64,000 nt of DNA from Mesotoga infera (GTDB lineage Bacteria > Thermotogota > Thermotogae > Petrotogales > Kosmotogaceae): contig NZ_LS974202.1 of the NCBI RefSeq assembly GCF_900157305.1, positions 930,001 through 994,000 on the forward strand, read 5' to 3'. Numbering within the stretch: the first letter of the stretch is position 1; every line of letters starts with the position of its first letter. The notes beneath the pieces are model-generated. The model made no database searches. It had not been told where the DNA came from and saw nothing but the letters and a program-made list of their open reading frames with translations. The position numbers and the translations under genes are program-made. Positions 1 to 64,000 of the stretch are shown one piece after another.

Positions 1-253
1 AGATCTCAATGAGTTTTTGCGATACTGTCCGTGCATCCGACTCGCTCTCTATGTTGCTCTCGATGGCGATGCAACGTTGGTCTTCTCCCCTGCCTTTTAA
101 TAGACGTTGTTTTATAGTTGCCAGTTTTTCCGAGTTTTTATCTATCAGGGCGAGCGAAGCGCCTTCACTCCAGAAGGCTTCGGCGGCCGAGCTTCCTATC
201 CTTCCGGCGCCTCCGAAAATCACCGCAACTTTATTTTCAAGTCTCTTTCCCAT
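1..253 (-). CDS. SDR-family oxidoreductase, N-terminal part (cut by window edge)
   Basis: The visible ~84 residues start with a beta strand and a glycine-rich GGAGRIG turn (residues about 13-19), the NAD(P)-binding motif of short-chain dehydrogenases, followed by an acidic residue after the second strand (LALID). The ATG at 253 lies 2 nt after the stop of the nucleoside phosphorylase gene, so it is the last visible gene of the importer operon. The catalytic Ser-Tyr-Lys region lies outside the window, so substrate and activity cannot be judged. Its place suggests a role in oxidising or reducing the sugar that the operon imports; this is inference. Confidence 0.8.
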   Translation of the reverse strand, partial: MGKRLENKVAVIFGGAGRIGSSAAEAFWSEGASLALIDKNSEKLATIKQRLLKGRGEDQRCIAIESNIESESDARTVSQKLIEI

Positions 254-255
254 TA

Positions 256-1080
256 TTATATTCTCCCCCTATCTTCGATCGGTGGAATCAGGAAATTCTT
301 TCCGGCTTGTTCAGAAAGTCTTTCCCATCTCTTGAATAGAAGCGCTGCTTCGCACGCGCATCTGATAGCCGGGTCGTTAGATGGCGGATATTCAGGCCTC
401 AAACCTTTGGTTATGTTTGAGCCGGCGGTGCAGATCGCTCCGGCTGAGATTCCCAGGAGCGACGACAGTACAAACAGTGTAGCGGCCTCCATATCCAATT
501 GAAGCGCTCCGGCTGATTTCCAGAGGTCCATCTGGCCGTTTATAGTAGAAGGAAAGTCCTTCCCAATCAATCCAGGCTTCGTCGCGTAAAAGGAATCGAC
601 CGAAAGGCCCAGACCGACGTGAAATGTGGTCCCTTCTCTGTCGCAAGCGCATATCAGTGCCTGAAGCACTCTATAATCGGCGATCGATGGAAAATTCTCC
701 GGCACGAACAGATTTGCAGTTCCCGAGTACTTTATGCAACCTGAAAGAACAATTAAATCGCCGGGCGAGATTTTTTCTGAAAGACCGCCGGACGTTCCGA
801 TTCTTATAATAGTATTCACGCCGTGTTTGTGAAGCTCAACCACTGCTATCTCCGTCGATGGACCTCCCATGCCACTCGAACAGGCCGCTATTGGGAGTCC
901 CCTGTACTCACCAACTATGGTCAAGTAATCCCTGTTGTTCCCAACCTCTTTAACGTTATCCAGAAAACGTCCTATCTCATATACCCTTGCGGGATCGCCC
1001 GGTAGGAGCAGGACGTCCGGCAATTTGTCTACGGAGAGCTTGAGATGGTCCTTGGATATATTTATATTTATGCTTTCCAC
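256..1080 (-). CDS. nucleoside phosphorylase (uridine phosphorylase-like)
   Basis: A 274-residue member of the PNP/UDP phosphorylase family, which splits nucleosides with phosphate into base and (deoxy)ribose-1-phosphate in the cytoplasm. Visible motifs are the phosphate loop LLPGDPAR (about 25-32), the signature CSSGMGGPS (about 67-75), RIGTSGGL (about 93-100) and the ribose-binding stretch DMEAAT (about 195-200). Length fits the family. The start is GTG at 1080 preceded by GGGGTGAG. It follows the inner-membrane permease gene by 4 nt and is co-transcribed with the CUT1 importer, so the importer may carry nucleosides or nucleoside-like sugars. The exact base specificity cannot be told from sequence. 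Confidence 0.85.
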   Translation of the reverse strand: MESININISKDHLKLSVDKLPDVLLLPGDPARVYEIGRFLDNVKEVGNNRDYLTIVGEYRGLPIAACSSGMGGPSTEIAVVELHKHGVNTIIRIGTSGGLSEKISPGDLIVLSGCIKYSGTANLFVPENFPSIADYRVLQALICACDREGTTFHVGLGLSVDSFYATKPGLIGKDFPSTINGQMDLWKSAGALQLDMEAATLFVLSSLLGISAGAICTAGSNITKGLRPEYPPSNDPAIRCACEAALLFKRWERLSEQAGKNFLIPPIEDRGRI

Positions 1081-1084
1081 ACGC

Positions 1085-1927
1085 TCACCCCTTCAATCCA
1101 GTTCCGCTTATTCCGCGAACGAAGTATTTTTGGAGAAACAAAAATAGAATCACAGGCGGCAGACTACCGGCGATCGCAGAGCTGAAAAGATTGGCCCAGC
1201 TCGTACTTTCGGTAGATCTGTGAGAAGCAATGGCCACCTGCACAACTTCAAACCTGCTGGAATGAGTCGCAACAAGCGGCCAGAAAAGGGAGTTCCACTG
1301 GAACATGAAGACCATGACGACAACCGTAACTATCGCGGGCATACTCAGGGGCAGCAAAATCCTCCAGTAGATCCTGAACCAGGAAGCGCCATCGATTCGG
1401 GCCGCTTCCATGATTTCCGAAGGCACTTCCGAGAAGAACTGCCTGAAGAGGAATATCGCCAGCCCGTTCGCCACGCCCGGAAGTATGAGAGCCCAATAAG
1501 TATTGTCTATTTTTAGCTGTTTCACAAGAATATAAAGCGGAATCACGATCGATTCGAACGGAACCATGAAGGTTATCAACACTATGGCAAAGACCAGGTT
1601 CTTTCCTCTGAAACTGAATTTCGCCAGTGAAAATCCAGCCATCGATGAAACGAAGACCGTGAGAAGTATCGTAACTAGCGAAACGAAAAGGCTGTTGGCG
1701 ATTGCCCTGCCAAAGTTGAGCTTCGAAAAGATGTGTACGAAATTCTCCAGCGTCGGTTTCGAGGGTATGAAAGTCCTCCAGGTAAGGGGATTGGCGTACT
1801 GGTAAAGCGATCCGGCCGGCCTTAAGGCCGAGGCTACTATCCATACCAGCGGCACTATGAAGAAAAGACTGATGATCGCCAGCACTATGAAAAGCGATGT
1901 TGTTTTCCAGACTCTGCCACTTTTCAT
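1085..1927 (-). CDS. carbohydrate ABC transporter permease (MalG type)
   Basis: About 280 residues with an N-terminal membrane segment (SLFIVLAIISLFFIVPLVW), further hydrophobic helices and the EAA loop (EIMEAARIDGASWFRIYWRI), the contact site for the ATPase subunit in CUT1 importers. An upstream in-frame TTG at 1948 exists, but the ATG at 1927 has a good GAGGCGAG ribosome site, so I chose it; the site overlaps the stop of the MalF-like gene. It pairs with the preceding permease and binding protein. No ATPase gene is visible in this cluster; a shared MsmK/UgpC-type ATPase elsewhere is usual for such systems. Confidence 0.9.
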   Translation of the reverse strand: MKSGRVWKTTSLFIVLAIISLFFIVPLVWIVASALRPAGSLYQYANPLTWRTFIPSKPTLENFVHIFSKLNFGRAIANSLFVSLVTILLTVFVSSMAGFSLAKFSFRGKNLVFAIVLITFMVPFESIVIPLYILVKQLKIDNTYWALILPGVANGLAIFLFRQFFSEVPSEIMEAARIDGASWFRIYWRILLPLSMPAIVTVVVMVFMFQWNSLFWPLVATHSSRFEVVQVAIASHRSTESTSWANLFSSAIAGSLPPVILFLFLQKYFVRGISGTGLKG

Positions 1928-1937
1928 AAATCTCGCC

Positions 1938-2804
1938 TCAATACTCAAAATTCGCCTTCGTCAGCTTCAATTCGAAGAAGCTGAAGACGAGAATGATCGC
2001 AAGAAGTATCGACGTAATGGCCGATGCCCTGCCCATATCGGCATTCACGAAGGCGCTCTTGTACGATTCGTACATGAGCAGGTTGGTCGAACCCATCGGT
2101 CCGCCTTTAGTTATTATATATACCGGAGCGAAACTGAGAAAATTGAAGGCCGTGTTGGCTACCAGAACGAAAGACATAGTTCGTGTCAAGAGCGGCAGGG
2201 TTATCTTCAGAGTCTTCTGGAGGGTCGATGCGCCGTCCATTTCGGCCGCCTCGTAGAGACTTTCCGGAATGTTCTGCAGGCCGGCCAGGAAGTACATCAT
2301 CCAGTATCCCGAACTTCTCCAAACGTTCAGCATTATCAATCCCCACAACGCCTGATTGGGCGAGGCGAAAAAAGGCTGTGGCTTAAGACCTAGCGAAGTT
2401 AAAAAACTGTTCGCCAGTCCGTAGTAAGGGTCGAGCACGATTGACCAGATAACCGCGACCACCGCGTACGAGATCGCCGTGGGCAGAAAAAAGACCGTTC
2501 GAAAAAACTTTGTGAAGAAATGCGACCCGTTGAGCAACAAGGCCATGAGCAAGGAACTCAAGACTATCAGCGGGTTGACTATCGCCGAATAAAGGAGAGT
2601 TACCCAGAAGGAATTCCAGAAAACGGGATCGTACTTGAACAGATAGGAGTAATTTTCAAATCCCACAAAAGACTTTGTTCCTCTGAAACTGGTCGTTGTC
2701 AGACTCTCGATAAAAGAGACGCCTATCGGCCAGATCTTGAACAACAAAAGAAATACCAGCGCGGGTAATATAAAAAACCATGCAACTCTGCCACTTCTGA
2801 ACAC
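1938..2804 (-). CDS. carbohydrate ABC transporter permease (MalF type)
   Basis: A 288-residue inner-membrane protein with about six hydrophobic segments and the EAA motif SLYEAAEMDGASTLQKTLKI near residue 190, typical of the MalF/UgpA half of CUT1 sugar importers. The start is GTG at 2804; the frame is open back to the stop of the binding-protein gene and no better start with a ribosome site is seen. It lies between the solute-binding protein and the MalG-type permease in one operon under the GntR regulator. Confidence 0.88.
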   Translation of the reverse strand: MFRSGRVAWFFILPALVFLLLFKIWPIGVSFIESLTTTSFRGTKSFVGFENYSYLFKYDPVFWNSFWVTLLYSAIVNPLIVLSSLLMALLLNGSHFFTKFFRTVFFLPTAISYAVVAVIWSIVLDPYYGLANSFLTSLGLKPQPFFASPNQALWGLIMLNVWRSSGYWMMYFLAGLQNIPESLYEAAEMDGASTLQKTLKITLPLLTRTMSFVLVANTAFNFLSFAPVYIITKGGPMGSTNLLMYESYKSAFVNADMGRASAITSILLAIILVFSFFELKLTKANFEY

Positions 2805-2846
2805 TTCCGCACCATCCAGATTAAATTCAAATACGATCCCCTTCGA

Positions 2847-4094
2847 TCATTTGTACCTCTTCAGTTCTCTATCGATTCTAATTGCGGCATCGTCAAGGGT
2901 TTTCTTAGGATCGGCCCCATAGTGAATAGAGTTGAAAGCCTCTCTGAGCATCAATTCGTATTGCGAGTAACCGGGCGTTACCGGCCTGGCCACGGCGGTG
3001 TGTTCCATCTCATACAGGAAGGTCTGCCACATCGGATTTTCGAAGACCTCGGGCAGGGCCTCATAGACATCGTACCTAGCCGGAGCGATGCCGTTCAGCA
3101 AGTGCCAGGTTATTACGGCTTCTTTCCCGGTAATGAACTTGGTGAACTTCAGAGCTTCGTCGAGCTTCTTGGTTTTCGAGTTTATTCCCACATGCCAGCT
3201 TCCGGTGGGAGTGACGATCGCTCCTCCTTCGAAATAAGGGAAGGGTGTCAGGCCGAATTCGACCGAAGGATACTGGGACATCCTGCGTATATTCCATTCG
3301 TTGCCCAGCATCATGGCCGCCTTGCCGGTACCGAAATACTCCCTGGCGATGGCTGAATCGGAAACGCCCTGGGGACTTATCTTCCACTCGTTGAAGAGTT
3401 TCCAGTAGAAAGTTGTGCCTTCTATGAACTCCTTGGAGTTGATATATCCCTGCGAGACGAACCCGTCGCTGGAGAGTACTTGAGCTCCAAGCGATTGTAC
3501 GATCGGGAATATAAGATAGGGTCTGTCTATCTGCTCGATCACCAGGCCCCAAATGTCAGTTATACCATCGTTGTTCGTGTCTTTGGTGAGAGCTTTAGCA
3601 ATTTCGACAACCTCATCCCATGTCAATCTCTCGTCGATCCTTTCGGGTGGAAAGGGTATTCCGTACTCCTTGAAAATGGCCTTGTTGTAAAAAATCCCGG
3701 CCGAAGATGTGCCGTATGGTACCGAATAAAACTTGCCGTTGTAGCTCCCCTCTTCGATCGATGAGCTAAACCAGTCATCCATCTCTTCATCCGTGAAATA
3801 ATCGTCCAGGGCCAGTAAATAGCCTCTAGCCGCGTAAGACGCGGTGTTAGGACCGTCAACGATATAAACGTCCGGCGTCCCATCGCCCGCGGCGAGTCTC
3901 ACTTCGAGAGTCTGGAAAAGCTGCCCGAACGGAACAAGTTGAATGTCCACTTCGATAGTGGGGTTCTCGTCCTTGAAAGCTTTCACCAGCTGCATGACCT
4001 GATCCTGTGGCCAGCCCATCCACAAAACCTCGATGGTCGTTGCAGAGAGAAAAATCCCGATCAACAGTACCAGCAGTACAAAAAGCCTTCTCAA
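2847..4094 (-). CDS. extracellular sugar-binding protein of ABC importer
   Basis: About 415 residues. It opens with a signal peptide (RRLFVLLVLLIGIFLSATT) without a lipobox, followed by a family-1 type solute-binding fold (TIEVLWMGWPQDQ, then AGDGTPDVYIVD and a hinge region GSWHVGIN). It would capture the sugar outside the membrane and deliver it to the two permeases. An in-frame GTG lies at 4103, but TTG at 4094 is spaced 7 nt from GGAGGT and is preferred. The ligand is unknown; association with a nucleoside phosphorylase makes nucleosides or ribosides possible. Confidence 0.88.
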   Translation of the reverse strand: MRRLFVLLVLLIGIFLSATTIEVLWMGWPQDQVMQLVKAFKDENPTIEVDIQLVPFGQLFQTLEVRLAAGDGTPDVYIVDGPNTASYAARGYLLALDDYFTDEEMDDWFSSSIEEGSYNGKFYSVPYGTSSAGIFYNKAIFKEYGIPFPPERIDERLTWDEVVEIAKALTKDTNNDGITDIWGLVIEQIDRPYLIFPIVQSLGAQVLSSDGFVSQGYINSKEFIEGTTFYWKLFNEWKISPQGVSDSAIAREYFGTGKAAMMLGNEWNIRRMSQYPSVEFGLTPFPYFEGGAIVTPTGSWHVGINSKTKKLDEALKFTKFITGKEAVITWHLLNGIAPARYDVYEALPEVFENPMWQTFLYEMEHTAVARPVTPGYSQYELMLREAFNSIHYGADPKKTLDDAAIRIDRELKRYK

Positions 4095-4121
4095 CGCACT
4101 CACCTCCTTGGTAATGGTATC

Positions 4122-4862
4122 TTAGCGCCTTCTGATCAACTTGAAAGTGAACTTACCGACAGGGAAATAACTTTTGGAGTACAGGACCCTTCTGTTCTGC
4201 GAATCGTAATGTATCTGCTCCAGCAGCAGAACCGGCGTTCCGGTCTCTACGGAGAGCTTTCCGGTCAACTCCTCTCCAGCGGTCATAGGTATCAGATCGC
4301 ACTCGGCGTACCTTATATCCACTCCGTAGTGATCCCTCAAACCGTCGAAGATGGAGTTGTGAATCCTGTCCGGATCGATGTTCCCGGCGATCGAACGGGA
4401 AATGAAATCTACGCAGAGCGCTACCGGCACTTCTGAGGCGTACTTGATCGTCTCCATTATGAAGATCTTTTCACACGGTTCTGTATCGAGCTTCTGGCCT
4501 ATCTCACCCGGGCATTCCAGGAGCTCGAATCTGGTGATTTTACTTCCGGCCTTGAACCCCTGCGCCCTTATGAACTCAGTGATCCCGGCAAGTCGTTCAA
4601 TTCCTCCACGGATCAACGGATACCTGTCGGTCACGAAGTTGCCCACACCATGACGCTTCACCAGAAGGCCCTCTCTCTGGAGAAGACCGATCGCCTCTCT
4701 CAAGGAGTTTCTGCTCACCCCCAGCTCCATTGCGAGTTCCGGCTCGGAAGGAAGCTTCTCTCCCGGCTTGAAGGCTCCGTTAACTATCCTGGTCTTGAGT
4801 TCGTTTTGAATAACGCTTATCAAAGAGCTGTGACCGCGGTTCTCTACGGGAATGTGAGACAT
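4122..4862 (-). CDS. GntR-family regulator (HutC/UTRA type)
   Basis: About 246 residues: an N-terminal winged helix-turn-helix (FKPGEKLPSEPELAMELGVS with SRNSLREAI, about residues 30-65) followed by a UTRA effector domain (about 85-245) that usually senses a sugar or amino-sugar phosphate. It is the first gene of the importer operon, 27 nt before the binding protein, so it probably represses its own operon until the imported compound or a product binds it. ATG at 4862 follows GGGAGGG by 6 nt; the in-frame TTG at 4868 has no proper spacing. A near-perfect inverted repeat at 4884-4899 just upstream is a likely operator. Confidence 0.9.
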   Translation of the reverse strand: MSHIPVENRGHSSLISVIQNELKTRIVNGAFKPGEKLPSEPELAMELGVSRNSLREAIGLLQREGLLVKRHGVGNFVTDRYPLIRGGIERLAGITEFIRAQGFKAGSKITRFELLECPGEIGQKLDTEPCEKIFIMETIKYASEVPVALCVDFISRSIAGNIDPDRIHNSIFDGLRDHYGVDIRYAECDLIPMTAGEELTGKLSVETGTPVLLLEQIHYDSQNRRVLYSKSYFPVGKFTFKLIRRR

Positions 4863-4883
4863 ATGCAACCCTCCCGATCAAGA

Positions 4884-4899
4884 TGTAGGATGTCCTACA
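4884..4899. promoter_or_regulatory. probable GntR operator
   Basis: TGTAGGA-TG-TCCTACA is a 7-bp inverted repeat with a 2-nt centre, 22 nt upstream of the GntR start codon and within the divergent intergenic region. Its position suits autorepression, and size and symmetry fit operators of GntR-family dimers. Assignment is from position and symmetry only. Confidence 0.6.
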
Positions 4900-4987
4900 A
4901 CAATACTATATCAGAATTCTCTGGACTCTTGCATATTTTTCGTGATGTCGAATGGAAAATTATATACATAATCACCCGTACGGAGTG

Positions 4988-4993
4988 TATAAT
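4988..4993 (+). promoter_or_regulatory. possible -10 box for the small ORF / MFS unit
   Basis: A perfect TATAAT lies 31 nt before the ATG of the 32-codon ORF. The -35 region at the expected distance (TACATA) is poor, so this is a weak promoter prediction. Confidence 0.35.
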
Positions 4994-5023
4994 TTCTCTC
5001 GGATAAAGAGGAGGTGGCATCTC

Positions 5024-5122
5024 ATGCTGGATATTATCCAGGCTCACAGAAGAGCGATCCTCGGCGGAATTGCCGATTCCGTGGGTGAATGCTACCTCGT
5101 CAGGCTCGGTACCGGAGCTTAA
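5024..5122 (+). CDS. 32-residue ORF, possible leader peptide
   Basis: ATG at 5024 is placed 8 nt after a strong GAGGAGGT ribosome site and opens a 32-codon frame (MLDIIQAHRR ... LGTGA) ending with TAA at 5120-5122. A strong intrinsic terminator follows 25 nt later, and the MFS transporter starts 19 nt after that. The peptide resembles no family I know. The arrangement (promoter-like -10, small ORF, terminator, transporter) is that of a leader peptide with an attenuator; it could equally be an independent small protein. It is too short for ordinary gene finders. Confidence 0.5.
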   Translation: MLDIIQAHRRAILGGIADSVGECYLVRLGTGA

Positions 5123-5146
5123 ACCGCCTCAAAGCATCAGTATACA

Positions 5147-5175
5147 AGGCCGTGACGGGAGTCACGGCCTTTTTA
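5147..5175 (+). terminator. intrinsic terminator between small ORF and MFS gene
   Basis: The stem AGGCCGTGAC / GTCACGGCCT with a GGGA loop is followed by TTTTT. It ends 19 nt before the MFS start codon, so transcripts from upstream would have to read through it to express the transporter. Confidence 0.85.
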
Positions 5176-5193
5176 TTTTAGGAGAGGTTTTGA

Positions 5194-6389
5194 ATGGATA
5201 AACTGGCTGTTGGAATGGAAAAAAATATACGCAGGAACTACGTATTCTCTTTCTTAATGAACCTCAGGCTGTCTGGCGGCCTGTGGATGATCTATATGGC
5301 CTTCAAGGGAATGAGCCTGACGCAGATCGGATTATTGGAGGGCATATTCCACGTCACTTCGCTGGCTATGGAGGTACCTACCGGTTCGATCGCGGATCTT
5401 TTCGGAAGAAAACTGAGCCGTGCCCTGGGACGTTGCATGTCTCTTGCAAGCATTCTGATTTTGATAGCCTCCAGCGATTTCACTCATTTTCTTTTTTTCA
5501 TGGTGTTTTCTGCCCTTTCATACAATCTAGAATCCGGTTCGGGAGAGGCTCTAGTCTACGATTCACTGAAATATCTCGGAAAGAGCGAAGAGTTTATGCG
5601 AATTGCAGGAAAACAGGAGGCCATCTTTCAGTGTTCATCGATCGTGGCCTTCCTCGTCGGAGGTCTCCTCGGAACTCTCGATTATCACCTTGCCTTCTGG
5701 GTGTCGGCGGCGATAATAACCTTCACCATCGGCTACTCTTTGCTTTTCGTTGAACCGCCGATAGACTCGGATTCGACCGGATTTTCGCCAAAGCGTAGCC
5801 TGAAGGGTTTTGCAAGGCAGATTGCGGATAGCTTCGGCGTGATCGCGAAGACCAGAAAGGTGGCCTTCCTGATTCTCTTTACGCAAACCATGCTGGCCTT
5901 TTGCACCTGTATTTTCTTCTATATGCAGAACTTCTGGAAGGGCGAGGGAATGAGTGAATTCCAGATCGGGGTGTTGCTCGCTATCGGCTCTCTTGCAGCG
6001 GGAGTGACGGCCTCAAAGGTTCACAAACTCCAGACGCTGCTCAGAGAGAAGAGGATGCTCATCGTTTTGCCGTTGGCGGCAGTGATTTCTATATGGGCGC
6101 TCGCCCTGGCCCCATTCAAGGCACCCTTTTCATTCTAATATCAATGTTTGAAGCCATGCTCTTTGTGACCAGCAGCGATTACATAAACAGACTCATTCCA
6201 TCGCAGTACAGAGCGACGATCATCTCGTTTTCCAGCATGGTTTTCAGCGTAGTCATGATAGTCATTTTCTCGTCGTTCGGAAAGATGGCCGACACCTTTT
6301 CTTTCGGCATCGCCTTCATTTCGCTTGCGGCTGTCGGGTCGTTTCTTTACGGGCTGAACATGCGGGTTCTGGCAAAGCTCGAAATGTGA
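5194..6389 (+). pseudogene. MFS transporter, interrupted by a frameshift
   Basis: The first frame (5194-6138, 314 residues) holds about nine membrane segments and the major-facilitator loop TGSIADLFGRKLSRALGR (about 69-86). It ends at a TAA just after APFKAPFSF. The second frame (about 6093-6389) continues without loss of homology-like character: GTLFILISMFEAMLF, then further helices and the final ALGSF-like helix. Joining them near 6115-6125 (GCCCCATTCAAGGCACCC) needs a -1 shift, i.e. one missing base near a run of C. Whole length would be about 398 residues, usual for a 12-helix drug/solute exporter. It may be a recent mutation, a sequencing error or, less likely, programmed frameshifting. 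Ribosome site AGGAGAGG lies 6 nt before ATG. Confidence 0.75.
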
Positions 6390-6413
6390 CCTTCACACTC
6401 GACCGTTCATGGC

Positions 6414-7496
6414 TCAACCCACCAGTTCTTTGTGAAGGAGTTCGAGCCTCTTGTTTATATCGGCGGCGGAGAGTTCAGTGACAAGTTCCTCTATATCTCC
6501 ATCCATTATATCCAGGAGGCGGTAACTGGTGAAATTGATCCGGTGGTCGGTCACTCTGTTCTGCGGGAAGTTGTAGGTCCGGATTTTTTCACTCCGCTCT
6601 CCGGTGCCGATCTGTGATCTTCTGGTCTGGGTTACTTCACTCTCGGCCTTCGAGCTGTACATGTCGTACAGTTTTGCCCTCAACAGCTCCATCGCCCGGG
6701 CCTTGTTCTGGTGTTGTGATCGTTCCTTCTGCACCGCCACCACTATTCCGGTGGGGATATGGACGATCCTGACGGCCGAGTCGGTCTTGTTTACGTGTTG
6801 CCCGCCGGCCCCCGAGGCCCTGTACGTGTCTATCCTGAGATCGGAAGGCTCTATCCTTACCTCTGTCTCGCTGACTTCGGGGAGTACCGCCACTGTGGCG
6901 GTCGAGGTGTGTATTCTCCCGCCGGATTCGGTTGTGGGCACTCTTTGCACCCTGTGAACGCCGCTCTCGTATTTGAGCTTGCTGTAAACGCTCCGACCCT
7001 TTATCTGGAAGATGATCTCTTTGAGGCCGCCGAGATCTGTTTCACTCACTTCTATAACTTCAGACTTCCAGTTGTTGCGCTCCGCGTAGCGGCTGTACAT
7101 TCTGAAGAGATCGGAGCCGAAAAGGGCCGCCTCTTCGCCGCCCGTTCCCGCCCTGATTTCTATTATTATGTTCCTGTCGTCGGCCAGATCAGGAACTAGA
7201 AGCGACTTGAGATTGCGCTCTTCTGTCGCGATCTTCACGTTCAATTCATCGATGGTTTTCTCTATCTCTTCGAGCTCTTCCTCTTCGCTGCTGTTCTTCA
7301 TTTCGCTCCAGTCGTCGAGTTCTCTCTTCATGATCTCTATCCTCCCGTGAAGCTCGATTATCTGGGAGAGCTCGGCATGTTTTTTGCCGTATTCCATAAG
7401 TCTTTCCGGATCGGAGGCGATTTCGGGCCTTGAAAGTTGGGCCTCGACCTCTTTGAATCTTTCCCGGAAGACTTCCATGATCTTTTCGAGATTCAT
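6414..7496 (-). CDS. prfA: peptide chain release factor 1
   Basis: A 360-residue class I release factor that ends translation at UAA and UAG. The GGQ motif (GAGGQHVNK, about residues 229-237), which triggers peptidyl-tRNA hydrolysis, and the RF1-type codon-recognition motif PTT in RVPTTES (PxT, instead of the SPF of RF2) are visible. An N-terminal coiled region precedes them. ATG at 7496 has GGAGGAG 6 nt upstream, and its first base overlaps the pilT stop (TGATG), so the two genes are translationally linked. The TTG at 7499 is a worse start. Confidence 0.97.
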
Positions 7497-8545
7497 CAAA
7501 AACTCCTCCTGGCCATCGAACTGGCGTCCCTAGCGTAGGACAAAAGCTGATCTTTGTCTATTATCCCCTTCTTGAAGATCTCCACAAGGGCGTCGTCGAA
7601 CGTGACCATACCGAATTTCACTCCGGCCTGCATCATTGACTCTATCTGGTGGAATTTCTGTTCACGTATGAGATTCCTTATGGCCTGATTAACCACCATG
7701 ATCTCTATGACGGCGACTCTTCCCTTACCGTCGCGTCTTTTTAGAAGCCTCTGGTAAACGACGGCCATCAAGGTGTTGGCCAGCTGCATGGATATCTGGT
7801 TCTGCTGGTGGGGCGGAAAAACGCCGACGATTCTTTCGGGTGTCGTAGCCGCAGAATTGGTATGTATGGTGGAGAAGACCAGATGCCCCGTCTCGGCGGC
7901 GGTCATGGCCAGCTCCATGGTCTCGCTGTCTCGCATTTCTCCAACGAGAATCACGTCGGGGTCCTGCCTGAGAGCGTACTTCAGGCCGTTGTAAAAGGAT
8001 TGTGTGTCAGGTCCTAGCTCTCTCTGATGGATCAACGCGTTCTTTTGCTCGAAGACGTACTCGACCGGATCTTCTATGGTTATGAGGTGAACATGCCTGG
8101 TGCGATTTATATTCTCCAGCATGGCGGCCAGTGTCGTCGATTTACCGCTTCCGGTGGGACCGGCCACCAGAACCAGCCCTTTGTCAGGCTTGCAGAATTC
8201 CTTGAATAGCTCCGGGTATCCGAGATCGTCGAGCGTTCTTATCGTTTTGGGTATTAGCCTTAGCGCGAGTGCCGGCAGCTTGTTTGAATAGAAAAAATTG
8301 CCTCTCACCCGCGAAGAACCAAATCCGAAAGAGAAATCGATCTCTTTCTTTTCCGACTCTTCGAACTTTTCGTTGGTGAGACTCTGAAGCTCTGAGAGGA
8401 TCTTCCTCATCATTATATCGTCCGTAATAAAAATATCCTCGACCAGCTCGCCATCAACCCTATACATGACGTTTCCTCTACAGGTTATGTGAACATCGCT
8501 GGCGTTCATCTTTTCGCCCTTGCCGAGCAACTCTTCAATCAACAT
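7496..8545 (-). CDS. pilT: PilT-like type IV pilus retraction ATPase
   Basis: A 349-residue secretion ATPase of the GspE/PilT superfamily. It has the Walker A loop [10 protein letters not shown] (about 129-138), the Asp box and Walker B region ([10 protein letters not shown], about 200-209), His-box residues (STIHTN) and the C-terminal PilT region [14 protein letters not shown]. PilT hexamers power pilus disassembly at the cytoplasmic face of the membrane. The two-gene unit with prfA is odd functionally but compact. No other pilus genes are in the window. Start ATG at 8545, GGAGATGG upstream. Confidence 0.93.
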
Positions 8546-8680
8546 TCGATTCCATCTCCTTCTACCGGGGCTAGAGAAAATTTTATCACAAGAAATAATC
8601 CAACAACCGTGATAAGATGTAAGATTCTAATGTTGAGTTGACCGGTCCAAATTAGTCCACACTGACTGGAGGGAAGAACT

Positions 8681-10123
8681 TTGTTTTATGAGCTTTATCT
8701 CCGTTCCTTCTGCGACGGAAACGGCGACGGGTTAGGCGACCTGAAGGGAGCCGAAAAGAAGCTCGACTACATAGCCGAACTTGGGATGGAAGGAATCTGG
8801 CTGCTTCCCATAATGCAATCTCCCGCTTACCATGGGTACAGCGTAACGGATTTCTTCGCCATAAATCCGATTTATGGAGATCTGAAGGACTTGAGAAACT
8901 TCCTTTACGGCGCGCACAAAAGAGATCTCAAAGTGATCCTTGATCTCCCGCTCAACCACACATCACCCAGCCATGAATGGTTTTTGAAGGCTCTGGACGG
9001 CGAGAAACCGTACTGCGACTGGTACCTCTTTCTGCAAAGTGAAGAGTGGCTTAAGGCGCGCCGCCACTGGGACAATCAACAGGTCTGGTCGAATTACTCG
9101 GGCCGGTGGGTATATGCGCTCTTCGGACCGGGGAGTCCCGATCTCAATTTCGAGTCGCCCTCTCTATGGCAACAGATAAAAGAGGTTTTGACTTTCTGGC
9201 TTTCTGTGGGATTCGATGGTTTCAGGTTCGACGCGGCCAAACACATTTTCGATTTCTCCATCGAGAAGGGTATTTGCGAGTACCAGCACAGTAGGAACAT
9301 CGCCTTCTGGAAGGAGATGACTTCACACTGTCGCGCGATCTCCCCCGATTGTCTCTTCGTTAGCGAGGTCTGGGACGACGCCAGGATCGTGGATATGTAC
9401 TCGAGCATCTTCGGGATCGGTTTCAACTTCCCCCTGGCCGAAGATCTGAAGCTGGCGATAGCTTCCAGGAACGCCGAATCGCTCGTAAAGGCTCTGAAGA
9501 CGGACATGCAGAGATTTTTCAGATCCAAGCGTAGTTACGAGTCTGGTACTTTCCTGACCAACCACGATATGACAAGGCTCGTCAGCTCCATGAATGGCGA
9601 CAGGGATCTGGCTCTTCTGGCGCTTACGGTACTGCTCACTCTCCCGGGACTGCCCTTTCTGTACTACGGAGAAGAGCTGGGAATGGAAGGGGTTTACGAC
9701 GAGTACTTCAACGAAGAACAGTTGGAACCGTTCCTCTGGTACGAAAACGGTTATGGACCCGACCAGACCGAATGGAAGGCTTTGGGAAAGAACCGCCCGC
9801 ACGGCGGCGTATCCATCCAGGCGCAGAGCGGTATCGCTGGTAGCTATTTCGAGCGCTTCAAAAACATACTGAGATTCAGGAGGGATAATCCCTGGCTAAG
9901 GTTCACCACGATCAAAAGCATAAGCAGAAAGAAGGATCTGGTAAGGATCAACCTCCACGGGAGCAAAGGAAACGCTATTTTGTACCATAACACAGGCAAT
10001 TCTAGAGCGACGCTCGACACGACCGGAACCCCTGTAGTAATAAATGGAAGACTGGAAAAGCAAAGGGGCAGGTGGAGTATGGCGGGCCTCTCGAGCGCGA
10101 TAGAGGTGTTAGATGGAGAATAA
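8681..10123 (+). CDS. GH13 alpha-glucosidase / alpha-amylase family enzyme
   Basis: A 480-residue (beta/alpha)8 glycoside hydrolase of family 13. The conserved regions are in order: DLPLNHTS (region I), GFRFDAAKH with the nucleophile Asp (region II), FVSEVWDD with the acid/base Glu (region III) and LTNHD with the stabiliser Asp (region IV). The N-terminus FYELYLRSFCDGNGDGLGDL is that of oligosaccharide-cleaving GH13 enzymes. No signal peptide is present, so it should act on imported alpha-glucans in the cytoplasm. It starts with TTG at 8681, 7 nt after GGAGGG. The start of the cation-efflux gene overlaps its end by 11 nt, implying co-translation. Confidence 0.92.
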   Translation: MFYELYLRSFCDGNGDGLGDLKGAEKKLDYIAELGMEGIWLLPIMQSPAYHGYSVTDFFAINPIYGDLKDLRNFLYGAHKRDLKVILDLPLNHTSPSHEWFLKALDGEKPYCDWYLFLQSEEWLKARRHWDNQQVWSNYSGRWVYALFGPGSPDLNFESPSLWQQIKEVLTFWLSVGFDGFRFDAAKHIFDFSIEKGICEYQHSRNIAFWKEMTSHCRAISPDCLFVSEVWDDARIVDMYSSIFGIGFNFPLAEDLKLAIASRNAESLVKALKTDMQRFFRSKRSYESGTFLTNHDMTRLVSSMNGDRDLALLALTVLLTLPGLPFLYYGEELGMEGVYDEYFNEEQLEPFLWYENGYGPDQTEWKALGKNRPHGGVSIQAQSGIAGSYFERFKNILRFRRDNPWLRFTTIKSISRKKDLVRINLHGSKGNAILYHNTGNSRATLDTTGTPVVINGRLEKQRGRWSMAGLSSAIEVLDGE

Positions 10124-11051
10124 AGACAGGGCCTCGACAGCGAGGATCGGATCGATAATCGGCGTAGTGGGCAACGCCATTCTGGCAGTTCTGAAGTTGT
10201 TGACCGGTTTCTTCACCGGAAGCGTCGCGATACTGGCCGACGGTATAGACTCATCGACGGACATACTGACGTCGCTGATCACTCTGGTATCGACATCGGT
10301 CTCCAATAAGCCACCAGACGCGCAGCACCCGTACGGTCATGAGAGAGCCGATGCCGTAGCCTCGAAGATAGTATCGATGGTTATCTTTTTCGCCGGCGCT
10401 CAACTGGCTATGAGTTCTATCGAGAAGCTGTTTTCGGGAAGTTCGTCGGTTGAGAATCTACCGCTCGTGGTTACGGTGGCTATGATCTCGGCGATCGGGA
10501 AGTACGCACTCTACAGATACAAGCTGGCGATAGCCAGAAAAATCGACTCATCGGTCTTCAAGGCCGATGCCCTGAACATGAGATCGGATATAATAATATC
10601 TCTGTCCGTTCTTTTCGGTTCCATTCTGGTTAGCCTCACGGGGTTCCAGATAATCGACACGCTTGTCGGCCTGGCCGTTTCTGCCATGGTTATAAAGACG
10701 GCCGTCGGACTATTCTGGGAGACCAACTTCGAGCTCATGGACGGTCTCAAACCCGGTGACGATATATACAATATAATCTTCGAAGCCGTCTCCAAAATTC
10801 CCGGCGTCCAGAACCCTCACAAGGTAAGGGTGAGAAAAATGGGGCACAAATACCTTGTCGATCTGGATATTGAGGTGGATCCGCTGCTCACGGTGAAGAA
10901 GGCGCACACGCTGGCTAAGAACGTAGAAAAGGCGATAATTGAAGGTCATGAGAGTGTGTACGATGTACATGTCCATATGGAACCGGCCGGAAACGTTGAA
11001 AACGAAAACTTTGGAATCGACTCGGCCGGTCAGTTTGAAGATAAGAATTAA
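10113..11051 (+). CDS. cation diffusion facilitator (CDF) metal exporter
   Basis: A 312-residue inner-membrane protein with six predicted helices and a cytoplasmic C-terminal ferredoxin-like domain (about 205-290) typical of YiiP/CDF transporters, which exchange divalent metal for protons. Helix 2 carries ADGIDSSTD, the DxxxD metal site; the conserved loop HPYGHERAD follows. In helix 5 the sequence is ALNMRSD, so Asn stands where zinc transporters usually have His, hinting at a different metal (Mn, Fe or Cd). ATG overlaps the end of the GH13 gene. Confidence 0.9.
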   Translation: MENKDRASTARIGSIIGVVGNAILAVLKLLTGFFTGSVAILADGIDSSTDILTSLITLVSTSVSNKPPDAQHPYGHERADAVASKIVSMVIFFAGAQLAMSSIEKLFSGSSSVENLPLVVTVAMISAIGKYALYRYKLAIARKIDSSVFKADALNMRSDIIISLSVLFGSILVSLTGFQIIDTLVGLAVSAMVIKTAVGLFWETNFELMDGLKPGDDIYNIIFEAVSKIPGVQNPHKVRVRKMGHKYLVDLDIEVDPLLTVKKAHTLAKNVEKAIIEGHESVYDVHVHMEPAGNVENENFGIDSAGQFEDKN

Positions 11052-11179
11052 CGATCTAGCCGATCCATCGAACAAAACAAAGTAAATTTATAATATACTA
11101 AAAGAGTAATGATTTCCATCTCAAATTCAACCGAGCTGACAAGAAAACCAAAAAATATCTCAAACCTGGGGGTGAATAA

Positions 11180-11770
11180 ATGGATCTTAAAGGCACAAAA
11201 ACACTTGAAAACCTTATGAAGGCCTTTGCGGGAGAATCACAGGCGAGGAATCGCTACACGTTTTACGCTTCCGTCGCGAAAAAGGAAGGCTACGAGCAAA
11301 TAGCCGCGATCTTCACCGAGACTGCCGATAACGAGAAAGAGCACGCGAAAGTATTTTTCAAACACATCCTTGAAGGAATGGCAAGCGAACTGCCGATAAC
11401 GGTACATGTCGATGCCGACTACCCGGTAGAGCTGAGAACCACCAAAGAGAATCTCAAGGCCGCGGCGGCCGGAGAGAACGAAGAATGGACTATACTGTAC
11501 CCAGAATTTGCCGATGTGGCCGAAAAGGAAGGCTTCAAGGATGTCGCCAACAGCTTCAGACAGATCGCTAAGGTCGAGAACAGACACGAAGCCAGGTACT
11601 TGAAGCTACTCGATAACGTCGTGAAGGGCAAAGTCTTCAAGAGGGAAGAGAAAGTATTGTGGAAATGCGGGAACTGTGGCTATATTCTCGAGGCCAAAGA
11701 AGCGCCCGATATATGCCCGGCCTGCAAACACCCGAAAAGCTACTTCGAGCTTTTCTGCGAGACTTACTGA
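11180..11770 (+). CDS. rubrerythrin
   Basis: A 196-residue peroxide-scavenging non-haem iron protein of anaerobes. The N-terminal ferritin-like four-helix domain has the diiron ligands in AGESQARNRY and DNEKEHAK and, later, VENRHEARY. The C-terminal rubredoxin domain has the two knuckles CGNCGY and CPACKHPKSYF that bind one iron. It is a single-gene unit with GGGGGTGA before the ATG and a strong terminator behind it. A TATAAT at 11089-11094 may be its -10 box, though the -35 is weak. Confidence 0.96.
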   Translation: MDLKGTKTLENLMKAFAGESQARNRYTFYASVAKKEGYEQIAAIFTETADNEKEHAKVFFKHILEGMASELPITVHVDADYPVELRTTKENLKAAAAGENEEWTILYPEFADVAEKEGFKDVANSFRQIAKVENRHEARYLKLLDNVVKGKVFKREEKVLWKCGNCGYILEAKEAPDICPACKHPKSYFELFCETY

Positions 11771-11790
11771 GATCGAACCAAACCATACGA

Positions 11791-11824
11791 AAAGACCCGG
11801 TGAATCGCTACCGGGTCTTTTTTT
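11791..11824 (+). terminator. intrinsic terminator of rubrerythrin gene
   Basis: GACCCGGT / ACCGGGTC stem, flanked by A- and T-runs, followed by seven T residues; 20 nt behind the stop codon. Confidence 0.9.
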
Positions 11825-11997
11825 GGAAAAGTCAGGCTCGATGATTTTAAATGATCTGCCCAGGTTTGACATAACACAGGCGAATAAAATGTACAAATTC
11901 ATTGCCTTAAAAAAGTTATATAGCCTGTGAAGATTGTGAGCGTATCACTAGGTGTCTTGCTGGATTTCGAAGTAGATTGGAGATACTTCAACCTTAA

Positions 11998-12024
11998 GTC
12001 ATGCCGGACCCGATCCGGCATCCC
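11998..12024 (+). repeat. hairpin repeat (family ATGCCGGA/TCCGGCAT) at intron 1 5' junction
   Basis: GTCATGCCGGA - CCCGA - TCCGGCATCCC forms an 8-bp hairpin. The group II intron starts at the very next base. The same element recurs at about 16471-16500, 32010-32035, 39257-39275 and 44017-44040. Confidence 0.85.
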
Positions 12025-13959
12025 GTGCGCCCGGCATGGTACACAACTATAGGGTGAAAGACCCGAATGTGGGGAGTCAAAGAAGCATTAGCCAGAGGCA
12101 AGGGTGTCACTGGTAACGGTGAATCTGAAGGAAGCCCGAGGCAAAGTCCGGAACTGAACGAAAGTGAACCAGAGATGGCCGTTACAGAGGGTAACCCTGC
12201 GAGATAAGGGAAAGCCCTGACTCCAGCTGTAAAGGTTCGGATGGCAGGATTCGGATGAAAGTGGTGTATCTTACCCGGGGAAGTCCTCATGAGTCCGAAA
12301 GGGGTAACCGTTAGCAAGGAGGAGATCCAAGTTAAGGGAAAGCTCAGGAGGATGGCAGATGAACCCGTAGTAGTGAAGAACCTCTCCGAAAGGAGAAGGG
12401 ACCTTGGCTATAAGCCAAGGGGGTGATGAGGAGGTCGAAAGGCTCCATCACTTGCGAAGGGGAGAAGGATCGAAGAAATGTGATCGGAAGACAGTGAAGA
12501 GACTTAGGTCAGACAGTTAAAGACAAGGTACATATTCCCGGGAGGGTAGAGAAGCCAGTCATTAATTGTCGCAACAATATCTGAGGCTGGAGCTGTTGGA
12601 AGGGAGCATGCAGGAGAAAGAGATGAAGTATTACAGTCTAATCGACAAAGTCTATTCGAAGAAGAACCTATTGAAAGCCTATCACAGGGTAAACTCCAAC
12701 AGAGGAGCTCCTGGGATAGACGGAGTAACCGTAAAATCATTCGGGGAGAAACTCCTTGAAGAAATCGAGAGATTATCCGAAGAAATCAAGAGCGGTGAGT
12801 ACATGCCCATGCCACTCAGGAGAGTAGAAATCCCAAAAGCAGATGGTAAAACAAGGCAATTGGGAATACCTACTGTGAGAGACAGGGTGGTACAACAATC
12901 TCTCAAGGAGATACTGGAACCTATATTCGAGGAAAGATTCCATCCCTCCAGTTACGGTTACAGAAAGGGAAGAAATGCCTGGCAGGCGGTGGAGAAGGCG
13001 AAAGCTTTTGCATCCAAATACGGTCTGTGCAATGTAGTGGAACTTGACCTGAGCAAATGTTTCGACACTCTGGATCATGAGAAGATAATAGACTCCGTAG
13101 CAGAGAGAGTGAGTGATGGAAAGATACTCAAACTCATACGCGCAATGCTGAAGAGCGGAGTAATGGAAGATGGAGTCTGGAAGGCAACAGAAACTGGCAG
13201 TCCACAGGGTAGTGTAATAAGTCCCCTGCTGGCGAACATCTACCTGGACGAGTTCGACCAGAAGATGAAAGCCAGAGGAATAAGGATAGTCAGATATGCA
13301 GACGACATATTAATCTTCTCGAAAACCCAGGAAGAAGCCCGAGAGTTTCTGGCAATCGCGATCAACATACTGGAGATTGACATGAAGCTCAAGGTCAACA
13401 GAAACAAGACGAGAATCACAACACTGGAGGAGGGCTTTCACTTTCTTGGCTTCGAAATAAAAGGCGAGAGAGTTGGGATAGAGAAATCCAGATTGAAAAG
13501 GTTCAAGGGAAAGGTCAAGGGACTTACAAGAAGGAACCAGAGCACACCGGTAAAGGAAATAGTGAAAGAGCTAAATCCACTGTTGAGAGGATTTGCCAGC
13601 TATTTCAGGATAGTAGACTTACAATCTACCTTGAGAGGGCTTTTGAGCTGGATAAGGAGAAGGCTTAGAGCCATCATACTACACCAGTGGAAGAGCACAA
13701 AGAAACTGAACAGAGTCCTTAGAAGGGCTGGATGGGAAGAGAAAGTCAATTTGAGAATGAACAAATGGCGCTCTTCTCACACAAAAGCAGTCAATTACGC
13801 CATTCCCAACAGGTTCTTTGAAGAGATGAACTTATTCGATATGACATCGTACTATCATCCCCTGTCGAAGTATCCGATACTCGATCCATGAGCCGTGTAC
13901 GAGGCCCGTACGCACGGTTCTGTGAGAGGACGAGGGGCTCCGCCCCTCTCCTACTCGAT
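12025..13959 (+). mobile_element. group II intron, copy 1 (intact)
   Basis: The 5' end is GTGCG, the group II consensus. A 540-nt structured RNA part precedes a maturase/reverse transcriptase ORF. A 31-nt domain V (13890-13920) folds as GAGCCGTG / CACGGTTC with an inner TACG/CGTA stem and an AGC triad. Domain VI follows (to 13959), with a GC-rich arm and the 3' end CGAT. Ends were set by comparing four copies whose similarity stops exactly at these bases. Length is 1935 nt. It sits in a repeat array, not in a gene. The AGC triad argues against a standard class C intron, although insertion after hairpins resembles class C; the class is left open. Confidence 0.93.
12566..13891 (+). CDS. ltrA: group II intron reverse transcriptase/maturase
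   Basis: A 441-residue intron-encoded protein: RT domain with RGAPGIDGVTV (RT-1), YRKGRNAWQAV, SPQGSVISPLLANIYL (RT-4, the group II form, not the SQ form of DGRs) and the catalytic RYADD (RT-5), then a maturase (X) domain with WIRRRLRAIILHQW. There is no HNH endonuclease domain, so insertion would need existing nicks or single-stranded DNA. It helps splice the intron and copies it into new sites. TTG at 12566 gives the longest frame; ATG at 12608 after GGAAGGGAG is an alternative start. Confidence 0.93.
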   Translation: MSQQYLRLELLEGSMQEKEMKYYSLIDKVYSKKNLLKAYHRVNSNRGAPGIDGVTVKSFGEKLLEEIERLSEEIKSGEYMPMPLRRVEIPKADGKTRQLGIPTVRDRVVQQSLKEILEPIFEERFHPSSYGYRKGRNAWQAVEKAKAFASKYGLCNVVELDLSKCFDTLDHEKIIDSVAERVSDGKILKLIRAMLKSGVMEDGVWKATETGSPQGSVISPLLANIYLDEFDQKMKARGIRIVRYADDILIFSKTQEEAREFLAIAINILEIDMKLKVNRNKTRITTLEEGFHFLGFEIKGERVGIEKSRLKRFKGKVKGLTRRNQSTPVKEIVKELNPLLRGFASYFRIVDLQSTLRGLLSWIRRRLRAIILHQWKSTKKLNRVLRRAGWEEKVNLRMNKWRSSHTKAVNYAIPNRFFEEMNLFDMTSYYHPLSKYPILDP

Positions 13960-14155
13960 CGCTCTTTCCTCTGTCTTGAACCAGGAACGAGGAGCCTGGA
14001 CTCGCAGCGTCGGAACGAGGAACTGCACGAAGGACGGGTCCATGATCTGGGACGAACAACGAAGGACGGCTCTTCTGAGCGAGATCCCGTATAGGATCAT
14101 TACGGGATGACGGTCCTTCTTCCTTCCCATCATTCTAAGCTTGACTCAGAATCTC
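13960..14155. repeat. repeat-rich spacer between introns 1 and 2
   Basis: No gene. It carries a ~130-nt composite repeat beginning CGCTCTTTCCTCTG, whose reverse complement occurs at about 62764-62882 and 63117-63235. A hairpin repeat ATCCCGTA/TACGGGAT follows at about 14081-14111, then ATTCTAAGCTTGACTCAGAAT (about 14131-14151), which directly abuts intron copy 2. Confidence 0.8.
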
Positions 14156-16092
14156 GTGCGCCCGGCATGGTACACAACTATAGGGTGAAAGACCCGAATG
14201 TGGGGAGTCAAAGAAGCATTAGCCAGAGGCAAGGGTGTCACTGGTAACGGTGAATCTGAAGGAAGCCCGAGGCAAAGTCCGGAACTGAACGAAAGTGAAC
14301 CAGAGATGGCCGTTACAGAGGGTAACCCTGCGAGATAAGGGAAAGCCCTGACTCCAGCTGTAAAGGTTCGGATGGCAGGATTCGGATGAAAGTGGTGTAT
14401 CTTACCCGGGGAAGTCCTCATGAGTCCGAAAGGGGTAACCGTTAGCAAGGAGGAGATCCAAGTTAAGGGAAAGCTCAGGAGGATGGCAGATGAACCCGTA
14501 GTAGTGAAGAACCTCTCCGAAAGGAGAAGGGACCTTGGCTATAAGCCAAGGGGGTGATGAGGAGGTCGAAAGGCTCCATCACTTGCGAAGGGGAGAAGGA
14601 TCGAAGAAATGTGATCGGAAGACAGTGAAGAGACTTAGGTCAGACAGTTAAAGACAAGGTACATATTCCCGGGAGGGTAGAGAAGCCAGTCATTAATTGT
14701 CGCAACAATATCTGAGGCTGGAGCTGTTGGAAGGGAGCATGCAGGAGAAAGAGATGAAGTATTACAGTCTAATCGACAAAGTCTATTCGAAGAAGAACCT
14801 ATTGAAAGCCTATCACAGGGTAAACTCCAACAGAGGAGCTCCTGGGATAGACGGAGTAACCGTAAAATCATTCGGGGAGAAACTCCTTGAAGAAATCGAG
14901 AGATTATCCGAAGAAATCAAGAGCGGTGAGTACATGCCCATGCCACTCAGGAGAGTAGAAATCCCAAAAGCAGATGGTAAAACAAGGCAATTGGGAATAC
15001 CTACTGTGAGAGACAGGGTGGTACAACAATCTCTCAAGGAGATACTGGAACCTATATTCGAGGAAAGATTCCATCCCTCCAGTTACGGTTACAGAAAGGG
15101 AAGAAATGCCTGGCAGGCGGTGGAGAAGGCGAAAGCTTTTGCATCCAAATACGGTCTGTGCAATGTAGTGGAACTTGACCTGAGCAAATGTTTCGACACT
15201 CTGGATCATGAGAAGATAATAGACTCCGTAGCAGAGAGAGTGAGTGATGGAAAGATACTCAAACTCATACGCGCAATGCTGAAGAGCGGAGTAATGGAAG
15301 ATGGAGTCTGGAAAGGCAACAGAAAACTGGCAGTCCACAGGGTGGTGTAATAAGTCCCCTGCTGGCGAACATCTACCTGGACGAGTTCGACCAGAAGATG
15401 AAAGCCAGAGGAATAAGGATAGTCAGATATGCAGACGACATATTAATCTTCTCGAAAACCCAGGAAGAAGCCCGAGAGTTTCTGGCAATCGCGATCAACA
15501 TACTGGAGATTGACATGAAGCTCAAGGTCAACAGAAACAAGACGAGAATCACAACACTGGAGGAGGGCTTTCACTTTCTTGGCTTCGAAATAAAAGGCGA
15601 GAGAGTTGGGATAGAGAAATCCAGATTGAAAAGGTTCAAGGGAAAGGTCAAGGGACTTACAAGAAGGAACCAGAGCACACCGGTAAAGGAAATAGTGAAA
15701 GAGCTAAATCCACTGTTGAGAGGATTTGCCAGCTATTTCAGGATAGTAGACTTACAATCTACCTTGAGAGGGCTTTTGAGCTGGATAAGGAGAAGGCTTA
15801 GAGCCATCATACTACACCAGTGGAAGAGCACAAAGAAACTGAACAGAGTCCTTAGAAGGGCTGGATGGGAAGAGAAAGTCAATTTGAGAATGAACAAATG
15901 GCGCTCTTCTCACACAAAAGCAGTCAATTACGCCATTCCCAACAGGTTCTTTGAAGAGATGAACTTATTCGATATGACATCGTACTATCATCCCCTGTCG
16001 AAGTATCCGATACTCGATCCATGAGCCGTGTACGAGCCCCGTACGCACGGTTCTGTGAGAGGACGAGGGGCTCCGCCCCTCTCCTACTCGAT
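14156..16092 (+). mobile_element. group II intron, copy 2 (ORF broken)
   Basis: It starts GTGCG after a hairpin ending AGAATCTC and ends CGAT at 16092. It is 1937 nt, 2 nt longer than copy 1, with otherwise near-identical sequence including domain V. The two extra bases are single A insertions in the RT gene. The RNA parts are complete, so it might still be mobilised by maturase from the other copies. Confidence 0.92.
14697..16024 (+). pseudogene. frameshifted intron reverse transcriptase
   Basis: It matches the intact RT of copy 1 until about 15313. There, GGAAAGGC replaces GGAAGGC and, a few bases later, GAAAACTGG replaces GAAACTGG. These two single-A insertions shift the frame just before RT-4, and the first frame stops at 15350. 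The rest continues in another frame to 16024, with RYADD intact. A GTAGTG to GTGGTG change also turns Ser into Gly in the QGS motif. The protein cannot be made whole without frameshifting. Confidence 0.9.
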
Positions 16093-16680
16093 GGTCCTTC
16101 ATAAGAGCGAAAGAGCGAGATCCCGTATAGAACCATTACGGGATGACAGTGCGGGGGAGCATTTCAAGACAGACTCTCCCTTCACGTCATCCTGACGTGC
16201 TCCTAGTCAGGATCCCGGTCTTTCTCCCTTCCCGTCATGCCGGACTCGCTTGACGTCATTCTGAGCTTGACTCAGAATCTGCTCTTTCAACGTTAAGGAA
16301 CGAGATCCCGTATAGAACCATTACGGGATGACAGGATGGGGGCACTAAAGAACGAGATCCCGTATAGGATCACTACGGGATGACATGAGTGGGGTGGTTA
16401 ACGGGATGACAATCCCCTCACGTCATCCTGACGTGCTCCTAGTCAGGACCCCGGTCTTTCCTCCCTTCCCGTCATGCCGGACCCCGATCCGGCATCCCGG
16501 TCTTTCCTCCTCAGAAAGAGCCGGAGCGAGATCCCGTATAAGAGCACTACGGGATGACCCTGAAGAGGTTAGAAAATCAAGATCTTAACGCTTTTCACAC
16601 CTCACACCTCTGGCCTCTGACCTCAGGTTTACCAGGAACCTGGACGCGCAGCGTCGGAACGATTAACCGCTCTAATGTAT
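16093..16680. repeat. array of hairpin repeats
   Basis: No gene is supported here. At least eight hairpin repeats of four families are strung together: ATCCCGTA/TACGGGAT (about 16117-16148, 16303-16332, 16350-16383, 16528-16558), ATCCTGAC/GTCAGGAT (about 16186-16212, 16420-16450), ATTCTGAG/CTCAGAAT (about 16256-16279) and ATGCCGGA/TCCGGCAT (about 16471-16500). Between them are pieces of the composite repeats seen at 31.8-32.2, 39.0-39.3 and 43.8-44.1 kb. The tail 16590-16665 holds CCTC-rich repeats (CACACCTCTGGCCTCTGACC). Confidence 0.85.
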
Positions 16681-16863
16681 GAGTAACCTCCGTAATCAGT
16701 ATATGGAGTATAATATTCAAACCGGATCAGGCTTTTTCGGGTCAAATTCTCAGATTTTCGGTCTTTCAAAACAGGCTTTTCCAGAAATGCGGATCTACCG
16801 TTAGGTACCTTCCTGTGTTAGTTACAAACATTACTGAAGAAACCAGACGAAGGAGGGAGCGCC

Positions 16864-17187
16864 ATGTACATTGTATGCGATTTGAGGTACACTGTTTCGG
16901 AAAGTAGATCCACAGAAGCTTTGAAAATGATACTCGAGACGCTCTCAAAGAAGTTGCTCCTGGGAGCCCGGGGGGATGCTCTCAACATGAAGGCAGAGGA
17001 CAGCAGTGTCCTCGAGGTGCAGATCATGGCCTTGAAAGGCGAGTGTTCCTTTGAAGAAGTAATCCCGAGAATCAACGAGTACCTGACAATCATTTCAAAA
17101 GCACTGGAAGAAAAGTTCCCAGATTACAGAGTAGTCAGTTCTTACATTTATCCAGATAATGAGCAGAATCCATATCTACTCTGTTGA
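16864..17187 (+). CDS. 107-residue protein of unknown function
   Basis: I do not recognise a family. It is a small soluble protein with an alternating strand/helix pattern (MYIVCDLRYTVSESRS, then an amphipathic helix, then VLEVQIMALKGE), compatible with a ferredoxin-like fold. There is no signal peptide or membrane segment. It has a strong AGGAGGG ribosome site 7 nt before ATG and its own terminator, so it is a real single gene. A TATAAT at 16709-16714 is upstream but without a -35. Confidence 0.75.
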   Translation: MYIVCDLRYTVSESRSTEALKMILETLSKKLLLGARGDALNMKAEDSSVLEVQIMALKGECSFEEVIPRINEYLTIISKALEEKFPDYRVVSSYIYPDNEQNPYLLC

Positions 17188-17195
17188 AGAGATAC

Positions 17196-17222
17196 AAAAA
17201 AGGGCCGAAAGGCCCTTTTGTT
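17196..17222 (+). terminator. intrinsic terminator
   Basis: AAAAGGGCC - GAAA - GGCCCTTTT hairpin with T-run directly after the 107-residue gene. Confidence 0.9.
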
Positions 17223-17230
17223 ATTGATGC

Positions 17231-17259
17231 TTGACATGAAATGTAAAGACATATATAAT
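17231..17259 (+). promoter_or_regulatory. sigma-A promoter of peroxiredoxin gene
   Basis: Consensus TTGACA (17231-17236) and TATAAT (17254-17259) are separated by exactly 17 nt, 44 nt before the start codon. It is the best promoter seen in the window and suggests strong constitutive expression. Confidence 0.88.
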
Positions 17260-17302
17260 CAAGATATTACAGATTATAATTATTATAAATAGGAGGTGCT
17301 TT

Positions 17303-17944
17303 ATGGAAGGAAGAATTCCATTGATCGGTGAAGACTTTCCAGCGATGAAGGTCAAGACAACACACGGGGTTATGAATTTACCCGAAGCATACAAGGGTAA
17401 GTGGTTCGTGCTTTTCAGCCATCCGGGAGATTTTACCCCTGTTTGTACCACGGAGTTCGTCGGTTTTCAGAAGAGATACGAGGCTTTCAGAGAATTGAAC
17501 TGTGAACTCATCGGCCTGAGCATAGACCAGGTCTTTTCACATATCAAATGGGCCGAATGGATTGAAGAAAAGCTCGGAGTCAAGATCGAGTTCCCGATAA
17601 TTGCCGACGATATGGGCGAAGTTGGCAAGACACTGGGTCTCATACATCCGGCAAAGGGTTCTAACACCGTCAGGGCCGTCTTCATAATAGATCCCAAGGG
17701 AAAGATCAGAGCGATCCTTTACTACCCCCAGGAACTCGGAAGGAACATGGATGAGATACTGAGAATGGTAAAAGGCTTCCATGTAGTTGACGGCAAAGGC
17801 GTAGCGCTTCCTGCCGACTGGCCAAACAGCGACCTGGTAGGCGATCATGTGATAATCCCGCCCGCGTCAGATGTCAAGACGGCCGAAGAGAGAAAGAACA
17901 AGGAAGGCTGTTACGACTGGTGGTTCTGCCACAAGAGTCTTTAA
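17303..17944 (+). CDS. peroxiredoxin (Prx6-like/archaeal AhpC type)
   Basis: A 213-residue thiol peroxidase reducing H2O2 and organic peroxides. The peroxidatic Cys48 lies in [13 protein letters not shown], the universal PxxxT/SxxC motif. The long C-terminal arm ends in [13 protein letters not shown] with two further cysteines, as in the decameric archaeal-type enzymes that may use these as resolving residues. Single gene with AGGAGGT ribosome site, consensus promoter and terminator. Confidence 0.95.
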
Positions 17945-17959
17945 GAACAATCAAATAGA

Positions 17960-17989
17960 GAAGCGGGCATAATGCCCGCTTCTTTTTTT
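17960..17989 (+). terminator. intrinsic terminator of peroxiredoxin gene
   Basis: GAAGCGGGCAT / ATGCCCGCTTC stem then seven T, 16 nt after the stop. Confidence 0.92.
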
Positions 17990-18004
17990 AGAGAGTGGCA
18001 CCTT

Positions 18005-18838
18005 CTACCAATCGATTATGTTCTGGAGAAGCTTTTTGTTGTTGAATATGTCGATATAGTCTCCCGGCACGTACGACCCAGGTTCATTGCCGAAGATATT
18101 CGTGTCGCCAACCGCGAAGACCTTTCCAACTCCAACTCTTGCCGCGGCAACTATCGGTACCGATATTATGACTTGAGAATCGTATCCTTCTTCCTGTGAA
18201 ACTCCTATAGATGATTCGGCAGAAAAGTGTACAGTATCGACACTTGCGGTATAGGATGTAGCTTCCGCCCGGGCCACTATACTGGCACCGGCGCCAACGT
18301 TCAGCGTGCACCCCGCAAAGATCACTATCTTGCTCAATCCTGTACTCAACGGATGTGTTTCGAACTTCGTTGTCGTTACCCAGTAAGTTGTGCCATCGTA
18401 GTTGTTCGTGTTGTCCAGAAGTTCGTTGTTGTTGAAGGATATGTTGACTCCTATTGCCGCGGTAATGGCATTCATTGGGGCGTTGTTGTAATAGCTGTAC
18501 CATTCACCCAGAAGTATTATCTTTCCTCCACGGCTGAGCAGGCTCGATAGTTTGTTTTTTTCGGCTGCAGTATATGTGAGCTCGGGCACTGCGATGAGAA
18601 CGGCTCCATAGTTTTCAGGGGAAAATCCCACACTCGATGCCAGACTCACTGAATAGCCCTTTGCCTGGAACTCTTGAATGAACTTCGCGAAAAGAATATT
18701 GAAGGATCCGCCGATAGCGTTGTTGTGAATATCGTCGATCAGCAGGGTTTTAGGAACCAGAGGTATTGACCCCGGCCAGCATGAAGCAAGCGCAATTACA
18801 AGTATAACGACAACACCGAAAAAGACAATTCTCTTCAT
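18005..18838 (-). CDS. lipoprotein with class I glutamine amidotransferase-like fold (paralogue A)
   Basis: A 277-residue protein with a signal peptide and lipobox IALASC (Cys20), so probably membrane-anchored outside the cytoplasm. The mature part begins WPGSIPLVPKTLLID and continues with a Rossmann-like pattern: EFQAKGYSV, GAVLIAVPELTY, GGKIILLGEW and a final GKVFAVGDTNIF. This resembles DUF4350/ThuA-like domains used in surface or glycan systems, but I see no catalytic Cys-His-Glu triad. It is 45% or more alike to the next gene by eye. Start ATG 8 nt after GGAGGTGA. Confidence 0.7.
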   Translation of the reverse strand: MKRIVFFGVVVILVIALASCWPGSIPLVPKTLLIDDIHNNAIGGSFNILFAKFIQEFQAKGYSVSLASSVGFSPENYGAVLIAVPELTYTAAEKNKLSSLLSRGGKIILLGEWYSYYNNAPMNAITAAIGVNISFNNNELLDNTNNYDGTTYWVTTTKFETHPLSTGLSKIVIFAGCTLNVGAGASIVARAEATSYTASVDTVHFSAESSIGVSQEEGYDSQVIISVPIVAAARVGVGKVFAVGDTNIFGNEPGSYVPGDYIDIFNNKKLLQNIIDW

Positions 18839-19122
18839 GAAATCACCTCCATTTGAATAAAATCATCTCCGGTCAAGACTATCCTAGGACTCGAGTATCT
18901 ATACTTAAAATAAGATGTCGAGTCTTTCAGGTGATTTTATCGGACTAAGTAATTAAAATGGCTCTTTTAGGCACATGCTTTTGGAAAAAAACTATTGACT
19001 GTATCCAAGATGTAGGTATGAACTCCTTTTTTCGGTTTCACAAGCTACGACTCGAGTGTTAAATATATCTGAGTTTTATCGCTTTCATAGGAAATCTGCA
19101 ACCATAATGGCGCATCAATCGT
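18839..19122. other. intergenic region upstream of lipoprotein A
   Basis: No gene is seen. A stretch at about 18918-18946 (AATAAGATGTCGAGTCTTTC) resembles 20069-20092 upstream of the paralogue (AATAAGATAGAGAGTCTTTC), a shared upstream element that probably reflects duplication of gene plus promoter. Confidence 0.5.
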
Positions 19123-19148
19123 AAAAAAACCGGCCCGAAGGCCGGTTG
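19123..19148 (-). terminator. intrinsic terminator of lipoprotein B gene
   Basis: On the minus strand ACCGGCC - TTCG - GGCCGGT is followed by seven T, just behind the stop codon at 19165. Confidence 0.88.
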
Positions 19149-19164
19149 ATGACCGAGACCATTA

Positions 19165-19983
19165 TCACCAGTTTATGATGTTCTGAAGCAATCTCAAGTT
19201 GTCCAGTTGATCGATATAAGCGCCCGGCAAGTTACCATCTCCGCTGAAAATATCGCTGTCGCCCAGAGCCACAACTTTGCCGCTCCCGACTCTCGCGGCA
19301 ACCACGAGCGGAACTGAGATGATAACATCCTGCGATGAGAACCCTTCACTTTGAACACCGCTCTCCACACTGCTGGCCTCAGAGAATTCAGGTGAAATCC
19401 CGGCGGGAGTGTAGGAAGTGGCTTCGGCTCTGGCAACAATCGACGTGTTTGCCCCCGCGTTGAGAGTTGAGGTGGCAAAGAACACTATCTTGTTCAGACC
19501 CACGCTGAGAGTGTGTGCTTCGAATTTGGTGGTCGTTACCCAATCGGTATGACTTTTGTAGTTGTTGACGTTATCCAGAAGTAGATTGTTGTTGAACGAG
19601 ATATTCACCCCCAGATACGAAGTGATTGCGTTCAAAGGGGCACTGTTGTAGTAGCTGTACCATTCGCTCAATATTATGATCTTGCCTCCGAGACTGAGTA
19701 AATTGCTCAACTTGGATTTTTCGGTGTTTGTATATGCCACTTCCGGTGCCGATATCAGCACGGCGCCGTATTCTTGAGGGTTGAAGCCTACTACAGAAGA
19801 GTAGAATACCGAATAACCTTTTGCCTGAAAAGCCTGTACTATTCTCGTAATGCCTCCGCCACTGGATGAATGAGTGTTATCGATCAGCAGGGTTTTAGGA
19901 ACCAGAGGTATTGACCCCGGCCAGCATGAAGTCAGTAAGAGCGCGAAAATCACAAGGGTGGAAATCAAAAGCAGTTTCTTCAT
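19165..19983 (-). CDS. lipoprotein with class I glutamine amidotransferase-like fold (paralogue B)
   Basis: About 272 residues. Start is the ATG at 19983 after GGAGGTGAC; the longer open frame upstream lacks a ribosome site. Signal peptide KLLLISTLVIFALLLTSC with lipobox LLTSC. It shares the whole layout with paralogue A (CWPGSIPLVPKTLLID, GAVLISAPEVAY, GGKIIILSEWYSYYN, VVALGDSDIF). About 50 nt around the lipobox are nearly identical at DNA level between the two genes, more than the rest, as after gene conversion. Function unknown. Confidence 0.72.
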   Translation of the reverse strand: MKKLLLISTLVIFALLLTSCWPGSIPLVPKTLLIDNTHSSSGGGITRIVQAFQAKGYSVFYSSVVGFNPQEYGAVLISAPEVAYTNTEKSKLSNLLSLGGKIIILSEWYSYYNSAPLNAITSYLGVNISFNNNLLLDNVNNYKSHTDWVTTTKFEAHTLSVGLNKIVFFATSTLNAGANTSIVARAEATSYTPAGISPEFSEASSVESGVQSEGFSSQDVIISVPLVVAARVGSGKVVALGDSDIFSGDGNLPGAYIDQLDNLRLLQNIINW

Positions 19984-20238
19984 AACGTCACCTCCCGAAG
20001 ATTGAAGCCTCCTTTGCAGGCTCGAATCGTTCTTGGGTGAAGTATATTCCCGCAATTTTCTTTTGGTGAATAAGATAGAGAGTCTTTCGGGTTAACATGG
20101 ATTGTATTAGCCAATAAGGGACATACTAAACGAGAAAATGAACCTGAACTTATCGCGAATAAATCAACAATTAAGCATGGATATTTGAATATATGGGGTC
20201 AGGGATTAAAATATTCTCGAGTTGAAGTATTGGGTTCA

Positions 20239-21111
20239 CTAAAGATAAAAGAGAATGTTCTCTAAAAGCTTAAAAAATCGAGCTGCATAAACAATATCGG
20301 CGATGTTCGATCTTTGATAGACGAAATCTGAGATATTACCGATCTCGATGGCCGGATCTCTGAGGAGTATCGATGCCTTTCCCGAGCTGTCCTCCCAGAC
20401 TTCTCCGTAAACTCTCACCGTTTTTCGATAAAGCTTATTGAAATCGAATCCCTCCGGCATGAAGAGATCGGCTTCTTCCTGTCGGATTTTAACTATTATG
20501 TCCTTACCGCTTATAGAAAGCCTTGATATATCGGTGACGAGAAATTCTACCCAAACAATTTTTCCCAGGAATCCACCCTGGCTGTAAGGCTTAAGATTGT
20601 CTTTGATCTTTGAGGCTTCAACGGTTTTGAGGGTGTTGTAAGAGCTGAAGATTCCCTTCCTGTTCTTGAAAGCTTCATGATACGCCGATACGATCTTGTC
20701 GTTGTAGTGGGAGGTCTCTTCATAAGTAAGGGGTCTGGCGAGTCCGTTGCGCAGGAGCTCCGTGTTCAGCATCTTTCCGTCGGGAGTGAAGACGTAGGCC
20801 AGGTTCCGCCCGTAACTGTCCTTCCCGTGGAGTTCGAGTCTGACTTTAGAGTTCCCTTTCTTTAAACTTTCAAGAATGAAAAGCCTGGCCTCCTGGGCGT
20901 ACTGGCCGGCCGGTTTGCTGCCGTCCCTGAGTTCCGGAGCGTCTATTCCGATAAGCCGTACGCTGGCTTCCAGAGATTCTACGACTATCGTATCGCCGTC
21001 TATGACTTCGGTTACGGTCGTTAACCCATCGGTTTTACAACCGCACAGAGAAAGAACGACGAAAAGCGCTATAAAAATAGAAACTCTGACGATATGCCGG
21101 ACGTGTTTCGT
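20239..21111 (-). CDS. thermonuclease-family lipoprotein (start uncertain)
   Basis: The open frame continues well upstream of the first ATG (20772). Read in full it gives a lipoprotein signal (VSIFIALFVVLSLCGC), a staphylococcal-nuclease domain (DGDTIVV, VRLIGIDAPEL, QYAQEARLF, DSYGRNLAYVF, NTELLRNGLA) with the usual Arg-Glu-Arg active site, and a C-terminal OB-like extension of about 90 residues. It should cut DNA or RNA at the cell surface. No ATG, GTG or TTG lies between the upstream in-frame TGA and the signal peptide. An ACG at 21111 after GAAGGTGA is the best spaced candidate; a start in another frame (GTG at 21119) plus frameshift is also possible. Confidence 0.7.
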   Translation of the reverse strand, partial: TKHVRHIVRVSIFIALFVVLSLCGCKTDGLTTVTEVIDGDTIVVESLEASVRLIGIDAPELRDGSKPAGQYAQEARLFILESLKKGNSKVRLELHGKDSYGRNLAYVFTPDGKMLNTELLRNGLARPLTYEETSHYNDKIVSAYHEAFKNRKGIFSSYNTLKTVEASKIKDNLKPYSQGGFLGKIVWVEFLVTDISRLSISGKDIIVKIRQEEADLFMPEGFDFNKLYRKTVRVYGEVWEDSSGKASILLRDPAIEIGNISDFVYQRSNIADIVYAARFFKLLENILFYL

Positions 21112-21197
21112 TTTGTCACCTTCTCTTAGTCTGTTTGGAGGCCTCTGCCTCCTAAAGTGTCAATTGCATAGCGACGACTATTCACAAGGAACTGCAA

Positions 21198-22490
21198 CTA
21201 GAGGAGTTCTCTGAGAATTCCTTCTAGCGCTCCGTAACCGAATTTTTCACTCCCTATGGAGAAGTTGTTTTCGGTTGTTGCCAGGTATTTTTGGCGGTTG
21301 AAAAGTAAATCGACCAGGTTTTTGATGGCCCTGTTAAACGCTTCTTCGGAGATTTTTACGAGTCCCTCTTCCAAAATATAGCTGTCTCCAAGGTCCACGA
21401 AGGAAAGTCCACTGTCTTCGATGTCGCTTTTAAAGACAGCATATTTGAAAAGCGCGACGGGTTTGCGTGCAAACATGGCTTCCAGGAGCTGATTGCCCCA
21501 CCCTTCAAGTATGCTGGGATAGGTTACTATGTCAGCGATACTGTAGGACTGGAAGAACTCTTCCTGCGTTTCACAACAGTGATAGGAAAGATCTACAACG
21601 TTCACGCCCAGTTTTGATGCAAGAGCGTCGATTTTTTCCCTGTATCCGAGAGATCGCTTCTCCGTAAGGCCTGTTAGAACCAGGTGAGCCCTTCCCGAAA
21701 ATTCCCGACCCGTGTAGAGACTCCTGCCCTTCAGCACGTGCGAGAGGGAGTTGAACCTGGCCACCAGTTCTACGGCAAGTTCTATGGCTTTGCGTTCCGT
21801 GACCCTGGTAGCCTGAAGAAAGACTACGTCGTTCTCGGCGATACCGGCAAGCCTTCTAAGCTGAAGATTCTTTTCCCAGGACGTCCAGGACTGTTGCGCG
21901 AAATCCATAACATTCGGCACTACAGTCGCGCGGAGCTTTCTTCTTCTCAGGAGATCACCGGCGGAGATAGAGTTTATAGTTATATGAGATACGTTCTCCA
22001 GAGAGGGCGGAAAGTACCTCTCAAGAATTTCGACGACTCCGGGGTGAGGGCTCGAATAGTAAGGTCTGTCCCACCAGAAGTCGTGGTTATGCGAGATTAA
22101 GGGTTTGCCGGAGTCTCTGGCGTACATATAAAGGGCCAGTCCAGCGGGCAAAGACCAGCCGAGCGACCAGATATTGTTGGGAACGAGTAGATCAAAACGC
22201 GAGAGTTCTCTATCGAAATCGCGAAGAAGTTCTTCGCTTCGCTCATGGATTTCTTCAAAGAGCGCCTGAGTTTCTATTTCTCCTTTTTCGTACAACCTTT
22301 CGTTCAAAGCGAGGTTTCTCACGTCGTTGTATTCTATACCCGGAATGGTTATATCGACTCCCGGACAGGAATTACCGGCCACGATCTCAACGGAGTGCCC
22401 CATGCCCGTGAGAACGGCGCGCCATTTCTCCATCTCTAGAGAGACTCCATCCATGAGTCCGGCTCTGTAGTGAATCAATCCAATTCTCAT
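21198..22490 (-). CDS. family 4-type glycosyltransferase
   Basis: A 430-residue retaining GT-B glycosyltransferase. N-terminal MRIGLIHYRAGLMDGVSLEM is the Gly-rich acceptor-side loop, and the C-terminal Rossmann half holds the donor site with the E-x7-E motif region YPSILEGWGNQLLEAM (about 345-360). It lacks signal or membrane segments, so it acts in the cytoplasm. Its stop-to-start distance of 12 nt to the upstream GH127 gene makes one transcription unit. Donor and acceptor are unknown. Confidence 0.82.
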   Translation of the reverse strand: MRIGLIHYRAGLMDGVSLEMEKWRAVLTGMGHSVEIVAGNSCPGVDITIPGIEYNDVRNLALNERLYEKGEIETQALFEEIHERSEELLRDFDRELSRFDLLVPNNIWSLGWSLPAGLALYMYARDSGKPLISHNHDFWWDRPYYSSPHPGVVEILERYFPPSLENVSHITINSISAGDLLRRRKLRATVVPNVMDFAQQSWTSWEKNLQLRRLAGIAENDVVFLQATRVTERKAIELAVELVARFNSLSHVLKGRSLYTGREFSGRAHLVLTGLTEKRSLGYREKIDALASKLGVNVVDLSYHCCETQEEFFQSYSIADIVTYPSILEGWGNQLLEAMFARKPVALFKYAVFKSDIEDSGLSFVDLGDSYILEEGLVKISEEAFNRAIKNLVDLLFNRQKYLATTENNFSIGSEKFGYGALEGILRELL

Positions 22491-22502
22491 AACTCGTACC
22501 TC

Positions 22503-24368
22503 TCAGTGAACGTGCAACCAGACACACATTGGCGAGCTTCCACGGTTGTTCCAGGCGTAGTACGGTATGAGAGTGAAACGCACGTTTCTGCCTTTGTTCT
22601 TGACGGCAGCCAGCGGCTTGTAGAGAGCCTCTTCCCATTCATCGAGATCATAAGCGATCCCTTTTCCAGAGATAGCCATGTATCCACCGGGCAATTCTTC
22701 GTTCATCTGTACGTCGTAACCTCTTTTCACCGGCACGGACAGAGTCCAAACGCTGAACCCCTCATTATCCGTTCCTTCTGCGCAGTAAACCAGCGGACCC
22801 CGTTCAATGGCGACTTTGTATGTGTTCTCCCTGATCATCGGGTTGGAGGCAATCATGTTGATCTCCATAGGTAGATCGAGGAGTATTGTGGTCTTCCCCT
22901 TCCAGTTGTCGGTGAGTTTTATGAAACCCTTTTCAACCTTCGCCTTCTGTTTTATACCGTCTATTTGAAGGTCGAATTCGCCCTCCGTCCAGCCTGGTAC
23001 CCTCAACAGTATAGAAAGCTGCATATCCAGATCCGTTGAGACCGTGAGTTCGATTTCTCCATCGTGAGGATAGCCGGTTTTCTGAGATATGTTGATTTCT
23101 CCATCTCTGAAAGGTATGACGGCCTCGCTCGTTTCGTAGAAGTTCACCCTTATCTCGTCCAGAGTGAGCCCGTACATGTAACCTCCGAAAGAGGTCAGCA
23201 CCCTGGCTATGTTTGGCGGACAGCAGGCACAGGAATACCATTCCTTTCTCTCATGGTTCCCTATATCCTCCAGAGGGTTCACGTAAAAGTACTTTAACCC
23301 GTCGAGGGATATCCCGGGAAGAACGCCGTTGTAGAGAGTCCTCTCCATTACATCGAGGTATTTGCCATCACCGGATATCATGTACATCCGCCAGTTCCAG
23401 AAGAAACTCCCGATGGCCGCGCAAGTCTCGGTGTACGCTCTCCTGTTGGGCAGCTCGAAAGCTTCCCCGAAAGCCTCCCCTTCGTGTCTGGAACCGACTC
23501 CACCGGTTATGTACATCTTTCTACCAACCAGATCGGCCCACAGGCGATCTATAACTGCCAGAAGCGTCTCGTCACCTGTTTCAAGGAAAACATCGGCGGC
23601 GCCGGCCACCAGGTAAAGCATTCTCACCGCGTGGCCAGTCAACTCTTTCAGTTGTCTGAACGGTACATGATCGATCCTGTATTCATCGCCTCCGGCGAGC
23701 CCCTTTCCCCTGTTATCTATAAGTCTCGATGCGAGTTCAAGGTATTCCCTCGTTCCGGTTTCTCTGTAAAGTTCAACGAGCGCCATCTCCAGTTCTGGAT
23801 GGCCCGTGGTTGTCTCGCGCCCGTTTTTGCCGAACATCTTGACGATATGGTCGGCGAATTTCAGGGCGACTGCGAAGAGATCCTCGCTCCCCGTGACCCG
23901 GCGGTGGGCGATCGCGGCCTGTATAAGATGCCCGGCACAGTACAGTTCGTGCATGTTTTTGAAATCCGTCCAGCGTGCGGACACCTTTTCGAAAGTGAAA
24001 TAGGTATTCAGATAGCCGTCGTCTCCCGCATTCTGCGCATCTCGAATAACATCGATCGTCAGGGTTATCTTCTCTCTTAGTTCGGGATCGTCGTTATCGA
24101 TGAGAGCATAAGAAGCGGCCTCGAGCCATTTGTAAACATCGGAATCGTTGAAAAAAAAGCCCTGGAAATCTCTTTCGATCTTACCCGCGGCCCTCCTGAA
24201 ATTGTCGAGCCTACCGGTGGATTCCAGCAACTCGTACTGGGAGATCAGTGTTCTGGATCTCATGATGTTGTTGTACCTGCCCATGAAACCGCCCAGTTTC
24301 ACCCTCTCCAGTGCCAGTGGCCTGACTTGAGCTCTAGATGATCGAGACGTATCGTTTATAAAAGTCAC
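22503..24368 (-). CDS. GH127 beta-L-arabinofuranosidase
   Basis: A 621-residue protein of the DUF1680/GH127 family, which removes beta-L-arabinofuranose from plant-type glycans (hydroxyproline-rich proteins, pectin side chains). The (alpha/alpha)6 barrel (about 1-420) carries GGVGSRHEGEAFGE, with the glutamate of the metal site, and the double cysteine CACCPPNIAR, whose Cys is nucleophile and zinc ligand. A beta-sandwich follows. No signal peptide, so it is cytoplasmic. GTG start at 24368 with GGGGAGGTG upstream. Co-transcribed with the glycosyltransferase. Confidence 0.9.
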   Translation of the reverse strand: MTFINDTSRSSRAQVRPLALERVKLGGFMGRYNNIMRSRTLISQYELLESTGRLDNFRRAAGKIERDFQGFFFNDSDVYKWLEAASYALIDNDDPELREKITLTIDVIRDAQNAGDDGYLNTYFTFEKVSARWTDFKNMHELYCAGHLIQAAIAHRRVTGSEDLFAVALKFADHIVKMFGKNGRETTTGHPELEMALVELYRETGTREYLELASRLIDNRGKGLAGGDEYRIDHVPFRQLKELTGHAVRMLYLVAGAADVFLETGDETLLAVIDRLWADLVGRKMYITGGVGSRHEGEAFGEAFELPNRRAYTETCAAIGSFFWNWRMYMISGDGKYLDVMERTLYNGVLPGISLDGLKYFYVNPLEDIGNHERKEWYSCACCPPNIARVLTSFGGYMYGLTLDEIRVNFYETSEAVIPFRDGEINISQKTGYPHDGEIELTVSTDLDMQLSILLRVPGWTEGEFDLQIDGIKQKAKVEKGFIKLTDNWKGKTTILLDLPMEINMIASNPMIRENTYKVAIERGPLVYCAEGTDNEGFSVWTLSVPVKRGYDVQMNEELPGGYMAISGKGIAYDLDEWEEALYKPLAAVKNKGRNVRFTLIPYYAWNNRGSSPMCVWLHVH

Positions 24369-24455
24369 CCTTCACACCTCCCCAAAAAACGCTCTCCCTT
24401 CTAGAGTAGCAGAAAAGACTATAACTTATGTATGCTTTTGATGGAGGGGATGAAG

Positions 24456-24776
24456 ATGTTTGAAAAGATAGATTACTGGGTCACGGCGGCAAGCTACGCT
24501 GACAGAAAGGGAACATGGCTTCTGGAAGCCGCACTCATTCATCCAAACATTGGAGAGTCGCATGAGTTCAACGAAGAGTGGACTCGCGAGCAGATCCTTG
24601 AAAAATGCGATGTTTTCGTTTTCTGTACGATTGCTAAAAATGAAAAAGGCGAGTGGAAGAGGATGGAACAGGTCAGAAAGATAAAGACGGAACAGGGTGA
24701 GTTCCTGAGAGTTGATGGAAAGGTAAAAGCGGGAGATCAACTGGGTCTTCTGCCCACCATTGAAGAGGTTCTTTAG
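24456..24776 (+). CDS. DUF3892-like small protein
   Basis: About 106 residues. The pattern YWVTAASYADRKG, then WTREQILEKCDVFVFCTI, and the end FLRVDGKVKAGDQLGLLP follows the layout I know from DUF3892 proteins (strand, SREE-type helix, strand, Dnl..LP tail). Function unknown; probably cytoplasmic. ATG at 24456 is 8 nt from GGAGG; earlier in-frame ATGs are too close to that site or lack one. Single gene. Confidence 0.65.
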   Translation: MFEKIDYWVTAASYADRKGTWLLEAALIHPNIGESHEFNEEWTREQILEKCDVFVFCTIAKNEKGEWKRMEQVRKIKTEQGEFLRVDGKVKAGDQLGLLPTIEEVL

Positions 24777-24999
24777 GAGCTTGGGGTGAGAACTCTATAA
24801 AGCGTCATACTTTAATGAGTTTTTTACCTGAGTTTATGCCTGTCTTTTTTTAATGATGAACAGTGTTTGTGTTTTTTCGGCCCGTGAATTATCCTGGTTT
24901 GCCTGCTTTTAGAAAGGGAGTTTATGGTATTATTTTATCATCATTTTCTATTTTTACATTTTGCGAGTCATAACAAGACTGAAGGTTTGGGGGTTTCAG
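24777..24999. other. intergenic region, nothing recognised
   Basis: AT-rich with many T-runs (for example CTGTCTTTTTTTAATG). A TATTAT at about 24929 may be a -10 for the peptidase gene. No hairpin repeat or gene is seen. Confidence 0.4.
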
Positions 25000-25839
25000 A
25001 TGAGAGTAAAAGGACTTATCTTTCTTGTGATTCTCGTTTTTCTTTGCACCGCTCTCGGTAACAGCTATGTTCGTTATCTTGTAGAGCCCGGCGACAAATT
25101 ATTCAACATCATCAGGGATTACAACATCAGAATCAGTACGATTCTCGACTTCAACTGCATAGATGATCCCAGATGTCTCGAATCGGGTCAGGCGATCTAC
25201 ATTCCCGTAAGAGACGGTTTCTTCTACGACGTTCAGGAGGGCGATTCTCTGGAGTATATCGCCAAGCTTTTTTTCGCTCTGGTTGAAGACATAATGAAGG
25301 CCAATGGGCTGAGTTACTCTTCTAAGATCTTCACGGGTCAGAGACTGTTCATTCCTTTGGAAGCCGTGAGTGTTTGCAGCAACGTGAACATAAGCACTCA
25401 GTATTCCTGGCCGGTTTACGGAAAGATCTCCTCTGAGTTTGGCTGGAGAAAGGATCCTTTCACCGGTACTTCAACCTTTCACTCTGGATTGGATATCGCT
25501 GTTCAGCAGGGTGCGCCGGTTTTCGCGGCCAGAGACGGGACGGTGATCGAAGCTGCCGACAACGGTGGTTACGGCCTGAACATAATTATTCTACACGCCG
25601 ATGGTTCAAAGACACGTTATGCCCATCTGAGTCACATAAGTGTCTATTCGGGACAGCGGGTCGCCAGAGGAGAGTTGATCGGCAGGGTAGGAGAAACCGG
25701 CAGGGCAACCGGTCCGCATTTGCATTTCGAGATAATCGATTCCAAAGACCAGTGTAAAGATCCGAGGAGTTACCTGTCCAGCAGTCAGTATATGTACGTG
25801 AGAAAAGAGCCGGGCTCTCTCGGACTCGGAGGTAAATAA
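25000..25839 (+). CDS. secreted LysM / M23 murein endopeptidase
   Basis: About 279 residues. Signal peptide (LIFLVILVFLCTALG), two LysM peptidoglycan-binding modules (VRYLVEPGDKLFNIIRDY and FFYDVQEGDSLEYIAKLF) and a C-terminal M23 zinc peptidase. In the last, SGLDIAVQQGAPVFAA and TGRATGPHLHFEI supply the metal and catalytic residues: the HxxxD variant here reads HSGLD, and HLHFE gives HxH. It likely trims peptidoglycan cross-links during growth. ATG at 25000 follows GGGGGT; the upstream TTG at 24961 would spoil the signal peptide. Confidence 0.9.
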   Translation: MRVKGLIFLVILVFLCTALGNSYVRYLVEPGDKLFNIIRDYNIRISTILDFNCIDDPRCLESGQAIYIPVRDGFFYDVQEGDSLEYIAKLFFALVEDIMKANGLSYSSKIFTGQRLFIPLEAVSVCSNVNISTQYSWPVYGKISSEFGWRKDPFTGTSTFHSGLDIAVQQGAPVFAARDGTVIEAADNGGYGLNIIILHADGSKTRYAHLSHISVYSGQRVARGELIGRVGETGRATGPHLHFEIIDSKDQCKDPRSYLSSSQYMYVRKEPGSLGLGGK

Positions 25840-25845
25840 GAAACC

Positions 25846-26826
25846 TTGAAGACCGCTTACATAGAGTCGAACTCTTTCGATCCATGGTTGAATCTTTCGA
25901 TAGAAGAATATTTGCTCGACACTTACGCGTGCGATAACAACGTGCTTTATCTGTGGCAGAACGCCCATACCGTGGTAATCGGGCGTAACCAGAACGCCTG
26001 GCGAGAGTGCCGTATAGAGAGCCTTGAGAGGGACGGCGGTAAACTCGCCCGGCGGTTATCGGGCGGCGGAGCCGTCTATCATGATCTGGGAAATCTTAAC
26101 TTCACTTTCCTGCTTCCCAGGTCAGAATACAATCTGCACAGGCAGCTTGCAGTAATAGTCGATGCAGTTAAGGGTCTTGGGATTGAAGCAAGCTTCAGTG
26201 GACGAAACGATATTCTGGCCGAGGGCAAGAAGTTTTCCGGCAACGCCTTCTATCATGGACGGCAGGCATCGTATCACCATGGAACGGTGCTTATAGACGT
26301 CGATATGAGCAAGCTTTCGATGTATCTGAACGTCTCGAAGGCGAAAATGGAATCTAAAGGCGTCAGATCAGTCGCTTCTAGAGTGGTAAACCTAAAAGAT
26401 CTTAAACCCGATCTGACGATAGATATAATGAAAAGGGCCATGTACAACGGCTTTATAGAGGAGTACGGTCATATAGACAGGATTCTTAATTACAATGAAA
26501 TTGCCTCTCGGGAAGAAGTCCGTACTCTTTACGCAAAGTATTCATCACGAGAATGGCTTCTAGGAAAGAGTCCTGATTTTGACTTCGGGATCGAAAACCG
26601 CTTTGCCTGGGGCGGAATAGAGATAGGATTGAACGTCAGAAAGGGAATGATAAGAGAAGCGGTGGTTTATTCCGATTCTATGGACTTGGATTTCATAGAA
26701 TCGCTAAGAGCTTCTCTGAAAGATATAGAGTTTTCCAGAAAGAGCCTGGCAAGAGCCCTTGCCAGCCTCCCGGAAAATAAGGAACGTGCCGATCTTTTAG
26801 AGTGGTTCGACCAGGTGGAACTGTAA
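25846..26826 (+). CDS. lplA: lipoate-protein ligase A
   Basis: A 326-residue enzyme that activates lipoate with ATP and attaches it to lipoyl domains. The BPL/LplA catalytic fold is shown by GRNQNAW (about 46-52), RRLSGGGAVYHDLGN (about 68-82) with the Arg-Arg loop, and the C-terminal accessory domain (about 250-326). TTG start at 25846 uses the GGAGGT within the end of the peptidase gene, 6 nt away, so the two are co-transcribed. No 2-oxoacid dehydrogenase is near; the target may be glycine-cleavage H protein. Confidence 0.92.
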   Translation: MKTAYIESNSFDPWLNLSIEEYLLDTYACDNNVLYLWQNAHTVVIGRNQNAWRECRIESLERDGGKLARRLSGGGAVYHDLGNLNFTFLLPRSEYNLHRQLAVIVDAVKGLGIEASFSGRNDILAEGKKFSGNAFYHGRQASYHHGTVLIDVDMSKLSMYLNVSKAKMESKGVRSVASRVVNLKDLKPDLTIDIMKRAMYNGFIEEYGHIDRILNYNEIASREEVRTLYAKYSSREWLLGKSPDFDFGIENRFAWGGIEIGLNVRKGMIREAVVYSDSMDLDFIESLRASLKDIEFSRKSLARALASLPENKERADLLEWFDQVEL

Positions 26827-26867
26827 GACTCGAGGTTCTTGTGTTCGATTTATATAAGGTAATCGCT

Positions 26868-27347
26868 TCACTTGATTTCATTGATTTCATCTTCTCTCAG
26901 CAATGCGATTATTGTTATTATCGAGCCCGCAAACATAGCTATCCAACTTATCCAGTTCAGAGAAATGCCGACAGTTATCTCTTGTGTCATGCGCATGAAT
27001 CCGTCGAACTCGGGCGAAAACGGGTCTGGATTTATGCTACTCTGAAGAGAGTTGAATTTAGAGATATCCGAAAGAAAGGTGACGAGTCTGAAGACGAGTA
27101 TTCCCAGAGCCGCAACGGCTCCTATGAACGCCCATTGGAATCTCTTCGCAATCGCAAGCGTCACCACAATCAACGAAAGCAATAGAAGTATCACACCGTA
27201 AGTCTGGTCGGCCTGAATATAGTTGCTCGAACCGGCAATGTTTGCCAGCAGATTATTGGCGTTCAGAGAAATCGCCGGAAGAAAGAGCCCCGTCAGGAGA
27301 ATGGAAGCCCCGATTATAATCGCAATCTGTTTCCTCGATAATGCCAT
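26868..27347 (-). CDS. small integral membrane protein of unknown function
   Basis: About 159 residues with four hydrophobic segments: IAIIIGASILLTGLFLPAI, GVILLLLSLIVVTLAI, WAFIGAVAALGILVF and SWIAMFAGSIITIIALL. Between segments 3 and 4 is a polar loop (SSINPDPFSPEFDG). No family recognised. ATG at 27347 has GGGGTGATT before it; the longer frame to 27374 has no ribosome site. It stands divergent from nifJ. Confidence 0.72.
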   Translation of the reverse strand: MALSRKQIAIIIGASILLTGLFLPAISLNANNLLANIAGSSNYIQADQTYGVILLLLSLIVVTLAIAKRFQWAFIGAVAALGILVFRLVTFLSDISKFNSLQSSINPDPFSPEFDGFMRMTQEITVGISLNWISWIAMFAGSIITIIALLREDEINEIK

Positions 27348-27374
27348 GAAATCACCCCTTTGAATTTTGATCAT

Positions 27375-31193
<3,819 letters not shown>

Positions 31194-31208
31194 GGCGATA
31201 TAACGGCT

Positions 31209-31238
31209 GCGGGTGGTCAAAGACCACCCGCTTTCTTT
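31209..31238 (+). terminator. intrinsic terminator behind PFOR gene
   Basis: GCGGGTGGTC - AAA - GACCACCCGC then TTTCTTT. The ribosome site of the next gene lies only 7 nt behind, so read-through would express the ferritin-like protein. Confidence 0.82.
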
Positions 31239-31252
31239 CAGATAGGAGGTAT

Positions 31253-31765
31253 ATGATGAACGCAATCGATTACGCATTGAAGCTCGAGACCGATGGAAAG
31301 GCTTATTACATGAAACAGGCCGAGTGCACTTCCGATCCTCAGTTGAAGCAGCTTTTCACCATGTTGGCCAACGACGAGCAGAGGCACTATGAAATCATAA
31401 AGGGATTCAAAGACAAGAATTACACGTACAGAGGAACCTACACTTTCAAAACCACCAGAAACATGTTCTCGGAAATGCTTCAAGACTCGAGGTGTTTCGA
31501 TATCGAGGCAACCAATCTGGAAGCCTACGAACATGCCGTGGAAATGGAAAAAGAGAGTGTGAAACTGTACCTCGATCAGGCGAAAGTCACCAAAGAGCCT
31601 TCCGAGAAAGAGATATTGATCAAGCTCGCGGCCGAGGAAAACAAACACCAGATAATACTCGAAAACCTCATGGATTTCATTCGTAAAGGTAGAGACTGGG
31701 CCGAATCCCCCGAGTTCAGTCATCTGGAAGAGTGGGATGAAATAACAGATTTGGACAAATATTGA
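31253..31765 (+). CDS. ferritin-like (rubrerythrin-related) diiron protein
   Basis: A 170-residue four-helix protein. Helix 1 has LETDGKAYYMKQA, helix 2 LANDEQRHYEII, helix 3 AYEHAVEMEKESVKLY and helix 4 AAEENKHQIILENL: the paired E and ExxH residues of a rubrerythrin-type diiron site, without the rubredoxin tail. It may detoxify peroxide or store iron, protecting the oxygen-sensitive PFOR in front of it. GGAGGT lies 5-8 nt before two adjacent ATG codons. Confidence 0.85.
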   Translation: MMNAIDYALKLETDGKAYYMKQAECTSDPQLKQLFTMLANDEQRHYEIIKGFKDKNYTYRGTYTFKTTRNMFSEMLQDSRCFDIEATNLEAYEHAVEMEKESVKLYLDQAKVTKEPSEKEILIKLAAEENKHQIILENLMDFIRKGRDWAESPEFSHLEEWDEITDLDKY

Positions 31766-31799
31766 TTAGAAGTACATTCTTCCAAAACCGTTATTTCGT

Positions 31800-32240
31800 T
31801 TGGCGAAAATAGTGGAGCCTGCCCTGCGCGAAAATGGGGACTGACGGGCTCCTGACGTCTGTCCCGTTTTTCGCGAAGACCGGGATCCTGACTAGGAGCG
31901 CGTCAGGATGACGTGAGGGGATTGTCATCCTGTTAACCACCCCACTCATGTCATCCCGTAGTGCTCCTACTAAGAACCGTTGTTGGTTGTGCGTTGTGCG
32001 TAAGACCGCGATGCCGGATCGGGGTCCGGCATGACGGGAAGAAAGAGCCTGCCCTGCGCGAAAATAGAGACTGACGGGCTCCTGACGTCTGTCCCGTTTT
32101 TCGCGAAGACCGTCATCCTGACTAGGAGCGCGTCAGGATGACGTGAGGAGATTGTCATCCCGTTAACCACCCCACTCATGTCATCCCGTAGTGCTCTTAT
32201 ACGGGATCTCGCTCTTTATATACGGGATCTCGTTCTTCTC
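31800..32240. repeat. composite repeats with hairpin elements
   Basis: No gene is supported. A ~150-nt module appears twice in the same direction (about 31818-31975 and 32045-32205): GAAAATGGGGACTGACGGGC, a Cys-like dyad TCCTGACGTC, TTTTTCGCGAAGACC, then hairpin ATCCTGAC/GTCAGGAT and a segment ending TGTCATCCCGTAGTGCTC. Pieces of it occur inverted at about 16380-16450 and 39180-39245. An ATGCCGGA/TCCGGCAT element sits between the two copies at about 32010-32035. Confidence 0.85.
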
Positions 32241-32259
32241 ACTTTGCGGGTGGAGAAGT

Positions 32260-32290
32260 AAAATGGGTCCTCTCTTTGAGGACCCATTTT
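32260..32290. terminator. bidirectional terminator-like hairpin
   Basis: AAAATGGGTCCTC - TCTTT - GAGGACCCATTTT, a 13-bp stem with A/T ends on both sides, in the space between the ferritin-like gene and the convergent FprA gene. Confidence 0.75.
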
Positions 32291-32483
32291 CAATTGGGGA
32301 AAATTTCCGAACAGGGGTGGGGTTTAGCATGTTTATGTAAACGATTCAATTGGGATTATGAATTTTCAGGACCTTCTACATGATCTTTGCGTCTAAATTC
32401 TAGTCTATTTTTGACCCTTATCAATTAACCTTTTGTGACCCTTTTTTAAGTCTCTATGTACTTTTTTTCACCAGGAACAAATT
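32291..32483. other. intergenic region, nothing recognised
   Basis: About 190 nt, AT-rich, between the hairpin and the FprA stop codon. No gene, repeat or terminator is recognised apart from a T-run (TACTTTTTTTCACC) near 32459. Confidence 0.4.
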
Positions 32484-33677
32484 TCAACTCTTGACAGCCT
32501 TTGCCATATTCATCCCCAGTTCCACGCAACGATCTATATCTTCGGCCGTCGGCGAGCTTTTGGCTTCTATTACCGGTCCTACCCGCTCGCATTTGGACTT
32601 GCCGGCGAATTCCTGGAGCTCTTTGAGAGCACCGCCACTCCATGTGTAAGAGCCAAAGATACCTATTTTGCGGTTTACCATCATCCGGTTTTCAATTGCG
32701 TTCACAAGCTGCTTCATCGGAGGGAACAGTTCCATATTGTACGTGCAGCTTCCAAGAACCAGTCCCTTGAATCTCCAGATATCTCTTATGATGAACGAGA
32801 GGTGTGAAGTCGAAATGTTGTGAACCCTTATCTTTTCGACTCCTCCCTTCACGAGGCCGGCAGCAACGGCCTCCATCATCTTCTGAGTGTTGCCGTACAT
32901 GGAACCATAAACCAGTACCACGCCTTCTTCGGTCTGCTGTTTGCTCCATCGATCGTAAAGGTTTATGATGTGAGCTGGATCGTTCCTCCACACTGGCCCG
33001 TGCGTGGCGCAGATTATCTTTATATCGACCCCTTTGAGCTTTTCGAAGGCCTTCTGTACCATAGCACTGTATCTTCCGACTATATTGGAGAAGTACCTAA
33101 GTACCTCATCTTCGTAGTAATCCACATCGACCTCGTCGTCGAAGATGCCTCCGTTTAGTGCGCCGAAGCCACCAAAGGCGTCTCCCGAGAAGATAACGCC
33201 GGTACTTTTTTCGTAGGTCATCATCGTCTCGGGCCAGTGAACCATGGGAGTCATATAGAATACGAGTCTCTTTTCGCCCAGGGAGAGTTCCTCTCCATCT
33301 CTGACTACGACCAGATTGTCCGTCAACCCGTAGAAGGCCCCAAGCATATCGGCCGTTTTCTGGTTGCCAATTATCTTGACCTCCGGAAAGGCCTCCCTCA
33401 AAACCTTTATCGAGCCCGAGTGATCCGGTTCCATATGATTGACGACCAGATAGTCAACCGTCTTTCCCACAGGTAGCAACGATTTCAATTTATCGAGGTA
33501 AGTCGAAAAGTAAGGCCCCTTCACCGTATCTATGAGAACCACTTTCTCATCCACGATCATATAGGCGTTGTAAGACACTCCTTTAGGCAGAGGCCAGAGA
33601 GCCTCGAAGAGGTGGGTTTCAAAGTCGTTCACTCCTATCCAGTGAATTCCATCGGTAATTTTGATTCCAAGACTCAT
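32484..33677 (-). CDS. A-type flavoprotein (FprA/ROO-like diiron oxygen or NO reductase)
   Basis: A 397-residue flavodiiron protein. The beta-lactamase-like domain binds two irons through NHMEPDHSGS (HxExDH), VHWPETM, SGDAFGGFG and CATHGPVW. The C-terminal flavodoxin domain starts VYGSMYGNTQKMMEAV, the FMN phosphate loop. Such enzymes reduce O2 to water, or NO to N2O, with electrons from rubredoxin or coenzyme F420, and protect anaerobes. ATG with AAGGGGGAAAA upstream. Single gene; its oxygen-scavenging role fits the rubrerythrin, ferritin-like and peroxiredoxin genes nearby. Confidence 0.93.
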   Translation of the reverse strand: MSLGIKITDGIHWIGVNDFETHLFEALWPLPKGVSYNAYMIVDEKVVLIDTVKGPYFSTYLDKLKSLLPVGKTVDYLVVNHMEPDHSGSIKVLREAFPEVKIIGNQKTADMLGAFYGLTDNLVVVRDGEELSLGEKRLVFYMTPMVHWPETMMTYEKSTGVIFSGDAFGGFGALNGGIFDDEVDVDYYEDEVLRYFSNIVGRYSAMVQKAFEKLKGVDIKIICATHGPVWRNDPAHIINLYDRWSKQQTEEGVVLVYGSMYGNTQKMMEAVAAGLVKGGVEKIRVHNISTSHLSFIIRDIWRFKGLVLGSCTYNMELFPPMKQLVNAIENRMMVNRKIGIFGSYTWSGGALKELQEFAGKSKCERVGPVIEAKSSPTAEDIDRCVELGMNMAKAVKS

Positions 33678-33750
33678 TATTTTCCCCCTTTCAGATAAAA
33701 GTGTCGGTAATATTCTACAACACCGGTCGCTATTTCTCTTGAATAAAGAA

Positions 33751-33780
33751 AGACCGGAGAATATATTCTCCGGTCTGCAG
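33751..33780 (-). terminator. intrinsic terminator of ABC-2 operon
   Basis: A perfect 26-nt palindrome AGACCGGAGAATATATTCTC + CGGTCT, with TTTCTTT on its minus-strand 3' side, 22 nt behind the permease stop. Confidence 0.82.
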
Positions 33781-33801
33781 TCTGCGAGATTGAATATCTA
33801 A

Positions 33802-34866
33802 TCAGGAAGCCTTGAGATATCTCCTGCCGGTGAAATAGAGCAAGGCGATTCCACACAAAGAGAGTACAAGGTTTATAACTACGAAGTCCAGATTCGACAA
33901 AAGCTCTATTCCTAAAGAATGTCTCATCAATTCGCCGACGTACTTTACCGGCATGAACATCGAGACTACCCTCAGGTAATCGGGCAGGAAAGCCAGCGGG
34001 AAGTATATCCCGGCGAGGAAGATCATTATGACCATCAGAATACTCGCCGCGGAATCGGCCGTCTCGGGATTTTTGAAGATAAGTGTTAGGAAGAGACCGA
34101 GAGCCATCATGCCGAGCGTCGAACTTATCACTGAGATCAAGAATATTGGCCAGTCGATCTGGAACGTCGTCTTGAAGAGTAGCTTGCTCACAAAGATTAT
34201 GAGGAGTATAGAGACGAAACTCACCAAAAACCTCGTGAGTGTGCTTCCAAGAACGAAGGTCATGGGTTTCACCGGGGTGATCTTGAATCTTTTGAGCACC
34301 CCGCGCTTCCTGTACCTGCCGAAGACGCTTATAACAGAGAACATTCCCGCCGATAGAATTGAGATTGCGATAACTCCGGACATGGTATAGTCAGCATCTG
34401 TGGCCGTCGTCCTGCCAGCCGTCTCAGGTATCTTTTCAAGGACTATGACGGTTTTGGCATCGTTGATCTTCTTTTCAACTGCGGCCGAAATGCTCGACTG
34501 GGCCATCGTTATGGTGCTTCTCTGGCTCAAGTCGCCTTCCTGGTAGCTGTATTCTATAACTGCCCCGTCAAAGGCGACGCCCAGAAGAACTTCTCCTCCG
34601 CTGACGGCCTCGAGCAGTTTATCCCTGGTCTCGTAAATGGTGACTGACCATGCACCGGACTCCTCTATTATCGGCCTTAAATCCATTGTTCCGCTCTGGA
34701 AGAGACCCAGCTTAGATTTGCTGTACCCGCCGGAACCACTGAAGAAGAAGCCAAAAAGTATCAGAAACAGCATCGGGAAAAATAACGTGAAAAAGACCTC
34801 CAGCTTGTTTCTGAAAGCCTCTTTGGCGAATGCGACGAACATCGGCTTCAGTTTGCTTTTACTCAT
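33802..34866 (-). CDS. ABC-2 type exporter permease (second)
   Basis: A 354-residue membrane protein: one N-terminal helix (EVFFTLFFPMLFLILFGFFF), a large extracytoplasmic domain (about 45-165) and five C-terminal helices including FLVSFVSILLIIFVSKLLF and the conserved LAGIYFPLAFLP. This is the ABC-2/DrrB-YhfB layout. Its start overlaps the previous permease gene by 8 nt, so the two permeases form a heterodimer with the ATPase coded first. Substrate unknown: drug, lipid or peptide. Confidence 0.87.
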   Translation of the reverse strand: MSKSKLKPMFVAFAKEAFRNKLEVFFTLFFPMLFLILFGFFFSGSGGYSKSKLGLFQSGTMDLRPIIEESGAWSVTIYETRDKLLEAVSGGEVLLGVAFDGAVIEYSYQEGDLSQRSTITMAQSSISAAVEKKINDAKTVIVLEKIPETAGRTTATDADYTMSGVIAISILSAGMFSVISVFGRYRKRGVLKRFKITPVKPMTFVLGSTLTRFLVSFVSILLIIFVSKLLFKTTFQIDWPIFLISVISSTLGMMALGLFLTLIFKNPETADSAASILMVIMIFLAGIYFPLAFLPDYLRVVSMFMPVKYVGELMRHSLGIELLSNLDFVVINLVLSLCGIALLYFTGRRYLKAS

Positions 34867-36022
34867 AACCCATCACCTTCCTGAAGTTCAGCGCGAAGAC
34901 GCTCACCGAGAAGATCATCCATATCAGGGGAACGACTATCAACCAGGTCATGGAAATCGGGGCGATCGTGTAACCCATGAAGCGCCGGCTGAGTTCCACC
35001 AGGTATGTCGTGGGTAGCAGATAGACTATCCATCTCAATCCCCAGGGTAGATCGAAGACGGGAAAGTAGAGACCTCCCATGAACATCATCACCTGGTAAA
35101 GACTCTGTCCCACAACGGTGGCGGTCGAAAGTTTTTTAGCGAACGAGGCCACCATCAGACCAAACGATACCGAGACAAGCATCGAGTATATGAGCGATAG
35201 AATGAATCCCGGATCGAAGATAGTTCCCTGAACCCTGTAAACCGTGAGTGCGATGATGTACAGGAGCACGAGCGACATGAGCATCGTGAAAATCAGCTTG
35301 ACAAAATGGGCCGAAAAGTACTCAAGAGGCTTCAAGGGAGTTGTGTAAAGCTTCTTGTTGGTACCGGAAACTCTGTACTGTATCAATCCGATGGGGCTGT
35401 TGAAAAGCGAAACAGAGAGAATCATCATCAACGCCACGCCCGGGAAGATGTACTCGTTGTAGTCGAAGCCCTTCTCTTGTTTGGCCGAGACAACGTGGTT
35501 TGTGGAAGCTATGTCTATATAGTTCTCATCCTGTCGCTTCTTTATCTCTAAGTTCACTTCATTCATGATCTCTCCCAGGATGTTGGCAGCAATAGATGAG
35601 GATTCCTTTCCGCTGATGTAATGCATACGTAGCGGCACATCGCCAACCTGGAGCATCAACGATCCCGTCATTTTTGCGTTGGTTCCTTTAGGGATCACGA
35701 GCACGATATCCTGTTTGCCGTTTTTGAGATCTTCTAAGGCCTCGTCTAGATTGCCGTATTCCTTCTGTACGAAGGGACCTCCATTGGAGCTTATACTTCC
35801 CAGCACTTCGTCGAGAATCCTGCCGAAGCCCGTGAGGTTTTCCTCCTTTACAATTCCCAGATTGAAAGATATGCCCTGCGGATTCCCCGTGGCCATTCCT
35901 CCAAAAACCGACGTGAGGATGAAATAGAGAATCAGGGGAAAAATGAAGCTCCAGAACATTACCTGGAACTCCCTGATTTCGTTTTTAAAGAGTCCTGAGG
36001 TAAACTTCAACATTCTGCTCAT
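34859..36022 (-). CDS. ABC-2 type exporter permease (first)
   Basis: A 387-residue membrane protein of the same layout as its partner: a first helix (FWSFIFPLILYFILTSVF), an extracytoplasmic domain (about 50-190) and a C-terminal five-helix bundle with GGLYFPVFDLPW. It lies 12 nt behind the ATPase gene and overlaps the next permease. Confidence 0.87.
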   Translation of the reverse strand: MSRMLKFTSGLFKNEIREFQVMFWSFIFPLILYFILTSVFGGMATGNPQGISFNLGIVKEENLTGFGRILDEVLGSISSNGGPFVQKEYGNLDEALEDLKNGKQDIVLVIPKGTNAKMTGSLMLQVGDVPLRMHYISGKESSSIAANILGEIMNEVNLEIKKRQDENYIDIASTNHVVSAKQEKGFDYNEYIFPGVALMMILSVSLFNSPIGLIQYRVSGTNKKLYTTPLKPLEYFSAHFVKLIFTMLMSLVLLYIIALTVYRVQGTIFDPGFILSLIYSMLVSVSFGLMVASFAKKLSTATVVGQSLYQVMMFMGGLYFPVFDLPWGLRWIVYLLPTTYLVELSRRFMGYTIAPISMTWLIVVPLIWMIFSVSVFALNFRKVMGYE

Positions 36023-36034
36023 CGAATCTCACCC

Positions 36035-36952
36035 TCAGTCCCTGAGTTTTCGACCGGTAAGCGTTATGAACACATCCTCCAGATTCGGCTTTCTTATAGT
36101 TACGTCGTCAAGCAGTATTTCGAATTTTTTGGATCTCTCGAACAGCCTTCCCAGAGCTCTCTCAACGTCTTTTGTAGTGACCGCGTATGTTCTGTTCTCG
36201 ACGTGCTTGAGGCCCTCCATCTCAAGGAATTCCTGTGGAATCTCGTCCTCGCCTCTGACTCTGAAAGAAACTATATCTTCCGTCTCTATCGAAGCTATGA
36301 GTTCGTCGAGAGTACCGCGGGAGATTATCTTCCCGTGATCCATGATTATTATCCTGTCGGCCAGATGTTCGGCCTCTTCCATGTAGTGAGTGGTAAGAAT
36401 AATGGTCTTCTGTTTCTTCTTGAGATTTAGAACGGTTTCCCAAAGCATTCGCCTTGCCTGCGGATCGAGTCCGGTCGTCGGTTCGTCCAGGAAGATAACC
36501 TTTGGATCATTCACCAGCGATACAGCCACCGCCAGTCTCTGAAGCTGGCCCCCCGAAAGGTTCTTCGTGTAGGTCTTTTTTTTCTCGTCTAGAGAAACCT
36601 CCTTGATCAATTCATCCGATGAAATACCTTTGGTGTAGAGTCCCCTGAAAAGGTCGAGCGTCTCTTTAACCGACAGATACTCAAAAAAACTCGAAGACTG
36701 CAACTGAACGCCGATTTCTTCCTTCACTCTGTCACTGGAAGGGGGTAGTTTCTCTTCGAAATACTCGATTGTGCCCGAGTCCGGCCTTCTGAGACCTTCG
36801 AGCATCTCCACGGTGGTGGTCTTCCCGGCTCCGTTCGGTCCGAGTATGGCTAGAACTTCACCTTCCATGAGGTTGAAGCTGATATCGTCAACTGCCTTCG
36901 TTTCTCCGTAATACTTTTTCAGATTTCTCACATTGATTGCCGTTTTAGGCAC
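36035..36952 (-). CDS. ABC transporter ATPase of the ABC-2 exporter
   Basis: A 305-residue ATPase with Walker A GPNGAGKTTT (about 38-47), signature LSGGQLQRL (about 135-143), Walker B VIFLDEPTTGLD and the switch His TTHYMEEAEHL, then a C-terminal extension as in DrrA/CcmA-type exporter ATPases. First gene of a three-gene operon; no regulator is adjacent. Confidence 0.93.
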   Translation of the reverse strand: MPKTAINVRNLKKYYGETKAVDDISFNLMEGEVLAILGPNGAGKTTTVEMLEGLRRPDSGTIEYFEEKLPPSSDRVKEEIGVQLQSSSFFEYLSVKETLDLFRGLYTKGISSDELIKEVSLDEKKKTYTKNLSGGQLQRLAVAVSLVNDPKVIFLDEPTTGLDPQARRMLWETVLNLKKKQKTIILTTHYMEEAEHLADRIIIMDHGKIISRGTLDELIASIETEDIVSFRVRGEDEIPQEFLEMEGLKHVENRTYAVTTKDVERALGRLFERSKKFEILLDDVTIRKPNLEDVFITLTGRKLRD

Positions 36953-37019
36953 TTCAACACCCCGCTTTCACAAGATCTCGTAGCAAAGGATATCATACTT
37001 TTGCTGTTATTTTTACATT

Positions 37020-38789
37020 TTATGACTCGAGTTCCTCGATCGCTTCGAGAAGAGCCTTAGCAGCCTGAAGCGGACCTTCCATCTCGAAACCATGAATCCC
37101 TAGCCGGGTCATAACCTCGCCCACCTTTACACCGCCGTCAATCATACTCTTCAGGTAGCGCTGCGCGATCGTTTCATGTTTCTCTCTTCTCTGAACAGCC
37201 CCAAAGGGGTTAGCGAAATAGCTGTACGTCAGACCTTTTTCCGTCGTGGTTCCTTTGGCCATACGCGCACCTTTAGAAAAGACCTCGTTGGCATCCTCGG
37301 CCTTCTTGAAGAAAGCGATCTTCTCTTTCACGTTCTCGTTGTAGTTATTGGCGTAAAGAAAGTAATCGATCCTGGTCGGTTTTATGATCTCCGTATAGTT
37401 GGAGTAAGGGACGATCACTCTGGCGTTTATCTCGTTGGGATTCATGAAGATACTTCTGTCCATAGTGGAGTAAGCGTACCCCGGCTGGAGGTCATCCAGT
37501 CTGACGAAGGCGCCGGTTTCGGTCCCGTAAGCGACGACCGCCCCGTCGGCCGTGACATCTAGCGAGCCCATGTCGTCGATGAGTATGTTAACCTCCGATA
37601 CCTCTTCCTGGAGCCTGTTGAGAGCATCGAGCGTCTCGGACTTTCCGGCGCCGCTGTCTCCTATGAGCATGACATTTGCCTTCTTTCCGTTTCTCAATTT
37701 TATATGCGCCAGCGCTCCGTGGATCGGAAGCCTCCCCTCGTCTATAACCAGCAGGTTATGAATCGTGAGTATCATCTTCTTCATATAACCGAAGTAGTCT
37801 ATGGATGGATCGTCTCCGACTAAACCAACATATGTACCGTCGTTCTCTTTATATATCACGCCGTTGAAGTCGTTGGGCTCTTCGAAGAATTGATTATCGA
37901 TACCCAGTATGTAAATGCCATCAGGCTTTTTGTTCTTTATTATGTCGAAGCTGGCCAGCTCGAAGAGATTTCCCAATCCCGAAGCGAGAGCCAGATACTC
38001 TTTATTAACGACGACGTATATAAGTTTCGTTCCAACGTGTATCGGAAAGCCGAACCAGTCTTTGGGGTCGGTGATATCGATTCTATCGAGAACGGGCCTG
38101 TCGTTGACCTTGAAGACTCCCCTGCGCTTGTTCGACTTGGTGTAAAAGATCACTGGCGGCTCGAATACTATACTCCAGACATACTCCAATTCATACAGCC
38201 AGCCGGCGTTCTTGAGCTTAATCCTTGGGTCCACCACGGGCCTGTCAACGATGAAACCCACCTGCGCGCCGCCCGGTTCCTGCCTGAGAATTTTTAGCCT
38301 GATATCCGAAACGTTTATAAGTATCTGACGATACATGCTGAGTACGAGTCCTTTTAGATCTGTGTTGGTTCTAACCAATAGCATCTGTTTGAATATTCTA
38401 TCGAACCTGTTGGGTGTATATTCGTCATGCTTGATAATGAACCTGTGCTTGTTTCTCCAGAGAGAGAAGAGACTCTCCACGAACCTTACCAGCAGGTCCT
38501 TCTTGTTGCTCATTTTCGGGAAAGAGTAGTAAGGCGAACCGTCGATCTTCTCTATAGGATCGATCGTGAGAGCCAGAAGAAGCTCTATTATCCCCTCTAT
38601 ATCGTACTTCTGTGCGGTGTCAACCGTATCGGTATTCTTCAAGAACGGCTCAAAAAGCGGAAGAAGTGAATTCTTCTTCTCCTCTGAGTCCTTTATTAGC
38701 TCGGAGAGGATTTTCTTGAAGGTACTACTGTTTAATATCTGCGATGTCGCATTATAAGTGACCTCTCCGTTGATCAGTATGCTTCTCAT
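37020..38789 (-). CDS. large HprK/PEPCK-superfamily P-loop protein, function unknown
   Basis: About 589 residues. The C-terminal half has the P-loop MLIGDSGAGKSETLDAL (about 378-394), which matches the G-x-S-G-x-G-K-S-E form of HPr kinase and the PEP-carboxykinase fold. An acidic ILIDDMGSL follows, as in their metal-binding kinase-2 site, and YSTMDRSIFMNPNEINAR beyond. The N-terminal 350 residues are unlike anything I recognise and lack membrane segments. It could phosphorylate a protein or small metabolite. ATG at 38789 has GGAGG 8 nt ahead; the ATG at 38804 has none. It faces away from any partner gene. Confidence 0.72.
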   Translation of the reverse strand: MRSILINGEVTYNATSQILNSSTFKKILSELIKDSEEKKNSLLPLFEPFLKNTDTVDTAQKYDIEGIIELLLALTIDPIEKIDGSPYYSFPKMSNKKDLLVRFVESLFSLWRNKHRFIIKHDEYTPNRFDRIFKQMLLVRTNTDLKGLVLSMYRQILINVSDIRLKILRQEPGGAQVGFIVDRPVVDPRIKLKNAGWLYELEYVWSIVFEPPVIFYTKSNKRRGVFKVNDRPVLDRIDITDPKDWFGFPIHVGTKLIYVVVNKEYLALASGLGNLFELASFDIIKNKKPDGIYILGIDNQFFEEPNDFNGVIYKENDGTYVGLVGDDPSIDYFGYMKKMILTIHNLLVIDEGRLPIHGALAHIKLRNGKKANVMLIGDSGAGKSETLDALNRLQEEVSEVNILIDDMGSLDVTADGAVVAYGTETGAFVRLDDLQPGYAYSTMDRSIFMNPNEINARVIVPYSNYTEIIKPTRIDYFLYANNYNENVKEKIAFFKKAEDANEVFSKGARMAKGTTTEKGLTYSYFANPFGAVQRREKHETIAQRYLKSMIDGGVKVGEVMTRLGIHGFEMEGPLQAAKALLEAIEELES

Positions 38790-38859
38790 GTTGGTTTCCT
38801 CCATCGATCAAGGGTTTTTACTATATTATACTTACGATGCTATCGCGTTCTTTTCGTTA

Positions 38860-39300
38860 ACATGAAGGCTTGTCATTTCATACTTCGAAAGAACGGGAAG
38901 AACCGTCCTTCGAAAGAGCGGTTCTTCGTTGCGGAGCTAGGAACTTCGTTCTTCGTTGAGGATAGCAGTGCGTAGAAGAGCCGTCCATGGGGACCTGAGG
39001 CTAGAGGTAAGAGGCGGGAGGTGTGAAGAGCGTGAAGATCTTGATCTTCTTACCTCTGACCTCATTCCTCTTACCTCTGTTTAGAGGCGAACGAGAAGAG
39101 CGAGAGAACGGGATCCCGTATAGGAGCATTACGGGATGACAGCCTCCTCAGGTCATCCTGACGTACTCCTAGTCAGGATCCCGGTCTTCGCGAAAAACGG
39201 GACAGACGTCAGGAGCCCGTCAGTCCCCATTTTCGCGGTCTTTCCTCCTTCCCGTCATGCCGGACCTGATCCAGCATCTCCACCATCTTTCGAAAGAGTG
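38860..39300. repeat. composite repeats with hairpin elements
   Basis: No gene. It contains the module GAGCGGTTCTTCGTTG + CGGAGCTAGGAAC (shared with 43.8 kb), a CCTC/GAGG-rich inverted piece (about 39000-39085: AGAGGTAAGAGG against CCTCTTACCTCT), and three hairpin repeats: ATCCCGTA/TACGGGAT (about 39110-39140), ATCCTGAC/GTCAGGAT (about 39155-39182) and ATGCCGGA-type (about 39257-39275). A copy of the GACTGACGGGCTCC module in inverse direction lies at 39185-39235. Confidence 0.82.
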
Positions 39301-39461
39301 GGAATTTAACAAGACAATATCACTGAATATGGCTTAAAATAAAGGTTATAGCGTCTAGTATTGTCAATATGGTATAATACGGTTAAAGCAGATCAACAAT
39401 CCAGCCGATAATAGCCGCGTTCGGTATATTCCAACAGAACTACCCTCGAAAGGAGATAAGC
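39301..39461 (+). promoter_or_regulatory. upstream region of the asparagine-synthetase-like gene
   Basis: It contains TATAAT at 39373-39378 with no -35 at the proper distance and a GAAAGGAGAT ribosome site before the ATG at 39462. Low-confidence promoter; nothing else is recognised. Confidence 0.35.
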
Positions 39462-40889
39462 ATGAGTGCAATAGTCATATTTACAGGTAACAACAGAGAA
39501 CTCCTTGGTGAGTCTCTAGACTTGATGGCACACAGGGGAGAAGAAAAAACTATTTATGAAACTGTAGATGGTTATCAGATGGCCTCCGTTGCTGGCAGGG
39601 CCTTTTCGGCCTCAAAATTGCGACATTCATCATCAGAAGGCATAGCTGTCATCGACGGTTTTCTCCTGTCTCCGTCAGGATCGGGTTGGTCGGAGGAGAC
39701 CGTACAGCTTTACAGAGAACTCGGGAAACGTTTTCTCGAGCGACTGGAAGGCTCTTTCTCACTGGCTGTGAACGATGGTAAAGAGACGATAGTTGCTAGA
39801 GATCCAATTGGGTTGAAGCCGCTTTATTACGGCCTGATAGGCAGAGAGACGATCTTCGCTTCGGAATTGAAGGCGATCGCACCTTACTGCGACGAAGTTG
39901 CCCTCTTCCCACCCGGTCACTATTTTACCAGAGAGGAAGGTTTCAAAGAATATTCCACCTGCAGGGAAATCATCGACTCCGGCGAGATCGCCACCGATAA
40001 GGAAAAAGCCATCGAAGATGTGAGAGAAACCCTTGAGGATTCTATAAGGAAAAGACTTGAAGTTCTGAATTGCGAACCCTCGATCTTCCTCAGTGGCGGA
40101 CTGGACAGCAGCTGTATCGCGGCCTCCCTGAAGCCGTTTGTCGGCAGTTTCAAGACCTTCACGGTAGGAAAGAGCGACGGTGAAGATCCAGGATGCGCAA
40201 GAGTTGTCGCCGATCATCTGGGCACCGAGCATCTGGAGTATTTCTACGATCTCGATGAGATGCTTGAAGTTCTGCCGGACGTGATCTATCATCTAGAGTC
40301 ATTCGATCCGCTCCTTGTCAGGAGCTCGATACCGAATTTCATTCTCTCGAAACTCGCCAGTGAAAACGGTTGTGAATTCGTCTTTATGGGCGAAGGCGCT
40401 GACGAGCTCTTCGCCGGGTACGATTATATGAAAAAGATCGGGGCCGGAGAGGAGATCGAGGCAGAGCTGTTACATATAACCGAGAACGGTCACCGTTCAG
40501 GCTTCCAGAGAGACGATAGAATGGCTCTGGCTCATGGTATCGAATACGACGTTCCTTTCATGGATCAGGAGATGTTGAAGCTGGCTTTCTCCATACCGAT
40601 TGAATGGAAACTGCACGGTAAAGACAAAACCGAGAAGTGGATACTCAGAAAGGCCTTCGAAGACCAGCTGCCACACGAGATAGTGTGGAGAAGAAAGAAG
40701 AAGTTCAGTATCGGAGCGGGTTCTTACAATCTTATGGAAAAATACGCACAAGAGACGGTGAGTCAGGAACAGTTCGAAAGAGATCGGGAGAAGGCCGGTA
40801 TAAGGACCAAAGAAGAGTCTCTTTACTTCAATATTTTCAAAGAAGTTTACCACTGTGAAGGAGCCATAGAGACCGTATATCGCAATTGA
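39462..40889 (+). CDS. asparagine-synthetase-like protein with degenerate glutaminase domain
   Basis: A 475-residue protein of AsnB layout. The C-terminal synthetase domain has the PP-loop FLSGGLDSSC (about 210-219), KTFTVG and GEGADELFAGYDYM, all expected for ATP-dependent activation of a carboxylate. The N-terminal class II amidotransferase domain, which normally begins MCGI with catalytic Cys2, begins MSAIVIFTG here; the AHRGEE and DPIGLKPLYYG remnants persist, but the NG of the glutamine site is IDGF. It is therefore unlikely to hydrolyse glutamine and may use ammonia or an amine, or make an amide bond with another nucleophile. Start ATG with GGAG. It sits 150 nt before the opine dehydrogenase gene. 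Confidence 0.8.
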   Translation: MSAIVIFTGNNRELLGESLDLMAHRGEEKTIYETVDGYQMASVAGRAFSASKLRHSSSEGIAVIDGFLLSPSGSGWSEETVQLYRELGKRFLERLEGSFSLAVNDGKETIVARDPIGLKPLYYGLIGRETIFASELKAIAPYCDEVALFPPGHYFTREEGFKEYSTCREIIDSGEIATDKEKAIEDVRETLEDSIRKRLEVLNCEPSIFLSGGLDSSCIAASLKPFVGSFKTFTVGKSDGEDPGCARVVADHLGTEHLEYFYDLDEMLEVLPDVIYHLESFDPLLVRSSIPNFILSKLASENGCEFVFMGEGADELFAGYDYMKKIGAGEEIEAELLHITENGHRSGFQRDDRMALAHGIEYDVPFMDQEMLKLAFSIPIEWKLHGKDKTEKWILRKAFEDQLPHEIVWRRKKKFSIGAGSYNLMEKYAQETVSQEQFERDREKAGIRTKEESLYFNIFKEVYHCEGAIETVYRN

Positions 40890-41039
40890 TAAACAGATAA
40901 ATATATACAAATCGCTGTGAATGGCTTATAAAAAGATGCACGACGAATAAAGTATAATTGTACTGTGGGGGATTATTGTTTTAGAATCTGAGTTATACGG
41001 AGATCTCTTCAGCGGTCTTCTGGGAAAGGGAGGTGTCGA

Positions 41040-42128
41040 ATGAAAATAGCTGTGATCGGTGCGGGGAACGGCGGACAGGCTCTTGCCGCGGTGCTTGCCA
41101 TGCGTGGAAACGAAGTTGCGCTCTACAATCGAAGTCAGAGCAGAATCCAGCCTATATTGAAAAGCAAAAAACTCAAAGTTGAGGGCGAATCTGGTGGAAC
41201 GGCCCGGCTCAAGTATGTCGGAACGGATATGGAGAAGGCCGTTTCCGATGCGGAACTCATCATGGTAGTCGTGCCCGCCTTCGCGCACGCGGAAGTAGCC
41301 CGAAAGCTTTCAAAGTTCATCTCGGAAGGTCAGATTATCATTCTCAATCCCGGAAGAACCGGAGGCGCCCTCGAATTTGACAAGATATTAAAAGAGTGTG
41401 GCGTGAGGAACAAGGCTATACTGGCCGAGGCACAGACCTTTCTCTTTGCATCGAGAATCTCTGGTCCGGGGATGGTAAGGATATTCCGGATCAAGAACGC
41501 CGTACCGGTGTCTGTGCTACCTTCAAAGGATAATGAACTCCTCATGCCGGTGATCAGCGATGTGATTCCAGAATTTACGCTCGCAGACAACGTACTCTAC
41601 ACGAGTTTCAACAATATCGGCGCGATCTTCCATCCCGGGGCGATCATTATGAACGCCGGCTGGATAGAATCTACTCACGGAGACTTCCAGTTCTATCTCG
41701 ACGGAATCAGCCCGGCCGTAGCGAGGGTTCTTGAAGAGGTTGATAGAGAGCGTTGCGAGGTTACAAGCAAACTAGGCGTTCAGGCGATGGGCGCCAGAGA
41801 GTGGCTTGATTACGCCTACGATGCCAGAGGAGAAGATCTGTACAACGCTATCCACAACAACGAAGGCTACAGAGGCATCATGGCGCCGATCAGCATGGAA
41901 AACCGCTACATAATCGAAGACGTCCCGATGAGCCTGGTTCCCATGAGCTGTTTCGGGAAAAAACTCGGCGTCGATACCAAGACCATGGACTCTGTGATAA
42001 ACATAGCCGGGGCGATAATGGGAAAGGACTTCTGGAAGGAAGGTAGAAACATCGAACGACTGGGAGCAAAGGATATGTCGGTTGAAGATCTCTGGCATTA
42101 CGTTGAAAAGGGGAACGGCGATGGATAA
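41040..42128 (+). CDS. NAD(P)-dependent opine (octopine/nopaline-type) dehydrogenase
   Basis: A 362-residue enzyme with an N-terminal Rossmann domain (GAGNGGQALAAVLAMRG, about 7-23) and the C-terminal octopine-dehydrogenase helical domain (from about 185, with FHPGAIIMNAGWIES holding the catalytic His). Family members join an amino acid and a 2-oxoacid reductively, or run in reverse. GGGAGGT ribosome site 5 nt before ATG. A TATAAT at 40953-40958 lies upstream. Its end overlaps the start of the B12-binding gene by 8 nt, so the two are co-translated and presumably act on linked substrates. Confidence 0.82.
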   Translation: MKIAVIGAGNGGQALAAVLAMRGNEVALYNRSQSRIQPILKSKKLKVEGESGGTARLKYVGTDMEKAVSDAELIMVVVPAFAHAEVARKLSKFISEGQIIILNPGRTGGALEFDKILKECGVRNKAILAEAQTFLFASRISGPGMVRIFRIKNAVPVSVLPSKDNELLMPVISDVIPEFTLADNVLYTSFNNIGAIFHPGAIIMNAGWIESTHGDFQFYLDGISPAVARVLEEVDRERCEVTSKLGVQAMGAREWLDYAYDARGEDLYNAIHNNEGYRGIMAPISMENRYIIEDVPMSLVPMSCFGKKLGVDTKTMDSVINIAGAIMGKDFWKEGRNIERLGAKDMSVEDLWHYVEKGNGDG

Positions 42129-43743
42129 GATACTGGCCGGCGCTATAGGGAGCGACATTCACACTGCAGGAATTCTGAACTTTCTTAACCTGGCCAGGAA
42201 AGAAGGGTACGAAGGCGTGTATATCGGCAACGTACTGGGAATAGACAAGCTTTTGGACAGTATAAAAGAAATTTCGCCCGATATCATAGCTATAAGCTAC
42301 CGGCTTGGTGGGGAGTCCTGCAGAGAGCTTCTCAGAGAATTACGTACGGCGCTGGAGAGAGAGGGAATCGAAAAGAAGATGATCTTCGGCGGCACCGTCG
42401 AGACGGCCAGGGTTGCCCGTGAATCGGGGATGTTCGACAGAGTCTTCGACGGGAGCGAATCGATTGAAGAAGTGATCAACTATCTCCGTGGTCGCGACGA
42501 AGCGCGAGGAACCGTTGAATACCCTCAGGAACTACTCGAGAGAATAGCCTTCAAAGAGCCTTTCCCCCTGATCCGTCACCATATTGGCCTTCAAACGCTC
42601 GAGGAGACCGAACTGGCCGTGAAGGAACTCGCGCAATCTCGTTTGCTGGATATCATCTCTCTCGCGCCGGATCAGAATTGTCAGCAGTGGTTCTTCCATC
42701 CCGAGAACATGGTTCGTTCCGAGGACGGCGCCGGAGGCGCGCCCTTCAGAAAGAGAGAGGATTTCGAGAGAATGTACGAAGCCAGCCGAAGGGGTAACTA
42801 TCCGCTAGTGCGTTCTTATTCGGGCACGAGAGAACTTCTGAAGTTCTCTCTCCTCTTCAAAGAGACTTTGAACAATGCCTGGGCTGCCATCCCGCTCACC
42901 TGGTACTCACGACTCGACGGAAGATCGGACCGAGAGCTTCTGGAGGCTATAAGGGAAAACCAGAGCGCGATAGCCTGGAACGCCGGCAAGGGAATTCCCG
43001 TCGAGATAAACGAGGCCCACCAGTGGGCTCTCAGATACTGCCACGACGCCATTGAGGTTACGATGGCGTATCTGGCCGCCCTGACAGCCAAAAGACTGGG
43101 AGTGAAGGTGTACGTGGCCCAGTACATGATGAACACGCCTCCCGGGATCTCGCCTTCGATGGATATCGCCAAGTCTCTTGCGAAAAAGGAAATGATCGAA
43201 TCTTTGAAGAGTGAGAACTTCATTCCTGTAACGATGGTACGGCCCGGACTCATGTCCTTCCCGGCCGATCCCCACATGTCGATGGGCCAGCTGGTATCCT
43301 CCCTTTTCACGGCCTCTTATCTGCAACCGCAGATAGTACATGTGGTGGCCTATTGCGAAGCGACTAAAAGAGCCACGCCCGCGGAGATAATCGAAAGCGT
43401 GAAGATGGTGAAACAAGCCATGAGCGAGGCAAGAAAAGGTCTGCCTGATTTTTCGAAGGACGATAAGATTGAACGACACAAAGAGTTCTTGAAAAACGAA
43501 TCTGCCACTATACTTGAAGCCATGGAGACCATAAAGATCTCCAGTTTGACTTCACCCGAGACTATCTATGCGGCCATAAACGCTGGAATTCTGGACGCCC
43601 CAGGATTGAGAAAAATGTCGGTGGCCAAAGGTAGAACAATGACAGCGACCATAGACGGGGCTACCTTCGCGGTCGATGAAAACAACGAAGTGATCGACGA
43701 GAAAATCAGGTTGAGAAAACTGGGAATCCTCACGCTAGAATGA
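42121..43743 (+). CDS. cobalamin-binding, probable B12-dependent mutase-like protein
   Basis: A 540-residue protein. Residues 1-130 are a B12-binding Rossmann domain with all three hallmarks: DIHTAG (DxHxxG, lower-ligand His14), ISYRL (SxL) and IFGGTV (GG), the base-off/His-on form found in mutases and methyltransferases. Residues 140-480 look like a TIM-barrel catalytic part with APDQNCQQWFF and HQWALRYCHDA, which I cannot place in a known mutase; glutamate-mutase E-like folds are a distant possibility. The final 50 residues hold a small beta-rich tail. ATG at 42121 overlaps the opine dehydrogenase stop (ATGGATAA). An upstream in-frame ATG at 42082 inside the dehydrogenase gene is unlikely. 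Confidence 0.72.
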   Translation: MDKILAGAIGSDIHTAGILNFLNLARKEGYEGVYIGNVLGIDKLLDSIKEISPDIIAISYRLGGESCRELLRELRTALEREGIEKKMIFGGTVETARVARESGMFDRVFDGSESIEEVINYLRGRDEARGTVEYPQELLERIAFKEPFPLIRHHIGLQTLEETELAVKELAQSRLLDIISLAPDQNCQQWFFHPENMVRSEDGAGGAPFRKREDFERMYEASRRGNYPLVRSYSGTRELLKFSLLFKETLNNAWAAIPLTWYSRLDGRSDRELLEAIRENQSAIAWNAGKGIPVEINEAHQWALRYCHDAIEVTMAYLAALTAKRLGVKVYVAQYMMNTPPGISPSMDIAKSLAKKEMIESLKSENFIPVTMVRPGLMSFPADPHMSMGQLVSSLFTASYLQPQIVHVVAYCEATKRATPAEIIESVKMVKQAMSEARKGLPDFSKDDKIERHKEFLKNESATILEAMETIKISSLTSPETIYAAINAGILDAPGLRKMSVAKGRTMTATIDGATFAVDENNEVIDEKIRLRKLGILTLE

Positions 43744-43759
43744 GCGAGAAAAGTGTTAG

Positions 43760-44150
43760 GGGCCATCCTTCGTCAGTCGTCCCGGAGCGTGAACCCGTCC
43801 TTATAGAGAGCGGTTCTTCGTTGTGGAGCTAGGAGCTTTGTTTTTTGTTCAAAAGAACAGTGAGCGGAAGAGCGAGAAGGGCCGGAGCGAGATCCCGTAT
43901 AAGAACACTACGGGATGACAGTCTTACTCCCTTCCCGTCATTCTGAGCTTGACTCAGAATCACGGTTTCCTAAGGAGTGGATCCCGGGTCAGAGCCCGGG
44001 ATGACAGTTGCCTCACGTCATGCCGGACCTGATCCGGCATCTCCGTCCTTCGAAAGAGCGAGAAGAGCGAGATCCCGTATGTAAAGAACGAGGTCCCGTT
44101 TAGGATCATAACGGGATGACACGGGATGACATGAGGGTGAGCGCTGCGAG
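43760..44150. repeat. composite repeats with hairpin elements
   Basis: No gene. It repeats the GAGCGGTTCTTCGTTG + TGGAGCTAGGAGC module of 38.9 kb and carries hairpins ATCCCGTA/TACGGGAT (about 43890-43920, 44090-44120), ATTCTGAG/CTCAGAAT (about 43938-43962) and ATGCCGGA/TCCGGCAT (about 44017-44040). A fifth-looking stem GGATCCCGGGTCAGAGCCCG + GGATGAC (about 43980-44005) has a different pairing. Confidence 0.8.
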
Positions 44151-44176
44151 ATGACAGCCTTTTCTGGATCTAGATC

Positions 44177-45370
44177 CTAAGCTCTCCCTAGAGGGTTGAA
44201 TGTTTTTCTGTAGCTTTCCAAAAGTCTGTTCAAAGCCTCCTCGACGGTGCTTCTGGGACAGGCGAGGTTGACCCTCATGAAACCGGCACCTTCCTCTCCG
44301 AAGACCGAACCGTCTTCGAAACCCACCCGGGCCTTTTTGTACAGAAAATCTTTTAGTTCTTCCACGGTCATCCCCAGTCCCCTGAAATCCAGCCAGGCCA
44401 GGTAAGTGCCTTCGAGTTCCGTCACCTTCACCGCTGGCAGATTCTTGCCGATGAATTCCCTCATATAATCGAAATTCCCCCTCAGATACGGCAGTAGTTG
44501 TTCCAGCCACTCTTCACCGTATCTGTAAGCCGCTTCGAATGCAACAATTCCGAAGGTGTTGGCCAGCCCTATCCCCACCGAAGAGAGTGCGTTGTTATAT
44601 TCGTCGAGCATCCTTTTGTTTTCGGCAATTACGGAGGCTGTAGCCAGTCCTGCAAGGTTGAAAGTTTTGCTCGGAGCGACGCAGGTAATCGTCTGCATCG
44701 AAAACTCTTTCGAGATAGAGGCCAGGGGAATATGTTTGTATCCCTCGAAGACAAGATCTGAGTGTATTTCGTCGGAAACTATCTTTATATCGTGCTTAAG
44801 GCAGATCTCTCCCAGTCTTTCCAGTTCTTTTATTTTCCAGACCCTGCCCACCGGATTGTGGGGGTTGCTGAGTATGAAGAGCCTTGTCCTGGAGTCTATT
44901 CTTCTCTCAATATCATCGAAATCCATTTCGTAACGGCCTTCATCGCTTTTAAGAGGACTCACAAGAAGCTGTCGGCCAGTGTTCTTTATGGCACTGTAAA
45001 AGGGATAGTAAACCGGGCTGTTGACCAGAACGCTATCGCCTGGATGGGAAAAGGCCATTATGCTCAGATGAACGGCGGGAACCACTCCGGGAGCGTACGC
45101 CAGCCATTCCTTCTTTATCTTCCACCCATGCCTTTTTTTCATCCACTCGACAAGGGCCTCGTGGTAACTTTCCGGTTTAACTGTGTATCCAAAGACTCCA
45201 TGACCGGCCCTCTTTTTGATTGCCTCCAGTATTGGTCCGGCCACTTCGAAATCCATGTCTGCCACCCACATAGGCAAAAGATCATTTGTGCCGAAAAACC
45301 AGTCCGCGTGGTCCCATTTAAGGCAGTTAGTACCCCTTCTTTCTATTTTCCTGTCGAAATCGTACTGCAC
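44177..45370 (-). CDS. PLP-dependent aminotransferase/C-S lyase (MalY/PatB type)
   Basis: About 397 residues, fold type I. PMWVADMDFEVAGPI near the N-terminus is typical of MalY/PatB cystathionine beta-lyases. NPHNPVGRVW gives the cofactor-binding Asn, SDEIHSDL the Asp, and APSKTFNLAGL the Schiff-base Lys. MPRV-like FMRVNLACPR holds the substrate-binding Arg. It probably cleaves cystathionine or cysteine conjugates. GTG at 45370 is 8 nt from GGAGG; GTG at 45376 is too close. Confidence 0.88.
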   Translation of the reverse strand: MQYDFDRKIERRGTNCLKWDHADWFFGTNDLLPMWVADMDFEVAGPILEAIKKRAGHGVFGYTVKPESYHEALVEWMKKRHGWKIKKEWLAYAPGVVPAVHLSIMAFSHPGDSVLVNSPVYYPFYSAIKNTGRQLLVSPLKSDEGRYEMDFDDIERRIDSRTRLFILSNPHNPVGRVWKIKELERLGEICLKHDIKIVSDEIHSDLVFEGYKHIPLASISKEFSMQTITCVAPSKTFNLAGLATASVIAENKRMLDEYNNALSSVGIGLANTFGIVAFEAAYRYGEEWLEQLLPYLRGNFDYMREFIGKNLPAVKVTELEGTYLAWLDFRGLGMTVEELKDFLYKKARVGFEDGSVFGEEGAGFMRVNLACPRSTVEEALNRLLESYRKTFNPLGRA

Positions 45371-45398
45371 AAGCACAACCTCCGTTTTTTATAATTCT

Positions 45399-47081
45399 TC
45401 AATTTTTGACTATTTTCAGAAAGCGATCAACGATCCTTTCATCGAATAATTTCCCTGAATTCTCTCGCAAATACTTCAACGCCTCTTTTTCGGGCCATGC
45501 ATGCTTGTATCGCCTCTCAGAAGTCAGCGCGTCGTAAACATCCGCGACTGTGAAAATCCTTGCCGAAAGCGGAATCTCTTCACCTTTCAGTCCGCGGGGA
45601 TAACCAGAACCGTCCCAGCGTTCGTGATGGCAGTAGGGTATATCCAGCGACGGCACCAGGTAGTCGATCTGTGAAAGGAGCTTACGGGCATATACTGTGT
45701 GCGATTTCATTATTTCCCACTCATTTTCATCTAGCGGACCTTTTTTGAACAGTATCTCATCCGGCACGGAAATCTTTCCGATATCGTGCAAAAGTGCACC
45801 CCTGTAAAAATTCTCGAGTTCTTCACCGTTCAATCCCATCTCTTTGGCGAGGGCCATGGATAGTTCCGTCACTCTTCGCGAATGTCCCTCCATCTCTATG
45901 TCTCTCAAATCCATAGCCATCGCCAGACCTTCGAGCGTTTGATCGTAGGCGTGTTTGATCATCTTGTTGCTCGCTTTAAGGCTTTCTATCATGATAGCAA
46001 TGTCTATTGCCAGCGATCCCTGTCCGGCGAGGGTGATCAAAAAGTCGTGCCATTCGCTGTCGCGCTCCCTTTCTTCAACACTGAAGACCTCCAGTACCCC
46101 CAGGGTCTTGCCGCGCGTCTGAAGGGGAACGGCGTGGTATTCGGATATCTTCATCTCTTTTATCATTGCAAGTCTGGGACAGTTTGAACCTGGATCGGAG
46201 TGCAACGGCCCCGAATAAGACTCCCCAGTGAGTACGACCTTACCGGGAACGGTTCCTTCGAGCGGAAGATCGATGGGGAGGCTTTTGTCGGATAACAATC
46301 CCATTCCGTGAGTGAATCTCAACTTATTGTCCTCACTCAGCAAGTAAATATCTGCACCATCCACTTCCAGTCTGGATATGGACTTCTCAAGAAAGACGTC
46401 TAGCATCTTCTCGAGTTCTATGTTGTAACTGACCGCAAGATCTATCTCGTGAAGAGCCTGAATATCGTTCAATCTTTTAGTTGCGTTTCTCTCCGATTCT
46501 ACGACTTTGGTTATATCGACTCCTGTGAGAACGAAATAATCGTTCTCTTCCTTCCAGGAGGCTAGAAAGCGCAACGACCAGCGGATATGAAGAGTCTTAC
46601 CGGAAACAGTGCAGCCGCTTTCGAAAACCTGTTCGCTGTCTATATTCCGGATACTTTCTACGGCCGATCTCAAAACGCTCGCCGTCGAGGGATTTAAAAA
46701 AACATCGTATATGCTTTCCCCGACGATTTCTCTGCCGGAAGAGGCGAAAAGCTTTTCGAACTTCTCGTTGATTCTCGCGATCGTTCCCTTACCATCAATT
46801 ACCGCTACATAGACCCCGGCGCTGTCGAGCACGGAATTGGAAAAATCCTTCTGTCTTGTAAGCAACACGTTAGCCTTTACTTTTCCACGGAATTCCCTGA
46901 AGATCATGAAATAAAAGAGAAGACCGCTTGAGACTACAAAGGCCCATCCTTTATAGGTCTGAACGGCTGAAAGAGAAGCCTTATCCGGAAAAAACGCATT
47001 GACCAGCATATCCGAGAACAAAATCCACAATGCTCCAAATACAATATACGCGAGTACAACCTTAAAGGCCGGATTTTTCAC
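45399..47081 (-). CDS. membrane PAS-GAF-HD-GYP signalling protein
   Basis: A 560-residue protein. Two N-terminal membrane helices (FKVVLAYIVFGALWILF and WAFVVSSGLLFYFMIF), a PAS domain (about 75-190), a GAF domain (about 215-370) and a C-terminal HD-GYP domain with LLHDIGKISVPD, HHERWDGSGYPRGL (the GYP signature) and ADVYDALTSERRYK. HD-GYP domains break down cyclic di-GMP; PAS/GAF parts sense a ligand or redox state. All HD-GYP metal-ligand motifs look intact. GTG start at 47081. Confidence 0.9.
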   Translation of the reverse strand: MKNPAFKVVLAYIVFGALWILFSDMLVNAFFPDKASLSAVQTYKGWAFVVSSGLLFYFMIFREFRGKVKANVLLTRQKDFSNSVLDSAGVYVAVIDGKGTIARINEKFEKLFASSGREIVGESIYDVFLNPSTASVLRSAVESIRNIDSEQVFESGCTVSGKTLHIRWSLRFLASWKEENDYFVLTGVDITKVVESERNATKRLNDIQALHEIDLAVSYNIELEKMLDVFLEKSISRLEVDGADIYLLSEDNKLRFTHGMGLLSDKSLPIDLPLEGTVPGKVVLTGESYSGPLHSDPGSNCPRLAMIKEMKISEYHAVPLQTRGKTLGVLEVFSVEERERDSEWHDFLITLAGQGSLAIDIAIMIESLKASNKMIKHAYDQTLEGLAMAMDLRDIEMEGHSRRVTELSMALAKEMGLNGEELENFYRGALLHDIGKISVPDEILFKKGPLDENEWEIMKSHTVYARKLLSQIDYLVPSLDIPYCHHERWDGSGYPRGLKGEEIPLSARIFTVADVYDALTSERRYKHAWPEKEALKYLRENSGKLFDERIVDRFLKIVKN

Positions 47082-47179
47082 AGCAACTTACCGCTAAGGA
47101 CCTCGCTCTAAGGGTTAAGCGGTATGCCTCCCTCCCTAAAAATCGGATCTTTCCAGTTATAAAACATCTTGCCAGCTTT

Positions 47180-48631
47180 TCACGATTCGATAAAGGGTAT
47201 TTCCATTCCGGTGTATATGCAATCGGGAATCTCTGGCTCCGGGTAGGTATTCTTTATCAACTCTTTGATCGCATCGAGATAGCCCTTTGCAGTTGCCGCC
47301 CAGGTGTATTTGTCAAGAACCCTGTTCATTGCTCTTTCCCTGAAGGACTTCCAAACATCCTGATCGCAGTTTATCAATCTTTTCAACCCGCGAGCAATAT
47401 CCTGCGGATCGGCAGGATCGACCAACACCCCGTACTCGACTCCATTTTCGTTCAAGCTCTCGGATGGACCGCCATTCGATGTGGCAACTACCGGTAATCC
47501 GCAGGCCATGGCCTCGATCGATGCAAGACCGAAAGGTTCATACAGAGAAGTCAAAGCAAAGATCGATCTCAACTTGCCAGCGACTCTGTACAGGGCGGCC
47601 AGCTCGAGCTGGCTTTCGATGTTGAGAAAGAGAACCTTTTTCTCCACGCCGTTTCTTCTGACGATCTCGATAATCTCGGAAAGAACTGCTCTTTCGGGGT
47701 CATCTGTCTTTTCGTACTCATCGTACGGATTTTCCATGCCCCTCACGACTATCAGGAGATTACTGGCTTCATTCAATGCTATATCTTTTGAAAAGGCCCT
47801 TACGAGGCCAGTGTGGTTTTTCTTGGGTTCCAGTCTGCTCGAGACGATTATCAGGGGCAGATTCTGTCTCGAAGGCTCCACAAAACCTTTCAAAGCTGAA
47901 GTTAGCTTCTCCTCGACACGTGCGTCCAAGTCGGTAGGTTCCGACTTGAAGATCGAAGTGTTCACGCCGGGGGGCACGACTCTGAATTTGGAATCATCCC
48001 CAATATTGACGAAATCCCTGTAAAGCCTGTGGCTGTACTGCTGATAACGCTCCATTGAGGTGGAAACAAAGTTGACGGCCGAACACTTCATGGCAATTCT
48101 TTCGGCAGCTATCCGGTAAGAAAAATTGTATTTCTCTTCGAGACGGGCTCTATCTTCACCGGCCTGGAGAAGCTTTTCGAGCTTCTGTGCACCGAGCGAA
48201 TGAGCGGTGAAAGAATAAGGGATACCTGTATCCTTGAAAAGCATCGCTCCGACCAGGCCGCCATCACCGTAATGGGCGGTTATAAAGCTGGGCATGGTTC
48301 TGTCCTGACGGTAGAAATCGATTATCCCCTTTCTAAACTGGTCCAGATATGGCCAGAGCTTTTCCTTTTTCAGGAAGCCTTCGGGCCCGAACGGGATTCT
48401 TATGATCCTCACATTTTCGACACCGGGATACGAATCCATATCGCCCGCGAACTCCGGCCAATCGGGGTCCGTTATTCTTCGAGTGATTATATCGCAGCTG
48501 ATACCCAGTCCGGACATCGCGACGGCCAGTTCTTTGACATACACGAGCTGTCCACCAAAATCGGGATGGGTTGTCCAGTAACTGTCGCGCGAGTCGAAAT
48601 TCCCCTGTGGATTGATAAATGCTACTCTCAT
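47180..48631 (-). CDS. sucrose-phosphate synthase-like glycosyltransferase
   Basis: A 483-residue GT4 enzyme. The opening INPQGNFDSRDSYWTTHPDFGGQ with GGQLVYVKELA is the acceptor loop of sucrose synthases and sucrose-phosphate synthases; TAHYGDGGLVG and FTAHSLG follow. The donor side has SRLEPKKNHTG and the E-x7-E region LYEPFGLASIEAMACG. It likely makes sucrose (or a related disaccharide phosphate) from a nucleotide sugar and fructose-6-phosphate. It starts 3 nt behind the PfkB kinase stop. A sucrose-phosphate phosphatase is not seen nearby. Confidence 0.85.
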   Translation of the reverse strand: MRVAFINPQGNFDSRDSYWTTHPDFGGQLVYVKELAVAMSGLGISCDIITRRITDPDWPEFAGDMDSYPGVENVRIIRIPFGPEGFLKKEKLWPYLDQFRKGIIDFYRQDRTMPSFITAHYGDGGLVGAMLFKDTGIPYSFTAHSLGAQKLEKLLQAGEDRARLEEKYNFSYRIAAERIAMKCSAVNFVSTSMERYQQYSHRLYRDFVNIGDDSKFRVVPPGVNTSIFKSEPTDLDARVEEKLTSALKGFVEPSRQNLPLIIVSSRLEPKKNHTGLVRAFSKDIALNEASNLLIVVRGMENPYDEYEKTDDPERAVLSEIIEIVRRNGVEKKVLFLNIESQLELAALYRVAGKLRSIFALTSLYEPFGLASIEAMACGLPVVATSNGGPSESLNENGVEYGVLVDPADPQDIARGLKRLINCDQDVWKSFRERAMNRVLDKYTWAATAKGYLDAIKELIKNTYPEPEIPDCIYTGMEIPFIES

Positions 48632-48634
48632 GCT

Positions 48635-49561
48635 TCAACACCTCTCATAAATCGTCTTTAATTCCTCGATCGCAGGGAGTTGCGTGTCTTTTCCTTCGTG
48701 TTCTATTCTAAAGGCGGCACACATGTTTCCGTACCGGGCTGCCCCGAAGATATCTTTCCCATCGAGCAATCCCCTGTATAGGCCAGACCAAAAGGCATCT
48801 CCGGCACCGGTAGTATCGACGACCCTTCGAGCGCAGGGAGCGATCTCTTCGACCCTGAAACCGTTCGAGACGACCGAACCGCGCTTGCCGAGAGTCAGTA
48901 TCACGTTTTTCGCCCCAAATCCGTGAAAGAGGTCTAAGTACTCTTTCGGTTGCATCTCACCGAAGATATGCCGCGCGTCGTCGTCTGAGGGCTTGACAAT
49001 GTAAATATATCTCAACATCTCCTTGATGAAGGCAGGTCCGTCGTGTCCATACTCCCAGAGAACCTTCCGATAGTTGGGATCGAGCGAGATCTTTATCCCT
49101 TTTTCTGCAGCTTTCTTAACAATTGAGACGGTCGTCTCGCGGGCCGGTGAAAGGGAGAGTGGCCAGGAAGTGAGATGAAGAAACTGCACACCATCGAGAA
49201 ACCGATCTATCTCCAAGGGAGGCTCCAGCATAAAATCCGCGTCGCGCAGGGCCAAAAATTGCGGAGTCGAGTCGGACCGCGATACTATCACGAACGAAGT
49301 GTGCCTCCTTCTATCAAGTTGAATGTATGAAACATCGATCCCCTTCTTCGAAAGAAGATCGATATAGGCACGGCCAAAGGGGTCGTCCCCGACTCTTGAA
49401 AGTATAGTGGAATCGACATCGAGATCGCGCAGATTGAAAACGAGGTTGCCCGGCGAGCCTGCAAAGAACCTGTTGAAGCTCTTCGCCCGTGAAAGATCGC
49501 TGACCTGTGTATCGGAGATAAAATCTATGAGTAGCTCACCGATCACCGCAACTCTTCCCAA
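48635..49561 (-). CDS. PfkB-family sugar kinase (probable fructokinase)
   Basis: About 308 residues, the usual PfkB length once the TTG start at 49561 is taken (GGAAGGGAGGG 7 nt ahead); the frame is open further upstream but without better sites. Motifs: VAVIGELLIDF, the N-terminal GG-type FFAGSPGNL, and the C-terminal DTTGAGDAFWSG with the catalytic Asp and anion hole. As it is paired with the sucrose-phosphate-synthase-like gene, fructose is the likely substrate: it would supply fructose-6-phosphate or recycle fructose. Confidence 0.85.
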   Translation of the reverse strand: MGRVAVIGELLIDFISDTQVSDLSRAKSFNRFFAGSPGNLVFNLRDLDVDSTILSRVGDDPFGRAYIDLLSKKGIDVSYIQLDRRRHTSFVIVSRSDSTPQFLALRDADFMLEPPLEIDRFLDGVQFLHLTSWPLSLSPARETTVSIVKKAAEKGIKISLDPNYRKVLWEYGHDGPAFIKEMLRYIYIVKPSDDDARHIFGEMQPKEYLDLFHGFGAKNVILTLGKRGSVVSNGFRVEEIAPCARRVVDTTGAGDAFWSGLYRGLLDGKDIFGAARYGNMCAAFRIEHEGKDTQLPAIEELKTIYERC

Positions 49562-49735
49562 CGGAAAGCCCTCCCTTCCATGATTCAAGTTTATCATTAT
49601 GGCCGACAAATACGTAAAGCCTTTGCAGTGACTCATCGGAGGCATATCATAGAAGACGGGTAATTGAAAGAGTAGATCGCTTTTAAGATGAGCCAAGAAA
49701 AAGGTTTGATGTTGCAGAACGCTATCCTTTTCCTT

Positions 49736-50671
49736 TTATAAGATCGACCTGTATCTGTAGAAGATTTTCCCGACGTATTCACACCTTTCCACATCGCCTC
49801 TAGAAGATAGTTTTTCAAAAAAAACTTCGGCCGAACCCGGACCGAACCGCGAGCGAAGAAGGCTTTCTATATCTTCTTGCGACATGGGGTGCCGCTTTAT
49901 GATCTCGATAACGGTGCTCTCCGCATCACTTTCGCGCGATAGAAAATTGCTAACTGGCATATTCTCGATGCTCGTAGCACCCAATAATTCACGCGCAAGT
50001 TTCAAAGTAGCGATATCCGGTATTTTGACGCCATCTTCGGCCGGTGGTCTTGCAGGAACATTTATATACACTCTCTCCGTTTTGACTCTGGAAATACGCT
50101 CCTTCAAAAGCATAAGAGACTCTTCGTCGTCGTTATAACCCTTTACGAGCATGACCTCTAGCCATAACTCTCCGTCGAACTTTCTGGAAAAGTCCACCAG
50201 GCCTTCGTAAACCTCTTCATACTCGAGCTTTCCGAGCGGTCTGTTGATGCATCTGAAACTTTCCTGGTCGTAAGCGTCAAGTGTCGGCATCACGATATCG
50301 AAACCAGAGATCTCGTCCCTGAGGTCTTCGTCGAAGAGAAGCGATCCGTTGGTGATCAGCACGAGTGGTTTGAAAGTCAACTTCCTGATCGCTTCTGCCA
50401 GTTGATCAAGGGGTCTGTAAAGTGTGGGTTCGCCCTCGCCCACGACAGTTACAACGTCGAAACTCTCATCGCCCTTCTCGTTCACGAAATCCCTGACCTG
50501 GTTTATTATCTCCCCGGGAGGGTAGAAACTCGTGCGGGTGTTAGTCATGTTTGTCGTTCTTCCAAGCTGGCAATAAATACATGAATAATTGCAGGTCTTG
50601 AAGGGAATCGTTGACACGCCCAGCGACCTGCCCAATCTCCGCGAAGGCACAACACCGTACACGTGAGTCAT
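49736..50671 (-). CDS. radical SAM protein
   Basis: A 311-residue protein with the radical-SAM cluster motif CNYSCIYC (CxxxCxxC, about 27-34), VTVVGEGEPTLY (SAM-binding GGE-type loop) and a barrel. The C-terminal 70 residues look like a winged helix (HPMSQEDIESLLRSRFG). It resembles the COG0731/wyosine-like group, but the substrate cannot be told. ATG with GAGAGGTTG upstream. Its first ~100 nt are duplicated in truncated form at 52107-52207. Confidence 0.85.
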   Translation of the reverse strand: MTHVYGVVPSRRLGRSLGVSTIPFKTCNYSCIYCQLGRTTNMTNTRTSFYPPGEIINQVRDFVNEKGDESFDVVTVVGEGEPTLYRPLDQLAEAIRKLTFKPLVLITNGSLLFDEDLRDEISGFDIVMPTLDAYDQESFRCINRPLGKLEYEEVYEGLVDFSRKFDGELWLEVMLVKGYNDDEESLMLLKERISRVKTERVYINVPARPPAEDGVKIPDIATLKLARELLGATSIENMPVSNFLSRESDAESTVIEIIKRHPMSQEDIESLLRSRFGPGSAEVFFEKLSSRGDVERCEYVGKIFYRYRSIL

Positions 50672-50986
50672 GAAAGCAACCTCTCTTTACAACAAAAGAT
50701 CCATAGATATTATATCACCACATATATGTCTGAGACATATATTTGTAATCATATCTTTTACATTGAAAAAGAGAGCTTGTTGCATCTGTAAGGAAAGACT
50801 ATAAGCGATTTTCCGGATGTTACTGCGGAAAAACTTTTAGTGGAGAATGGTTGTTTGTACGAACAAAATGTTTACTGGTTGGGTATGAACATTTTTCCAA
50901 TTCTTCCTTTCTCGATGAATAACGACTATTTCTTAAGTCAAACATATAAGTCTAGATTGTAGAATTGAAGTGAATGGAGGTGGATT
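50672..50986. other. intergenic region with a 9-bp inverted repeat
   Basis: 315 nt, AT-rich. ATATATGTC-TGA-GACATATAT at 50722-50742 is a perfect 9-bp palindrome with a 3-nt centre, 50 nt upstream of the radical SAM start; a probable binding site of a dimeric regulator. GGAGGTGG precedes the ATG of the next gene at 50987. No gene is seen. Confidence 0.55.
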
Positions 50987-52078
50987 ATGAAAAGATTGGC
51001 TTTAGCGACGCTGATAGTTTTTTTCTCCAGCATGGCGGCAGCCTTTTATGGTAGTTTTGGAGGAGAGAGGAGCGAAGAACTTCTCGATGTTATTAGAGTT
51101 TCCGATACGTTCATTGCTGTGGGCTTCTCCGAGCATTACGAAGAACCTTATATCGAGACGCTAGCGATTAAGCTTGACCTGGATGGAGGAGTTTTGTGGA
51201 CAAAGGAGTTCGGTAGCATGGGCGATGACCTGGGGAGATGTGTTGTCGCGATAGACGATAACCATTATTTCTTGGTATCGCGAACCGAAAGCGCTGGAAA
51301 TGCAAAACTCCTAATAGCTATGATTAACGGGGAAGGCGATCTCATATGGCAGAAGAACCATGGTAAGAACAGTGATTATTCTCCGTGGAGCGTCATTAAC
51401 ACCGGAGATGGCTTTGTCGTTGCAGGACAGTGCGCTACCGATAGGAATTACTTTCAGGCCAGTTTATTGAAAATTGAAACCTCCGGTAAAATCGTCTGGG
51501 AGAAGGATTTCGGCAAGAATGATTTCGACGCCGCGATCGATGTAATTCTGCTTTCAGATGGAAAATTGCTCGTTACGGGATATAGCTGGGTCGAAGATCA
51601 TCAGTACCTCTGGCTTGCAAAACTGGATTCAACGGGAAGGCTTATCTGGCAAAAGCTTTTGGGCAAAAAGGATGGGTTGCATCTCGAAGGAAGGGGTCTT
51701 GCCGAAGTCGAGAACGGTTATTTGGTGGCCGGTGTTGCGAGCGATTTTTCGGGGTCGGCCTATATTGCTAAGGTTGATCCATCGGGAGAACTTCTCAACG
51801 AGGTCTTTCTAGACGATAAATTCCCCGCCGTTCTGGCGCTTGCAAAAGATAATGAAAGCTATGTTGCGCTACTTTCATTCGTAACCGTCGCTGAGGAAGG
51901 ATTTGGACTGGTTCGAATCAACGAGGACGGAGAGATCATACAAGAGAAGGTTTTCAAGGTTGGATCTTTCGAGCCGCATTCGTTCGCCAGACTGGATTCG
52001 GGTAAATTTCTCGTGGTCGGAACGAGATCAAATGACTCAAAAGGAAGACAGGCTTACTGGACATCGGCAGAATTCTAA
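50987..52078 (+). CDS. secreted beta-propeller-like repeat protein
   Basis: A 363-residue protein with signal peptide ([17 protein letters not shown]) and about six repeats of the form GG-x-LWTKEFG...D, e.g. [40 protein letters not shown], each ~45-50 residues with a V(V/A)G strand. This is the layout of PQQ-like or delta-60 propeller repeats, usually ligand-binding or structural surface proteins. GGAGGTGG 6 nt before ATG. It is bracketed by the true radical SAM gene and its truncated copy, so it may have been inserted or duplicated there. Confidence 0.75.
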
Positions 52079-52106
52079 GATTACCGAAGAATCGCTGAAA
52101 GAGCTG

Positions 52107-52207
52107 CTATAAATACAGGGATAATTGCAGGTCTTGAAGGGAATCGTTGACACACCCAGCGACCTGCCCAATTTTTGCGAGGGCACAACACCGTATATAT
52201 GAGTCAT
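52107..52207 (-). pseudogene. truncated copy of the radical SAM gene 5' end
   Basis: The minus-strand ATG at 52207 opens [20 protein letters not shown] and continues to CNYPCIY, matching the start of the radical SAM protein at 50671 with a few changes (R to Q/K, S to P); then it diverges (SSSFSD). DNA is about 90% alike over roughly 100 nt, and the flanking GAGTCATGAA is shared. It is a remnant of duplication or recombination. It lies just 34 nt from the stop of the first FGE-domain gene. Confidence 0.85.
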
Positions 52208-52240
52208 GAAGAGCACCCCCCATATTAAATAGAGCTCAAA

Positions 52241-52376
52241 TTACTGCACCGTCCTGCAAATACGGAAGCCCAGATAGTGGCTCGTGTAAGTAGGGGTGTA
52301 GAAGCTGCGGTAAGCCACACGCGCGACCGCCTCAATGTTGACCCAACTACCGCTACGATACACCCGGTTGGAACCA
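52241..52376 (-). other. variable region VR1 (putative DGR target)
   Basis: Codons from GGT TCC to the stop. Compared with VR2 and VR3, changes cluster in AAC-derived-looking codons: for example AAC/TAC/CGC, TAT/CTT/GTT, CAC/TAC/AAC and TAT/GGC/GAC. The 3' part GTATTTGCAGGACGGTG is invariant, as expected for an initiation-of-homology site. The 3' side after TAA is unlike VR2/VR3. Confidence 0.75.
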
Positions 52377-53698
52377 TTGTTGCTATTATAAGAGTTTGTC
52401 TGTGCCGAGCTCGAGTATGAAACATACCAGTCACTACACCACTCCCATACATTTCCAGACATATCATAGATCCCCAGCTCGTTAGGTAACTTCTTCCCAA
52501 CTTCCTGTGTCTTGCTTCCCGAGTTCGAAGTGTACCAGGCTACGTCATTAACGTTGTCGCTGCCAGCAAACTTGTAACCCCTGCTCTTGTTCCCTCCTCT
52601 TGCCGCGTATTCCCATTCGGCCTCTGTCGGCAGTCTGTAGCCTACTACCTTCGACGGATCAGTCGTTATCCTTCCGTCTTTATCCAGCAGATTTCCGTTG
52701 CTGTCATACGCCTTCGGAAGTTTCTCCTTCTCGCTCAGCCAGTTGCAGTATGCTACCGCATCGTTCCAACTGACGTTAATTACAGGTCTGGTTTCCCTTC
52801 CCCAGTTATTGTCGGATGGCTTGCTTCTTCCTGTTGCTTCACAGAAAATGTCGTATTCTTCGAAAGTCACTTCATACTTGCCTATATAGAAGTCATATGT
52901 GAAAGTCACTGTATGAACCGGTTTCTCATCACTATATCCGTCTCCCCATGTATCTCCCATCGTGAAACTGCCTTTCTCCACAAGTACCATGTTTTGAAGA
53001 TCATTAGTTGCTACCTGAGAAGAAATCGGTTCTATGTCTCCAGATGTGTTTTCTTTCAAGAAAACAATGCTCTTTATCTTTCCGGGCGATACTCCAAGCT
53101 CACTTCCAGACAACAACCTGAACACTATGAAATCATCCTTTATCGTTCCCTTTATCTCAGATCCACCTTCAAACTTCACTTTCGTAAGTACGTTCCCGTC
53201 TCCCTCGAACTCCATGCTTATGAGGTTATCCGTCTTTATCTTGATCTCTGCATATGATGATTGCACTGTTGCCTGAGTAGATAGTACCTCTCCATAGAAC
53301 TGATCTCCTGTCTTGAGTGAGACATGTACTATGCTCTGATCCACAGTCCGTTTCTGGTTATACATGTCTATCCTGCTTATGAAATCTTTATGGAACTTGA
53401 GGGGTGACCCTTCGAACTCAAGTGTGATGTACTCATCCAGAAGAAAACCGCTGAAGGTTTCTCTCTCATATACGGTAGAAAGAGTAGTAGCCATGCTTCC
53501 TGGTGCTGGGAAGACTATCTCTTTCACGAAAGTGACCGGTATCTTGAACTCCCCGTAGTCTGTTATGAAAGAGATACTCTCCATGCTTATCTCACATTCG
53601 ATCACATCTCCATTCCTCATCTGGATTCTAGCTCCCGTATTCGCTATTACCAGAACAGAGAGCAAAAGGACCGAGACTACTATCATGGCTTTCTTCAT
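52241..53698 (-). CDS. secreted FGE-sulfatase/C-type-lectin-fold protein 1 with variable C-terminus
   Basis: About 485 residues. Signal peptide (KKAMIVVSVLLLSVLVIAN), an N-terminal part (25-230) of SH3-like beta repeats (RMQNGDVIECEIS-type RNGDVIECEIS, GDQFYGEVLST, GSEIKGTIKDDFIVFRLL), then an FGE-sulfatase domain (VEKGSFTMGDTWGD, YDFYIGKYEVTFEEY, RPVINVSWNDAVAYCNWLSE, RLPTEAEWEYAARGG, LGIYDMSGNVWEWCSDW). The last 45 residues (VR1) are the most changed part relative to the paralogues and end FRICRTVQ. ATG at 53698 after GAAGGGGGAAG. The fold is that of DGR-diversified receptors; enzymatic FGE activity is unlikely. Confidence 0.85.
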   Translation of the reverse strand: MKKAMIVVSVLLLSVLVIANTGARIQMRNGDVIECEISMESISFITDYGEFKIPVTFVKEIVFPAPGSMATTLSTVYERETFSGFLLDEYITLEFEGSPLKFHKDFISRIDMYNQKRTVDQSIVHVSLKTGDQFYGEVLSTQATVQSSYAEIKIKTDNLISMEFEGDGNVLTKVKFEGGSEIKGTIKDDFIVFRLLSGSELGVSPGKIKSIVFLKENTSGDIEPISSQVATNDLQNMVLVEKGSFTMGDTWGDGYSDEKPVHTVTFTYDFYIGKYEVTFEEYDIFCEATGRSKPSDNNWGRETRPVINVSWNDAVAYCNWLSEKEKLPKAYDSNGNLLDKDGRITTDPSKVVGYRLPTEAEWEYAARGGNKSRGYKFAGSDNVNDVAWYTSNSGSKTQEVGKKLPNELGIYDMSGNVWEWCSDWYVSYSSSAQTNSYNSNNGSNRVYRSGSWVNIEAVARVAYRSFYTPTYTSHYLGFRICRTVQ

Positions 53699-53772
53699 TT
53701 CTCTTCCCCCTTCTTGACTCAAGGCTTTCATAGCAGTTGAATAGTCCGGTTTCTCATTATCTGTGTCTTCTC

Positions 53773-53801
53773 GCGCTTGCGGGCTACTCCGTGCCCGGCG
53801 C
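53773..53801 (-). other. hairpin downstream of VR2
   Basis: Minus strand GCGC-CGGGC, loop ACGGAGTA, GCCCG-CAA-GCGC. It lies 55 nt after the FGE2 stop codon and corresponds to the hairpin at 55394-55426, with compensatory changes (CGGGC/GCCCG against GGGGC/GCCCC). No T-run follows, so it is not a normal terminator. Confidence 0.7.
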
Positions 53802-53855
53802 TCGAAGCCACAGTAAGCAGTAAAGGGTAATAACGTAAAAAGGCTAAAGTGTAAA

Positions 53856-53990
53856 TCAGGGCACCGTCCTGCAAATACGGAAGCCGAGGCCGTAGTACGT
53901 GTAAGTGGGGCTGCTGTTGCCGCGAAGCGCTACCCGCACGCGCGTCGCAATGCTGTTCCAGCTACCGCCACGAAGCACCCGGTAGGAACC
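53856..53990 (-). other. variable region VR2 (putative DGR target)
   Basis: From GGT TCC to TGA. Against VR3, 19 differences fall on codon positions 1 and 2 and only 4 on position 3, the reverse of normal divergence. The stop and following 14 nt (TGATTTACACTTTAG) match VR3 almost perfectly. Confidence 0.8.
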
Positions 53991-55307
53991 ACTATTGTTA
54001 TACGGATTCGTCTGTGCAGAACTGGAGTAGCTTCCCTTCCAGTCGCTGCACCACTCCCACACGTTTCCAGACATATCGTACAGCCCCAGCTCGTTAGGTA
54101 ACTTCTTTCCAACTTCCTGGGTCTTGCTTCCCGAGTTCGAAGTGTACCAGGCTACGTCACCGACGTTATCGCTACCGGAATACTTGTATCCGTTGCTCTT
54201 GTTCCCACCTCTGGCTGCGTATTCCCATTCGGCTTCGGTCGGCAACCTGTAACCGACGACCTTCGACGGATCGCTCGTTATTCTTCCGTCTTTGTCCAGC
54301 AAATTCCCGTTATTGTCATATGCCTTCGGAAGTTTCTCCTTCTCGCTCAGCCAGTTGCAGTATGCTATTGCATCCCACCAGCTCACGTTTATTACAGGTC
54401 TCTTTCCCCTTCCCCAACCGTTATCAGATGGTTTGCTCCTACCCATAGCCTCACAGAAAGCGTCGTATTCGTCGAATGTAGTCTCATACTTGCCCATGTA
54501 GAAGTCGTAGGTGAACGTGACCTTGTGGGTTGGTTTTTCATCACTTTCTCCTCCACCCCACGTGTCGCCCATCGTGAAACTGCCTTTATCTACAAACACC
54601 ATGTTACCTGAAGTCTGAAAGAAACTTGAAGAGGAAACCTGAATAACTCCGGATTCTGTTTTCTTTAGAAACAGTATGCTCTTTATCTTTCCGGGTGATA
54701 CTCCAAGCTCGCTTCCAGATAACAGCCTGAATACTATGAAATCATCCTTTATCGTTCCATTCATTTCGCTGCCATTATTGATCTTTATCTTTGTCAGTAC
54801 ATTCCCTTCTCCTTCGAACTCCATTCCTTCTATGTCCTCTGTGGCTATTTCCAATTCTACATACGATGTCTGTATCTTTACAACGGGAGAAAGCATCTCT
54901 CCATAGAACTGGTCTCCTGTCTTCAGATATACCTGAACGAGTTCTTGAGTGATTATCCGACTATCGTTGTATATGTTTATTCTGTTTATCGCATCTTTAT
55001 GGAATCTGATTGGATTGCCAAGCAGTGAGATTGATATGTACTCGTCCAGAAGAAAGCCACCGAAGGTTTCATTGGGAAAGACCGTGTTCAGAGTCGTTAC
55101 CCTATTACCCGGAGCAGGAAATACTATCTCTTTCACGAAAGAGACCGGTATCTTGAACTCCCCGTAGTCTGTTATGAACGAGATGTTCTCCATGCTTATC
55201 TCACACTCGATCACATCTCCATTCCTCATCTGGATTCTCGCCCCTGTATTCGCTATCACCATAACAGAGAGCAAAAGGACCGAGACTACTATCATGGCTT
55301 TCTTCAT
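53856..55307 (-). CDS. secreted FGE-sulfatase/C-type-lectin-fold protein 2 with variable C-terminus
   Basis: A 483-residue close paralogue of protein 1: identical signal peptide apart from one residue, the same N-terminal repeats, FGE domain (VDKGSFTMGDTWGG, YDFYMGKYETTFDEY, WEYAARGGNKSNGYK, DMSGNVWEWCSDW) and the variable end FRICRTVP. Much of the FGE domain is nearly identical in DNA to protein 1 (e.g. around 52500-52560 against 54115-54175), so duplication or conversion is recent. ATG at 55307 after GAGGGGGAAG. The spacer to protein 1 is 157 nt and holds a hairpin. Confidence 0.85.
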   Translation of the reverse strand: MKKAMIVVSVLLLSVMVIANTGARIQMRNGDVIECEISMENISFITDYGEFKIPVSFVKEIVFPAPGNRVTTLNTVFPNETFGGFLLDEYISISLLGNPIRFHKDAINRINIYNDSRIITQELVQVYLKTGDQFYGEMLSPVVKIQTSYVELEIATEDIEGMEFEGEGNVLTKIKINNGSEMNGTIKDDFIVFRLLSGSELGVSPGKIKSILFLKKTESGVIQVSSSSFFQTSGNMVFVDKGSFTMGDTWGGGESDEKPTHKVTFTYDFYMGKYETTFDEYDAFCEAMGRSKPSDNGWGRGKRPVINVSWWDAIAYCNWLSEKEKLPKAYDNNGNLLDKDGRITSDPSKVVGYRLPTEAEWEYAARGGNKSNGYKYSGSDNVGDVAWYTSNSGSKTQEVGKKLPNELGLYDMSGNVWEWCSDWKGSYSSSAQTNPYNNSGSYRVLRGGSWNSIATRVRVALRGNSSPTYTYYGLGFRICRTVP

Positions 55308-55393
55308 TTCTCTTCCCCCTCTTGTTTACCAAAGCTTTCAATGCATTCAAATGGTTTAGTTTCTCAGTATCTGACTATTATCTGCGTCTTCTT

Positions 55394-55426
55394 GCGCCTC
55401 TGGGGCACAAGCCCACGCCCCGGCGC
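55394..55426 (-). other. hairpin downstream of VR3
   Basis: Minus strand GCGCC-GGGGC, loop GTGGGCTTGT, GCCCC-AGA-GGCGC, 48 nt after the FGE3 stop. Same position and shape as the VR2 hairpin, with paired changes. Confidence 0.7.
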
Positions 55427-55473
55427 TCGAAGCCGCAGCACAGGGTAAAAATGTATAAAGGCTAGAGTGTAAA

Positions 55474-55608
55474 TCAGGGCACCGTCCTGCAAATACGAAA
55501 CCCGAGGTCGTTGTACGTGTAAGTGGGCGAGTAGCTGAAGCGAATCGCTACCCGTACGTCCGTCGCATTGCTGCTCCAGCCACCGCCACGAACCGCCCGG
55601 CGGGAACC
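55474..55608 (-). other. variable region VR3 (putative DGR target)
   Basis: From GGT TCC to TGA; see VR2. Codons such as CGC, GTT, GAC, TTC and TAC replace other NNC/NNT codons in VR1 and VR2, while the invariant blocks CGTGGCGGT, CGGGTAGCG and CCCACTTACACG are kept. Confidence 0.8.
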
Positions 55609-56955
55609 GACAGTGCTATTGTAAAAATCAGTCTTCGCGGTACTCGTATATGAGGCATAGTAATCCGAACACCATTCCCATACATTTCCGCTCATATCGT
55701 ATAAACCCAGACTGTTCGGCTTTTTCATGCCCACCGGTTGAGGTTTTTGTTCTGAGTTAGATGAATACCATGCTATTTCGTCTATATCATCGCTTCCCGA
55801 GTATCTGTATCTGTCTTTATTCGGTCCACCTCTAGCCGCGTATTCCCATTCCGCTTCTGTCGGCAATCTATATCCGATAACCTTAGAGGGATTTGTCGTT
55901 ACGTTTCCATCTTCATCTAGGAAGTTTCCCTCGTTATCATATGCTTTTGGAAGGCCTTCTTTTTCGCTCAACCAGTTGCAATATGCTATCGCCTCCAACC
56001 AGCTGACATTTATGACAGGTCTCTGGCCTCTCCCCCAGCCTTCATCTGAAGGTCTCTGCATTCCAGCGTCTATGAAGAAGTCGTCGTACTCATCGAAAGT
56101 GACTTCATACTTACCTATATAGAAATCATAAGTGAAGGTAACTTTCGAAAGAGGCGTTTCTTTGCCATCCGATATATCCCCGAGAGTGAAACTGCCTTTC
56201 TCCACAAGCACCATATTGTGGGGTATCTCTACAGGTGCTTCCTCCCCGGGAAGAAAATCGGGAAACTCTTTTACTTCCGGCGCTTCGGCCAGCTCCATAG
56301 TAGAGAAGTCTATTGCTCTGATCTTTCCCGGGGCTATACTGAGCTCTGCCCCGGAGAGTAGCCTGACTACTATGAAGTCGTCTTTCACGATACCTCGCAT
56401 CTCAGAACCACTTTTTAGGGTCGTTTTTGTGAGGACATTACCTTCTCCTTCGAATTCCATCATGGTTATGTTGTCCATACTCAGCGTAAAAATACCATAC
56501 GATGTTTGAACGCCGAGTTCTTGCGAGAGCATCTTTGCGTAGAATTGCTCGCCGGTTTTCAGCATTACCTGAACGGCTCCCCCGGTTATCTCCTTATCCT
56601 CTACCAGGAGCTCGACCCAGCTAACGGTGTCCTTGTGAAACCTTACAGCCATGCCTTCAAATTCGGCGTTGATATATTCTTCCAGAAGGAAGCCCCTGAA
56701 GATCTCGTTTTTGTGGATAGTCTTCAGAGATGTGATGATAGTCCCGGAGGTGGGGAAGACTATCGCCTTAACGAACTCCATCGGCATTTGGAACTCGCCA
56801 TAATCACTTATGAAGGAAATTCTATCCATTGTGACGTTACACTCGATTATGTCGCTGTTTCTCATACGCAGTCTCGCCGGTATAGAAGCTCCCAGGAGCG
56901 CGGTAGCGCAGATCAGCATTATCACAACAAAGATTATTCTTCTCACGGAAATCAC
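55474..56955 (-). CDS. secreted FGE-sulfatase/C-type-lectin-fold protein 3 with variable C-terminus
   Basis: A 493-residue paralogue, more diverged than 1 and 2. Signal peptide (RIIFVVIMLICATALLGAS), the same SH3-like beta region, an insert rich in Pro/Glu (APEVKEFPDFLPGEEAPVEI), the FGE domain (VEKGSFTLGDISDG, RLPTEAEWEYAARGG, DMSGNVWEWCSDY) and VR3 ending FRICRTVP. GTG at 56955 lies close to GAAAGGTG; GTG at 56946 is an alternative. It starts 8 nt from the stop of the upstream gene, so the FGE genes belong to the operon of the three genes upstream. Confidence 0.83.
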   Translation of the reverse strand: MISVRRIIFVVIMLICATALLGASIPARLRMRNSDIIECNVTMDRISFISDYGEFQMPMEFVKAIVFPTSGTIITSLKTIHKNEIFRGFLLEEYINAEFEGMAVRFHKDTVSWVELLVEDKEITGGAVQVMLKTGEQFYAKMLSQELGVQTSYGIFTLSMDNITMMEFEGEGNVLTKTTLKSGSEMRGIVKDDFIVVRLLSGAELSIAPGKIRAIDFSTMELAEAPEVKEFPDFLPGEEAPVEIPHNMVLVEKGSFTLGDISDGKETPLSKVTFTYDFYIGKYEVTFDEYDDFFIDAGMQRPSDEGWGRGQRPVINVSWLEAIAYCNWLSEKEGLPKAYDNEGNFLDEDGNVTTNPSKVIGYRLPTEAEWEYAARGGPNKDRYRYSGSDDIDEIAWYSSNSEQKPQPVGMKKPNSLGLYDMSGNVWEWCSDYYASYTSTAKTDFYNSTVGSRRAVRGGGWSSNATDVRVAIRFSYSPTYTYNDLGFRICRTVP

Positions 56956-56962
56956 ACACCTT

Positions 56963-58129
56963 TCAGAAATCGACGGATATCTTCTTCGCTTTCTTGAGGA
57001 GCTCCTTATTCAGTGTTATTCGCCATACAAGCCTCTGGGGCTGGACGTTGATCTTCAGGACTCCCGGCTCTATGTATAGTGGGGCAGGGGCTATGATTAC
57101 CTGGTTACTCTTCTGGCCTGTATAAATCATCCCAAGCCCTGGGGCATTGAGAAGCAGACCACCCTGAGCAAGATTTTTCAAATCACTGCTGAAGAGAATA
57201 CTTCCCATTTCATCTTTCAAAGTGAGAAGAAATTCGTAACTCCGAATAGAATCGACATGTCTTTTGAACTGCTCCCAGACTGAGTACTCAATATCGTCTT
57301 TCGCTGAAAAGAAATACGTTTTTAGAGATATCTTTCGATCATTTCTTTCTTCAAGAACCCTAACAACGTACCGGCAATCCTGATCGTTAATGAGGCTGGA
57401 TAGTTCCACTCTCAGCCAGCTGTCTGCCTGTTCGAGTTTCATGGCCTGTGTTATCTGTTTTGACGCTACCATATCCAAGATTTCCGAAAGCTCATTTATC
57501 AGGCCTTTAAAGCTTTCAACATCCGGTTCTAGATCTACCGTTACTTCCAGTACTGCATTTTCATCGTCGGTGCTTACGATAGCTGTGGTTATTTCGCCAA
57601 TCCTCCAGAACCCTTTTGGAGTATCGAAATCGTTCAGAATGGATTCAGTGAGTTTCGCTGCGTTTTCCACCGTCTGTGTATTTGCTTCGAAGAGTGCAAG
57701 CAATTTGTCACCCTGGAAATCTTTCACACCTATCCTGTTCCTGAGCATGGTAGCTTCGAGTGCCCTGAGCCTTACATTCGCAATTATCGTAATCTCAACC
57801 ATCCCAGATAACTCAGAAATGGAGGTTATTTCGTAGTCTTTTATGTATGCTCTGCTGAAGGTCAAAATGTTTTCCTTGAACTCTTCGGTGTAAACAAGAC
57901 CCGATGCGTCTATTGTGAGGCTTGAATCAAGACTTGAGTAAGATCTGACCAGGATTCCCGTTGCAAGCTCAAGCGAATGTTTAATCGCGTTATCCGTCGC
58001 CTCTTCAAGAGTGTTTCCGTAACCGATCGCCACAATCTCAACCGTATCGTCTGTACTTGCAAATACGGGTAAAGTAATGAGGATCGCTATTATCAATAAG
58101 AGATATTTGTAGCTATTATTTTTTGTCAT
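56963..58129 (-). CDS. secreted LPP20/CsgG-like protein of unknown function
   Basis: About 388 residues. Signal peptide (KYLLLIIAILITLPVFAS), then VEIVAIGYGNTLEEATDNAI, the GyG..eeA..dA motif of LPP20-type domains that sit in envelope lipoproteins, followed by beta-rich repeats and a final helix rich in Lys. No lipobox. ATG at 58129 has GAAAGG 10 nt ahead and overlaps the previous gene by 14 nt; a TTG at 58150 has no ribosome site. It probably forms an envelope complex with its neighbours and may present the FGE proteins; this is inference. Confidence 0.68.
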   Translation of the reverse strand: MTKNNSYKYLLLIIAILITLPVFASTDDTVEIVAIGYGNTLEEATDNAIKHSLELATGILVRSYSSLDSSLTIDASGLVYTEEFKENILTFSRAYIKDYEITSISELSGMVEITIIANVRLRALEATMLRNRIGVKDFQGDKLLALFEANTQTVENAAKLTESILNDFDTPKGFWRIGEITTAIVSTDDENAVLEVTVDLEPDVESFKGLINELSEILDMVASKQITQAMKLEQADSWLRVELSSLINDQDCRYVVRVLEERNDRKISLKTYFFSAKDDIEYSVWEQFKRHVDSIRSYEFLLTLKDEMGSILFSSDLKNLAQGGLLLNAPGLGMIYTGQKSNQVIIAPAPLYIEPGVLKINVQPQRLVWRITLNKELLKKAKKISVDF

Positions 58130-59015
58130 ACTCTTCAAACCTTTCTTCAAGAGTCTTGTTCAGTGGATTTACCTGCATTCCGTATGCCCAGTAACTGAAG
58201 GCCTTGTCTCTCTCATCGACAATTATAAATATATCTCCGGCAAGAAGGAATTCATCATCTCCAAAAGCTTTGGCCGAGAAGATTTCTCTGGCATCTTCGG
58301 GGAGTTTGTTTATTATCCTGGCGGCTTTTTCTTCATTTCCGAGATGGATTTGTACAGCCGCGCCGTAGAGCCAGACTCTCCACATGCTTATCTGACCTAT
58401 TTTCAGAATGGCTGCATTTGAGTCGATATAATCAATAACATCGGCCGTATTCTGCAGAGGTTCTGTGTCAACAAGCACATCCAGTCTTTTTATGTAGTAA
58501 TCGATGAATTTATTTATGAGACCATCGGGCTGGATAGCTAGATTGTTTTGCTTCACGATCACTATCGTGCCAACCCATTCGTCACCGGAAGCCAGACGTA
58601 TGAGCTCCGTGCTGGAGACCGAAATGAGCAGGTTTTTCAAAGAGTACGGCAGAAAGTAGAGGTTTATTATTTCGCTCAGATTGTGAACCCTGGAAAGCTG
58701 TCTTAAAAAGGGAATTGCAACCGATCTGGAAGCGAGATCCCGGGTTGTGTCTTTTATGCCGTCTCTGGTGAGCGGCTGTTCTTCTCCTGTGAAAAATGAG
58801 AAAGAGACTCCCACAAGGGAGTCTCCGTAAGATATTCCGCCGCAGTAAAAGCGATTTATAGTGGTCAGGCTCTTTTCCAGATCGCCAGCGATTTCGTTTT
58901 CGAGGCCCGCAATTTCGGTTAACTTCAGTAAAGCTCCCGAAATCGAAGCAGATAATCCCACCCCGGCCAGGAATACTATCAAGGCAATAGAAAAAAATTT
59001 AGTACTTGTCATCAC
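58116..59015 (-). CDS. secreted protein of unknown function
   Basis: A 299-residue protein with signal peptide (FFSIALIVFLAGVGLSASIS), no lipobox. The remainder is mainly helical with TPR-like stretches (IGQISMWRVWLYGAAVQIHL, FSYWAYGMQVNPLNKTLEER), possibly a scaffold. No family recognised. Start overlaps the end of the upstream gene by 17 nt; stop overlaps the next gene. So the operon is tightly packed. Confidence 0.7.
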   Translation of the reverse strand: MMTSTKFFSIALIVFLAGVGLSASISGALLKLTEIAGLENEIAGDLEKSLTTINRFYCGGISYGDSLVGVSFSFFTGEEQPLTRDGIKDTTRDLASRSVAIPFLRQLSRVHNLSEIINLYFLPYSLKNLLISVSSTELIRLASGDEWVGTIVIVKQNNLAIQPDGLINKFIDYYIKRLDVLVDTEPLQNTADVIDYIDSNAAILKIGQISMWRVWLYGAAVQIHLGNEEKAARIINKLPEDAREIFSAKAFGDDEFLLAGDIFIIVDERDKAFSYWAYGMQVNPLNKTLEERFEEYDKK

Positions 59016-60327
59016 TGCTCACCGGACCGGTCGGACCTTGAGGGTTCTCGCTCGTTCCACTCTCTTTCTTTTCCCCTGTCGTGGTTTCTTTTATCGGCTG
59101 TTCAGTAACAACTGGTTTTCCTTCCATGGCTGCAATTATTTGCTGCATAGGCAATTCTAGCTCCGGGTAGTAAACAGCTATAGCAAATACCCATCCATAA
59201 CCGTTCTTCTCAATCGACTCTTCCATAGCTATCCTTATCATAGTTCCCGCCGGTACAATACCAGATGAAACTGACTCGTAGTTCTTATCTCTACTGAACA
59301 AGTTGAGAAACTCGCTTGACATGGTCTCAGCGACGCTGTCGGATCTTGAATTCCTTAGTTCATCGGCTTTAGTAATTACTTCATCCATGTTTTCAAACTC
59401 TGCCCGGAGCGTCCTTTCTTCAAATCCGCTCTTCCAGATATTTATGTCTCCCTTCAAGATATCTACCAGAGTTTGTGTAGCTCTCATTCTTGCAGTTTCG
59501 ATTGCAGCTTTTTTGTATTCGTTAGCCAAGACTTCGTTGGAACTGTGTCGCGCAATCGCCGAACCAAAAGCGACTACAGCCGTTGTGCCAGCTTCGGGGA
59601 CATAAATGACTTTTCCCCCAATAGGGGGAACTATACCGGCTTCAATATCGTTGAGTATGAACTGGAGGGAAGTCGCAAGATCCGCAGAAGAAATCACTCC
59701 ATCTGAAACCTGGTTAACGGCGGCGAGTGTCTTCGGAGAAATCACGATACTCACATAGACTTTTCCACTCTTCTCGCCAGCTATGTCTTTAACTTCGTAA
59801 GTCACATAACCCCTGAGCATAGCCTCTACTACCTGCTCAACCTTTTCAAACTGAAATTCGTAGAACCCACCAATATTCTTTTCCGTGTCGTCTAAAGATA
59901 CTATAGAACTCTCCAAAGCCTTTTTCTTTCGGGTGAAATAACCATTCAACCCTTGAGCCAGATAGCCCTTGGCAAGATAGTAAGCGGTCATGTAAGCTGC
60001 TCTCTTCGCTATCAGGGTAGCGTTTATGTTTTCATACACACTGTAGCTGGAAGTTGCCCCGGCAATATAGCCAGTTCCTGACGGAAAGACTACCGCCTTG
60101 AATCCATCTCCCTGTTGCTCTTCCCAGATAAGTTTTGAAGCATAATTAAAACCATCCTGAAGATCAAGCGAAACCACTTCATCGTCTGCGCTGCTTGTAA
60201 CCGACGCTGTTTCACTCAGTTCAGTCGATCCACCCTGGACAGGTGGGAGAAAATCATCCACACTGATAGCCAATGCACAGGAAATCACCAGTAAGAAAAG
60301 AGAAACCAGTACCAGAGCTTTTCTCAT
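58999..60327 (-). CDS. secreted LPP20-like protein, first gene of the FGE operon
   Basis: A 442-residue protein: signal peptide (KALVLVSLFLLVISCALA), a Ser/Thr-rich linker, two domains with the pattern INATLIAKRAAYMTAYYLA and KKAAIETARMRATQTLVDIL, which match LPP20-type A..dA helices, and a low-complexity tail (TTTGEKKESGTSENPQGPTG). GGGAGGT before ATG at 60327. The ISC in the signal is not at the right place for a firm lipobox. It leads the six-gene unit that ends in the three variable proteins; no terminator is seen within the unit. Confidence 0.7.
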   Translation of the reverse strand: MRKALVLVSLFLLVISCALAISVDDFLPPVQGGSTELSETASVTSSADDEVVSLDLQDGFNYASKLIWEEQQGDGFKAVVFPSGTGYIAGATSSYSVYENINATLIAKRAAYMTAYYLAKGYLAQGLNGYFTRKKKALESSIVSLDDTEKNIGGFYEFQFEKVEQVVEAMLRGYVTYEVKDIAGEKSGKVYVSIVISPKTLAAVNQVSDGVISSADLATSLQFILNDIEAGIVPPIGGKVIYVPEAGTTAVVAFGSAIARHSSNEVLANEYKKAAIETARMRATQTLVDILKGDINIWKSGFEERTLRAEFENMDEVITKADELRNSRSDSVAETMSSEFLNLFSRDKNYESVSSGIVPAGTMIRIAMEESIEKNGYGWVFAIAVYYPELELPMQQIIAAMEGKPVVTEQPIKETTTGEKKESGTSENPQGPTGPVSSDDKY

Positions 60328-60636
60328 AACGTTACCTCCCTATGTTAGATAGAAGAACCTTGTATACAAACTATGACAAATGATCCTACAAAAGACTTAA
60401 ATAAGAATCAGTCCGGCAATCTAGAATCAGTCGATATACTTTACAGAAAAAGATAATGATTTTTTCGTAACCAATAATATGATAGCACCTTCATATACTA
60501 TTTCAGCATTAATACTTAGTACGGTTTTATCTTTTTGGGAGTCTTAGGGAGGCCTTAAAACAATAGCCAGTCGCCTCGGGAGACTGATCTGCTTTCTAAC
60601 AGTTGTTAGCGATAGATTGTGCTGTTGGCAAGAGCG
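60328..60636. other. intergenic region upstream of FGE operon, no template repeat
   Basis: About 310 nt, AT-rich, presumably with the operon promoter; ATCATTATC- and AATAATATGA-type A/T stretches are seen but no clear -35/-10 pair. It was checked for an AAC-rich template repeat resembling the VRs; none is there. Confidence 0.5.
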
Positions 60637-62571
60637 ATCGAGTAGGAGAGGGGCGGAGCCCCTCGTCCTCTCACAGAACCGTGCGTACGGGCCTCGTACA
60701 CGGCTCATGGATCGAGTATCGGATACTTCGACAGGGGATGATAGTACGATGTCATATCGAATAAGTTCATCTCTTCAAAGAACCTGTTGGGAATGGCGTA
60801 ATTGACTGCTTTTGTGTGAGAAGAGCGCCATTTGTTCATTCTCAAATTGACTTTCTCTTCCCATCCAGCCCTTCTAAGGACTCTGTTCAGTTTCTTTGTG
60901 CTCTTCCACTGGTGTAGTATGATGGCTCTAAGCCTTCTCCTTATCCAGCTCAAAAGCCCTCTCAAGGTAGATTGTAAGTCTACTATCCTGAAATAGCTGG
61001 CAAATCCTCTCAACAGTGGATTTAGCTCTTTCACTATTTCCTTTACCGGTGTGCTCTGGTTCCTTCTTGTAAGTCCCTTGACCTTTCCCTTGAACCTTTT
61101 CAATCTGGATTTCTCTATCCCAACTCTCTCGCCTTTTATTTCGAAGCCAAGAAAGTGAAAGCCCTCCTCCAGTGTTGTGATTCTCGTCTTGTTTCTGTTG
61201 ACCTTGAGCTTCATGTCAATCTCCAGTATGTTGATCGCGATTGCCAGAAACTCTCGGGCTTCTTCCTGGGTTTTCGAGAAGATTAATATGTCGTCTGCAT
61301 ATCTGACTATCCTTATTCCTCTGGCTTTCATCTTCTGGTCGAACTCGTCCAGGTAGATGTTCGCCAGCAGGGGACTTATTACACTACCCTGTGGACTGCC
61401 AGTTTCTGTTGCCTTCCAGACTCCATCTTCCATTACTCCGCTCTTCAGCATTGCGCGTATGAGTTTGAGTATCTTTCCATCACTCACTCTCTCTGCTACG
61501 GAGTCTATTATCTTCTCATGATCCAGAGTGTCGAAACATTTGCTCAGGTCAAGTTCCACTACATTGCACAGACCGTATTTGGATGCAAAAGCTTTCGCCT
61601 TCTCCACCGCCTGCCAGGCATTTCTTCCCTTTCTGTAACCGTAACTGGAGGGGTGGAATCTTTCCTCGAATATAGGTTCCAGTATCTCCTTGAGAGATTG
61701 TTGTACCACCCTGTCTCTCACAGCAGGTATTCCCAATTGCCTTGTTTTACCATCTGCTTTTGGGATTTCTACTCTCCTGAGTGGCATGGGCATGTACTCA
61801 CCGCTCTTGATTTCTTCGGATAATCTCTCGATTTCTTCGAGGAGTTTCTCCCCGAATGATTTTACGGTTACTCCGTCTATCCCAGGAGCTCCTCTGTTGG
61901 AGTTTACCCTGTGATAGGCTTTCAATAGGTTCTTCTTCGAATAGACTTTGTCGATTAGACTGTAATACTTCATCTCTTTCTCCTGCATGCTCCCTTCCAA
62001 CAGCTCCAGCCTCAGATATTGTTGCGACAATTAATGACTGGCTTCTCTACCCTCCCGGGAATATGTACCTTGTCTTTAACTGTCTGACCTAAGTCTCTTC
62101 ACTGTCTTCCGATCACATTTCTTCGATCCTTCTCCCCTTCGCAAGTGATGGAGCCTTTCGACCTCATCATCACCCCCTTGGCTTATAGCCAAGGTCCCTT
62201 CTCCTTTCGGAGAGGTTCTTCACTACTACGGGTTCATCTGCCATCCTCCTGAGCTTTCCCTTAACTTGGATCTCCTCCTTGCTAACGGTTACCCCTTTCG
62301 GACTCATGAGGACTTCCCCGGGTAAGATACACCACTTTCATCCGAATCCTGCCATCCGAACCTTTACAGCTGGAGTCAGGGCTTTCCCTTATCTCGCAGG
62401 GTTACCCTCTGTAACGGCCATCTCTGGTTCACTTTCGTTCAGTTCCGGACTTTGCCTCGGGCTTCCTTCAGATTCACCGTTACCAGTGACACCCTTGCCT
62501 CTGGCTAATGCTTCTTTGACTCCCCACATTCGGGTCTTTCACCCTATAGTTGTGTACCATGCCGGGCGCAC
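60637..62571 (-). mobile_element. group II intron, copy 3 (intact)
   Basis: 1935 nt, same length as copy 1, on the minus strand. GTGCG at 62571 directly follows a hairpin ending AGAATCCC (62572-62598); the 3' end CGAT is at 60637. Domain V and VI are unchanged. Very few differences from copy 1 mean a recent spread. Confidence 0.93.
60705..62030 (-). CDS. ltrA: group II intron reverse transcriptase/maturase (copy 3)
   Basis: A 441-residue intact protein, same as copy 1 except for one Thr to Ala change in GIPAVRDRV. All RT motifs (SPQGSVISP, RYADD) and the maturase domain are kept; no endonuclease domain. Confidence 0.92.
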   Translation of the reverse strand: MSQQYLRLELLEGSMQEKEMKYYSLIDKVYSKKNLLKAYHRVNSNRGAPGIDGVTVKSFGEKLLEEIERLSEEIKSGEYMPMPLRRVEIPKADGKTRQLGIPAVRDRVVQQSLKEILEPIFEERFHPSSYGYRKGRNAWQAVEKAKAFASKYGLCNVVELDLSKCFDTLDHEKIIDSVAERVSDGKILKLIRAMLKSGVMEDGVWKATETGSPQGSVISPLLANIYLDEFDQKMKARGIRIVRYADDILIFSKTQEEAREFLAIAINILEIDMKLKVNRNKTRITTLEEGFHFLGFEIKGERVGIEKSRLKRFKGKVKGLTRRNQSTPVKEIVKELNPLLRGFASYFRIVDLQSTLRGLLSWIRRRLRAIILHQWKSTKKLNRVLRRAGWEEKVNLRMNKWRSSHTKAVNYAIPNRFFEEMNLFDMTSYYHPLSKYPILDP

Positions 62572-63236
62572 GGGATTCTGAGTCAAGCTCAGAATGACGG
62601 GAAGGGAGTAAGACTGTCATCCCGTAGTGTCCCCATGGAGCCTGCCCTGAAATGCTCCTATTCAGGGTCATCCCGTAGTGCTCCTATACGGGATCTCGCT
62701 CTTACCAGGAACCAACAACGAACAACCAACAACCGCTCTTATCATCCCAATATGGTTCTCGCTCAGAAGAGCCGTCCTTCGTTGTTCGTCCCAGATCATG
62801 GACCCGTCCTTGGAAGAGGAGTTTCTCGTTCCGACGCTGCGAGTCCAGGTTCCTCGCTCTTGGTTCAAGACAGAGGAAAGAGCGGGATTCTGAGTCAAGC
62901 TCAGAATGACGGGAAGGAAGGAAAGACTGTCATCCCGTGGTGTCCCCGTACTGTCATCCCGTAGTGTTCCTATACGGGATCTCGTTCTTACCAGGAACCA
63001 ACAACGAACAACCAACAACCGCTCTTATCATCCCAATATGGTTCTCGCTCAACGGTTGGATCACCGACGATACGCACGTCGGTTTCTCCAGTTTCCATCC
63101 CACTATGGTTCTCGCTCAGAAGAGCCGTCCTTCGTTGTTCGTCCCAGATCATGGACCCGTCCTTGGAAGAGGAGTTTCTCGTTCCGACGCTGCGAGTCCA
63201 GGTTCCTCGCTCTTGGTTCAAGACAGAGGAAAGAGC
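62572..63236. repeat. composite repeat array with an uninterrupted intron target
   Basis: Hairpin repeats of the ATTCTGAG/CTCAGAAT family at 62572-62600 and 62884-62912 and of the ATCCCGTA/TACGGGAT family at about 62670-62695 and 62950-62985, together with two direct copies of a ~120-nt module (62764-62882 and 63117-63235; AGAAGAGCCGTCCTTCGTTG ... GACAGAGGAAAGAG). The second copy ends at intron 4. A third, inverted copy is at about 13960-14085. Short pieces CCAACAACGAACAACC repeat at 62710 and 63000. No gene. Confidence 0.85.
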
Positions 63237-64000
63237 ATCGAGTAGGAGAGGGGCGGAGCCCCTCGTCCTCTCACAGAACCGTGCGTACGGGCCTCGTACA
63301 CGGCTCATGGATCGAGTATCGGATACTTCGACAGGGGATGATAGTACGATGTCATATCGAATAAGTTCATCTCTTCAAAGAACCTGTTGGGAATGGCGTA
63401 ATTGACTGCTTTTGTGTGAGAAGAGCGCCATTTGTTCATTCTCAAATTGACTTTCTCTTCCCATCCAGCCCTTCTAAGGACTCTGTTCAGTTTCTTTGTG
63501 CTCTTCCACTGGTGTAGTATGATGGCTCTAAGCCTTCTCCTTATCCAGCTCAAAAGCCCTCTCAAGGTAGATTGTAAGTCTACTATCCTGAAATAGCTGG
63601 CAAATCCTCTCAACAGTGGATTTAGCTCTTTCACTATTTCCTTTACCGGTGTGCTCTGGTTCCTTCTTGTAAGTCCCTTGACCTTTCCCTTGAACCTTTT
63701 CAATCTGGATTTCTCTATCCCAACTCTCTCGCCTTTTGTTTCGAAGCCAAGAAAGTGAAAGCCCTCCTCCAGTGTTGTGATTCTCGTCTTGTTTCTGTTG
63801 ACCTTGAGCTTCATGTCAATCTCCAGTATGTTGATCGCGATTGCCAGAAACTCTCGGGCTTCTTCCTGGGTTTTCGAGAAGATTAATATGTCGTCTGCAT
63901 ATCTGACTATCCTTATTCCTCTGGCTTTCATCTTCTGGTCGAACTCGTCCAGGTAGATGTTCGCCAGCAGGGGACTTATTACACTACCCTGTGGACTGCC
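63237..64000 (-). mobile_element. group II intron, copy 4 (5' part outside window)
   Basis: The 3' end CGAT at 63237 is followed (minus strand) by GCTCTTTCCTCTG, the same flank as copy 1. Domain V/VI and 3' RT half match the other copies; the 5' portion runs past the window edge, so its target hairpin is not visible. Confidence 0.92.
63305..64000 (-). CDS. ltrA: group II intron reverse transcriptase, C-terminal part (cut by window edge)
   Basis: The frame is open from the window edge to the stop at 63305: SPQGSVISP, RYADD and the maturase domain are present. One change from copy 1 is Ile to Thr in FETKGER. Whether the N-terminal half is intact cannot be seen. Confidence 0.88.
   Translation of the reverse strand, partial: GSPQGSVISPLLANIYLDEFDQKMKARGIRIVRYADDILIFSKTQEEAREFLAIAINILEIDMKLKVNRNKTRITTLEEGFHFLGFETKGERVGIEKSRLKRFKGKVKGLTRRNQSTPVKEIVKELNPLLRGFASYFRIVDLQSTLRGLLSWIRRRLRAIILHQWKSTKKLNRVLRRAGWEEKVNLRMNKWRSSHTKAVNYAIPNRFFEEMNLFDMTSYYHPLSKYPILDP

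Follow-up and report, generated by a model that had tools for sequence, protein, structure and literature searches.

The hairpin repeats found in intergenic arrays of Mesotoga infera are probably the CGTC-tagged REPs of Mesotoga, and a class C group II intron has probably specialised on two of their families, guided by its EBS1 and by the compact hairpin. CGTC-tagged REPs are a published superfamily (Di Nocera et al. 2013, PMC3733652), with Mesotoga prima and Kosmotoga olearia among its named hosts. Its members are palindromes of 20-40 bp with an unpaired CGTC (or TGTC, CCTC) end and an 8-9 bp stem starting with complementary AT, mostly with loops of 4-5 nt and the tail CCA, exceptions being reported for these two species. 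In the 2013 survey, no CGTC REP was found beside a tyrosine transposase gene, K. olearia being among the species checked, nor was a dedicated transposase found for them (PMC3733652).

The present analysis covers a stretch of 64,000 nt (the window), the genome that contains it (G000, chromosome C1) and its relatives. The latter include a genus-level genome of 2,974,229 bp, which we take to be M. prima, and two family-level genomes, one of 2,302,126 bp, presumably K. olearia, and one of 2,169,170 bp. All ten genomes of the genus carry the hairpins, in 10 to 394 copies.

In the whole genome (2,965,660 bases), the pattern GTCATNCYGN{8,22}CRGNATC was matched 201 times forward and 193 times in reverse, 394 in all, compared with 0 matches for the reversed control pattern. 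Family shares were determined on a 41% sample of 1.224 Mb, composed of the window and 58 systematic 20-kb stretches. A hairpin starts at 193 of the 1,935 GTCAT sites in this sample, versus 6-29 hairpins for each of eight other trinucleotides ahead of AT. About 178 sampled hairpins belong to recurrent families, with minor stem families present beside six main ones:

CCCGTA family: 54 sampled copies, loop of 9 nt
GCCGGA family: 41 sampled copies, loops of 5 and 6 nt, one of 8 nt
TCTGAG family: 33 sampled copies, loop of 5 nt
CCCGGG family: 15 sampled copies, loop of 6 nt
CCTGAC family: 13 sampled copies, loop of 9 nt
CCTGGC family: 9 sampled copies, loop of 9 nt

The hairpins consist of a (C)GTC tag, an 8-bp stem starting with AT in all families (AT was required by the scan itself), a loop of 5-6 nt (short) or 9 nt (long) and a tail ATCNC, which in the sample mostly reads CTC, CAC or CCC. 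GTC begins nearly all of them, and the base before it is often C, sometimes T or another. The four stem types of the original prediction are indeed present at 16,093-16,590 and in the other places it listed, although the main families number six and CCCGGG was overlooked, despite its occurrence in the window at 43,980-44,005. Likewise, the shared frame proposed at that time was correct for the GTCAT start but not for the common tail, which is ATCNC instead of ATC(C/T)CG. The elements were also said never to lie inside genes, and this is nearly so. ORFs of at least 150 aa cover 83% of the sampled sequence yet contain only 16 of 178 hairpin midpoints, the other 162 lying outside; nearly all of the 16 are in short ORFs spanning arrays, and a long ORF is involved only once (L068), seemingly through a chance match. 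High-copy intergenic palindromes with an unpaired CGTC-type end and an AT-starting 8-bp stem fit the published CGTC-tagged superfamily (PMC3733652), in agreement with the REP-like nature first suggested for them.

To assess covariation, elements were chosen solely for their tag and loop motif, disregarding the 3′ arm. Pairing at 7-8 of the 8 stem positions was observed for 77 of 82 long-loop and 88 of 97 short-loop picks. Among distinct arm pairs, the paired fraction was 0.81 for the long-loop class (shuffled mean 0.63, maximum of 2,000 shuffles 0.74) and 0.57 for the short-loop class (shuffled mean 0.42, maximum of 2,000 shuffles 0.53). Since pairing exceeded all 2,000 shuffles, the matched arms of the predicted families stand, and stem variants without arm covariation, the outcome named as speaking against them, were not what we found.

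The window carries about 22 GTCAT hairpins across seven loci, together with group II intron parts flagged by Rfam:

11998-12022, plus strand: CGTC-type REP hairpin GCCGGA, short loop; landing pad of intron 1
12025-13959, plus strand: group IIC intron 1, 1,935 nt; reverse transcriptase ORF 12566-13891
14083-14111, minus strand: REP hairpin CCCGTA, long loop
14129-14153, plus strand: REP hairpin of the TCTGAG family (TCTAAG variant, tag ATC); landing pad of intron 2
14156-16092, plus strand: group IIC intron 2, 1,937 nt; reverse transcriptase ORF split, 14697-15350 and 15398-16024
16119-16147, minus strand: REP hairpin CCCGTA
16186-16214, plus strand: REP hairpin CCTGAC
16255-16279, plus strand: REP hairpin TCTGAG
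16304-16332, minus strand: REP hairpin CCCGTA
16356-16384, minus strand: REP hairpin CCCGTA
16422-16450, plus strand: REP hairpin CCTGAC, one base changed in the 3′ arm
16471-16496, plus strand: REP hairpin GCCGGA
16530-16558, minus strand: REP hairpin CCCGTA
31828-32208: array of CCTGAC, GCCGGA, CCTGAC and CCCGTA REP hairpins with RAYT-type GGGGACTGAC hairpins
39112-39278: array of CCCGTA(-), CCTGAC(+) and GCCGGA(+), missing at the same site in the relative G003
43891-44120: array of CCCGTA(-), TCTGAG(+), CCCGGG(-), GCCGGA(+) and CCCGTT(-)
43937-44005: within that array, an unoccupied TCTGAG/CCCGGG pair matching intron-filled sites elsewhere
60637-62571, minus strand: group IIC intron 3, 1,935 nt
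62574-62598, minus strand: REP hairpin TCTGAG; landing pad of intron 3
62667-62981: array of CCCGTA(+), TCTGAG(-) and CCCGTA(+)
63237-64000, minus strand: group IIC intron 4, 3′ part, running on past the window end

The array reported from 16,093 starts with the first base directly after intron 2. In this copy, 2 nt longer than most others, the reverse transcriptase frame is split into two ORFs (14,697-16,024). 'Six arrays' had been announced with seven places listed, of which 12.0 and 14.1 kb correspond to one or two hairpins beside introns.

The hairpins occur mostly as heterodimers with fixed spacers, unlike partners usually standing tail-to-tail or tag-to-tag. Sampled neighbours no more than 120 nt apart were in opposite orientation in 102 of 128 cases and almost always came from different families. 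The spacer measured 20 nt in 10 of 14 CCCGGG(+)/TCTGAG(-) pairs, 29 nt in 7 of 13 CCCGTA(+)/GCCGGA(-) pairs and 26 nt in all four CCCGTA(+)/TCTGAG(-) pairs. Arrays are unevenly distributed along the chromosome, with nearly all sampled ones at 0.39-1.5 Mb or near 2.92 Mb and a few at the start of the record. The 28 stretches spanning 1.53-2.89 Mb (L051-L078, G000:C1) gave two hits, one of them chance-like; 0.39-1.5 Mb is dense. In a strand asymmetry check, GC skew was too noisy for placing the origin and terminus. Array content varies among close relatives: the three hairpins of 39.1-39.3 kb are missing from G003 (89-94% identical), as are most of the hairpins found here at 43.9-44.1 kb. This genome is a draft of 80 contigs, so that its count of 18 hairpins is a lower bound, and its match beside introns 1 and 2 of the window stops on one side at a contig end. 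The genome-wide census, RAYT search and comparison of relatives called for by the original prediction have thus yielded the 394 matches, a single RAYT gene and arrays that differ from G003.

The intron 5′ end is present 19 times in the genome, all copies being 100% identical over the matched 63-136 nt, which suggests recent movement of an intron predicted to splice and to be mobile. Where both ends were retrieved, the length is in most copies exactly 1,935 nt. Among PDB entries, the reverse transcriptase is closest to GsI-IIC (294 bits; the best IIB match scores 165 bits, and IIA 142), as is typical of a class C enzyme, and the intron is inserted behind a hairpin with short EBS1/IBS1 pairing, as in group IIC. 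Sixteen of the 19 5′ ends lie 2-3 nt behind the hairpin tail ATC (two bases, once three), and all 16 stand behind a short-loop TCTGAG or GCCGGA hairpin; none of the 19 adjoins a long-loop family. Point changes aside, the filled site L165 differs from the unoccupied TCTGAG/CCCGGG pair at 43,937 of the window by the intron alone. That the repeats are recognised through their structure, as originally proposed for a spreading enzyme, therefore applies to group IIC introns, which use the hairpins as landing pads and had gone unseen. Tandem introns occur at G000:C1:815,460 and 1,437,121 (L017, L021), where the insertion immediately adjoins another copy's 3′ end. At 2,623,586 (L163/L006), a full copy lies at ATCTC with no GTCAT hairpin, indicating that base pairing alone sometimes suffices.

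For the family preference, three identical contexts were counted once, giving 14 distinct contexts. All 14 are on TCTGAG or GCCGGA; with an expected share of 0.43 for each context, the share of these two families among sampled hairpins (43%), the probability of this by chance is ~8e-6, bearing in mind that contexts beyond the identical trio may share ancestry through segmental duplication. The tail ATCTC, perfect for the guide, is carried by 45 of 54 CCCGTA copies, yet CCCGTA never adjoins an intron. Folded as DNA, CCCGTA and TCTGAG reach -6.6 and -6.3 kcal/mol, respectively. Loop size is the clearest difference between the families used by the intron and those not used, the short-loop preference being statistical.

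A pentamer of domain I, found in a conserved setting, varies by species. In the present genome it reads GAGAT and in M. prima CAGAT, the exact complements of ATCTC and ATCTG, respectively, and judging from this complementarity the position appears to behave as EBS1. In M. prima, all six introns (5 distinct flanks) are behind a short-loop CCCGAA hairpin with the tail ATCTG; the matches listed include 22 ATCTG-tailed hairpins, of which 14, counted by eye, are long-loop. Since the putative EBS1 is an exact complement of its own target in both species, the introns seem tuned to REP tails, and such matching, species by species, points to their specialisation on REPs. Seven copies were examined in K. 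olearia. Exact EBS1/target pairs were CTTAC/GTAAG, CGTGA/TCACG and CGAGA/TCTCG; one further copy pairs with a wobble (CTTAC/GTGAG), and three of the seven are without an exact match. EBS1 differs among these copies (L228-L235), and their targets are arrays of other small palindromes (e.g. GCCGCTGCGCGGC, GGTGAG tails). Class C introns usually target hairpins with a T-rich tail, and most introns in more distant Thermotogota, from another family, do lie behind such hairpins.

We propose that the REP copying machinery would depend less on the sequence of the stem than on tag, fold and loop, which would let stems diverge by matched changes. The copying enzyme would be an HUH/Y1-type single-strand transposase, either past or acting in trans. 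The intron EBS1 would then pair with the tail pentamer ATCNC, the compact hairpin substituting for the missing IBS2 contact, and, judging from the way class C introns work, the RNP would reverse-splice between ATCNC and the following G, that is, between the stem and the common end.

As originally stated, no REP transposase is encoded in the window. The only RAYT gene of the genome lies at C1:702,859-703,596; its product scores 69.6 bits, below the NCBIfam cut-off of 80, and contains the HVH motif and the conserved blocks of the family. An IS200/IS605 element was also identified at 628 kb. In enterobacteria and pseudomonads, GTAG-type REPs are spread by RAYTs, and the resident RAYT could play this part for the hairpins. 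It was first considered a clear driver because of its flanking hairpins: CCCGTA hairpins lie 143 bp before and 167 bp after the gene and flank it on both sides in G007 and G004 as well, i.e. in three Mesotoga genomes, one hairpin occupies the same leader position in G000, G007 and both G004 copies, and a hairpin pair is found 170 bp from one of the two RAYT copies of K. olearia. However, aligned copies of the RAYT unit from different sites and relatives share ends that carry a different repeat, GGGACAGAC, resembling the motif published for TIR-type units (PMC3733652). Moreover, no Y1 transposase match was obtained in M. prima, which carries 297 hairpins, nor in the hairpin-bearing G002, G003, G006 and G008, and a GTCAT hairpin lies within 600 bp of only one (L122) among 79 more distant RAYT loci. 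Weakened by the unit ends and by these RAYT-free genomes, this explanation is in our view unlikely, and the resident RAYT appears, from the ends of its unit, to be tied to GGGGACWGAC repeats rather than to CGTC hairpins. Hairpins of the GGGACAGAC type share arrays with GTCAT hairpins. A second hairpin family, GCGAAAATGGGGACTGAC...GTCTGTCCCGTTTTTCGC, is present in the same arrays of the window (~31,828-31,875, 32,063-32,110 and 39,187-39,235), and the RAYT unit bears the motif of this family again in its leader and at its ends. A RAYT-like fragment in a more distant relative (L187, G039:C60) is surrounded by five GTCAT hairpins whose GC-rich stem, ATCGCGGGGT...ACCCCGCGAT, is long. Because M. 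prima holds so many hairpins with no such gene detected, CGTC REPs in Mesotoga might be spread by an agent other than Y1/RAYT, class C introns tracking their turnover by switching EBS1 to the tail of each species; we put this forward tentatively. If true, a retroelement would parasitise a second, unrelated repeat family.

Other explanations dispense with a transposase. Stable hairpins in intergenic gaps could serve as transcription terminators or as mRNA 3′ ends that selection maintains, and not be mobile, the more so as related class C introns of other Thermotogota insert behind ordinary terminators. Yet no T-run follows the hairpins, copies vary between close relatives and many pile up per gap. 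In addition, of 35 gaps with arrays, 10 separate divergent genes, near the share of such gaps, and on account of this orientation in particular we do not favour a terminator role, which seems very improbable. Alternatively, the hairpins could be carried and dispersed by the introns, with exon sequence copied together with the intron itself; introns and hairpins are found in the same parts of the chromosome. Such spread is hardly credible: the intron boundary is behind the hairpin, the abundant long-loop families never adjoin an intron 5′ end and, most tellingly, G009 (265 hairpins) and G004 (137) are rich in hairpins without an intron of this kind. We thus retain CGTC-tagged REPs exploited by a specialised class C intron as the probable explanation. 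Mesotoga allows the question of the CGTC REP mover to be asked, as genomes with and without RAYT both carry hundreds of copies, and natural targets that vary in loop length and stem at similar predicted stability provide a test of how class C introns read a hairpin.

As a kind, the hairpins are already known, being to all appearances CGTC-tagged REPs. Like CGTC-3 REPs (PMC3733652), they have a (C)GTC tag, AT-starting stems of the same length and frame, a short unpaired tail, an intergenic location and heterodimers with conserved spacers. They differ in having at least six stem families in one genome, the tail ATCNC instead of CCA, a 9-nt long-loop class, regional clustering and use as intron targets, the latter unmentioned in that study. 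As in REP/RAYT systems and TIRYT units (PMC2817692, PMC3733652), palindromic repeats and a Y1 transposase coexist in one genome, but the RAYT here appears tied to GGGGACWGAC repeats and not to CGTC hairpins. What is new is a group IIC intron whose guide, judged by base complementarity, is apparently tuned to land behind two hairpin families while sparing others. It resembles the terminator-inserting group IIC introns of Robart et al. (2007), as summarised in PMC3240598 and PMC3898094, in its class C reverse transcriptase, in the combination of a hairpin with short EBS1/IBS1 pairing and in having no IBS2. Unlike the introns described in those summaries, it is directed not to a terminator with a T-run but to dispersed REP tails, 3 nt away from the stem, and its EBS1 matches the REP tail of each species. 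Our literature search returned no report of REP-specialised group IIC introns beyond a figure for Pseudomonas putida, whose group II intron likewise lies in REPs in two of nine copies (PMC1525189), compared with 16 of 19 here and six of six in M. prima, together with guide matching.

Follow-up and report, generated by a model that had tools for sequence, protein, structure and literature searches.

Tandem FGE-sulfatase-domain genes and their hairpins

Within the window (the whole 64,000-nucleotide stretch of Mesotoga infera DNA that was analyzed), the minus strand carries a tandem array of three FGE-sulfatase-domain genes (Table 1). As the PF03781 domain reaches the gene end, the variable region described below lies inside the FGE/C-type-lectin-like domain. 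The upstream and middle genes are each followed by a hairpin, while no hairpin was found behind the stop codon of the third gene. Right behind the third gene, positions 52106 to 52210 are a 90% copy of positions 50570 to 50674 (105 nt), which belong to the beginning of a radical-SAM-like gene; because this copy sits there instead, the trailer of the third gene was probably lost by rearrangement.

Table 1. Features of the three FGE genes and their trailers in the window (DGR, diversity-generating retroelement)
Feature	Position	Strand	Basis and details
FGE-sulfatase-domain gene, upstream, 493 aa	55474..56955	-	Pfam PF03781, E 2e-52
FGE-sulfatase-domain gene, middle, 483 aa	53856..55307	-	Pfam PF03781, E 3.7e-55
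FGE-sulfatase-domain gene, third, 496 aa	52241..53731	-	Pfam PF03781, E 8e-58
DGR-type variable gene end, upstream gene	55474..55602	-	Codon-position entropy
DGR-type variable gene end, middle gene (last 43 codons with stop)	53856..53984	-	Codon-position entropy
DGR-type variable gene end, third gene, without hairpin behind	52241..52369	-	Codon comparison
Conserved spacer between stop codon and hairpin, upstream gene	55439..55473	-	Alignment
Conserved spacer between stop codon and hairpin (TTTACACTTTAGCCTTTTTACG...), middle gene	53814..53855	-	Alignment, identity 0.85 among copies
Hairpin behind upstream gene	55382..55438	-	57 nt, core 55394-55426; folding, covariance-model match
Hairpin behind middle gene	53761..53813	-	53 nt, 18 pairs, core 53773-53801; folding, relatives' copies, pair table

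The original prediction had placed two hairpins at the core positions, about 50 nt after the stop codons and with no T-run behind them. Both hairpins are present there on the minus strand, although the prediction captured only their inner halves, as each stem runs further outward. The distance is roughly correct for the cores (54 nt for the middle and 47 nt for the upstream gene), whereas the full hairpins stand 42 and 35 nt past the stop codon, respectively. From the outside inward, the stem consists of CTGYG/CRCAG, a G.A mismatch, CTTC/GAAG, a GA/GA or GA/AA internal loop, and GCGC/GCGC; a 3-nt bulge in the 3' arm then leads to the inner GC stem, which is closed by an 8-nt loop, ACGRAGTA, conserved in most copies. 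The whole comprises approximately 18 pairs. The hairpin behind the upstream gene is a variant in which the inner stem and loop differ from those behind the middle gene. Differences between the two nevertheless preserve pairing, both outside (CTGCG/CGCAG versus CTGTG/CACAG) and inside (GGGGC/GCCCC versus CGGGC/GCCCG).

Compared with dinucleotide shuffles, the single DNA strands gave z scores of -4.6 (middle gene) and -4.9 (upstream gene). When 57-nt folds were compared at 21,316 positions taken from the two strands of the window, the hairpin behind the upstream gene was the most stable and that behind the middle gene ranked within the top 12, a ranking that ruled out a chance fold. A strong GC-rich stem past a stop codon could also be a simple transcript end, but as predicted neither hairpin is followed by a T-run, intrinsic terminator prediction made no call at either, and one of them ends approximately 30 nt ahead of the next possible start codon. 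An intrinsic terminator was rejected for want of the T-run, and a simple transcript end is very improbable. An integron attC site was likewise rejected, as neither window hairpin has GTT or AAC on the sense strand and the core site GTTRRRY is thus missing. No match to Rfam was obtained for positions 52000 to 57000 up to an E value of 1.

Copies across Mesotoga and preservation of pairing

A DNA query consisting of the hairpin only identified copies in four other Mesotoga genomes. A covariance model, with matches accepted at E values up to 1, detected 15 copies or remnants in 10 Mesotoga genomes; 10 of these copies had served to build it. Thirteen lie directly behind FGE-type genes with a hypervariable 3' end (some of the genes being decayed or truncated), with position, spacer, and orientation alike, against a chance expectation of approximately 0.0004 copies behind such gene ends; duplication relates many of the copies, so arguments from conservation carry less weight. 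The other two are located outside the window but in its own genome (G000), at mcrC-like genes without a variable region (G000:C1:1159913-1159971 and 1173256-1173308). At both loci the hairpin forms the last codons of the mcrC-like frame and is followed by a flank known from behind the FGE hairpins of relatives. These copies look like a rearranged DGR remnant.

Across 103 genomes of the phylum, the sole match outside Mesotoga was in G010, which belongs to another genus of the same family, and it too stands behind an FGE gene. A scan of genome contigs with a loose hairpin pattern returned matches in unrelated genomes, which were discarded as chance, and one exact match among viral contigs fell inside a coding sequence on a phage-like contig that is unrelated. 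FGE genes on a Haliscomenobacter plasmid had no comparable hairpin. In another Thermotogota family, FGE genes with DGR-like variable ends (L369, G039:C79, at 184 and 4980) have different strong hairpins some 35 to 55 nt past the stop codon.

In an alignment restricted to Mesotoga, in which most copies are near-identical, 95% of cells pair, and two pairs were changed on both sides, a count equaled by 87 of 500 shuffles. When G010 was added, none of 500 shuffles reached the observed percentage paired and five reached the number of pair types, although these counts are optimistic, since the copies are kin. Aligned by hand, G010 has two double compensatory changes (T-A to C-G and C-G to A-T), a T-A pair in place of the G.A mismatch, and one inserted G-C pair; the two outermost pairs are lost, but the architecture is kept. 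Aligning the downstream regions of homologues, the check proposed with the prediction, revealed modest covariation within the genus and preserved pairing in a second one. The claim that structure is selected holds on the strength of the G010 copy, whose architecture survives the double compensatory changes and the inserted pair.

The two mcrC copies, which have no variable region beside them, could be taken to mean that the hairpin is a mobile palindrome of the REP kind, or a recombination site used by a 197-aa tyrosine recombinase whose gene adjoins some copies, and that it stands behind the FGE genes incidentally. Also in keeping with this is GGAGTAGCC, which constitutes the loop and stem start of the hairpin; at the two mcrC loci and in G004 it is joined to the tyrosine recombinase gene end. 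The G004 copy of the hairpin is cut at precisely this motif, and recombination at the hairpin is possible. However, 13 of the 15 copies occupy one place behind variable ends, with one spacer and orientation, rather than being scattered, and the letters of the attC core are missing, so that an incidental mobile element appears improbable. The end of the 197-aa tyrosine recombinase gene adjoins GGAGTAGCC(A/G)GCTGTTATAA at L183 (11134-11764), L186 (14263-14971), and L187 (7597-8308).

Variable gene ends and the conserved module

The codon comparison covered 15 gene ends, all of the same length. At 14 hypervariable codons, mean entropy was 1.78, 1.54, and 0.72 bits at positions 1, 2, and 3, respectively, compared with 0.49, 0.33, and 0.86 in the remaining codons. 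Positions 1 and 2 of the hypervariable codons thus change and position 3 does so much less, the reverse of ordinary coding drift. Judged from the sequences, this is the pattern predicted for adenine mutagenesis of AAY codons and, as in a DGR target, it places a 3' variable region altered at adenine-type codon positions in these genes. A computed rate of adenine mismatches was set aside as circular, A having been assigned at the sites concerned.

Among five relatives, identity was 0.90 within the hairpin and, beyond it, dropped first to 0.67 and later to 0.35. The end of the variable region, a spacer of approximately 35 to 45 nt, and the hairpin make up a fixed module, and the conserved block stops at the hairpin; the module recurs behind genes with different fronts and before different neighbors. 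Behind the hairpin, a frame start, MAFRIITVPFDN or similar, is common to G002, G005, G009, and the mcrC copies. In G009 this frame is decayed, continuing with stop codons as FPDNEINNFLLDKKVKSY..KPFWGVFLEYEE, which we take to resemble an HRDC-type DGR accessory; the start of a DGR-type accessory gene hence seems to stand behind the hairpin in relatives. Querying with the accessory remnant, its stop positions filled with guessed residues, gave no match in plasmids, phages, viral contigs, or the genome itself, in a search that had no positive control.

The main rival to a role in DGR targeting is an mRNA element. Formed in the transcript, the hairpin would stop 3' exonucleases or allow the tandem FGE genes to be expressed separately, and it would accompany variable genes only because gene and trailer duplicate together. 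The window hairpin between co-oriented genes suits such a role. So does a count by hand of the one-sided transition-type changes in intact copies, of which six of six gave G.U in the sense strand and none gave A.C (p of approximately 0.016), but this bias is expected for an RNA hairpin and for a sense-strand DNA hairpin alike. The hairpin is tied to hypervariable gene ends and not to genes in general, and two copies (G005:C63 and G009:C12) have no co-oriented gene directly after them, which makes the mRNA element an unlikely explanation, if still the leading one among the rivals.

DGR machinery and comparison with known systems

In the complete genome G000, 18 matches to RVT_1 were found, but only group II-looking enzymes were returned and no cognate DGR-type reverse transcriptase; the 441-aa reverse transcriptase in the window has a group II maturase domain. 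The best G000 match to a DGR-type enzyme shared 32 to 34% identity, and other families of the phylum gave weaker matches, at 33% identity or less. No template repeat was found in G000, where queries with the variable regions and a reconstructed template returned only gene ends and hairpins; outside Mesotoga, the matches to this search that were inspected were FGE gene ends, not templates. A short reconstructed-template peptide had no match in plasmids or phages, for which the low-complexity filter is perhaps responsible. FGE relatives on viral contigs had no reverse transcriptase nearby by tblastn and motif search, leaving no intact FGE-type DGR for comparison. Across the Mesotoga genomes, neither a cognate DGR reverse transcriptase nor a template repeat was found, and the only DGR-type enzyme in the genus belongs to a prophage of G002 and G007, where the template is a different one.

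This prophage-type DGR is apparently intact at L206 (G002:C212, 728-3681) and L205 (G007:C277, 701-3917), in a run of phage-like genes, and consists of a variable-end target, an avd-like gene, an AAC-rich template, and a reverse transcriptase. It resides in the same genus as the FGE loci and likewise has a variable target end, together with a template containing AAC codons, the avd-like gene, and the DGR-type reverse transcriptase. However, its template and target family (RAALRGG..W..IGLRAAL) are different and it has no copy of the FGE-type hairpin, and thus it cannot serve FGE-type targets.

Tests of DGR target hairpins were found in a single paper, on Bordetella phage BPP-1, whose DGR requires a hairpin downstream of the variable repeat, with structure and not stem sequence being what matters; the published consensus for phage DGR hairpins is a 7- to 10-bp stem with a 4-nt GRNA loop (PMC3240598). 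Like the BPP-1 target site (IMH plus downstream hairpin/cruciform; Guo et al. 2011, PMC3240598), the Mesotoga sites have a GC-rich hairpin past the 3' end of a variable gene, in which stem letters change while structure is kept and loop letters are conserved in most Mesotoga copies. In contrast to BPP-1, there are approximately 18 pairs in stacked stems, an 8-nt ACGRAGTA loop, a 3-nt bulge, and a GA/GA internal loop, and the window hairpins stand 35 to 42 nt past the stop codon in a genome without a cognate reverse transcriptase or template. The hairpin is therefore a structure-selected, GC-rich one downstream of a variable region, but it is not classed as phage type because its stem length and loop differ.

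Chromosomal DGRs of Treponema denticola include an HRDC accessory gene and, in some strains, orphan targets (PMC4891356). The Mesotoga loci share with them chromosomal DGR-type targets, a putative HRDC-type accessory, and targets left without a reverse transcriptase or template. No hairpin is described for T. denticola in that paper, and most of its DGR strains retain the core (PMC4891356), whereas no Mesotoga member was found with a core of the matching type. Moreover, where T. denticola has an HRDC gene, Mesotoga has a remnant, presumably of such an accessory.

Taken with the hypervariable FGE ends beside 13 of the 15 copies, the end of the conserved block at the hairpin, and the accessory start, these comparisons suggest that the hairpin is probably a DGR target-recognition element that has been orphaned in the window's genome. 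The DGR parallel, originally put forward as only suggestive, is stronger than that, but a working DGR is unsupported. Because a reverse transcriptase and a template repeat were sought and not found in G000, the hairpin is not classed as part of a working DGR, and with neither component detectable a present role in target recognition cannot be demonstrated for this strain. By this reading, adenine-type mutagenesis by a DGR would have diversified the FGE gene ends. By analogy with BPP-1, the hairpin or a cruciform may mark the end of the variable region, at which a retrohoming complex would swap in a mutated cDNA made from the template repeat in place of the gene end. The DGR was most likely then lost, leaving the two window hairpins as orphan target sites, which perhaps could still be used if a matching DGR re-enters.

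A conserved, covarying hairpin is now seen behind chromosomal genes of Thermotogota, where target genes appear to have outlived their DGR, and our literature search found no paper naming both Mesotoga and DGRs. Methods that start from the reverse transcriptase miss orphan DGR targets, and the hairpin offers a tag by which to search for them. More tentatively, the long bulged hairpin with its conserved 8-nt loop might define a separate class of target element for chromosomal DGRs, with spare cassettes tagged throughout a genus in which no cognate DGR is now found. We hold this proposal to be doubtful; if it is true, many genes could be diversified in trans by a visiting DGR.

The window also contains near-identical copies of a group II intron reverse transcriptase/maturase, some of them broken (12566-13891, 14697-16024, 60705-62030, and 63305-63931). 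Between two of the group II copies, positions 62571 to 63236 hold direct repeats of 41 to 141 nt with a GGTTCTCGCTCA motif, which resembles one in CRISPR-like arrays elsewhere in the genome (L215).
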